Assembly: GCA_014800785.1 (NCBI GenBank)
Contig: JAAVFK010000013.1
Location: 1-32,648 of the forward strand
DNA: 32,648 nt
Direction of reading: 5' to 3'
From: Bacteroidales bacterium
GTDB lineage: Bacteria > Bacteroidota > Bacteroidia > Bacteroidales > Muribaculaceae
Shown here: piece by piece, positions 1-32,648 of the stretch
How positions within the stretch are numbered: the stretch's first letter is position 1
Layout: every line of letters begins with the position of its first letter
Made by a program: the position numbers and the translations under genes
The notes under the pieces: generated by a model
Database searches by the model: none
Told to the model about the DNA's origin: nothing
The model's input: the letters and a program-made list of their open reading frames with translations, nothing else

Positions 1-90
1 AAGAGAGAGTTGGACGCAAAAATTTGATATGCATGCACAAACGCGTGCACATAATAAGAGATAATAAAAAACTAATTAGTAATCAGACGC

Positions 91-567
91 TTGAAGTGGT
101 TACGTCCCTCTCTCATAATAGGGGATCTAACGTTCTTTTATGATATGAATGCCTTATGGAACAATTATATTGGCAGCAATCTTCGAATTCTTCTTTGTAA
201 TAATAAAGGCGGATCGATAATGCATATGCCTCAGAGACCTCCGAGGGCAACCGAACTTCTGCCTAATTATATCTCAGCAGGAAAAGGACCGAACATATCA
301 GCAAAAGCATGGTCGGAAGATCGGGGATTCGAATACTTAAGTGCGACTAATGATGAGGAATTAGACTTAGCTCTCAAGAAGTTTATTCGTTCCGATAGTA
401 AAAGTCCAATCATTCTTGAGATTTTCTCCGACATGATAGAGGATACATTTATTTTAAAGAACTTCTATTCAAAAATTAATCCCTATATTCCGACTCTAAG
501 AGAACGGGTTTCGGCTCATATTCCCACGCAAATTAAGAGTATGGCAAAAAGGGTCTTGCGCAAGTAG
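91..567 (+). pseudogene. MenD-like thiamine-diphosphate enzyme, C-terminal fragment
   Basis: The frame encodes only the C-terminal TPP-binding part of a MenD-like (SEPHCHC synthase family) enzyme. The family hallmark 'IIGDLTFFYDMNALWN' is followed 24 residues after GD by the second half of the TPP/metal motif, 'LLCNNKGGS', and then by the typical 'PIILEIFSDM' end. Full-length relatives have about 550 residues; only about 158 remain. The start is a TTG chosen by the ORF caller, and stops at 25-27, 52-57 and 73-75 close the same frame upstream, so the N-terminal two thirds is absent or frameshifted. Positions 1-90 hold nothing else I recognise. MenD-like paralogues occur in polysaccharide loci, which fits the downstream genes. 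The family call is fairly safe; the loss of function is inferred from the missing part. Confidence 0.68.
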
Positions 568-614
568 AGAATAGAAGATTCATAAATCCTTTACAAATAG
601 TAGTTAATCGAAGA

Positions 615-1706
615 ATGAAAATAGGAATTCTTACTCTACCCTTGCACACCAATTACGGAGGGATCCTCCAAGCTTGGGCTCTTCAGACTGTACTTGAACG
701 TATGGGCAATCAGGTTGAGGTATTTGGGCTTAAGGAAGAATCTGCTATACGACCTATATTATGGAGTAAACGACTAGTTCTGAAGATACTGGGAAGATAT
801 AAGGGCCCCTGCTGTATAGAGTATATAAAGAAGTCTAATGGTGTAAACCTAAAAAGGTTTGTCGCAGATAATATTCATACTAGAGAAATTAAAGGCCTTA
901 ATTTTCTATGCAGTGAGGAATACGATTTAATAATTGTGGGAAGTGACCAAATATGGAGAAAAGACTATATTAGAGGATTATGGAAATGCACAGACTATTC
1001 AGATGCATTTCTAAATCTTGAAGCTTTACAGATTCCAAGAATTAGCTATGCAGCATCTTTCGGATTGGGAGATTGGCAATTTGATAAAGAAACCACAAGA
1101 AAGATAAAGAAAGCGTTAGATAGCTACATAGCAATATCCGTAAGAGAAAATTCAGCAAAAGAAGAGCTTTGGGATCAGCTAAACCTTGAAGTTCAGAATG
1201 TGATAGACCCCACATTATTACTCAATTCCAGTCTATATATTAATAAGTTTGATATAGATACAAATAAAAAAAGTAATAATTTGGTAAGTTACATCCTTGA
1301 TGATTGTTCGGAAAAGAGAGAGATCATAGAAATACTATGCTCCAAAAATAAATTAAAAAATAAGGAACTGAACAGGGATATACTTAAGGACAAAAAAATA
1401 CCGGTAAAAGATTGGTTAACTAGCATCGCAAATGCTGAAATTATAGTAACTGATAGTTATCATGGGTGTATCTTCAGCATTATCTTTAGAAAAAGATTAG
1501 TATTTATTAAGAATATGAGTCGTGGTAATACAAGATTTGATACACTTATAGATTGGTTTGGAATTGATAATAATTGTGTGAGTTCAAAAGAGGATTTATT
1601 AAATAAGGACTTTGCTTTACCCACAGATATAGATGTTAGATTGGATAAGCTTATGAAAGAATCCATGTCTTTCTTAAACAATAGTATTGCAAAGATTAAA
1701 GAATAG
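615..1706 (+). CDS. Polysaccharide pyruvyl transferase family protein
   Basis: A 363-residue cytoplasmic enzyme of the polysaccharide pyruvyl transferase family (Pfam PF04230 type), whose members usually move a pyruvyl group from phosphoenolpyruvate to a sugar of the repeat unit. It opens with the family's N-terminal pattern 'TNYGGILQAWALQTVL' (residues 12-27). It has 'VGSDQIWR' near residues 108-115 and the C-terminal 'VTDSYHGCIFSIIF' near residue 278, the conserved D-x-x-H-G-x-x-F signature. Length is normal for the family. It is the first intact gene of the operon and ends 11 bases before the next start. A second family member lies at 2733. The family is clear; the acceptor sugar cannot be read from sequence, and some members have other activities. 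Confidence 0.88.
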   Translation: MKIGILTLPLHTNYGGILQAWALQTVLERMGNQVEVFGLKEESAIRPILWSKRLVLKILGRYKGPCCIEYIKKSNGVNLKRFVADNIHTREIKGLNFLCSEEYDLIIVGSDQIWRKDYIRGLWKCTDYSDAFLNLEALQIPRISYAASFGLGDWQFDKETTRKIKKALDSYIAISVRENSAKEELWDQLNLEVQNVIDPTLLLNSSLYINKFDIDTNKKSNNLVSYILDDCSEKREIIEILCSKNKLKNKELNRDILKDKKIPVKDWLTSIANAEIIVTDSYHGCIFSIIFRKRLVFIKNMSRGNTRFDTLIDWFGIDNNCVSSKEDLLNKDFALPTDIDVRLDKLMKESMSFLNNSIAKIKE

Positions 1707-1717
1707 CGAAGGAATTA

Positions 1718-2728
1718 ATGGTGAGTGCGTCTATAATCCTAACGACCTATAATCGAAAAGATTTATTAGAAGAGATGGTTTCAAACATCCAATCTCAGAT
1801 TTTTCAAAACTATGAACTGATTATAGTCAACGATGGAAGTACTGATGGAACTGATCAATGGTTAATTGATAATTGTGAAAGTAATTCTAACATTAGAATA
1901 GTAAACAAAGAGAATGGTGGAATTAGTTCTGCTCGTAATGCCGGTATAGATGTTGCGAAAGGAGACTATATCCTATTTGTAGATGACGATGACGACATAC
2001 CCACTACTTTTCTGTCAAACTTCTTCAATTGTCAAAAAAGAGAATATGATTTAATCGTGGACTCGTACTCACATAAAGCCGATAATAAGAAGCCTACCTT
2101 AATATCTTTTCCTGAGTGCGAAGTAACTGGAAACAAAGATATTTTGGATTACTTCTTTCATAATCTAAAAAACAAACCTTTCCCATATTTCGTCTATGCG
2201 AAGTTGTTCAAAAGGTCATTAATAGTAAATAATCATATTCGATTTAGACCTGATATTTGTTTGGGTGAAGACCGTTGTTTCGTATTAGACTATCTACAAT
2301 ACTGTAACTCCCTTAAATTCATTAACACTCACTCATATACAGTACGAGAAAGAAGTAATCAGAACTATCGTCTTAGCCAGGGTACACGTAAACCGGCTAA
2401 TTATTTTTGGCGAAATTTTGATCTCTCCTACGATTACTTGGTCGAGTATTCAACTAAAATGGGAATGCCCATAATTGCTCGATATGCCAATAACTATTTA
2501 GCGGAGAAACTTTACTACTACATCTTGGTGCCGTACTCACAGGGTAAATACGAACGCAGTGCAATTAATAAGATTATGCCGTCAGTACAACAAAAACTTG
2601 AAAACTTAAAGCTCAGGGATATCAAATCCTCTGAGATGCGATTAATAATCGGTTTGTTTCGGAGTAATCCCCGAATTGCTGTCAGTCTTCTCAAATACAG
2701 AATGAAATTATCAAAACTGATTAAGTGA
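1718..2728 (+). CDS. Glycosyltransferase family 2
   Basis: A 336-residue inverting GT-A enzyme that would add one sugar to the lipid-linked repeat unit on the cytoplasmic face. The N-terminal GT2 signature is complete: 'SIILTTYNRKDLLEEMV' from residue 5, 'LIIVNDGSTDGTDQWL' near residue 35, 'NGGISSARNAGI' near residue 67, and the metal-binding acidic run 'FVDDDDDIP' near residues 87-95. The usual pattern is one DxD, so the run of five aspartates is slightly unusual. The C-terminal half is variable, as expected. The start ATG at 1718 follows an AAGGAA stretch at a plausible ribosome-binding distance. It sits between two pyruvyl transferase genes, four bases before the second. Donor and acceptor are unknown. 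Confidence 0.9.
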   Translation: MVSASIILTTYNRKDLLEEMVSNIQSQIFQNYELIIVNDGSTDGTDQWLIDNCESNSNIRIVNKENGGISSARNAGIDVAKGDYILFVDDDDDIPTTFLSNFFNCQKREYDLIVDSYSHKADNKKPTLISFPECEVTGNKDILDYFFHNLKNKPFPYFVYAKLFKRSLIVNNHIRFRPDICLGEDRCFVLDYLQYCNSLKFINTHSYTVRERSNQNYRLSQGTRKPANYFWRNFDLSYDYLVEYSTKMGMPIIARYANNYLAEKLYYYILVPYSQGKYERSAINKIMPSVQQKLENLKLRDIKSSEMRLIIGLFRSNPRIAVSLLKYRMKLSKLIK

Positions 2729-2732
2729 CTTT

Positions 2733-3785
2733 ATGTTCGGATTAACTCATTTTCAGACACTATATTTTAAGTTTAAAGTTATCAGAATCCTTAATCGGTT
2801 TAAAGGTAATTCTAAGCTATCTCTAAATATTAATACCGAGAAAAAGAAGTGTTTCATCTTTCTTGCTGCTGATTATGGTAATCTTGGAGACGTTGCCATT
2901 ACTTACGCACAGAAAAAATTCTTACAAGAGAATTATCCGGATTATGAGGTTGTAGAAATTCCGATTGCACAGACTCTTCATTTGATGGATAAAGTGAAGA
3001 GAATTGCGACTAAAGATGATATCATCACAACCATTGGAGGCGGCAATATGGGAGACATGTATGGAGACATTGAGCTTCTTCGATTAATGGTAGTAGATCT
3101 ATTCCGAGATCATAGAATCATATGCTTTCCGCAAACAATAGATTATAGTGAGTCAGAAGAAGCCGAATATCTAATGCGATTATCTTGTAAAATTTATTCT
3201 CAAGCAACTAATGTAACAATGTGTGCCAGAGAAAATATTTCCTATAAAACAATGATTGAGCTATATCCTACCATTAAAGTTCTCCTTACACCAGATATAG
3301 TAATGGGATTGGATACTAACATCAAAGAATGTAGAGACAATATAGTGACTCTATGTCTGAGAAAAGACAAAGAAAAGAAAGACAATTCTCTCTATGTTGA
3401 AAAATTAATGTCAGAAATAGATAATTTCCATTTAAGTGTACAAATGTATGATACACATATTGGTGGAGCAAGATACACAGAGGAACAAAAATACTTTGAG
3501 TTAGATAAAATATTAAAGCAATTCAGTAAAAGTAAAATAGTAATTACTGACAGATTGCATGGAATGATATTTGCATATATCACCGGTACTCCTGCGGTGG
3601 TTTTACCTAACTCCAATTTTAAAGTTCGAGCATGTTATGAATGGATCAAGAATTGTGGCCATATTAAATTCTATGACGAAATAGAAGAGGGAGGCATAAT
3701 GAATATGATTATGAGATGTAACACCTCCTTTTTAGCGCATCGTCATCAGTCTTTAATTCAATCAAAACTCAAGTCTATAATATGA
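2733..3785 (+). CDS. Polysaccharide pyruvyl transferase family protein (second copy)
   Basis: A 350-residue member of the polysaccharide pyruvyl transferase family, quite different in sequence from the copy at 615. Signatures are 'AADYGNLGDVAITYAQ' near residues 44-60, the glycine motif 'TIGGGNMGDMYGD' from T100, and 'TDRLHGMIFAYITGTP' from T272, which carries the conserved D-R-x-H-G. This arrangement resembles the EpsO/WcaK-like branch. It begins four bases after the preceding GT2 and its last codons overlap the next start (ATGA-type overlap at 3782), implying translational coupling. Two such genes around one GT2 suggest that the repeat unit carries two pyruvyl-type substituents or one of unusual linkage; that is inference. 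Confidence 0.86.
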   Translation: MFGLTHFQTLYFKFKVIRILNRFKGNSKLSLNINTEKKKCFIFLAADYGNLGDVAITYAQKKFLQENYPDYEVVEIPIAQTLHLMDKVKRIATKDDIITTIGGGNMGDMYGDIELLRLMVVDLFRDHRIICFPQTIDYSESEEAEYLMRLSCKIYSQATNVTMCARENISYKTMIELYPTIKVLLTPDIVMGLDTNIKECRDNIVTLCLRKDKEKKDNSLYVEKLMSEIDNFHLSVQMYDTHIGGARYTEEQKYFELDKILKQFSKSKIVITDRLHGMIFAYITGTPAVVLPNSNFKVRACYEWIKNCGHIKFYDEIEEGGIMNMIMRCNTSFLAHRHQSLIQSKLKSII

Positions 3786-4909
3786 AGAAGACTAAATTAC
3801 TGTTCCTTCATTTCGATCTCGGTAATGGTGGAGCGGAAAATGTTTTAGTGAACTTACTTAATCGTTTGGATAAAACCAAGTATGATATCACTCTTCGAAC
3901 GGTCTTTTCTGGAGGTGTCAATCGCGAACGGTTAAGTAAAGATGTGAATTTCAAGGCACTATTCCCACGCAAAGCATTTCCGGGAACGTCGCATATTTTT
4001 AAATTTATACCCAACTTCATTCTTGAAAAACTTTTTGTTTCTGGAGAATTCGATTATCAAATTGCATTTTTGGAGGAAATCCCTACGAGAATTTTAGGAG
4101 TAAGCAAAAAGAGACAAAATTGTAAACGTTATGCGTGGTATCACAACACCGTAGATTCTCACATGTATTCTTTCCATTCATTCAGAAGTGAAAAAGAATT
4201 CTTTAGAGTATATTCTAATATTGACAAGATAGCATTTGTATCGGCAGGGGCTCTTCAATCGTTCGAAAACAACTTTAAAATAGATACGCCTAAGGAAGTT
4301 GTTTATAACGTATGTGACTTTGAGAAGATCAAAGAAGCTTCAAAATCCGAGATAGACATTAAACTGTCCAAAAATGTGTTGAATTTATGTAGCGTCGGTC
4401 GATTGACAGGTCAAAAGGGATATCATAGATTGATTAAAGCCTTGGGAAAAATCAATCAAGAAGGCGTTGATAATTGGCACTTGTATTTGATTGGGGATGG
4501 TCCGGAGAAACAAAATTTAGAATCACTGATAGAACGATTTGGACTCAGTAACATGGTTACGTTATTAGGATTTAAATCCAATCCTCACAGCTATGTTGCT
4601 AAAATGGATTTTTTTGTCTGTTCCTCTTATAAGGAAGGATACAGTACTGCTGTAACTGAGTCCATTGTTTTAGGTACACCAGTTCTTACTACAAGATGTT
4701 CAGGTATGGAAGAAATATTCGGTGATTCTAATTGTGGATTAATTGTGGATAATACCCAAGAATCTCTTGAAAAAGGGCTACATCAAATTTTGAAATATTC
4801 AAAAGAAGATGTTAGTCGGATTAAGCAAAATGCAGTTGTGCGTTCAGGTGATTTTTCCACTGACTCAAGAGTTATAATGTTTGAGAAATTCATTGGTACC
4901 TATGAGTAA
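3782..4909 (+). CDS. Glycosyltransferase family 4
   Basis: A 375-residue retaining GT-B glycosyltransferase acting in the cytoplasm on the lipid-linked intermediate. The N-terminal glycine-rich loop 'DLGNGGAENVLVNLL' is at about residues 12-26. The second Rossmann domain starts around 'LCSVGRLTGQKGYHRLIKAL', and the nucleotide-sugar-binding EX7E motif is intact as 'EGYSTAVTE' (E285 and E293), followed by 'GTPVLTTRCSGMEEI'. The length is ordinary for GT4. The start overlaps the upstream stop by four bases and the end overlaps the next start by eight, so it is firmly within the operon. The 'TGGAE/NGGAE' loop is common in capsule GT4 enzymes. The sugar is not predictable. Confidence 0.9.
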   Translation: MKKTKLLFLHFDLGNGGAENVLVNLLNRLDKTKYDITLRTVFSGGVNRERLSKDVNFKALFPRKAFPGTSHIFKFIPNFILEKLFVSGEFDYQIAFLEEIPTRILGVSKKRQNCKRYAWYHNTVDSHMYSFHSFRSEKEFFRVYSNIDKIAFVSAGALQSFENNFKIDTPKEVVYNVCDFEKIKEASKSEIDIKLSKNVLNLCSVGRLTGQKGYHRLIKALGKINQEGVDNWHLYLIGDGPEKQNLESLIERFGLSNMVTLLGFKSNPHSYVAKMDFFVCSSYKEGYSTAVTESIVLGTPVLTTRCSGMEEIFGDSNCGLIVDNTQESLEKGLHQILKYSKEDVSRIKQNAVVRSGDFSTDSRVIMFEKFIGTYE

Positions 4910-5906
4910 TGGTCCTCTAATATCAATAGTGATGCCTATGTATAATGTAGAAACATTTATTGGGCAGGCTATTGAAAGTATTCTAAGTCAGTCAATTTCT
5001 GAATGGGAATTGATCATAGTTAATGATGGCTCTAAAGATTCAAGTCTCGATATAGCAAAAAGATATGTTTCCAAAGATTGTCGTATAAGGATTCTTAATA
5101 AACAAAATGGAGGTCTCTCAGATGCAAGGAATTATGGTTTAGAAGCAACTGAGGGCCAATACGTTCATTTTTTCGATTCTGACGATTGGGTATCTTCAGA
5201 TTTTTATGAACAAATGTTAGATAGTATTCCTCCACAAAGTGATCCAGATATAATCATAGGAGGATATGTAGTTGAGACTTTTGACAATAAGAAACATTGG
5301 TCAACAGAACGACGCCCAAATACAGATATACAAGACCCTAAGGAACTCTCCAATCTTTTATCCGGATTTCTGAATTTTGCATGGAATAAATTATTTAAAA
5401 GAGAATTCCTCATAGAACATAAATTGACCTACGAGAAAGGATTGAAACTCATTGAAGATTGTGAGTTTATGTCTAGGGTAGTTGATTATAATCCTAAAAT
5501 AAAGTATTCTCAAGCAATTGGATATCATTATAGGAATGATAATAGACCCACCTTAAGCAAATTTTTTGACAATTCTCTCATCGAATTAAGTGAGAGAAGA
5601 ATAAAGTCAAGTAGAAAGATTCTGAGTTTCATTCATACGCAAAAATCATTTATCGAACAGTCACTTAATATTGTTAGGATTAATACTATTAGATTTTTGA
5701 TTCATTCTCTATTCGCGTTTACTCACAATATCCCTATTTGGAAGAAATATGAGACAATCAAGAGAATTCTCGGAACTACAGAACTGAAGATCACGAAACA
5801 GGTAAATGGGTTAACATCCGTTAGTGATAGAATAACAAGTTTGTTGATAACTCACAGAGCTACCTTACTTCTAACGATATTATATTTTGCCAAGGAACGG
5901 AAATGA
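4902..5906 (+). CDS. Glycosyltransferase family 2
   Basis: A 334-residue GT2 enzyme. The ORF track begins at a TTG (4881), but the ATG at 4902 gives the usual family N-terminus, 'MSNGPLISIVMPMYNVETF', and overlaps the previous stop by eight bases (ATGAGTAA), so I prefer it. Motifs are 'ELIIVNDGSKDSSLDIA', 'NGGLSDARNYGLEA' and the metal-binding 'FDSDDW' (D92, D94 and D95 from the ATG). Later, 'NKLFKREFL' and 'EDCEFMSRV' are typical of capsule GT2 enzymes of this size. It ends with an ATGA overlap into the polymerase gene. It probably adds a sugar to the repeat unit before export. Confidence 0.9.
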   Translation: MSNGPLISIVMPMYNVETFIGQAIESILSQSISEWELIIVNDGSKDSSLDIAKRYVSKDCRIRILNKQNGGLSDARNYGLEATEGQYVHFFDSDDWVSSDFYEQMLDSIPPQSDPDIIIGGYVVETFDNKKHWSTERRPNTDIQDPKELSNLLSGFLNFAWNKLFKREFLIEHKLTYEKGLKLIEDCEFMSRVVDYNPKIKYSQAIGYHYRNDNRPTLSKFFDNSLIELSERRIKSSRKILSFIHTQKSFIEQSLNIVRINTIRFLIHSLFAFTHNIPIWKKYETIKRILGTTELKITKQVNGLTSVSDRITSLLITHRATLLLTILYFAKERK

Positions 5907-7036
5907 TTGAGATATCTACCATTAATATCGTTCGTATTGCGATAATTTCAATCATGGTTTTGTTTTATACCGCAATTCCAGATTCTACTCTACTTAACGA
6001 TAAAAGAAATATTCAAGTTTCTACACTCAGTAGTATAGTAACCATTTCTATCGGAGTTCTATTCATTTACCTTTTTGGTCTAAGAAATTATATAAGTACT
6101 GATTCCGGAGACTCCTTTCTATATGCGTATGCCTATCAACATATTGAAACAATCGTAGGACCTACTTTTGATGATGCATTAAAATCAAGAGAATGGGCGT
6201 GGGCAACACTTCTCCTTTTCTTATATCAACATCATATAGATGTAAGCGGATTTTTTACAATTGTTTCCGTATTGTATATGGTCCCTATATTGTATGGGTG
6301 TATTAAGTTAGGAAAAAGTAATTCTTGGATATTACTCTTAGCATTCCTGTTAGGTATAACTTTTATGTCTAATGGCATGAATGGAATCAGAAATGGTGTT
6401 GCTTGTAGCATTGCGTTCTTGGGACTTCTACAGATTACTGATCATAGTAAGCTCAAATTAAGTAATTTTTTATCTGCTGTAGCCCTGTGTTTAATTGCGC
6501 ATGGTATTCATGGAGCAAGTGTAATACTTATTATACCTGCATTTATAGTTTTATTCTTTATTAAAAGTTATAAAACTGCACTTATATTATGGTTGTCTGC
6601 AATTGTTCTCAGCCTTATTTTTGGAAATAGAATTGCCTTTTTAGTAGCAGACTTCGACGCCTCTGAGCGGGCTCTTTCCTATCTTCAGGGAGGTGAGAGT
6701 GAAAGTAATATGGCAAAATTTGCTCATAGTGGCTTCAGATTAGATTTTCTTCTCTATTCCGCTATACCAATAGTAGTTGGATACTATATCTCAATAGTTA
6801 AAAAAATTCATGATCGTAGATATAATATTTTATTATTCACGTATATGTTAGCTAACGCTGTATGGATTATTTTTATATATGCCGCATATTCAAATAGGTT
6901 CGCAATGATTAGCTGGTATTTGTTCCCTCTTACGATAATATACCCCTTTATTAGCATATCACAACTTGGAGATTTTCGAATACGTCTTTCTAAAATATCA
7001 ATAGTTGGATTGTTTATTTTCTTCTTCGTCTTATAA
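5903..7036 (+). CDS. EpsG/Wzy-type polysaccharide polymerase
   Basis: A 377-residue integral membrane protein with roughly nine to ten hydrophobic segments, the first at about residues 8-26. The short conserved loop 'GLRNYISTDSGDSFLYAYAY' after the second segment carries the R...TD...Y pattern of the EpsG family, whose members polymerise repeat units at the periplasmic side of the inner membrane. The remaining segments are separated by short charged loops. Length is normal for EpsG. The start codon overlaps the previous stop (ATGA). It is the only polymerase candidate in the window, and no flippase is seen, so Wzx presumably lies upstream. The family call rests on topology and the N-terminal loop. 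Confidence 0.8.
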   Translation: MIEISTINIVRIAIISIMVLFYTAIPDSTLLNDKRNIQVSTLSSIVTISIGVLFIYLFGLRNYISTDSGDSFLYAYAYQHIETIVGPTFDDALKSREWAWATLLLFLYQHHIDVSGFFTIVSVLYMVPILYGCIKLGKSNSWILLLAFLLGITFMSNGMNGIRNGVACSIAFLGLLQITDHSKLKLSNFLSAVALCLIAHGIHGASVILIIPAFIVLFFIKSYKTALILWLSAIVLSLIFGNRIAFLVADFDASERALSYLQGGESESNMAKFAHSGFRLDFLLYSAIPIVVGYYISIVKKIHDRRYNILLFTYMLANAVWIIFIYAAYSNRFAMISWYLFPLTIIYPFISISQLGDFRIRLSKISIVGLFIFFFVL

Positions 7037-7059
7037 AGAAGTTATAAGTACATCTTAAT

Positions 7060-7968
7060 ATGCTTTTAACAATTTTTACTCCTGCTTATAACCGTGCGCA
7101 TACCATTGGGCGAACTTACGAGAGTCTTTTGCGCCAAACGTGTAAAGATTTTGAATGGTTGGTTATTGATGACGGCTCTACAGACAACACCGAAGAACTG
7201 GTGCGTGGATGGATCAAAGAGAATAAGATTTCTATTCGCTACATCAAACAGAAGAATCAAGGTATGCACGGTGCGCATAACACCGCTTACCATAACATCA
7301 CAACCGAGCTCAATACCTGTATTGATTCGGATGACTATATGCCCGATGATGCCGTTGAGAAGATTGTCAGTCTTTGGAAAGAGAAAGGATCGGATAATTA
7401 TGGTGGCATTATAGGTCTTGATTGCATGGAAAATGGGGATATTATCGGAACAAAATTCTCTGAGGATCTCAAGGAGACAACCTTGACAGGTATCTATGCT
7501 GCCGGAGGATCAGGAGATAAGAAACAGGTATATCGCACAGATGCAATAAACAGCTATCCTGATTATCCTATTTTTGAGGGAGAAAAATATGTTGGATTAG
7601 CTTATAAGTATATCCTCCTGGATCAGGACTACAAACTTCTAACAATTAATTCACCGTTGGTTGTTGTAGATTACCAACAAGATGGATCGAGCTATAATAT
7701 GTATAATCAATATTGGAAAAATCCGAAGGGCTTTTCTTTCTTTAGAAGAACAGAGATGGTATACGCACCATCCTTAAAGCGCACATTTATTTCCTGTATT
7801 CATTACGTTGCGAGTTCGATAATTGCTAAAGATAAGAACTTCCTGAAAGAATCGCCAAAAAAGCTAATGACAATATTAGCTATTCCTTTCGGTATTGCCT
7901 GGTACTATCGAATCAAATCGAAAGTCAAGGCAGGTGGCAAGATGAATTTTAAAAGAAATAATCATTGA
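7060..7968 (+). CDS. Glycosyltransferase family 2
   Basis: A 302-residue GT2 enzyme. It shows 'FTPAYNRAHTIGRTYESL' from residue 5, 'WLVIDDGSTDNTEELV' near residue 33, 'NQGMHGAHNTAY' near residue 67 and 'CIDSDDYMPDDAV' near residue 87, which holds the metal-binding DxD. The 'QGMHGAHN' variant and the length match a GT2 subgroup common in Bacteroides capsule loci. The reading frame is more GC-rich at its 5' end than the genes just upstream, which produces a long shadow ORF (7094-7414). It begins 23 bases after the polymerase and ends seven bases before the next GT4, so it is probably co-transcribed. Confidence 0.9.
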   Translation: MLLTIFTPAYNRAHTIGRTYESLLRQTCKDFEWLVIDDGSTDNTEELVRGWIKENKISIRYIKQKNQGMHGAHNTAYHNITTELNTCIDSDDYMPDDAVEKIVSLWKEKGSDNYGGIIGLDCMENGDIIGTKFSEDLKETTLTGIYAAGGSGDKKQVYRTDAINSYPDYPIFEGEKYVGLAYKYILLDQDYKLLTINSPLVVVDYQQDGSSYNMYNQYWKNPKGFSFFRRTEMVYAPSLKRTFISCIHYVASSIIAKDKNFLKESPKKLMTILAIPFGIAWYYRIKSKVKAGGKMNFKRNNH

Positions 7969-7975
7969 CTCTGAT

Positions 7976-9070
7976 ATGAAGATTCTCCAGGTTATCACCT
8001 CCCTGCGAACCGGTGGAGCAGAGAAACTGATGATCGATCTGATTCCGAGGCTTAAAGAGAGAGGATTGGAGGTTGATCTGCTTCTATTCGATGGAACTGA
8101 TACTCAGTTCAAGAGTGAGGGTATTAAAAAAGGGATTAAGATATTCGATCTTGGTATCGGTGGCTCAGTTTACGATCCACGACGCTTGATGAAGTTGATT
8201 CCGTTTATGCGCAAGTATGATATTATCCATACGCATAATACAGCTCCACAGTTTTTTGTAGCTTTCGATAAAGTCTTTGGAAAAGCGCAGTTTGTGACTA
8301 CTGAGCATGGGGGATCTAATAGGCGAAGACAGTGGAAATGGTTTAAAGGAATTGACAGATGGATGTACGATCGCTATGACAAGGTTATATGCATTTCACA
8401 TCAAGCGGAGAAAAACTTGCGTGCACATATTGGCTATTCAAAATCAAATATCATCACAATTAACAATGGTGTGGATATAAAGAAATATGCAACAGCTACA
8501 CCAAGTGAAGAGCTTGAAAGACTTGCCCCGGGTACTCGAAAGCTCATTATGGTTGCGGGTTTCAGATGGGAAAAGGACCAAAGTACACTTATACGAGCGC
8601 TGAATTATCTTCCTGATATCTTCCATCTATTCTTAATAGGCGATGGTGTGAGAAGAGAGGAACTCCATAAACTTACCGAAGAAAAAGGTGTGGCTAATAG
8701 AGTACATTTTTTAGGTGTACGATCTGATGTTCCCCAGTTACTCCACGCAGCTGACTATGTAGTAATGTCCTCTCACTTTGAGGGATTATCACTTTCGTCA
8801 GTTGAGGGAATGTCTGTTGGTAAGCCATTCATAGCGTCTGATGTTGATGGGCTCAAGGAGGTAGTTGAGGGTGCAGGTATACTCTTTCCTTATCAACATG
8901 AAAAAGTTCTTGCGCAATATATTATGGAGTTAGAGAACGATCTCCACAAATATAGGTTAACCTCAGAAAGGTGTGTTGCTCGAGCTCAAAATTATGACAT
9001 CTCAAAGATGGTTGATGCTTACATAAAAGAGTATAACTTGTTAATAAGTAAATCATCTAAATTTCAATAA
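7976..9070 (+). CDS. Glycosyltransferase family 4
   Basis: A 364-residue GT-B enzyme. It has 'SLRTGGAEKLMIDLIPRL' at residues 9-26, 'DIIHTHNTAPQFF' near residue 84, 'TTEHGGSNRRRQWKW' near residue 107 and the C-terminal EX7E motif 'EGLSLSSVE' (E269 and E277), followed by 'GKPFIASDVDGLKEVV'. All expected parts are present. The gene ends with 'RAQNYDISKMVDAYIKEYN', which matters because a closely matching tail is found again as a scrap at 11675-11887. Start ATG 7976 lies seven bases after the previous stop. It adds one sugar to the repeat unit; the donor is unknown. Confidence 0.9.
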   Translation: MKILQVITSLRTGGAEKLMIDLIPRLKERGLEVDLLLFDGTDTQFKSEGIKKGIKIFDLGIGGSVYDPRRLMKLIPFMRKYDIIHTHNTAPQFFVAFDKVFGKAQFVTTEHGGSNRRRQWKWFKGIDRWMYDRYDKVICISHQAEKNLRAHIGYSKSNIITINNGVDIKKYATATPSEELERLAPGTRKLIMVAGFRWEKDQSTLIRALNYLPDIFHLFLIGDGVRREELHKLTEEKGVANRVHFLGVRSDVPQLLHAADYVVMSSHFEGLSLSSVEGMSVGKPFIASDVDGLKEVVEGAGILFPYQHEKVLAQYIMELENDLHKYRLTSERCVARAQNYDISKMVDAYIKEYNLLISKSSKFQ

Positions 9071-9097
9071 TATAAACGCTTTATTATTCCTTACATA

Positions 9098-10300
9098 ATG
9101 CCTTCAATCACATTAATAACTCTCCATACCCCTACTCCGGAAAATGTTCGAGCTGCTTCAGCGCTTCCATATCATCTTATTGGTGCTCGCCCTAAAAATG
9201 TGAAAGTAATTATATACTCTTACAATTTAAATCAAATTGAACGAGAGGAAATTATAAAAATTGAGAAAGACTTAGATGTTACAATCTTTACGCTATCAAT
9301 AAGCAAATTTGTAAGATCGCTATTAAGTAAGAAAGGATCTTTCTTAAGGGCCATACTTTCTCGACCAGCATTAAATTATTTAGAGTTACCAAGTGAAATA
9401 CAGAAGAAGATTCTATCTCATTCTGACTACATTTGGATATATGGTGAGGATATCGGACATTTCTCAAAATACTTCAACGCATTCATATCTTGTGTTGTCA
9501 CGGGTCCGGATTGTGAAGCCCTTTATTATTGGAGAATGTTAGGATGTCCAGAAAAATTAAATAAATTTTTCACTATTGTGAGATACTCAAGAGCGTATGG
9601 TCATTATTTATCCCTAACAAAAGATTTACCCTATAAGAATGTCTTTTACCACCTGGTAGGGGATGAAGATGCCAAATATCTAACCAAGGTAAATTCAAAA
9701 CTAAATGTAGAATTTATTAATCATCCACATTATGAAGGTAACTTAGATAGAGAAATTGGCTTTTCTTCACCTAAAATTCGACTACTAATCTCAGGAAGAA
9801 ATGATTTCTATGTAGAAAAAGGAATAAATGAAGCTATTGGGGCCTTGATAGAACATTCAGAGCTCAGAGAATCTTATTCCGTAACATTTCAGGGGAAAGG
9901 TTGGTCTCCTCTTGCAAATAAGCTTAGAGGTGCAAATTACGAAGTAACTGAAGTTGGATTTGTTACGAGTTATAAGGATGAACTATGTTGCCATGATGTG
10001 CTTCTATCCACAATAGGTGTAGGAACTGGAACCAAAGGAAAAGTATTAGATGCTTTCATAAATGGATTGCTGGTAGTAGGTACTCTTCGTAGTGTTGAAA
10101 ATATTCAGGTACGGGATAAGGAGCATTACTTCCTCTATGAAGAAAAAGAAGATCTTATAAAAATTTTGAAATGGATAGCAACTCATAAAGAGCAAGCAGA
10201 AAAAATAGCCATCAGTGGAAGAGAGAGAGTTCTTCAAGAACATGGCATAAAACATGTATCAGATCTCTTTTATTCTCTGTTCCCAAATCTTAAAAAATAA
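9098..10300 (+). CDS. GT-B fold glycosyltransferase, divergent
   Basis: A 400-residue protein that I assign to the GT-B glycosyltransferases, with less certainty than its neighbours. The C-terminal half has a GT4-like layout: 'RLLISGRNDFYVEKGINEAI' near residue 226, a strand rich in glycine ('TFQGKGWSPLANKL'), 'EVGFVTSYKDELCCHDVLL', and a final 'GVGTGTKGKVLDAFINGLLV', which resembles the nucleotide-sugar-binding end where GT4 enzymes have EX7E. A canonical EX7E is not seen; the G-x-G-T-K-x-K pattern replaces it. The N-terminal 'PTPENVRAASALPYHLI' is unusual. It lies 27 bases after a GT4 and five bases before the manC-like gene, so a role in the same repeat unit is likely. Confidence 0.72.
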   Translation: MPSITLITLHTPTPENVRAASALPYHLIGARPKNVKVIIYSYNLNQIEREEIIKIEKDLDVTIFTLSISKFVRSLLSKKGSFLRAILSRPALNYLELPSEIQKKILSHSDYIWIYGEDIGHFSKYFNAFISCVVTGPDCEALYYWRMLGCPEKLNKFFTIVRYSRAYGHYLSLTKDLPYKNVFYHLVGDEDAKYLTKVNSKLNVEFINHPHYEGNLDREIGFSSPKIRLLISGRNDFYVEKGINEAIGALIEHSELRESYSVTFQGKGWSPLANKLRGANYEVTEVGFVTSYKDELCCHDVLLSTIGVGTGTKGKVLDAFINGLLVVGTLRSVENIQVRDKEHYFLYEEKEDLIKILKWIATHKEQAEKIAISGRERVLQEHGIKHVSDLFYSLFPNLKK

Positions 10301-10305
10301 CTTTT

Positions 10306-11634
10306 ATGCAAATAGTATTATTATCTGGCGGATCTGGAAAACGTCTTTGGCCTTTATCTAATGGTATCCGATCAAAACAATTCCTGAAGGTATTAAGAGC
10401 ACCATCGGGAGAATTGGAATCAATGGTGCAAAGAGTTTATCGACAGATTAGAGAAGCCGGCATTAATGCGCAAGTCACAGTTGCTACATCAGCAAATCAA
10501 AAAGATTCCATAATATCACAGTTAGATGATAAAGTTGATATTGTTACTGAGCCAGAAAGACGAGATACTTTCCCTGCAATTGCTCTTTGTGTAACATATC
10601 TGAACAAGGTAAAGCACATTGATCCGGACGAAACTATAATCGTAATGCCGTGTGATGTGTTCGCAGACAGCAGTTATTTCGATAAAATATCCCAGATGGC
10701 TAAGGAGGTAGAATCTAATAAAAGCGATTTAGTCTTAATGGGAATTGTACCAACATATCCATCTTCTAAGTTTGGTTATATTATGCCTAATCGCCTAAAT
10801 CCAGGAAAGATTGATGGATTTATGGAAAAACCTACTCTTGAACTTGCAAAAGAATTAATCCAAAATGGTGCGGTCTGGAACGGTGGTGTATTTGGGTTTA
10901 AGTTAGGCTATCTTATCGATAAAATTACTAAATATTTCAATGCTCAGACATTTGATGAATTCATACATCGATACGTGGAACTCCCTAAGATAAGTTTTGA
11001 CTATGAGATTGTAGAAAAAACTTCTAATTTAAGCGGTGTATATTATAAAGGAAGATGGAAAGATCTGGGAACTTGGAATGCTCTGAGTGAAGAGCTTTCT
11101 TCATGTAAAATCGGAAATGTTATTCAGTCAGAATGCTTGGGAACCACAACGATCAATGAATTGAGTATTCCTATTTTATGCCAAGGGACAAATAATCTAA
11201 TCGTGGCAGCTTCTCCGGACGGTATATTAGTTGCGGATAAATCTAAATCGGAAGATATTAAGGATGGAGTAAACGCCATCAATTCACGTCCTATGTACGA
11301 AGAAAGAAGATGGGGTTCATATAAAGTAATCGATAATGTAGAATTTAAGGATGGCTTCTGCGCTTTGACAAAACAGTTAACGCTCAATCTGGGATGTTCA
11401 ATTAGTTATCAAAGACATTCGTATAGAGATGAGGTATGGACATTTATAGATGGGTCAGGAGAAATTGTCATTGATGAGAAGAGATCCCTTGTCAAGCGAG
11501 GAGATGTAATTATTATTTCAAGAGGTACCCTACATGCACTTAGAGCTGTAACTTCATTAACATTCATTGAAGTACAGCGAGGGGAAAATCTTGTAGAAGA
11601 AGATATCGAAAGATTTGAATATAACTGGGGATGA
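10306..11634 (+). CDS. manC: Mannose-1-phosphate guanylyltransferase with cupin domain
   Basis: A 442-residue cytoplasmic enzyme that makes GDP-mannose from mannose-1-phosphate and GTP. The N-terminal nucleotidyltransferase domain shows 'LLSGGSGKRLWPLSN' at residues 4-18, followed by 'KQFLKVL'. The family's 'FMEKPT' is at F172-T177 and 'WNGGVFGF' near residue 193. The C-terminal part from about residue 330, 'RRWGSYKVID' then 'HSYRDEVWTFIDGSGEI', is the type II phosphomannose-isomerase-like cupin domain. The protein is a little shorter than typical 460-480 residue bifunctional ManC enzymes. It shows that mannose, or a GDP-mannose-derived sugar, enters the glycan. No GDP-mannose dehydratase is seen in the window. 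It is the last gene of the compact operon; the mosaic region follows. Confidence 0.88.
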   Translation: MQIVLLSGGSGKRLWPLSNGIRSKQFLKVLRAPSGELESMVQRVYRQIREAGINAQVTVATSANQKDSIISQLDDKVDIVTEPERRDTFPAIALCVTYLNKVKHIDPDETIIVMPCDVFADSSYFDKISQMAKEVESNKSDLVLMGIVPTYPSSKFGYIMPNRLNPGKIDGFMEKPTLELAKELIQNGAVWNGGVFGFKLGYLIDKITKYFNAQTFDEFIHRYVELPKISFDYEIVEKTSNLSGVYYKGRWKDLGTWNALSEELSSCKIGNVIQSECLGTTTINELSIPILCQGTNNLIVAASPDGILVADKSKSEDIKDGVNAINSRPMYEERRWGSYKVIDNVEFKDGFCALTKQLTLNLGCSISYQRHSYRDEVWTFIDGSGEIVIDEKRSLVKRGDVIIISRGTLHALRAVTSLTFIEVQRGENLVEEDIERFEYNWG

Positions 11635-11674
11635 GTATAGGGTAATTTAAGTAGATCATGCGTCTGATAATCGA

Positions 11675-11887
11675 TTGGTATTGTGTCTAAGTATGCTCAA
11701 AGATATTTTTCTAAAGTTGAGAAATATTAAAACGCTTGCCCAAAATATCCTGGATTTAGAGAAAGATTCTGTTACCTATGCTGAGGTGGCAGACAGATGT
11801 GCAAAGCGGGCTGGAGACTTCGATATCTCCAAAATGGTCGATGGGTACGTTAACGTTTATAACTCATTGAATGAGAAAGACCACTAA
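11675..11887 (+). pseudogene. GT4 C-terminal scrap
   Basis: This 70-residue frame is the tail of a GT4 glycosyltransferase and nothing more. Its end, 'RAGDFDISKMVDGYVNVYN', aligns without gaps to the end of the intact GT4 at 7976-9070 ('RAQNYDISKMVDAYIKEYN'), and 'TLAQNILDLEKD' matches 'VLAQYIMELEND' just before it. The catalytic domains are missing; upstream there are only about 40 bases before the manC-like stop. The TTG start is an artefact of the ORF caller. It is best read as the relic of a deleted GT4 related to, but not identical with, the 7976 gene. Its end overlaps the start of the next relic by 17 bases, so these two once formed a translationally coupled pair. Confidence 0.75.
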
Positions 11888-12513
11888 AATAATACGGACA
11901 ACAACATTCCCCACTTCATTGAATACATTTTGTCGTGGGCTTCTGAGAGAATTGGAAGAGCAGGATGGATATGAGATTGTGGCTGTCAGTTCACACGGTA
12001 AGGATCTTGAGAAGATTGCGGAGCGCGAGGATGTGAGAACTATAGCTGTTCCGATGCACCGCCAGATTTCTCCACTCAATGATCTCAAGAGTTTATGGGG
12101 TCTGATCAAGGTATTCCGCAAGGAAAAGCCGACAATGGTTCATTCGATGACACCGAAGGCCGGATTGCTGTCAATGATGGCGGCTTGTGTGTGTCGCGTG
12201 CCGGTACGTCTCCATACCTTTACCGGTCTGGTATTTCCTACCTCAACTGGCCTTAAGCAGAAGATTCTGATCTTCACAGACCGCCTGACCTGTGTATGCG
12301 CCACCCATATCGTCCCCGAGGGTGAGGGAGTGAAGAACGACCTCATCAATTACAAGAATCTTTATCGGCCGTCTTGTCAGAGACAAGGGGATAAATGAGC
12401 TGGTCGAGGCTTTCAAACGGCTCAATGAGAAGTATCCCGACACATGTCTGATTCTTATAGGATCGTAGGAACGGGAACTTGATCCGCTGAGATAAGGAAC
12501 AATTGATGAAATC
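11871..12513 (+). pseudogene. Broken GT4 upstream of phosphoglycosyl transferase
   Basis: The N-terminal domain of a GT4 enzyme is readable to about 12355 ('KIIRTTTFPTSLNTFCRGLL', 'VHSMTPKAGLL', 'HTFTGLVFPTSTGLKQKIL', 'THIVPEGEGVKNDLINY'). About 45 codons present in the intact paralogue at 16539 are then missing. The sequence resumes in another frame with 'FIGRLVRDKGINELVEAF' (about 12360 on), hits a TAG after 'LILIGS' and a TAA after 'ELDPLR', and stops being homologous just before the next gene. The C-terminal 150 or so residues with the EX7E motif are absent. The gene is therefore dead through an internal deletion with frameshift, two stops and a 3' deletion. The surviving protein-level match to 16539-17696 is very strong over residues 85-160. 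Confidence 0.9.
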
Positions 12514-12525
12514 TAAAAATAAGCT

Positions 12526-13191
12526 ATGTACGCAAGATATATAAAACGCTTTCTTGATATTACAATCTCTTTCTGCGGGCTTTTAGTTATCTCCCCGCTC
12601 TTACTTACTCTATGCTTTCTTGTTAGGTCGAAGCTTGGGAGTCCTATATTCTTCCGACAACAACGCATTGGGAAAGACGAAAAGCCTTTCATGATGATAA
12701 AATTCAGGACAATGACTGATGCGCGAGATAAGGATGGCAAGCTACTTCCAGATACCGAAAGATTTACTAAGTTCGGTAATTTTTTAAGAAATTCCAGTCT
12801 TGACGAACTTCCCGAACTTTTCAATGTGATTAAGGGAGATATGTCTCTCGTTGGACCACGTCCACTTTATCCCATCTACCTTCCCTATTATACCGAAGAG
12901 GAAGCTAAGCGCCACAAGGTAAGAGGGGGAATAACAGGATTGGCTCAGATAAATGGACGTGCGCTTTGCCGGTGGAAAGAGAGATTCAGCTATGATGTAA
13001 AATATGTTGACGAGCTATCTTTCAAGAATGATGTAAAAATTCTTTGGAGAACATTCTTTAAAGTTGCTGCTAAAGAAGATATTGGAACACCATCAGTAAC
13101 AGATGAGGGAGGACTACATATTATCCGAGAAATTCAACGTCCTGATTTAGTTGAAAAAGTGAAGAATATGAATTGCAGAAGCAATATTTAA
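12526..13191 (+). CDS. Monotopic phosphoglycosyl transferase (PglC/WcaJ-type sugar transferase)
   Basis: A 221-residue initiating enzyme of the bacterial sugar transferase family (PF02397). It transfers a sugar-1-phosphate from a UDP-sugar to undecaprenyl phosphate and so starts the repeat unit. One N-terminal hydrophobic re-entrant segment follows 'RYIKRFLDI' (residues 4-12). Then come 'FFRQQRIGKDEKPFMMIKFR', 'TMTDARD', the catalytic Asp-Glu pair in 'SSLDELPELF' (D93 and E94), 'VIKGDMSLVGPRPL' and 'VRGGITGLAQINGR'. All core residues are present. Its size matches the minimal PglC class rather than the long WbaP class. It follows the dead GT4 directly and is the only intact initiating transferase in the window, because the second copy at 17693 is broken. 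Confidence 0.93.
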   Translation: MYARYIKRFLDITISFCGLLVISPLLLTLCFLVRSKLGSPIFFRQQRIGKDEKPFMMIKFRTMTDARDKDGKLLPDTERFTKFGNFLRNSSLDELPELFNVIKGDMSLVGPRPLYPIYLPYYTEEEAKRHKVRGGITGLAQINGRALCRWKERFSYDVKYVDELSFKNDVKILWRTFFKVAAKEDIGTPSVTDEGGLHIIREIQRPDLVEKVKNMNCRSNI

Positions 13192-13204
13192 ATCTAAATT
13201 ATCT

Positions 13205-14407
13205 ATGAAAGTCAAAAATTGGGAAGTTGGAAGTCACTGGTTTGGAGATCTTGATGGGAAAGAATATCAAAATTCGGACTTATCCTATATTTATAAAATT
13301 CCGGCAACTGCCTGTCAACCTATTGAGCCACTTGAAATGGAGTTTTTATCGACTTGCAGAAGTGCCATAGGCAAAAGTATAGATAATATCTCCTTTGTAG
13401 GTGATGACAATGACGTGGCTTTAGTCCCGGCTTTTACATGCCAAAGTGTTCTGGAACCTTTTATTCAACGACGAATAAAGTGTATACCATATCCGATCAA
13501 TATGGATCTTTCCATAGATGTCGAAACTTTATTTGATCTAATAAAAGAACATATAATTAGACCTTGCAGAATATTTAGACCTTGCAGAATATTAATTCAT
13601 GCATATTTTGGTTTTGACACTCTTGTCGAATTAAGAAGAAAGTTAAAAGAGGAAGATTGTTTCATGCATTTATGTACCATTGAAGATAGGACTCAGTCAA
13701 TGTTCTCCAACCTACCCAAATTGGAGACCGTTACTAAGGTTGGCAGTATTCGTAAATGGTTTCCAATTCCAGATGGGAGCTATGTTGCTTATGACATAGA
13801 CCCCGACGATCAAATATCGCACGAACAATTTTTTGGTTGTTATCCTGAACACACCGATTTAATCGATGCCAAGAAACTTGCCTTCAGACTAAAGAATAAT
13901 TATATCATGAAGGGAGAGGGATCTAAAAATATTTATATGCAGTTTTATTCAGCTGCGGAGCAAATTTTAAATTCACGAACAACCTGTTATGCCATGTCTA
14001 CAGCATCAAAAAACTATCTTAGCCATGTGGATTATGACGCTATGAAAATTCAAAGGATAAATAACTATCAGCTCCTTTCTAATAGGCTAAGAAAACATGA
14101 ACCATATATTCATACCCTCTTTCCTGAAGTGGAGAATGGCATCGTACCCTTCATGCTTCCTGTACTTATTCGAGAGAAGAGAAAGGAATTTCAAGACTTC
14201 ATGGCCAAACACAATGTCTTTCCTACTATCATCTGGAGTTGTCCTGATACATTCAGACCTTTTATTTATGGGTCAGGAAAGTCGAAAATTAATTACAGCG
14301 ATACAAAAGCTTTATACGATTCTATACTTTGTTTCCATATCGATCAGAGATATAATGAGAGGGATATGGAAAAAGTTGCAGATATTATTGATCAATTCTC
14401 ATTTTAA
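13205..14407 (+). CDS. DegT/PLP aminotransferase-fold protein
   Basis: A 400-residue protein with the layout of the DegT/DnrJ/EryC1-like fold-type-I PLP enzymes, though divergent. 'LVPAFTCQSVLEPFIQRR' near residue 77 corresponds to the substrate/PLP loop, 'CTIEDRTQSMFSNLP' near residue 155 to the Asp that contacts the PLP nitrogen, and 'VGSIRKWFPIPDGSYVAY' to the active-site lysine (K184). The family usually aminates a keto-sugar. This branch, which has an RKWxxxPDG motif rather than the classical HPxKxI, may act on other substrates. It lies 13 bases after the phosphoglycosyl transferase and two bases before an ATP-grasp ligase, suggesting that the pair makes and attaches an amino-type decoration (inference). 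An 18-bp in-frame duplication lies inside it. Confidence 0.68.
   Translation: MKVKNWEVGSHWFGDLDGKEYQNSDLSYIYKIPATACQPIEPLEMEFLSTCRSAIGKSIDNISFVGDDNDVALVPAFTCQSVLEPFIQRRIKCIPYPINMDLSIDVETLFDLIKEHIIRPCRIFRPCRILIHAYFGFDTLVELRRKLKEEDCFMHLCTIEDRTQSMFSNLPKLETVTKVGSIRKWFPIPDGSYVAYDIDPDDQISHEQFFGCYPEHTDLIDAKKLAFRLKNNYIMKGEGSKNIYMQFYSAAEQILNSRTTCYAMSTASKNYLSHVDYDAMKIQRINNYQLLSNRLRKHEPYIHTLFPEVENGIVPFMLPVLIREKRKEFQDFMAKHNVFPTIIWSCPDTFRPFIYGSGKSKINYSDTKALYDSILCFHIDQRYNERDMEKVADIIDQFSF
13557..13592 (+). repeat. 18-bp direct tandem repeat, in frame
   Basis: TTAGACCTTGCAGAATAT occurs twice back to back inside the aminotransferase-like gene, adding six residues (RPCRIF followed by RPCRIL). The copies are identical over 18 bases, so the duplication looks recent. 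It keeps the frame open. Confidence 0.9.
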
Positions 14408-14409
14408 GA

Positions 14410-15540
14410 ATGACCCAAACAAATAATAAGTTGGTGATACTTGGTACGAACGAGTATCAAAATCCCTTAATCGTAAGAGCCAAAGAGTTGGGTTATGAGA
14501 CCCATGTATTTGGCCTTCAAAGAGGTGAAATCGGAGAAACTACCGCCGACTTCTTTCATGCGGTAGACATTATGGATTACAAAAGGCTATGGGATGAATG
14601 TAAGAAACTTAGTCCATGTGGAGTGGCATCTGTTTGCTCGGAACTCGCAATGCATCCAATGAACTTTCTTCTCAGGAAAATGGGAATCCCTTGTAACTCT
14701 CTAAAAACAGAAATCCTAACGACTAATAAATACCTGATGAGAAAGGAAATGGCTGATGCAGGTATTGATGGACCGGAATTTACATTGGTCAGGAGAGGAG
14801 AAGAGATCGAGAAAATTGAGGAGAGACTTTCTAAATTCAAATATCCTCTGATAGTTAAGCCTTGTGACTTGAGCTCCAGTCGCGGAGTCTACAAAATAGA
14901 TACTCCGACACAACTGCTGGAAGGAATTCTATACGCCATGGAATGGTCCCAAACTGGCGAGGCAATTCTTGAAGAATTTATAAAAGGACCAGAATATAGT
15001 GGTGAAAGTATCGCTTACAAAGGTGAATACAACTTATTGGCCATTACCGAAAAGTCTACAACAGGTGCCCCTCATTTTGTTGAAACCGGCCATCGTCAGC
15101 CTGCTCGATTAGATCATGTAACTATTGAACGAGTACGTGAAACCCTATTCAAGGCATTCAAATCACTCGGGATCGAATATGGAGCTATACATCCGGAGTT
15201 CAAGATAACAGAGGATGGACGAATCATTTTTATGGAAATCGCAACCAGAATGGGGGGAGATTGTATCGGTACAGACTTGGTACCTCTCTCTTCAGGCTAT
15301 GATTATCTCGGAATGGTAATTAACATCTGTTGCGGTCAGAAACCAACCTTTGATAAAATAAGAGAGCCGGGGATAGCCCAAAACCACTATCTTATGACCC
15401 ATAACGACCTTGAGGAATTCCAAAAGATCCAATTGGAGACTCCGGAAAAAATATGGCGTCATAGCACCTTCAAACCTATTTCCGACTCTCCTATACTTAA
15501 AAGCGCAGATAGGGCCGGATATTATATTACAGTAGAGTAA
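14410..15540 (+). CDS. ATP-grasp ligase of capsule locus
   Basis: A 376-residue ATP-grasp enzyme, a class that joins a carboxylate to an amine or thiol through an acyl phosphate. The order of parts is standard. A Rossmann-like N-terminus ('KLVILGTNEYQNPLIVRAKE') comes first, then 'KYPLIVKPCDLSSSRGVYK' near residue 145 for nucleotide binding, 'ILEEFIKGPEYSGE' near residue 185, and the metal-binding end 'EDGRIIFMEIATRMGGD' near residue 272. The length is normal. It starts two bases after the aminotransferase-fold gene stop, so the two are almost certainly translated together. Directly downstream, after five bases, begins a dead CapK-like adenylate-forming gene, which suggests a former decoration cassette. 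The substrate is unknown. Confidence 0.85.
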   Translation: MTQTNNKLVILGTNEYQNPLIVRAKELGYETHVFGLQRGEIGETTADFFHAVDIMDYKRLWDECKKLSPCGVASVCSELAMHPMNFLLRKMGIPCNSLKTEILTTNKYLMRKEMADAGIDGPEFTLVRRGEEIEKIEERLSKFKYPLIVKPCDLSSSRGVYKIDTPTQLLEGILYAMEWSQTGEAILEEFIKGPEYSGESIAYKGEYNLLAITEKSTTGAPHFVETGHRQPARLDHVTIERVRETLFKAFKSLGIEYGAIHPEFKITEDGRIIFMEIATRMGGDCIGTDLVPLSSGYDYLGMVINICCGQKPTFDKIREPGIAQNHYLMTHNDLEEFQKIQLETPEKIWRHSTFKPISDSPILKSADRAGYYITVE

Positions 15541-15545
15541 TATCA

Positions 15546-16157
15546 ATGAAACTTCTCGAATAAGTAAGAGCTTTATCTTTTTGGACAATTGATTCATTGC
15601 ACTGAGGAAGGATCCGTTGTTATTTAAAAAATATAACGGAGATCAAAGACGACCCTATAACTGAACAAGAATTAGATGCATACTACAAGCAGCATTTACT
15701 TCGGTTATTAAAACATTCCGTTCACAGTGTTCCACAATATGCCAATTTTTCAGAGTTACTAAACAAAGACAATCCTATTGAAAAATGGCCAATAATGGAT
15801 AAGGCCAATCTCAAAGCTTCCGGGGGACAATTGTTTGTCGAACATATTTAACAAAGAGTCCCTTATTCCTATGTCTACCAGTGGCTCAACAGCCACACCA
15901 TTTACATGTTGGCAAAATTCAGATAAAAAAGCGTCATGTAAATGCTGAAGTACCATATTCTAATGGTAGAATTGGGTTTTCTATAGGCAGAAAAATAATT
16001 TATTTTCGATCTATAGTAAATGAAGTTAGAAAATCAAAGGTTCAACAGTATCTTCTGAACATCAATCTTCTTGACTGCTGTAACCTTAATGTAGAGGTAA
16101 TCAAAGAACGATTAGTAGAAATAAAGAAACTATCGGCTAAAGGAGGAGCCATCACGT
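15546..16157 (+). pseudogene. CapK / phenylacetate-CoA-ligase-like gene, broken
   Basis: The relic begins at ATG 15546, six bases after the ATP-grasp stop, with the family start 'MKLLE' followed by an in-frame TAA (15561) and a TGA (15603). The same frame then reads 'ELDAYYKQHLLRLLKHSV' and 'VPQYANF' up to 15851. A shift gives 'FNKESLIPMSTSGSTATPF', which is the AMP-binding P-loop-like motif of adenylate-forming enzymes. A second shift near 15930 gives 'GRKIIYFRSIVNEVRKSKVQ' and 'LVEIKKLSAKGGA'. Homology ends near 16157, less than half way through a normal 430-450 residue protein. Two stops, two frameshifts and a 3' truncation make it non-functional. ORF 15881-16234 in the track is only its last frame. 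Confidence 0.85.
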
Positions 16158-16160
16158 GGA

Positions 16161-16325
16161 ATTCGTGCTTTCTGGAGTCTTATGCTTATACTACTTCCTA
16201 TAGCTCTCCTTTTTGTCGAGAAGCCGCTATATAGCCTTCAAGGCGTGACCATAATCGCCGCGTTTCCCATCGGAATACTTCTTATACTGATAGTATGGAG
16301 TTTCTTTAAAGACTGTAATTCTTAG
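16161..16325 (+). pseudogene. BCCT transporter C-terminal scrap
   Basis: In the frame starting at 16161 the sequence reads 'IRAFWSLMLILLPIALLFVE', then 'LYSLQGVTIIAAFPIGILLI', then 'LIVWSFFKDCNS' and a stop at 16323-16325. This matches the last transmembrane helices of BCCT-family (betaine/choline/carnitine) transporters, whose ends typically read as a RxFWG-type helix, LQxxxIIAAxPF and a tail ending in SLFK. Only about 54 codons remain. It abuts the broken CapK-like relic within a few bases, so an unrelated gene was joined in here. It has no role in glycan synthesis and is probably debris from a recombination event. Confidence 0.6.
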
Positions 16326-16340
16326 CTTAAAGGGTAATAA

Positions 16341-16484
16341 GTCTTTACGATATTATCTGCTGAAAAGTTAAGTAAATTTTTTCTATACTTCCCGAATAGT
16401 GGTAAGATATTAGAGATCCTTGTGCAACCGATTGAGTCTATCGTGATGACTAAACGCAAAATCAAAAGCAAACCCATCATATAA
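16341..16484 (+). other. Unassigned short open frame (possible gene tail)
   Basis: A 47-codon open stretch without a start codon near its beginning, ending in TAA (16482-16484). It reads 'LSAEKLSKFFLYFPNSGKIL' and ends in a basic 'KRKIKSKPII'. The composition looks like the C-terminus of a coding gene, but I recognise no family. It may be a further scrap, or the leader of the GT4 that begins 55 bases later. Confidence 0.25.
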
Positions 16485-16538
16485 GTAAACTTAATAAGCA
16501 TGGTTCAAAAATTTGAAATAAATAAAAATATCGAAATT

Positions 16539-17696
16539 ATGAGTCGTCTAAAGCCAAAGATAATTAGAGCTTGTACTGTCCCAAATTCTATAGGATTTGT
16601 AACAGGTATGATACCGGAACTTTTGGAAAAATTTGAAGTAGGAGTTTTAGCCTCACCCGGTAAGTATTGGGAAGCATTAGATAAGTATGGAAATGAGGTA
16701 AAACGATTAAAAGTAGCCATGGAAAGACAAATTTCACCATGGAAAGACTGTATAAGTCTTTGGAAACTAATTCGAATTTTTCATAAGGAACGACCGGATA
16801 TAGTACACTCGATGACCCCAAAGGCCGGATTACTTTGTATGATAGCTGCTTGGCTAAATCGTGTACCTATAAGAATCCATACCTTTACCGGGCTGGTATT
16901 TCCAACCTCGACCGGCCTTAAGCAGAAGATCCTGATCTTCACCGACCGTCTTACCTGCGCATGCGCCACCCATATTGTCCCCGAGGGTGAGGGAGTAAAG
17001 AACGATCTCATCAATTACAATATCACGAAGAAACCCCTGAAAGTACTGGGCTACGGCAACGTACAAGGCATAGATCTGAACCGCTTCAATCCAGAACTGC
17101 CCGAAGTAAAAGCCGAAGCCGGGAAGATCCGCAAAGAAGATGTCTTCACTTTCGTCTTTATCGGACGTCTTGTGGGAGACAAAGGAATCAACGAATTGGT
17201 CTCAGCGTTCACGCGCTTGAACCAAAAATACCCGGATACTCGACTGATTCTTGTTGGGAGATATGAGTCAAGACTTGATCCCTTGCAGGTTGAAACAGAA
17301 GAAGAGATCAAAAATAACCAAGCAATATGGGCGTCGGGTGAAACTCCAGATGTACGCCCTTGGCTTTTGGCCTCAGACACCCTTGTCTTTCCGAGTTATC
17401 GAGAGGGTTTTCCGAATGTGGTGATAGAGGCCGGGGCTATGGGGTTGCCCTCTATTGTCACAGACATTAATGGCTCGCGCGAGATCATTATTGAGGGTGA
17501 GAATGGAACCATCATCCCATCAAAAAATACACAGGCACTTGAAGAGGCGATGGAGCGAATGATTGTGGATAAACATTCAACTGAGTTCATGGCTTCCAAA
17601 GCTCGACAGATGATCGCGGAAAGATTTGAACAGCACTATGTCCGCAAGTGCCTGAAGGAGTACTACGAAGAAATTCTTAACTCTCGTAAGAAATGA
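16539..17696 (+). CDS. Glycosyltransferase family 4 (intact paralogue)
   Basis: A retaining GT-B enzyme of 385 residues from the ATG at 16539, which aligns with the start of the broken paralogue; the ORF track uses the ATG at 16500, adding 13 residues. Parts in order are 'KIIRACTVPNSIGFVTGMIP', 'IVHSMTPKAGLLCMIAAW', 'HTFTGLVFPTSTGLKQKIL', 'VFIGRLVGDKGINELVSAF' and the EX7E motif 'EGFPNVVIE' (E289 and E297), followed by 'GLPSIVTDINGSREII'. The 5' third is AT-rich and distinct from the paralogue, while about 145 bases from 16876 are nearly the same as 12211-12355, a mosaic pattern. It overlaps the following dead phosphoglycosyl transferase by ATGA. In this family it would add the second sugar after the initiating enzyme. 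Confidence 0.9.
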   Translation: MSRLKPKIIRACTVPNSIGFVTGMIPELLEKFEVGVLASPGKYWEALDKYGNEVKRLKVAMERQISPWKDCISLWKLIRIFHKERPDIVHSMTPKAGLLCMIAAWLNRVPIRIHTFTGLVFPTSTGLKQKILIFTDRLTCACATHIVPEGEGVKNDLINYNITKKPLKVLGYGNVQGIDLNRFNPELPEVKAEAGKIRKEDVFTFVFIGRLVGDKGINELVSAFTRLNQKYPDTRLILVGRYESRLDPLQVETEEEIKNNQAIWASGETPDVRPWLLASDTLVFPSYREGFPNVVIEAGAMGLPSIVTDINGSREIIIEGENGTIIPSKNTQALEEAMERMIVDKHSTEFMASKARQMIAERFEQHYVRKCLKEYYEEILNSRKK

Positions 17697-18310
17697 AACC
17701 ATACAGAGATTTTTTCAAACGCATTATTGACGTGACGGCTTCGGGCTGAGCATTAATAGTATTATCTATACCTTTGGTTATTGTTTCCATTTGGTTTTAT
17801 TATGCCAATAATGGGGCCGGGATCTTCTTCTCTCAGGAACGACCCGAAAAAGACGGAAAGATATTCCGGATTTGGAAGTTCATGTCAATGACAGATGAAC
17901 GCGATAGTAACGGAGAATTGCTTCCTAACGAACAGAGAATTACTACGGCGGGTAGATTTATTCGGAATGCCTCAATAGATTGGTTGCCCCAACTATGGAA
18001 CGTGTTGAAAGGAGATATGTCTCTTATTGAGTCACGTCCATTGCCCATACGCTATCTGGAATTGTACAATGCCCGTCAGGAACGACGTCACGAAGTCAGA
18101 CCTGGGATATCAGGATGGGCATAGGTAAACGGTCGCAATAAGATATCTTGGGGTCAGAAAATTGAGTATGATTTCTTTTATATTGATCATCTGAATTTCA
18201 AATTTGACCTAAAGATCCTATTCATGGCAATTAAAAAAGTTTTTGCCGGTTCGGATATCGATGCCGGTGTCAATAAAATAGGAGGAATTGGTTTTAATGG
18301 ACACAAGTGA
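17693..18310 (+). pseudogene. Phosphoglycosyl transferase, inactivated
   Basis: One frame of 206 codons reads through as a PglC-like sugar transferase but contains TGA at 17747-17749 (codon 19) and TAG at 18122-18124. The TAG stands exactly where relatives have the Q of 'GWAQVNGRN', consistent with CAG to TAG. Other marks of decay are visible. The catalytic Asp-Glu pair is Asp-Trp ('SIDWLPQLW'), the conserved GPRP after 'GDMSLI' is ESRP, and FxTMTDERD is changed to FMSMTDERD. Parts still recognisable are 'DFFKRIIDVT', 'LPQLWNVLKGDMSLI' and 'RRHEVRPGISGWA'. Start overlaps the GT4 stop (ATGA). The enzyme's job is covered by the intact copy at 12526. Confidence 0.93.
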
Positions 18311-18804
18311 AAAAGACAATGGCGTTGGCCGGAGGCAACGAGATAAAACTGATAACCGATCTTCGAAAGCGCTTTCCTGAAATAGAGATTATTCTAATTG
18401 ACATGAATCCCAATGTCCGCTCACGAGAATAGGCGGACCGTATGCTAGTCTTCCGTACAATGGATTAATATGGTTCTGGAAGCTGCTCGGACAGAAAATA
18501 TAAATCTACTATTATCTGCTTGCGAAGATCAGCTAATGAGAACATTGACTTACGTTTTTGAAAATTGGGATTGACTTATTATCTGTCATTTGATCGTACA
18601 TAGAGACTCCCCAACAAGGAGCTAATGAAGCCAATGAAGCCAATGAGGATCGAAGTCGGTATCCCAACATCGCGATTCCGGCGTTTTCGTCCCGAAGAAA
18701 ACTCAAGCTTTGATGATCGGAATTTACGAGGTAAGAGAAGCCCATATTTAACAAAGGTAAATCCTCAGACGCAGTTCCATATCATTGACAATAGGATAGA
18801 GTAA
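18307..18804 (+). pseudogene. ATP-grasp ligase gene, degraded
   Basis: Starting from a GTG that overlaps the previous stop, the frame reads 'ALAGGNEIKLITDLRKRFPE' and 'IILIDMNPNVRSRE', then a TAG (18430) where relatives read YADR. The sequence continues in a second frame ('VLEAARTENINLLLSACEDQ') and a third ('LTYYLSFD', a stop, then 'NKELMK', 'EVGIPTSRFRRFRPEEN'). These are the N-terminal and pre-ATP-binding parts of an ATP-grasp protein. The ATP- and metal-binding C-terminal domain is missing. A 9-bp unit AATGAAGCC is repeated at 18624-18641, where it adds codons. It is the third ATP-grasp gene of the locus and the only dead one. The next 180 bases hold no gene I recognise. Confidence 0.82.
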
Positions 18805-18985
18805 TAGCTAACCTCACAATTCAGAGAGAAAGCAATCTAAGTAATCACATAGTGGGTGTATAGATTTAAAGGGTCGGAAACCAAGGTGCAAGATCGTGAA
18901 ATCAACAACCATAAGTATTCTAAAATCCATTATCCTTTAAATCAAAGCCCATACAAAGGTTCTACGATTATAAAATTATATCAAT

Positions 18986-20065
18986 ATGAAGACTATATTA
19001 GTCACTGGAATAGGTGGATTAACTCCTCGTTCCATTACAGGAATCATCCGAGAGAATCATCCGGATTATCATATAATCGGGGTAGACTCAAACAAAAAAG
19101 CCGTAGGATTCTTCATGAAGAATCTTGTAGACGAGTATTTCGTCTGTCCCCGATGTGATTCTCCCGATTACTTCCCTTTTATCGAAAAACTTATAAAAGA
19201 GAAGCAAATCGACTACGCATTCGTTCAACCTGAAAGTGAGATCGTAAAGTGGGGTGAGTATTTTGATGAGAAAGGAAAGTTCCCATGTCCGGTATTCATG
19301 GGCTCGAAAACTCTTTCTGAATCATTGAGAGATAAGTCTATAATGGCCGAACTTCTTGAAGGCAGCAAGTTTATCCCCAAAACAATAAAAGTCACTCAAG
19401 ATAATCCACGATTTGAGGAAGTCGAAAAAAAGATCGGTTTTCCTTGCTGGATACGAGCGACAGAGGGTACCGGTGGCCTTGGATCTCTAAAATTAGAGGA
19501 TATCAGTAGCTACAGAAGTTGGCTATTTATCAATCGGGCTATTCCGGAATTCACTATTAGCGAATTCCTCCCGGGACGTCACTTGGCCAACGAAATGCTG
19601 TACTACAACAACGAGTATGTTAAAGGAGCCGCTTTGGAATGCGCGGAATATGTTATGGCTAACACAGCTCCGTCAAAAGTAACGGGCAACACAGCATTCG
19701 GTCGCTTCCTTAACGAGGACCGTATAAATAAGTTCTGTGACGAGTGTATCAAATATCTGTGCAATAAGCTTGGAGTGCAGGCACATGGTATATTGTCCTT
19801 TGATCTCAAGGAGGACAAGAATGGGGAACTGAAAGTAACGGAAGTTAACATTAGACATATGGCCTATGCCGGTGTAATGGCGCATGTTGGTTTCGATCTG
19901 ATCGAAGATACTATTAAATTGCTTGAGGACGGTAATGCAGATGGCCTCCAGAGAGATCCGTTCCACCATTATGACAAACCATATATCTTTCTCCGGGACG
20001 TAGACGTAGAACCTATCATTCTGGAAAGTGAAGATATCTTCAACTCAATCCCTATACTAAATTAG
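18986..20065 (+). CDS. ATP-grasp ligase, last gene of the glycan locus
   Basis: A 359-residue ATP-grasp protein of a different subgroup from the one at 14410. The N-terminal domain starts 'TILVTGIGGLTPRSITGII', like the NAD-fold start of carbamoyl-phosphate-synthase-like ligases. Nucleotide-binding elements are 'FPCWIRATEGTGGLGSLK' near residue 153 and 'TISEFLPGRHLANEML' near residue 191. The metal-binding end is 'HGILSFDLKED' then 'KVTEVNIRHMAYAG' near residue 288, where the usual ExNxR is present. Such genes in Bacteroidales capsule loci often follow the phosphoglycosyl transferase, as here after the two relics. It may activate a carboxylate for an amide-linked substituent (inference). A terminator lies 130 bases downstream. 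Confidence 0.83.
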   Translation: MKTILVTGIGGLTPRSITGIIRENHPDYHIIGVDSNKKAVGFFMKNLVDEYFVCPRCDSPDYFPFIEKLIKEKQIDYAFVQPESEIVKWGEYFDEKGKFPCPVFMGSKTLSESLRDKSIMAELLEGSKFIPKTIKVTQDNPRFEEVEKKIGFPCWIRATEGTGGLGSLKLEDISSYRSWLFINRAIPEFTISEFLPGRHLANEMLYYNNEYVKGAALECAEYVMANTAPSKVTGNTAFGRFLNEDRINKFCDECIKYLCNKLGVQAHGILSFDLKEDKNGELKVTEVNIRHMAYAGVMAHVGFDLIEDTIKLLEDGNADGLQRDPFHHYDKPYIFLRDVDVEPIILESEDIFNSIPILN

Positions 20066-20196
20066 ACTGAATGGTCTGCCAGGAAGTTCATAATCTCATT
20101 CCGATGCTGATGTATGACGACGTCGTGGTCTGCAAGGCTGACGATCTCGTCGATCGCAACTTCAAGACCATCTGATCCGTCACAATATACCAATCG

Positions 20197-20237
20197 AGCA
20201 GAGGACATCCGACTAAATCGGTTGCCCTCTGCTTTTT
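20197..20237 (+). terminator. Rho-independent terminator after the glycan locus
   Basis: AGCAGAGG (20197-20204) pairs with CCTCTGCT (20226-20233), with an inner CCGA/TCGG stem, and is followed by a run of five T. It lies about 130 bases after the last ATP-grasp stop and probably ends the glycan operon. Confidence 0.8.
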
Positions 20238-20281
20238 GATATGGGTAATAATAGGTTGTGTAATTGGTGAGCTTGAGCAGA

Positions 20282-20391
20282 TCAATAATTGATCATTACT
20301 TTTTCTGCGGTGAGTTGACGCAGTTCTTCTTTCTTCCTTTCTTGGCGTAGGCGATCTGGTCGTAGCTTTTGCAGAGATAGTCTGATTTCAT
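20282..20391 (-). pseudogene. Rpn-type (PDDEXK_2) nuclease C-terminal remnant
   Basis: On the - strand, 'CKSYDQIAYAKKG' is followed, after a frame change, by 'RKKEELRQLTAEKV' and a stop. This matches the end of the longer Rpn-type fragment at 22893-23279 ('RDRHNQMAYAKK' and 'EELRQL'). Only about 35 codons survive and the glycine/arginine-rich repeat part between these two pieces is deleted. It is a relic of the Bacteroidales recombination-promoting-nuclease family. Confidence 0.55.
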
Positions 20392-20404
20392 GATCCAAGT
20401 TCAT

Positions 20405-20412
20405 TAAATTTG
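20405..20412 (+). promoter_or_regulatory. Bacteroidetes -7 box TAAATTTG
   Basis: TAAATTTG fits the Bacteroidetes sigma-factor -7 consensus TAnnTTTG. A weak TTTC-like -33 element is at about 20386. It would give a leader of about 135 bases before the ATG at 20554. Confidence 0.45.
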
Positions 20413-20553
20413 TGATTTTCGTGAGGAAAAGTGGAGATTCTCGGTGCTGAAAGACAAATTTTGAAGTTTTTTTGGGGATTTTTTGGGGAATATTTGGTGG
20501 TTTGGAAGAATTGGTGTAATTTCATGGCCTTAACCATAAAAAACACTAACAAT

Positions 20554-22641
20554 ATGAAGAAGTTAAATGGGCGCGGATTAAGTCTTGTAGCCCGTTTTCT
20601 GTTTATGGCGGTTGCTGCGGTTTTTGCCGTGGCTTCTGCTTCGGCTGCTGATACGCTTTATCTGCGTGCGGTGAACGGCGATTGGGACGCTTCGGCTTCT
20701 GATCAGTATAAGATGACACTCGTCAAAGACGAAGGCGACCTTCAAGTCTATAACTGGACCGGCAAGATCCCATCCTCATTCGTAATCGCCTCTGACGCCT
20801 ATTCGGTTTGTCTGGGACGCTCGGTAGATATAGACGTTAACTCAAAGACAACATCTGAACTTTTTTCTTTCGATGCAAATGATGACAGCTCATTAATAAA
20901 ATTGACTGGTTCTAAAAGAGTTTATCCGGAGATGATAGTCGTCACGAAAAAAGGTAATTCTTGGGATATTAAACCTGTTCTTGCTCTTGAAATCGCAATT
21001 CTGGATGCGGAAACTCCTTATAATCCGGCGATGATAGCAAGTTGTATTGAAGACAAGGTTATTTATGAGTGGGATGGAATTTTCTATACGAATGAGGAAA
21101 ATTTCAAAATTAACACGAGAAGTGGAACCGCTGTGTGTAATAATTCTCCTTCTGGAGGTATAGTCCTCAATACAGAATTTAGAATTAATTTGATAACTAA
21201 TAAGTATATAATGTGTACCGTCACAGACGTACCATTGCATTTTACGATAACCTATGATGAATCTCAAGGTACATATTCCTTGTTAGCGGAAGAAATTGTC
21301 GAAGAAAAAGAACTTGCCTACTGTCTCCTTCAGGAAGACGGGTCTATATGGCAGTTGGAAGCTGACGAGTCGGTTTATTCGCTGACGACGGACTTTGCGT
21401 TTGGCGGTTTTGTGGTAGCTGAGTATGATCGGGCTATTGAGAATCCGTCGTATTCGGATCTGACGGGCTATTACACGAATAGGGGAGGGGTGTCCTATTA
21501 TTATGATGAGTTGCTCTCCAAAATAAAGGGAATGCCGGAAAATCAGGAGGATGTGGCGTTCATGACGCTTGCTGATCTTCCGGACGCGGAACGTGAGATG
21601 ACTTTCAAGTTCAATCCGGAGAAGTCTACTCTTCGAGTGGATGGCGATACCGAGTGTGTGCATATTCCGATCTATTTCTTTAACGGGAATTTGAAACATG
21701 GCGAAGAAGCTCGTTTTGAAAAACCGCACATTCGTGTGGAGAACACGAGTGGAAAATACTATACGGATCCCCAGGGTTCGGCTATGTACCAGCATGAGGT
21801 GAATCTTTATGACGCGGACCCTTCCTTCTGGCGTTTTGATCTCTGGATTCCTGAGAATGAACTCAACTTAGCCAAGAACGGTGCGGATGGTCCGTCGAAA
21901 GCTGTAGCGCCTTATGCAGCTTCTCAATTATTTATCACACCGAATCGTGCCTCGACCATTGGGTCTTCCAATCTTCATCTGACTTTCACCGACGGCAAAG
22001 GCACGTCTGATCCTCAGTTCGCAAAAGCTCCGATTCTTAAGGCCGGCGTATATTCTCTGAACGAAGATGACTATTTCGTTTCGCCTCTCAATAATATTTA
22101 TATGATAATTGAGGTAGGAGGCGGGAAGAGCGCAATAGTACTTCCGCAATCTACGGATGGTCAGTATCTTTTCACAGGAACGATCGGGCCTGGTCTCATG
22201 ACAGAAAATTCGCCGGAGTTATCTTTCTACATCGCTACAAAAGTTGACAACAACAATCAGCCGGAAGGAACCGTTTATGGCGCGCCGGAAGATGTGACGA
22301 CCGATGTCATTTCTGCTGATCTGAATTCTGCGATAACCCACAATAACTATGAAGGTACTATGGTGCGCGGAAGTGATAACCCCTGGGTCATCGACTACAA
22401 CCAGTTACCGGCCGACCGCAAGGACCAGGATATCGCTTTCTCCATTGAAATCGGACCCGACAATGCTCCGACAATCAGCTTCGGCTATTCGGCAAACGAT
22501 TTTCAGACCGTAGTTGAGGAGAACGTCGGCACAGATGACGAGATCATTTGGTTCAACCTACAAGGTGTCCGCCTCTCCGCCCCGGCCCCCGGCCTCAACA
22601 TCATGGTCAGAGGCTCGAAGGCCCAGAAAGTCCTTATCTAA
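20554..22641 (+). CDS. Large secreted protein with C-terminal FNLQGV tail
   Basis: A 695-residue exported protein of unknown function. I choose ATG 20554 because it gives a standard Sec signal peptide: 'MKKLNGRGLSLVARFLFMAV', then a hydrophobic stretch ending in 'ASASAAD', with cleavage near residue 32. The track start (20431) is a non-ATG far upstream. The mature part begins 'DTLYLRAVNGDWDAS' and is rich in beta-type sequence and aromatic residues. The end, 'IIWFNLQGVRLSAPAPGLNI' then 'VRGSKAQKVLI', is the short beta domain with an NLQGxR motif seen at the ends of many Bacteroidales surface proteins, a sorting/anchoring-type tail. Codons from about 20860 to 21300 are clearly more AT-rich than the rest, as if a segment had been exchanged. 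A surface glycan-binding or structural role is possible but not shown. Confidence 0.75.
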   Translation: MKKLNGRGLSLVARFLFMAVAAVFAVASASAADTLYLRAVNGDWDASASDQYKMTLVKDEGDLQVYNWTGKIPSSFVIASDAYSVCLGRSVDIDVNSKTTSELFSFDANDDSSLIKLTGSKRVYPEMIVVTKKGNSWDIKPVLALEIAILDAETPYNPAMIASCIEDKVIYEWDGIFYTNEENFKINTRSGTAVCNNSPSGGIVLNTEFRINLITNKYIMCTVTDVPLHFTITYDESQGTYSLLAEEIVEEKELAYCLLQEDGSIWQLEADESVYSLTTDFAFGGFVVAEYDRAIENPSYSDLTGYYTNRGGVSYYYDELLSKIKGMPENQEDVAFMTLADLPDAEREMTFKFNPEKSTLRVDGDTECVHIPIYFFNGNLKHGEEARFEKPHIRVENTSGKYYTDPQGSAMYQHEVNLYDADPSFWRFDLWIPENELNLAKNGADGPSKAVAPYAASQLFITPNRASTIGSSNLHLTFTDGKGTSDPQFAKAPILKAGVYSLNEDDYFVSPLNNIYMIIEVGGGKSAIVLPQSTDGQYLFTGTIGPGLMTENSPELSFYIATKVDNNNQPEGTVYGAPEDVTTDVISADLNSAITHNNYEGTMVRGSDNPWVIDYNQLPADRKDQDIAFSIEIGPDNAPTISFGYSANDFQTVVEENVGTDDEIIWFNLQGVRLSAPAPGLNIMVRGSKAQKVLI

Positions 22642-22662
22642 TCCTCCAACCCAATAACTTCA

Positions 22663-22696
22663 GGCGCGCCACCGAGTTCTTACTCGGTGGCGCGCC
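22663..22696 (+). terminator. Strong 15-bp hairpin after the secreted-protein gene
   Basis: GGCGCGCCACCGAGT and its exact complement are separated by the loop TCTT, 22 bases after the stop codon. No T run follows, so this is either a terminator of the U-less type or an mRNA 3' stability element. Confidence 0.65.
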
Positions 22697-22729
22697 GCTA
22701 TTGTCAACCATAATAAGCTCGTACTTTTC

Positions 22730-22770
22730 AGACCCAATCCCACAAAGAATGTTAGAGCGGTATATTTTCG
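22730..22770 (+). repeat. Degenerate third copy of the 37-bp repeat
   Basis: The stretch beginning AGACCCAATCCCACAA and ending GGTATATTTTCG matches the left end and adjoining bases of the element at 23289 (AGACCCCACCCCGCAA, ending GGTGTATTTTCG), in the same orientation and with a small internal gap. With the element at 23289 it brackets the Rpn-type fragment. The remaining bases up to 22892 show no gene. Confidence 0.6.
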
Positions 22771-22892
22771 CGTTCTCGTTGTTCAGCCCATTTTTTGCGT
22801 TTACGCTTCTTCATAAGCGTATCAATATTTTCTTCCAGTATAAATCGTAACCATTCCGGGTGTTTCTATTTAGAGAGTGTTTGAGTTGATGC

Positions 22893-23279
22893 TTACAGTT
22901 GGCGCAGCTCCTCCGGGGTGATATTGAGAATGGAGGCTATCTGGGAGTCGGTGAGTTCGAGTTCCTTCACGTTCGCGATAGCTTCTTTCAAAGTCTGGCG
23001 TCGCCCTTCGGCGCGTCCTTGTACACGTCCTTCGGCGAGACCTTCCTCACGGGCTTCCTTTTTTGCGTATGCCATCTGGTTATGGCGGTCGCGGGCGTAT
23101 TTGAGTTCGCGTTCGCAAGTCAGCAGGTCATCGTTCGAGAGATTCGCTACCGAGGCGATTCTTCCGAGTTTATGGAATATCGGGGTGTTGAAGGGCATCG
23201 TATCCATATTCTGTAAATTTTTAATGCAGTAAATCCATCTTTCCATATCGTCTTTGCATTCTTCCTCTTGCTCTCGCAT
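22893..23279 (-). pseudogene. Rpn family recombination-promoting nuclease, C-terminal fragment
   Basis: The 128-codon - strand frame is the C-terminal third of an Rpn/PDDEXK_2 family protein, a DNA nuclease group spread as transposase-like genes in Bacteroidales. It starts at 'DMERWIYCIKNLQNMDTMPF', which follows the nuclease domain in full-length proteins of about 300 residues. It then has the helical 'ERELKYARDRHNQMAYAKKE', the glycine/arginine/glutamate repeats 'EGLAEGRVQGRAEGRRQ', and the helix-turn-helix-like end 'QIASILNITPEELRQL'. The PD-(D/E)xK catalytic part is missing. Upstream, the family sequence can be followed only to the end of the inverted-repeat element at 23289, where a TAG closes the frame. 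The gene was therefore cut exactly at that element. Confidence 0.82.
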
Positions 23280-23288
23280 CGGCAGAAG

Positions 23289-23686
23289 CTAAGACCCCAC
23301 CCCGCAAGAAATGTTAAAGCCAGGGCGGTGTATTTTCGAGGGAATTTCGTTTATCTCGGAGGGAGTGATGTGAGCATTGCTTCATATTGAGTTGTTTTTA
23401 TAGGTATTCAGCGATTTCCAATTGTGACCGGAGAGATAGACGAAATTCATCGGAAAGGCACCGGGCAAAGAATTCTTTTATATAGGAATGGTAGCAGGAA
23501 GTTAAAAAATCAATAAATGTCCCTCAGCAGCAAGAGATGAAATATTACCACTAGACCGCAGATGTGCCCCGCCTTCGGCCTTTTGGTTCAGTCGCATAGC
23601 CCGCTATGCTCCTTCACACTGCAAGGCCAAATTCGGGGCACATCTGCGACCCTGGCTTTAATATTTATTGTGGGATGGGGTCTTAG
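23289..23686. mobile_element. MITE-like element with 37-bp terminal inverted repeats
   Basis: The left end (23289-23325) begins CTAAGACCCC and ends AAAGCCAGGG. The right end (23650-23686) is its inverse complement with four mismatches in 37 bases. The 398-bp unit contains no convincing gene. It does hold a large hairpin at 23557-23648. To its left an Rpn-type gene is cut exactly at the border, and to its right an ArdA-like gene starts exactly after it. A degenerate copy of the end is at 22730. These features fit a small non-autonomous element, or the two ends of a collapsed composite element; no transposase is visible and no clear target-site duplication was found. Confidence 0.55.
23557..23648. 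repeat. Long nested hairpin inside the inverted-repeat element
   Basis: CGCAGATGTGCCCCG (23557-23571) pairs perfectly with CGGGGCACATCTGCG (23634-23648). Inside it GGCCTT pairs with AAGGCC and, at the tip, GCATAGC pairs with GCTATGC around CC. Flanking bases (AAATATTA / TAATATTT) extend the symmetry outwards. The result is a nested, near-continuous stem that could fold in DNA or RNA. Confidence 0.8.
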
Positions 23687-23944
23687 TCAAGAACACTACT
23701 GCGGAGAGTGGGACAGCGAAGAAGACTTCGCCCGGCATATTATCGAGGAGTGCTACAATCTTGAATTGGAAATCGCTGAATACCTATTGCATAAACTCAA
23801 TATGAAGCAAAAGATGATGGGTAGCCTCGCCAACTACTTCGACTATGAAGCGTTCTTGCTGTGCAAGCGACAAGTCGATAACGGACGCGCTTCATGTGGG
23901 ACTACAACATGGGAGCGAACGGTCACGTATTCCGCCGAATCTGA
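23687..23944 (+). pseudogene. ArdA-like antirestriction protein remnant
   Basis: After the element border the frame reads 'SQEHYCGEWDSEEDFARHII', a middle helix, then 'MMGSLANYFDYEAF'. A frame change near 23870-23890 gives 'FMWDYNMGANGHVFRRI' and a stop at 23942-23944. This is the arrangement of the C-terminal domain of ArdA proteins: an acidic GExDSxEDFA motif, then YFDYEAFxRDL and a final GHVFRR. ArdA proteins mimic DNA and block type I restriction, and are carried by conjugative elements. The N-terminal half is missing and a frameshift is present, so the gene is dead. ORF 23562-24029 of the track joins part of it to the element by chance. Confidence 0.68.
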
Positions 23945-23993
23945 CCCTCAGACCACTCCAAAAAATGGGCTTTTGGCTAGGTCAAGCCTCGCC

Positions 23994-24027
23994 GAGCTAA
24001 AGGTTCCGAAAGGGAAGGCTCTTTTTT
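23994..24027 (+). terminator. Terminator-like hairpin with T run
   Basis: GAGC pairs with GCTC, with an inner TTCC-GAAA-GGGAA stem-loop carrying a GNRA tetraloop, followed by six T. It lies 50 bases after the ArdA-like stop and directly before the end of the convergent - strand gene. Confidence 0.55.
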
Positions 24028-24622
24028 AGAATGTATTATTTACAATATTATGGTACTCTATTTTAGCCTTGTCGTTGGCAGCCACATCTCGATAACTTAA
24101 TTCAACTAATCCACCATTCCCTCTTGGGGCACAAGATATTCTTACTTCACCAATGACTTTATTACTTGCGTTTTTTATATAATAATACAACGCAAACATT
24201 TCTTTAAATTTATTGGACCCATCATGAATATAACCTAAATCCGACTTATTCTCTTCACGATGTCCTCCATATTTTTCTTCCAATACTTTAACAAGAAGCA
24301 TTACATTTCCCTGTAAATCGGAAGAATGGGAATGTGTGCAAATCGTTCTAAATACGGTATTCGTTTCCCGGGATGAAAATGCCCAAAAATACCATTTTTC
24401 TGAATTTATGAAAGTGCTACCCCAATATCCGTTACAAATGTCTGAATTATAAATTTCATCTGACTTACTCCTGTAATATTTAGAATCCTCTCCCTTACAA
24501 AAATCTTTCATAAAAGTGGCTACATTCGTTCCAAAGGTGGCACCACTAAAACGAATATTATTTTGTGCATATATCGTAGCAAACGATATAAGGCACACTA
24601 TTATTAATAGTATTTTCTTCAT
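24026..24622 (-). CDS. Small secreted protein of unknown function
   Basis: A 198-residue protein with a clear signal peptide, 'MKKILLIIVCLISFATIYAQ', with cleavage after A19 giving an N-terminal Q. The mature part has 'FSGATFGTNVATFMKDFC' near the start, a middle section rich in Ser/Thr/His, and an end with 'GEVRISCAPRGNGGLVELSY'. Single-domain Bacteroidales periplasmic proteins with the opening 'F.GxxFGxxxxxF' are common, but I cannot name a function. It has its own promoter on the - strand about 32 bases upstream of the start and no co-directional neighbour, so it is a stand-alone unit within mobile debris. The frame is intact, unlike most of its neighbours. Confidence 0.8.
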   Translation of the reverse strand: MKKILLIIVCLISFATIYAQNNIRFSGATFGTNVATFMKDFCKGEDSKYYRSKSDEIYNSDICNGYWGSTFINSEKWYFWAFSSRETNTVFRTICTHSHSSDLQGNVMLLVKVLEEKYGGHREENKSDLGYIHDGSNKFKEMFALYYYIKNASNKVIGEVRISCAPRGNGGLVELSYRDVAANDKAKIEYHNIVNNTF

Positions 24623-24653
24623 TTTTTGGTCTTTATTATATCATTCAAAACTG

Positions 24654-24661
24654 CAAAGATA
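24654..24661 (-). promoter_or_regulatory. Bacteroidetes -7 box TATCTTTG
   Basis: Read on the - strand, TATCTTTG followed by CA matches the TAnnTTTG consensus and lies about 32 bases before the ATG of the secreted-protein gene. The -33 element is weak. Confidence 0.7.
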
Positions 24662-24737
24662 CGAAAAATTCCTGAAATATCGCGTCTTTTCCACCCCTAA
24701 TATACAGCGGTAACTTCGTGGCAAAGTTAGTTTTGCC

Positions 24738-25802
24738 ATGCCTAATATCGCTTACAACATATCGCTTAAAGGCTAAGTCGGAGGCATGGACTTCGACCGC
24801 TCAAAGGTTGACAAGGAACTTGTCAAAAACGATGACAAGGAGGTAAATGTGCTGATCGACAGACTCGGCGGTTCTCTTGCAACCGATCTGTCTATCTCCG
24901 TCGCTTTCCGCAATCACGGCGATGTTGCCGTGCATTTTGTCGGACTAAATGCTTCTGCCGCCACAATCGCTTCACTCGGTGCGGCTCACATCTCCATTGA
25001 CCGCGGCGGAATGTATCTCGTCCATAAGTGCTCCACCGCCTTCTTCGAGTGGGGCACTATCAACAGCGACCCGTTCGATACTCTCATTGCCGACTGAGAG
25101 AAGATTAAGGCTGACCTTGACAAGCTCGACCTTAATGTAGCCCAACTCTATGCCGCCAAGTGCCGCAAATCGGTGACGAATCTGCTCGCACTTATGAAAG
25201 TCGGCGGTTGGCTAACCGCTAAGGAAGCTCTCGACTGGGGCTTCGTGGACGAGATTACTGACCTTGCCGACGAACAGGCTCCAAAACTCACAGACGCTAT
25301 CGCTTCCGCTATGGCTAATGCCGGTATGCCGATACCGAACATTTCCATATCCGACTCCGAGAAGGAGTCGGCGTTAAGCAAGTCCCTCGCCGAACTCACT
25401 TCGTTCTTTCGACCTAATTCACCCACCGTTTCCAATACCATTCAGACCATCATGCACAAGACCTAAAAATTCTTGTCGGCTATCCTTGCCGACAAGCCCC
25501 TAGCCGTGACCGACGGCAAAGCCTCCGTGACCGAGGCTCAGCTTGACTCCATCGAAGCTCCTCTCGCCGATAAAGACAGAATCGCCAATGAAAGGCAGCA
25601 GAAGATTGACGCTCACGAAGCGACAATCCGCGAGAAGGATGCGACTATCGCTGACCTTCAGGCGAAACTCGCCAAGAAACCTGCCGAAGAATCAAAGCAG
25701 GTCGTTGACAGCGGCTCGAAAGGCGAGTCCGCCGACAAGACCGAGACTGAGATTTACTGCGATACAGTCAACTCCGCCCGAAAACTCTTCAACGAGGTTT
25801 AA
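24738..25802 (+). pseudogene. Phage ClpP-like head maturation protease fused to coiled-coil region, broken
   Basis: One frame of 355 codons encodes a prophage S14 (ClpP-like) protease of Bacteroidales type. 'INSLGGS'-like 'LIDRLGGSLATDLSISV' comes first, followed by 'VGLNASAATIASLGAAHISI' with the catalytic-serine region, 'MYLVHKCSTAFFEWG' with the histidine, and 'GGWLTAKEALDWGFVDEI'. The C-terminal part is a charged coiled-coil ('KDRIANERQQKIDAHEATIR', 'LQAKLAKKPAEESKQVVD') that would serve as a scaffold. Stops interrupt the frame at 24774 (TAA), 25095 (TGA) and 25464 (TAA). In phages it cuts itself and the capsid during head assembly. The capsid gene start follows after 50 bases. The tracks at 24786, 25173 and 25473 are pieces of this one gene. 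Confidence 0.88.
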
Positions 25803-25852
25803 CCCCTACAATACTCATTTCCCACTATCGATAATTCCTAACATTCAATACT

Positions 25853-25981
25853 ATGGCAGAAAAACTTTCATTTACCCTCGCCCAGTATCAGGAAGCTGCA
25901 ACCATCTACCGCAAGGATCTGCTCATGTTGCTGATTATTGGCATACAGGAGTCCTTGCAGTATATGACCGGACGCCCCGGG
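25853..25981 (+). pseudogene. Phage major capsid protein, N-terminal stub
   Basis: The frame starts 'MAEKLSFTLAQYQEAATIYR' and continues 'KDLLMLLIIGIQESLQYMTG' 'RPG', the familiar start of a Bacteroidales prophage major capsid protein, and then loses all similarity after about 43 codons. The rest of the capsid gene and the downstream morphogenesis genes are missing, so the prophage has been cut here. Its position 50 bases after the protease/scaffold gene matches the normal phage order. Bases 25982-26109 show no gene. Confidence 0.7.
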
Positions 25982-26109
25982 TTGACCGCTAACCCTGTCA
26001 GCCACTTTTCCCCTCTCCCTCCCCACGCTGGCAAAATCTTGATATATTTCAACACACAATAGAACCTTTAATATTTTAAACCGCCGAAACCGGCACAAAT
26101 ATTTAAATT

Positions 26110-26553
26110 ATGAAGACATATTCTTTTAAATTTAACGGATTTTGGATGCAGTTCAACCTTAACACATTCCCCAATTAGAGTGGCATTTACGCCATAGATC
26201 GATGCGATTACAATGTACGCACAAACAGAGTTGACATAAAAGAACTTCTGTATATCGGACAGGCTCAAGATGTGAATGACCGAATCAGCAAACATGAAAA
26301 CCACCCGGTGTTCCAAAAGAAGCTGCAGTACGGTGAACAGATTTGTTTGGCATTTGCACCTCTCTCGCTTAGCGACCTCGATCGCGTGGAAAATGCGCTC
26401 ATTTGCACTCAGAAACCGCCGTTGAACAAAGACCTGACGGACTCATTCAAACATCCATCAACGACGGTTGAAGTTCCCGGACATTACGCCTTGTTTAAAC
26501 CAGGGACATGGAAACCAAATGACGGCAGAGAAATATTCATCGTTACGAGATAG
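26110..26553 (+). pseudogene. GIY-YIG domain protein with early amber codon
   Basis: From ATG 26110 the frame reads 'MKTYSFKFNGFWMQFNLN', meets TAG at 26176-26178 (codon 23), and goes on at once with the GIY-YIG nuclease-fold hallmark 'SGIYAI' (codons 24-29), 'ELLYIGQAQDVNDRISKHE' (YIG at codons 48-50) and 'LSDLDRVENALICTQKPPLN', with the conserved glutamate and asparagine of the fold. The total of 147 codons fits small stand-alone GIY-YIG proteins. The stop separates the first strand from its own start codon. Restart at ATG 26272 would lose GIY and YIG, so it is most likely dead. The remainder is very well preserved, so the nonsense mutation looks recent. Confidence 0.8.
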
Positions 26554-26607
26554 TACCTTGTTTGCGAACACATAACCCATCTCCAAAACAGTTTGGAATT
26601 GCACAAA

Positions 26608-26645
26608 AGAGAGGATCGGCATCACACACCGAACCTCTCTTTTTA
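26608..26645 (+). terminator. Rho-independent terminator after the GIY-YIG gene
   Basis: AGAGAGG (26608-26614) pairs with CCTCTCT (26634-26640), with an inner CGG/CCG stem, followed by a T run. It sits 55 bases after the stop. Confidence 0.85.
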
Positions 26646-26748
26646 TACTCCTTTTTGCATTAATCAAAAGATATAACGAGCAATACAACATAATGATTAA
26701 ATTTGCGTCAAGAATCACTGAGTATTTACTATAATAACATTAAAGTAA

Positions 26749-27013
26749 ATAACCGAACAGGCAAAAGAAAAACTAAGAACATGGCTAAGCCAGTTCCCTG
26801 AATCAACACACCTACTCGACAGCCGAAGAATGTATGGACTCGTTATAGAGCTGGAGGACACCGAAACTACAATCTATGATGAGATATCCGAGAGATGTTG
26901 AAAGAATGTAAGCTCAAATGGCTGAAGACGATATAGAAGTCTTCATACACGACAAGCAGTTTCTCATAAGCGAGCTTCACCACTTCCTCGACTACTACCG
27001 CTCCCTCCAATAA
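26749..27013 (+). pseudogene. Small frameshifted gene of unknown function
   Basis: An open stretch without an ATG reads 'EKLRTWLSQFPESTHLLDSR', 'RMYGLVIELEDTETTIYDE' and stops. About 25 bases later the coding character continues in another frame with 'MAEDDIEVFIHDKQFLISEL' and 'HHFLDYYRSLQ', ending in TAA at 27011-27013. Together they would make a protein of about 85 residues. I recognise no family. The acidic, helix-prone sequence and its place next to phage relics suggest a mobile-element gene. A short terminator follows. Confidence 0.4.
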
Positions 27014-27043
27014 CATCCCATAATACTCCGGACCGGTCCCCAC

Positions 27044-27063
27044 CGCGGATCCGTCCGCGTTTT
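27044..27063 (+). terminator. Short GC-rich terminator hairpin
   Basis: CGCGGA, loop TCCG, TCCGCG, then TTTT. It lies 31 bases after the small relic's stop and isolates the two-gene operon downstream from upstream transcription. Confidence 0.65.
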
Positions 27064-27351
27064 AACTCCTTTTTTTGATAGCAGTTACTGATCTACCTGA
27101 TACTATCGCTATAAAGAATGCTTGCAGGAAAAGTGGGGGATGTTTACTTACGAGCAGTAGCTCCAAATATTAGAGTTAAATATTGTAAAATCTGCTGTAA
27201 AACATATTTTTAGTATCTTCAGGATGCCTAAGTTCTTAATCATCTGATAGTAAGCGGTTAATATTCTCTATTATGCCATAGAATAGAAGAATTCAATGTG
27301 TATCAATCACATAACTCTTCCTATGATATTGTGTATTCGAACTAAAATAGC

Positions 27352-27359
27352 TAATTTTG
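27352..27359 (+). promoter_or_regulatory. Promoter of the two-gene operon (TAATTTTG)
   Basis: TAATTTTG fits TAnnTTTG, with a TTG-containing -33 candidate (ATTGTG, 27328-27333) at normal spacing. It lies 100 bases before the ATG at 27459. The preceding 290 bases (27064-27351) are AT-rich and hold no gene that I can see. Confidence 0.65.
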
Positions 27360-27370
27360 CGTTTCAAAAC

Positions 27371-27413
27371 AAAGCACTTCACCCTCTAAGCTCTCTGGGG
27401 CAGTGAGTGCTTT
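27371..27413 (+). promoter_or_regulatory. Leader stem-loop of the two-gene operon
   Basis: AAAGCACT (27371-27378) pairs with AGTGCTTT (27406-27413) around a 27-base loop that contains GGGGC and could pair further with CACC. It starts about 10 bases after the promoter box. No T run follows, so it is a 5' leader structure rather than a terminator. Confidence 0.5.
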
Positions 27414-27458
27414 AACCAATAAATAAGTCTTACAAGAGAGCGAACAAGGAGAACGCCT

Positions 27459-28118
27459 ATGTGCAACAGCCCAAGTACTCTCGACCGCTATAGGGAAGAG
27501 TTACAGAGATGTGCCTCTGGACATTTGTCTGCGCGAATCACCAACAAAAATGAGGATTATGCGGCAGCCTTTTACGGTGAATTATTTAGAAACACAGAGA
27601 CTACTGCAAAGATTTTCTGTGAGGGAGCACATTCGTGCATATGGCGCAATTTTGAGTTCCAAACAGCTTTTGAGGAGTTACTAAATAAGTCCAGAGTTCA
27701 TATTTGGGTCTTAACAGAGGAGAATGAAAGGAATTTAGATCGATTCCCAGAGTACCTTCAGAAGGTAATTAGGGATAAATCTTCACATATCGAGTTTCGA
27801 CACCTAACCACAAAGGCACGAGAAATTATTACTTCTCGTTTTGAGGACGATGTAAATTTTGCCGTCTTTGACAATGATAAGTTTAGATTCGAATTTGATA
27901 AAACTCATTATACTGCGTACGGATCTTTCAATGATCCGGATATAGTGAAGGAGATAAATAAATATTTCGATGAGGCTTTTGAGACGTCAGAAGTAACAGA
28001 GTTTAATTTACCGAATTCATCATTTGACGTTGCCATTAACAGTGCAGAATATAGGTATATAGGTGATGGATCGGAAAGTACTACTATTACCTCGGACACT
28101 ACTCACATATCAAGATAA
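27459..28118 (+). CDS. PLD-like soluble protein, first gene of a two-gene operon
   Basis: A 219-residue soluble protein. I do not recognise a named family, but the central part resembles the phospholipase-D-like fold without the catalytic HKD motif. 'TAKIFCEGAHSCIWRNFEFQ' near residue 49 would be the first strand and helix, 'LLNKSRVHIWVLTEEN' the next pair, and 'DVNFAVFDNDKFRFEFD' then 'AYGSFNDPDIVKEINKYFDE' the final strands and helix, as in PLD-like domains that sense or bind rather than cut. The last 40 residues are polar and Ser/Thr-rich, probably disordered. The start is decided by an unusually good AAGGAG (27446-27451) seven bases before ATG. The stop lies two bases before the membrane-protein gene, so the two are coupled. 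The frame is clean although the neighbourhood is full of relics. Confidence 0.7.
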   Translation: MCNSPSTLDRYREELQRCASGHLSARITNKNEDYAAAFYGELFRNTETTAKIFCEGAHSCIWRNFEFQTAFEELLNKSRVHIWVLTEENERNLDRFPEYLQKVIRDKSSHIEFRHLTTKAREIITSRFEDDVNFAVFDNDKFRFEFDKTHYTAYGSFNDPDIVKEINKYFDEAFETSEVTEFNLPNSSFDVAINSAEYRYIGDGSESTTITSDTTHISR

Positions 28119-28120
28119 AA

Positions 28121-29131
28121 TTGAGTTCAAATTTGGAACAGATAACATGCTTAACTCCATATGCTCCCGTTATTCAACTAATAGCGGGAGTATATTTAAT
28201 CTTTTTCTATCAAACGGTATTTGATGAAAAATTCTTAGACGGTAGTATTCAAAAGAAACTTATCAGTAATTTAAATCAGGTTCTAAGAACAGGAGGAGAA
28301 TATATATCGGAAAAGACATTTAATTCTGATATAGAAAAATTTTATACATGGTGGGAGAGATATACTAATAGCGTGAAAGCTGTTGCGAGGATGGGAGGAG
28401 TATATGGCATTACCCTTTTAATATATTGTGGCATAGAGGGATTTGAGAAAAAATTAGGTCTAGAGGCTGTCTTAGTAGACTCCATTATTTATGCTGTATA
28501 TGCGTTAATAGTAGTGTTTGTGGCAAGAAAAGGCTGGTTGTGTAATTCTAAGACATGGGTATTAGGTGCTTTTATATATGGCGCAATAGGATATATTTTT
28601 CCTCCGCAAGATTCAATCGCTTTTGCAAATGGAGTATGGGGCTTAACACTAACCCAAGCATTACAAACAATTGTTTGGATTGCTCCATTAGGGATAATAT
28701 TGGCAATATGTAGGTATCAGTTTGATGAGTGGCATTACGATCATACAAATAAATGCTTTAATAGGACAACGAAAATTCAAAATGATTTTTCAAATATTCG
28801 AATGACTATTATTACAACGGGTAATAATATGGATAAGGCAATGTCGATGTTTTATGAGGAATACGGGGATTTGTTGGAGATGCAAAAATGGAAATATGAA
28901 AAGCAAAATGAGACAAGAGATAGAAGAGAGTGGGGTGAAATTTTTGCGATATATTACAGAGATAGATACAAATATTGGGTTTCTCCAATACATAAAAAAA
29001 TAATTTACCAAGTTATCCACTCTCCAAGAAAAATCTGTTATTGGAGAGCCCATTTCCCATGTCATTTTAGTATGTGTGTCGTATTGATTTGCTTGGGAAT
29101 ATTCTGTTGGTTGGTATCTTACTTTTACTGA
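28121..29131 (+). CDS. Six-helix membrane protein, second gene of the operon
   Basis: A 336-residue integral membrane protein of unknown family. Hydrophobic segments are at about residues 13-32 ('VIQLIAGVYLIFFYQTVF'), 91-105 ('GGVYGITLLIYCGI'), 117-135 ('VDSIIYAVYALIVVFVA'), 145-161 ('TWVLGAFIYGAIGYIF'), 178-200 ('LQTIVWIAPLGIILAICRY') and 313-335 ('SMCVVLICLGIFCWLVSYFY'). A polar, helical domain of about 110 residues between the last two would lie in the cytoplasm. The start is TTG, two bases after the upstream stop; no ATG, GTG or other TTG lies between that frame's last stop (28064) and 28121. Close coupling suggests a complex with the PLD-like protein. A pore- or membrane-acting effector paired with a sensor is one reading (inference). 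Confidence 0.72.
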   Translation: MSSNLEQITCLTPYAPVIQLIAGVYLIFFYQTVFDEKFLDGSIQKKLISNLNQVLRTGGEYISEKTFNSDIEKFYTWWERYTNSVKAVARMGGVYGITLLIYCGIEGFEKKLGLEAVLVDSIIYAVYALIVVFVARKGWLCNSKTWVLGAFIYGAIGYIFPPQDSIAFANGVWGLTLTQALQTIVWIAPLGIILAICRYQFDEWHYDHTNKCFNRTTKIQNDFSNIRMTIITTGNNMDKAMSMFYEEYGDLLEMQKWKYEKQNETRDRREWGEIFAIYYRDRYKYWVSPIHKKIIYQVIHSPRKICYWRAHFPCHFSMCVVLICLGIFCWLVSYFY

Positions 29132-29183
29132 TAATATAATATATAAAGAAGTTATTTTATGATAGGAAAGTTAAGCACCATAC

Positions 29184-29330
29184 ATGAGCATGTTGATACT
29201 TACTATTTTTCATTTAATTGATTTACTGAGTAATCCTATACAGGAAACATTAGATCCAGTGACAGTTAAATTTCTGTACGCAGCACTCTATTCTACTCTC
29301 CGTATGCTTATTAATATAAGATTTGAATGA
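29184..29330 (+). CDS. Possible 48-residue hydrophobic small protein
   Basis: An ATG-started frame of 48 codons, too short for the track, begins 53 bases after the membrane-protein stop. It reads 'MSMLILTIFHLIDLLSNPIQ' and 'VTVKFLYAALYSTLRMLINI' 'RFE', with two moderately hydrophobic stretches. There is no good ribosome binding site and no known family. It may be a third member of the operon or the remnant of a larger gene. Confidence 0.3.
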   Translation: MSMLILTIFHLIDLLSNPIQETLDPVTVKFLYAALYSTLRMLINIRFE

Positions 29331-29909
29331 ACGATACACAAGCTTTTTATTGTTCATAGACTTTAGTAGGGGAATTACAATGATTGATAGGGTTATACCT
29401 TGATGTAAAAAACGACCTTCTCTTCGAAAGTGGCGACCTTTCGCCTGATAAGGACTTTTACCGTTCATTATGCCTTTTGAGGGATTTTGAAACTCTACGA
29501 CCTTGAACCTGTTGTTACATCGCCTCTCATCGGGGCGATTTTCTTTTTCTGCACCTCGTCTGCCAGGCTTCAATACATAAGACTTACGCTTCACCTTCAA
29601 CGGCGAAAGCTTCACGGAAGAAATCGAAGCCCGCACTGCCGATGAAGCACAGGAAATCGAAGCATTGGTGTACGATGAAGTCGACTACAGAATGGTTCAG
29701 GGCTGCTTTGCAGATCGGTGAACCTCCTCTATCTCGCCAAAGGGTCTGACCTCCGGTACAGCCTTTTAGGTTGCTCTTTTGTCGACACCGTTGGAGCGAC
29801 ACCGTTTTTAATCCTTACGGTCAAATTAATTTATGATTGATTACTTTTATCTGCCCAAATTTTAGTAAATTTACAATATATTACTCTCAAATTTACCTGC
29901 TTACGCTCA
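29331..29909. other. Gene-poor stretch with two coding scraps
   Basis: About 580 bases without an intact gene. An open stretch at 29399-29506 reads 'LDVKNDLLFESGDLSPDKDF' and 'YRSLCLLRDFETLRP'. Another at 29581-29721 reads 'LRFTFNGESFTEEIEARTAD' and ends 'MVQGCFADR'. Both have codon use like real genes, but neither has a start, and I know no family with certainty; phage or conjugative-element origin is likely from context. A terminator lies between them. The ORF called on the - strand (29250-29636) is a shadow. Confidence 0.5.
29519..29547 (+). terminator. Terminator-like hairpin between coding scraps
   Basis: ATCGCC pairs with GGCGAT around a nine-base loop, followed by TTTCTTTTT. It lies 13 bases after the first scrap's stop codon. 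Confidence 0.6.
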
Positions 29910-30140
29910 ATGAATACCTTCCAAATTCCATCCAAGGTAATAGATGCTTTGGAGAGCAACTTAAAAAAACCATACATAATCGTATTGGGACTCCCTCATA
30001 CGTATTCATACTTTCAAATCGAAAATATAAAATGGCGGCCAATACGTACGTCTTCTGCTCTACTTAAATTACTGATAAATTCAAAAGAGAATCCTGATTT
30101 TGAAATTATGGAAAACTTTGTTAGTTACTATTTTCGTTAA
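29910..30140 (+). CDS. Small hypothetical protein before the EVE-HNH gene
   Basis: A 76-residue frame with ATG start: 'MNTFQIPSKVIDALESNLKK', then 'PYIIVLGLPHTYSYFQIENI', ending 'FEIMENFVSYYFR'. It ends 14 bases before the EVE-HNH gene on the same strand, so the two could be co-transcribed. I recognise no domain. It could be a real small gene of the restriction module or the tail of a larger lost one. A competing frame (29837-30067) overlaps most of it, but its content looks random and I prefer this one because of spacing. No good promoter box was found upstream. Confidence 0.35.
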   Translation: MNTFQIPSKVIDALESNLKKPYIIVLGLPHTYSYFQIENIKWRPIRTSSALLKLLINSKENPDFEIMENFVSYYFR

Positions 30141-30154
30141 ATTTAGAATGATAA

Positions 30155-30892
30155 ATGGCGTATTGGATATTACCATGGAATAAAGAGATTTTCAACTTGC
30201 CCCAATGTTTAATAGACTTCGGGTTTGTTGAATGGCGACAGCGAAATAACCTCGCTGTCGGAGACATTGTTTTCATATACTGCTCTAATCCATTAAGGCA
30301 AATTAAGTATATGATGAAAGTGTCTAAAATCAATATTCCTCGAAATGAAACTGTCAATGATCAGTACCTTTTCGGGTATGAGTATAACTTAAAGCCTACG
30401 GACTATTATGCCCGCTTTGAGCCTATCGCTGAAACAACCGATAGCAATACTAAACTATCGTTGTCCTCGCTACGTGAGTTTGGTATAACATCAAATTTTC
30501 AAGGAGGTATAAAAGTCCCTTACAACATCTTACAATGGCTCTTAGATTGCTTTGATGTTGTATTCGATGACTTATCACAAATATTCTACGAACAATCATT
30601 CAGTTACCTCATATGAGAGAAACCAGCAAGCAAGAGAAAAATGCTTATCGTATTTTGGCTATTCATGTCAAATATGCGGCATAAATTTTGAGAAGGTATA
30701 TGGAGAAATTGGCAAAGGATTTATTCATGTTCACCATGTAGATTTTATTTCTTCTTTTGACGGTGCAGCACACGAAATAAACCCTTGCGAAGAACAGATT
30801 CCTGTTTGTCCTAATTGTCATGCAAGCTCCATCGGAAGCTGAACGGTAAATATTTAACACCTGATGAATTGAAAAATATCGTACAACAATGA
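30155..30892 (+). pseudogene. EVE-HNH restriction endonuclease, frameshifted
   Basis: Three frames together give one modified-base-type restriction enzyme of about 245 residues. The first (30155-30616) has an EVE/PUA-like N-terminus: 'MAYWILPWNKEIFNLPQCLI' and 'NLAVGDIVFIYCSNPLRQIK', a fold that reads modified cytosine. Near 30600 the frame changes to the HNH part, 'YERNQQAREKCLSYFGYSCQ' with 'CQICG', 'GEIGKGFIHVHHVDFISSF' holding the HH pair, and 'PVCPNCHA'. A second shift near 30822 restores 'KLHRKLNGKYLTPDELKNIV' to the stop at 30890-30892. Zinc cysteines and catalytic histidines remain. The two frameshifts should abolish function unless one is a sequencing error. The end overlaps the next small gene (ATGA). 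Confidence 0.82.
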
Positions 30893-31020
30893 ACGACTTT
30901 GATAATTTAGATACTTACAATGGAGATTTGGGGCATGACGGCTGGGTAGACTTCGACTATAACGAAAACACGGGCGACGTGTCGGCCCTCTTTGAGGATT
31001 CCGACAGCGACAACTATTAA
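30889..31020 (+). CDS. Very acidic 43-residue protein
   Basis: A short frame below the track cutoff, from an ATG that overlaps the stop of the EVE-HNH gene (ATGA) to TAA at 31018-31020. It reads 'MNDFDNLDTYNGDLGHDGWV', 'DFDYNENTGDVSALFEDSD' 'SDNY'. Roughly a third of residues are Asp or Glu and there is no Lys or Arg. The overlap and clean frame argue for a real gene. The exonuclease-like gene starts 17 bases later. Such charge suggests DNA mimicry or binding to a basic partner, but no family is known to me. Confidence 0.6.
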   Translation: MNDFDNLDTYNGDLGHDGWVDFDYNENTGDVSALFEDSDSDNY

Positions 31021-31037
31021 CGGCCGGGGATTGACTT

Positions 31038-31814
31038 ATGCGCATCATCAGTTGGAATATAAATGGTATCAAGGCGCACTTCGATGCCCTTAAAGACCTC
31101 GTAACTCGTTATGAACCGGACATCTTGTGTCTCCAAAAGGTAAAATCTTCAAAAGGGATAGAAGCCTTTCCTTTGGAGGGCTATGAATCATTTGATATTT
31201 CCACTTATCGATCTCGGTATAACGGAGTCGGCACTTATTATCGGAACATTGATTTTCCGTTGATGAACTTCCCAAACAACCTTGCGGCGGAAGGGCATTT
31301 TCAGGCTCTCCGTATAAGACCGCAAATGCATGTTCTCTTCAATATTTATGCTCCTTTCAGCTGTCTGAGAGACCTGAAATATAGTGAGGCGCGCAGGAAA
31401 TGGGATGATCTGTTATTCCTTTTTGCAAAGGATGTATCGTCATATACGCTCCTTATCATGTGTGGCGATTTCAACGTGGTGAACCAGTCATACGACACAT
31501 GGACCCGCAACTGCAATCATGACAAGCCTTGTTACTACTCATGGGAGCGTGCCAATTTCGGCAAATTACTTCAGCAGTGGGACCTTGTGGATGCATTCCG
31601 GCAACTGCATCCCCAGGAGATGAAGTTTACATACTTCGACAGTAAGGGGGATGACCGAGCCTCCAATCAAGGCGACAGCATAGACTATTTTCTCATCAGC
31701 CGTTCCTTAATGCCATACATAACCCGCTGCGATATCATCGATAATATAACCGCCTCCAACAGCAATCCGATCCTTGACTGCAGCGTTGCGGTGCCGTCGC
31801 CGGCCAATCGTTAA
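31038..31814 (+). CDS. Exonuclease-III-like EEP protein lacking catalytic residues
   Basis: A 258-residue protein of the exonuclease/endonuclease/phosphatase superfamily, closest to exodeoxyribonuclease III (XthA), which repairs abasic sites. Conserved parts are 'MRIISWNINGIKAHF' with the active-site Asn, 'NIYAPFSCLRDLKYSEARRK', 'LLIMCGDFNVVNQSYD' with the Asp and Asn of GDFN, and 'DSIDYFLIS'. Key residues are changed. The metal-binding Glu of LQExK is Lys ('LCLQKVKSS', K34), the Arg before IDY is Ser, and the C-terminal catalytic Asp-His of SDHxPI is Asn-Ser ('SNSNPI', N241-S242). The frame is nonetheless open at normal length. Either it is a missense-decayed copy of a mobile xthA or an EEP fold used for something other than cutting DNA. 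Confidence 0.85.
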   Translation: MRIISWNINGIKAHFDALKDLVTRYEPDILCLQKVKSSKGIEAFPLEGYESFDISTYRSRYNGVGTYYRNIDFPLMNFPNNLAAEGHFQALRIRPQMHVLFNIYAPFSCLRDLKYSEARRKWDDLLFLFAKDVSSYTLLIMCGDFNVVNQSYDTWTRNCNHDKPCYYSWERANFGKLLQQWDLVDAFRQLHPQEMKFTYFDSKGDDRASNQGDSIDYFLISRSLMPYITRCDIIDNITASNSNPILDCSVAVPSPANR

Positions 31815-31888
31815 TACAGGCGTAAGGTTTCGACGATCAGGCTAACTTCGAATAACTGATTATGGTAGTCATCCGATAATAAAGTCGA

Positions 31889-32037
31889 GCATAGAACCAT
31901 AGGGCCATATCTTCGTTGGTCTGTCTCTTTTTTATTTTTGGCCGTAGAACTATAGTAGCAAATTTTCTTTGGTTTGTTCCTTTGTTTTTTGACCATAGGA
32001 CCGTAGGACCATATTTTTCTTTGGTATGCTTTTCCTC
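31889..32037. repeat. Three degenerate 51-bp tandem repeats
   Basis: Units starting at about 31889, 31942 and 31993 share the order: a motif like CCGTAGAAC/CCATAGGAC repeated twice, then ATTTTCTTTGGT, then a T-rich stretch. The spacing is about 51 bases. They lie in a 570-base gap after the exonuclease-like gene. The bases 31815-31888 show nothing else. Confidence 0.6.
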
Positions 32038-32039
32038 AA

Positions 32040-32262
32040 ATATGCCTACGGCAGATACAAAAAAGTTGAAGTCGAACTTATGAAGAATCGTCCGTCGCGG
32101 GGTGGAGTAGTCAACCCTGTAACAAAGGTGGACATCGACTCCAAGAGTGCGTTGTGCCTACCTCGCGAGGCTCACTGACGTCGAGCCGCTGAGTTTCACC
32201 GTCCGTTGCTTTACGGAGGTTGGCGCAACGTCAAGTTGCTTTCCTTCGGCGAATGTCGCATA
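32040..32262 (+). pseudogene. Possible HU-like DNA-binding protein relic
   Basis: The frame reads 'YGRYKKVEVELMKNRPSRGG' and 'TKVDIDSKSALC', then stops. In another frame 'LARLTDVEPL' appears, and in a third 'GGWRNVKLLSFGECRI'. The order (KxxxKNP-like start, then LTxxDVE-like, then a final NVKLxxFGxxRI) resembles the HU-like histone family of Bacteroidales, with two frame changes. The similarity is weak and could be chance; an alternative is an unknown gene remnant. Confidence 0.3.
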
Positions 32263-32336
32263 ATCGCTTTAGCGCTTTGCTTGCAAATAAATCCGCGACT
32301 GCTGCATCTTCCAAGTAAACGATTGCGAGGTATTTC

Positions 32337-32367
32337 TTTGATAACTCGCGGATTATCCGTAACTTTG
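32337..32367 (+). promoter_or_regulatory. Bacteroidetes promoter, TTTG-N19-TAACTTTG
   Basis: TTTG at 32337-32340 and TAACTTTG at 32360-32367 fit both the -33 and -7 elements at the expected 19-base spacing. The box lies 20 bases before the ATG at 32388. Confidence 0.8.
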
Positions 32368-32387
32368 CAGAAAATTTATGCCAAATT

Positions 32388-32648
32388 ATGAAATCCAAAG
32401 TCAAATATAGCCAATATGTTACAATCTTAACAGCAATTATATACGGGGTGCTGTTTGTAGGGTGCATCGCAACTGTGAAAGAAGAACCTGAGTTTTTCTG
32501 TCTCTTGGGTATTTTCCTCATATTGTTTTTTTGCGCATTATTTTATGGCGTAGCCTATATTAAGGTAACTGGTGACTATATTATTATGGGTAGCCTTCTT
32601 AAAAGCAAGAAGATTCTAATGCGAAATGTGGAAAGTGTAGAACTTTTC
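32388..32648 (+). CDS. Membrane protein with two N-terminal helices, partial
   Basis: The frame runs off the end of the window and so is missing from the track. From ATG 32388 it reads 'MKSKVKYSQYVTILTAIIYG' and continues with one helix at about residues 10-27, a short 'VKEEPEFF' loop, a second helix ('LLGIFLILFFCALFYGVAYI') and then 'KVTGDYIIMGSLLKSKKILM' 'RNVESVELF'. Two helices followed by a strand-rich region of this kind resemble the bacterial PH-domain membrane proteins, which often have the pattern 'I.v..dgl.i......k.i....I..ve'. This is a resemblance only. The nearer ATG at 32378 is in another frame and stops after ten codons. The clear promoter upstream marks it as a separate, live gene. 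Confidence 0.7.
   Translation, partial: MKSKVKYSQYVTILTAIIYGVLFVGCIATVKEEPEFFCLLGIFLILFFCALFYGVAYIKVTGDYIIMGSLLKSKKILMRNVESVELF

Follow-up and report, generated by a model that had tools for sequence, protein, structure and literature searches.

An IS5-type MITE in Muribaculaceae genomes carries two homologous, inward-reading subterminal hairpins

We analysed a stretch of 32,648 nucleotides (the window) from the genome of a Bacteroidales bacterium of the Muribaculaceae (contig JAAVFK010000013.1), in which positions 23292 to 23683, on the forward strand, constitute a MITE of an IS5-family insertion sequence (IS): it is short (392 bp), noncoding and multicopy, it is bordered by terminal inverted repeats (AGACCCC...GGGGTCT), and its ends are as in two full-length relatives, L111 and L114. 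According to our main reading, to which we assign a probability of roughly 0.8, this is a non-autonomous element that would have lost the transposase gene by internal deletion from an IS5-family IS and would be mobilised in trans by the DDE transposase of that parent, inserting at T-W-A with a 2-3-bp duplication (TA or TNA). It has kept its terminal inverted repeats along with a pair of homologous subterminal hairpins, both of them structured on the strand that runs from the nearer end into the element.

The preliminary description placed the borders of an inverted-repeat element at 23289 and 23686. The inverted repeat itself was recovered, with arms at 23289-23325 and 23650-23686 complementary at 33 of 37 positions; the outermost CTA and TAG turned out to be target-like flank, and alignment with other copies delimited the strict element, with the left terminal inverted repeat at 23292-23325 (forward strand) and the right one at 23650-23683 (reverse strand). 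Together with the outermost base of the element, the flanking TA reads TAA on the left (TA at 23290-23291) and TTA on the right (TA at 23684-23685). Hairpin A (23326-23463, forward strand) reads inward from the left and scores 75.8 bits against model R2 despite being interrupted at its tip by a 45-nt insert (23380-23424, forward strand), while hairpin B (23553-23650, reverse strand) reads inward from the right and scores 105 bits against model R1. The insert belongs to a second dispersed repeat, is absent from other copies of the MITE, whose canonical length is about 348 bp, and makes the window copy atypical among the copies of its genome. The long hairpin noticed earlier was borne out by folding (-82.2 kcal/mol for the element DNA, against -45.6 +/- 4.0 for shuffled sequence; z = -9.1). 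As had also been proposed, the element has no protein of its own, the only called open reading frame (ORF), 23562-24029, being a read-through of its right half into the neighbouring ArdA fragment.

Both neighbours lie outside the element and are truncated at its borders. On the left is the 3' fragment of an Rpn-type (PDDEXK_2) gene (22893-23279, reverse strand), which by Pfam scan corresponds to the C-terminal third of PF12784 (profile 159-229 of 229); on the right is an ArdA-like gene fragment (23685-24029, forward strand), whose PF07275 match starts at profile position 97, a few bases from the border. The truncation of both genes was thus upheld, and the cut of the ArdA-like gene, initially described as exact to the base, is located within a few bases. 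Similarly, the degenerate third copy announced at 22730 does belong to the same repeat family (81% identity to the first 47 nt of the end) and is a decayed left-end remnant (22730-22770, forward strand) rather than a full copy. Beside the ArdA fragment are short ORFs and, at 24786-25466, a weak Clp-protease-like ORF fragment scoring under the curated cut-off, which suggests a region of decayed mobile or prophage genes.

Multicopy dispersal is evident at several levels. The genome of the window holds about 10 copies of the element; some 7 full-length copies were recognised, besides partial copies and lone ends, and several lie at contig ends. DNA matches to the repeat were found in 67 of the 111 genomes of the genus. 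A pattern scan with the tip of hairpin B retrieved 31 GTDB contigs, from metagenome-assembled genomes and isolates named by their depositors as Muribaculaceae, Bacteroidales, Porphyromonadaceae, Prevotella or Bacteroides. Among these is the cultured Muribaculaceae isolate RIAY01. Carriage on plasmids or phages was considered and rejected, with no match of the repeat in PLSDB and none of the hairpin B tip in IMG/VR. Two side observations concern genome G000: about 4 kb adjoining an element copy is seemingly present on two contigs (C33:180-4140 and C34:1-3956, with flanks common to L010/L015 and L061/L062) and another flank is shared by contigs C40 and C48, reflecting either assembly duplication or strain variation; and several lone end repeats (L056, L057 and L058, among others) begin at a gene stop codon or a few bases past it.

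Among 47 delimited copies, a T is found two bases to the left in 46 and an A two bases to the right in 45. Empty sites were obtained by searching for the joined flanks in other species and aligning the results, and they demonstrate target duplications of 2-3 bp (TA or TNA) for three copies: the empty site of L100 (L236) has one TAA, located precisely where the flanks meet, with the joined frame open across it, those of L107 in two genomes (L241 and L242) have a single TTA, and comparison of L172 with L234 indicates a 2-bp TA duplication. The length of the duplication rests on these few empty sites: the two flanks of a copy share the middle base of TNA in just 27 of 47 cases, which for A/T does not clearly exceed chance (Fisher p = 0.22), so that insertions duplicating 2 bp and insertions duplicating 3 bp both seem to take place. 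With several copies in the genome, a genus-wide distribution, common borders and empty sites, the earlier suggestion of an uncharacterised MITE family holds; the literature consulted included no paper on Muribaculaceae MITEs.

The parent was identified among the longer relatives. L111, an element of 1261 bp, has the same type of ends, and its hairpins A (left) and B (right) enclose a 261-aa ORF encoding an IS5-family DDE transposase (NF033580, 142 bits with a cut-off of 110; PF01609, 2e-22), and L114 is a second full-length element of 1283 bp with TGA at either side. Seven intermediates of 423-958 bp (L104, L107, L126, L128, L129, L132 and L139), most of them with transposase remnants (kept in relatives of 423-666 bp), lead down to the 160-bp copies at two loci (L102 and L103), which consist of the ends and hairpin A only. 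This size series is one of internal deletions of the usual MITE kind, and there is good support for an IS5-type transposase as the enzyme that moves the MITE.

The preliminary description raised the possibility of mobilisation by Rpn-type nucleases, an idea that could draw on the Rpn fragment abutting the window copy and on another copy (L093) sitting inside an Rpn gene. That these proteins are the transposase of the element is now hardly credible, as it is the IS5-family DDE enzyme that is encoded between the ends. A PF12784 profile search was positive in 76 of the 111 genomes of the genus, and none of 32 Rpn loci examined had element ends within about 1.5 kb, so that the ends do not flank intact Rpn genes; furthermore, three repeat-rich genomes (G005, G049 and G052, with 7-12 repeat matches each) have no PF12784 match. 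From both observations, the Rpn link is one of adjacency only, with the Rpn gene as target or bystander.

The joining of the Rpn fragment to the ArdA fragment at the window copy may have arisen through recombination between two element copies, or through a deletion that ended at the element; the arrangement is probably the product of one of these events. No recognisable transposase copy was found in the genome of the window (assembly 91% complete), and the copy, which looks orphaned, is therefore probably immobile. The 45-nt insert has a counterpart nearby at 23766-23810 (reverse strand), in frame within the ArdA fragment. The insert could stem from the neighbouring ArdA gene by template switching during replication, given that it matches 23764-23810 in inverted orientation at 42 of 47 positions and that a private C common to both window copies points to a possible local copying step. 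Such an origin is very doubtful, and we rejected it as the source of the insert, because ArdA homologues (L256, L257 and L259) lack the segment and the unit is dispersed: a non-palindromic repeat of 45-48 nt with sharply bounded homology and a consensus of about AATTGAAAATCGCTGAATACCTATRAAATMAACNCAATATGAAGCAAA, it occurs at unrelated places in 17 of the 111 genomes of the genus (loci L261-L280), once in frame inside the ArdA gene (inverted relative to the insert) and once inside the MITE hairpin. On the same grounds, both window copies of the unit look inserted.

The two hairpins, of about 94 nt (A) and 97 nt (B), lie directly inside the respective ends. RNAalifold analysis of 29 copies revealed changes on both sides with pairing kept in 24 of 36 pairs of hairpin A and in 23 of 32 pairs of hairpin B, and a further count gives 23 of 33 for A and 23 of 32 for B, counts that do not represent independent events because the copies are related; 96.6% (A) and 96.3% (B) of alignment cells pair under the named structures. 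Covariation scores of 0.587 (A) and 0.534 (B) were reached by none of 500 shuffles (means of 0.225 and 0.216), and the signal was lost when partners were slid by 1-3 columns (score at most 0.153). Beside the tip stem, the facing inner GA/GA dinucleotides are invariant in 58 of 58 hairpins. As judged from these alignments, the hairpins are under compensatory selection.

Conservation is also strand-asymmetric. On the inward strand G.T outnumbers A.C by 75 to 8 in hairpin A and by 105 to 9 in hairpin B, against 12 to 7 in the end repeats; prediction of the structure on that strand favours G.T somewhat, and folding of the outward strand served as a control, the outward alignments reaching only -21 and -10 kcal/mol versus about -46 inward. 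Individually, the inward strand was the more stable in 41 of 41 A hairpins and 40 of 40 B hairpins (81 of 81). The two hairpins are homologous, since the covariance model built on A recognises B as well, on the inward strand (49.6 bits in L111). A motif, AGGTAAYTT, is conserved in many copies on the inner side of both hairpins, on the inward strand (alignments A2 and A3); a promoter reading of it was discarded, as no box upstream looked convincing on visual inspection.

Across the family, the hairpin B model has matches in 163 of 297 Muribaculaceae-type genomes, representing 20 of 30 genera; spread beyond the family was rejected, with just weak matches (E of about 1e-4) in 4 of 393 genomes drawn from the order. 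Of 20 family-wide loci inspected, 17 lie within elements that measure 315-1120 bp and have inverted repeats at their borders; one of these (L309) contains, by eye, a 257-aa IS5-like ORF, and in all 20 hairpins the inward strand is again the more stable. The end sequences of these elements are quite different, e.g., TTAGAGCTTGTTTAATAATAAATG or TAAGAGGCTGTTTAAAAATA, and the hairpins are thus conserved where the ends are not. A known RNA family was ruled out, as Rfam 15 covariance models gave no match at the hairpins other than sub-threshold chance ones. We regard it as nearly an even chance that the hairpins represent a new class of structured nucleic acid, modular and inward-reading, with an invariant tandem-GA core, located at both ends of Muribaculaceae IS5-type elements and MITEs; a hairpin that outlives changes in the end repeats would, within such a class, interact with a conserved host component (RNA polymerase, ribosome or RNA-binding protein).

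Concerning their role, we tentatively propose, at somewhat less than even odds, that the hairpins are RNA structures that would shield the element from read-through transcription of its neighbours. Transcription entering from either neighbour would produce an inward RNA forming the hairpin, each hairpin would protect its end, and the one on the B side, which lies within the 5' leader of the transposase gene, would protect that gene as well. The inward-strand structure at both ends fits RNA from transcription entering the element, and shielding of ends and transposase gene is the simplest reading. Two results count against it: gene orientation around 62 copies was not biased (of 124 flanking ORFs, 54 are directed at the element; p = 0.18), and no U-tract directly follows the hairpins, for which reason ordinary intrinsic termination was dismissed.

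The main rival to an RNA shield, which we consider rather unlikely, is that the hairpins act in transposition as single-stranded DNA or cruciforms, bound for instance by the transposase or a host protein. Sequence does not separate RNA from single-stranded DNA, tandem G.A pairs are stable also in DNA, and a role in transposition would agree with hairpins that are mirrored at both ends and retained in MITEs without a protein, including the 160-bp copies with one hairpin; however, the excess of G.T over A.C (180 to 17) is unexpected for a double-stranded cruciform, and IS5-type DDE transposition is not known to involve single strands. More improbable still is that the hairpins are functionless and that palindrome correction, in which the template is switched from one arm to the other, keeps the arms similar: this process gives paired changes without selection, but it would erase G.T pairs and GA/GA mismatches, both of which are retained, the inner GA/GA in every hairpin aligned.

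The parent IS would be closest to the IS427- and IS1031-type groups of the IS5 family, with which it has the DDE transposase (NF033580/PF01609) in common. Duplications of 2-4 bp are listed for IS427-group elements (PMC3281130), a range that covers the duplications at the empty sites of L100, L107 and L172. Compared with these groups, the elements described here stand out by long end repeats (about 37-45 bp) and by a covarying 95-nt hairpin on each side of the gene, between it and the end. BrickBuilt and MITE239 of Porphyromonas gingivalis (PMC4596501) are Bacteroidales MITEs with IS5-family ends, strong predicted stem-loops and no Rfam match, all of which they share with the present MITE; BrickBuilt differs in having internal 23-nt tandem repeats and 4-bp duplications, and a covarying hairpin pair is not mentioned in the sections consulted. 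Structures in transposase mRNA leaders are documented for ISPpu9 and IS200 (PMC8450116 and references therein), and we propose an analogy in which an RNA structure at the IS end would control transposase expression; the present hairpins differ from those structures in being a mirrored pair, one per end, and in persisting in elements that lack a transposase gene.

Taken together, an identified parent IS replaces the Rpn-nuclease guess, and a family-wide set of MITEs comes to light in a major gut lineage; what these MITEs conserve best is a strand-specific folded hairpin rather than the end to which the transposase binds. Should the hairpins work in read-through RNA, these small DNA elements would bring ready-made RNA insulators into host operons.
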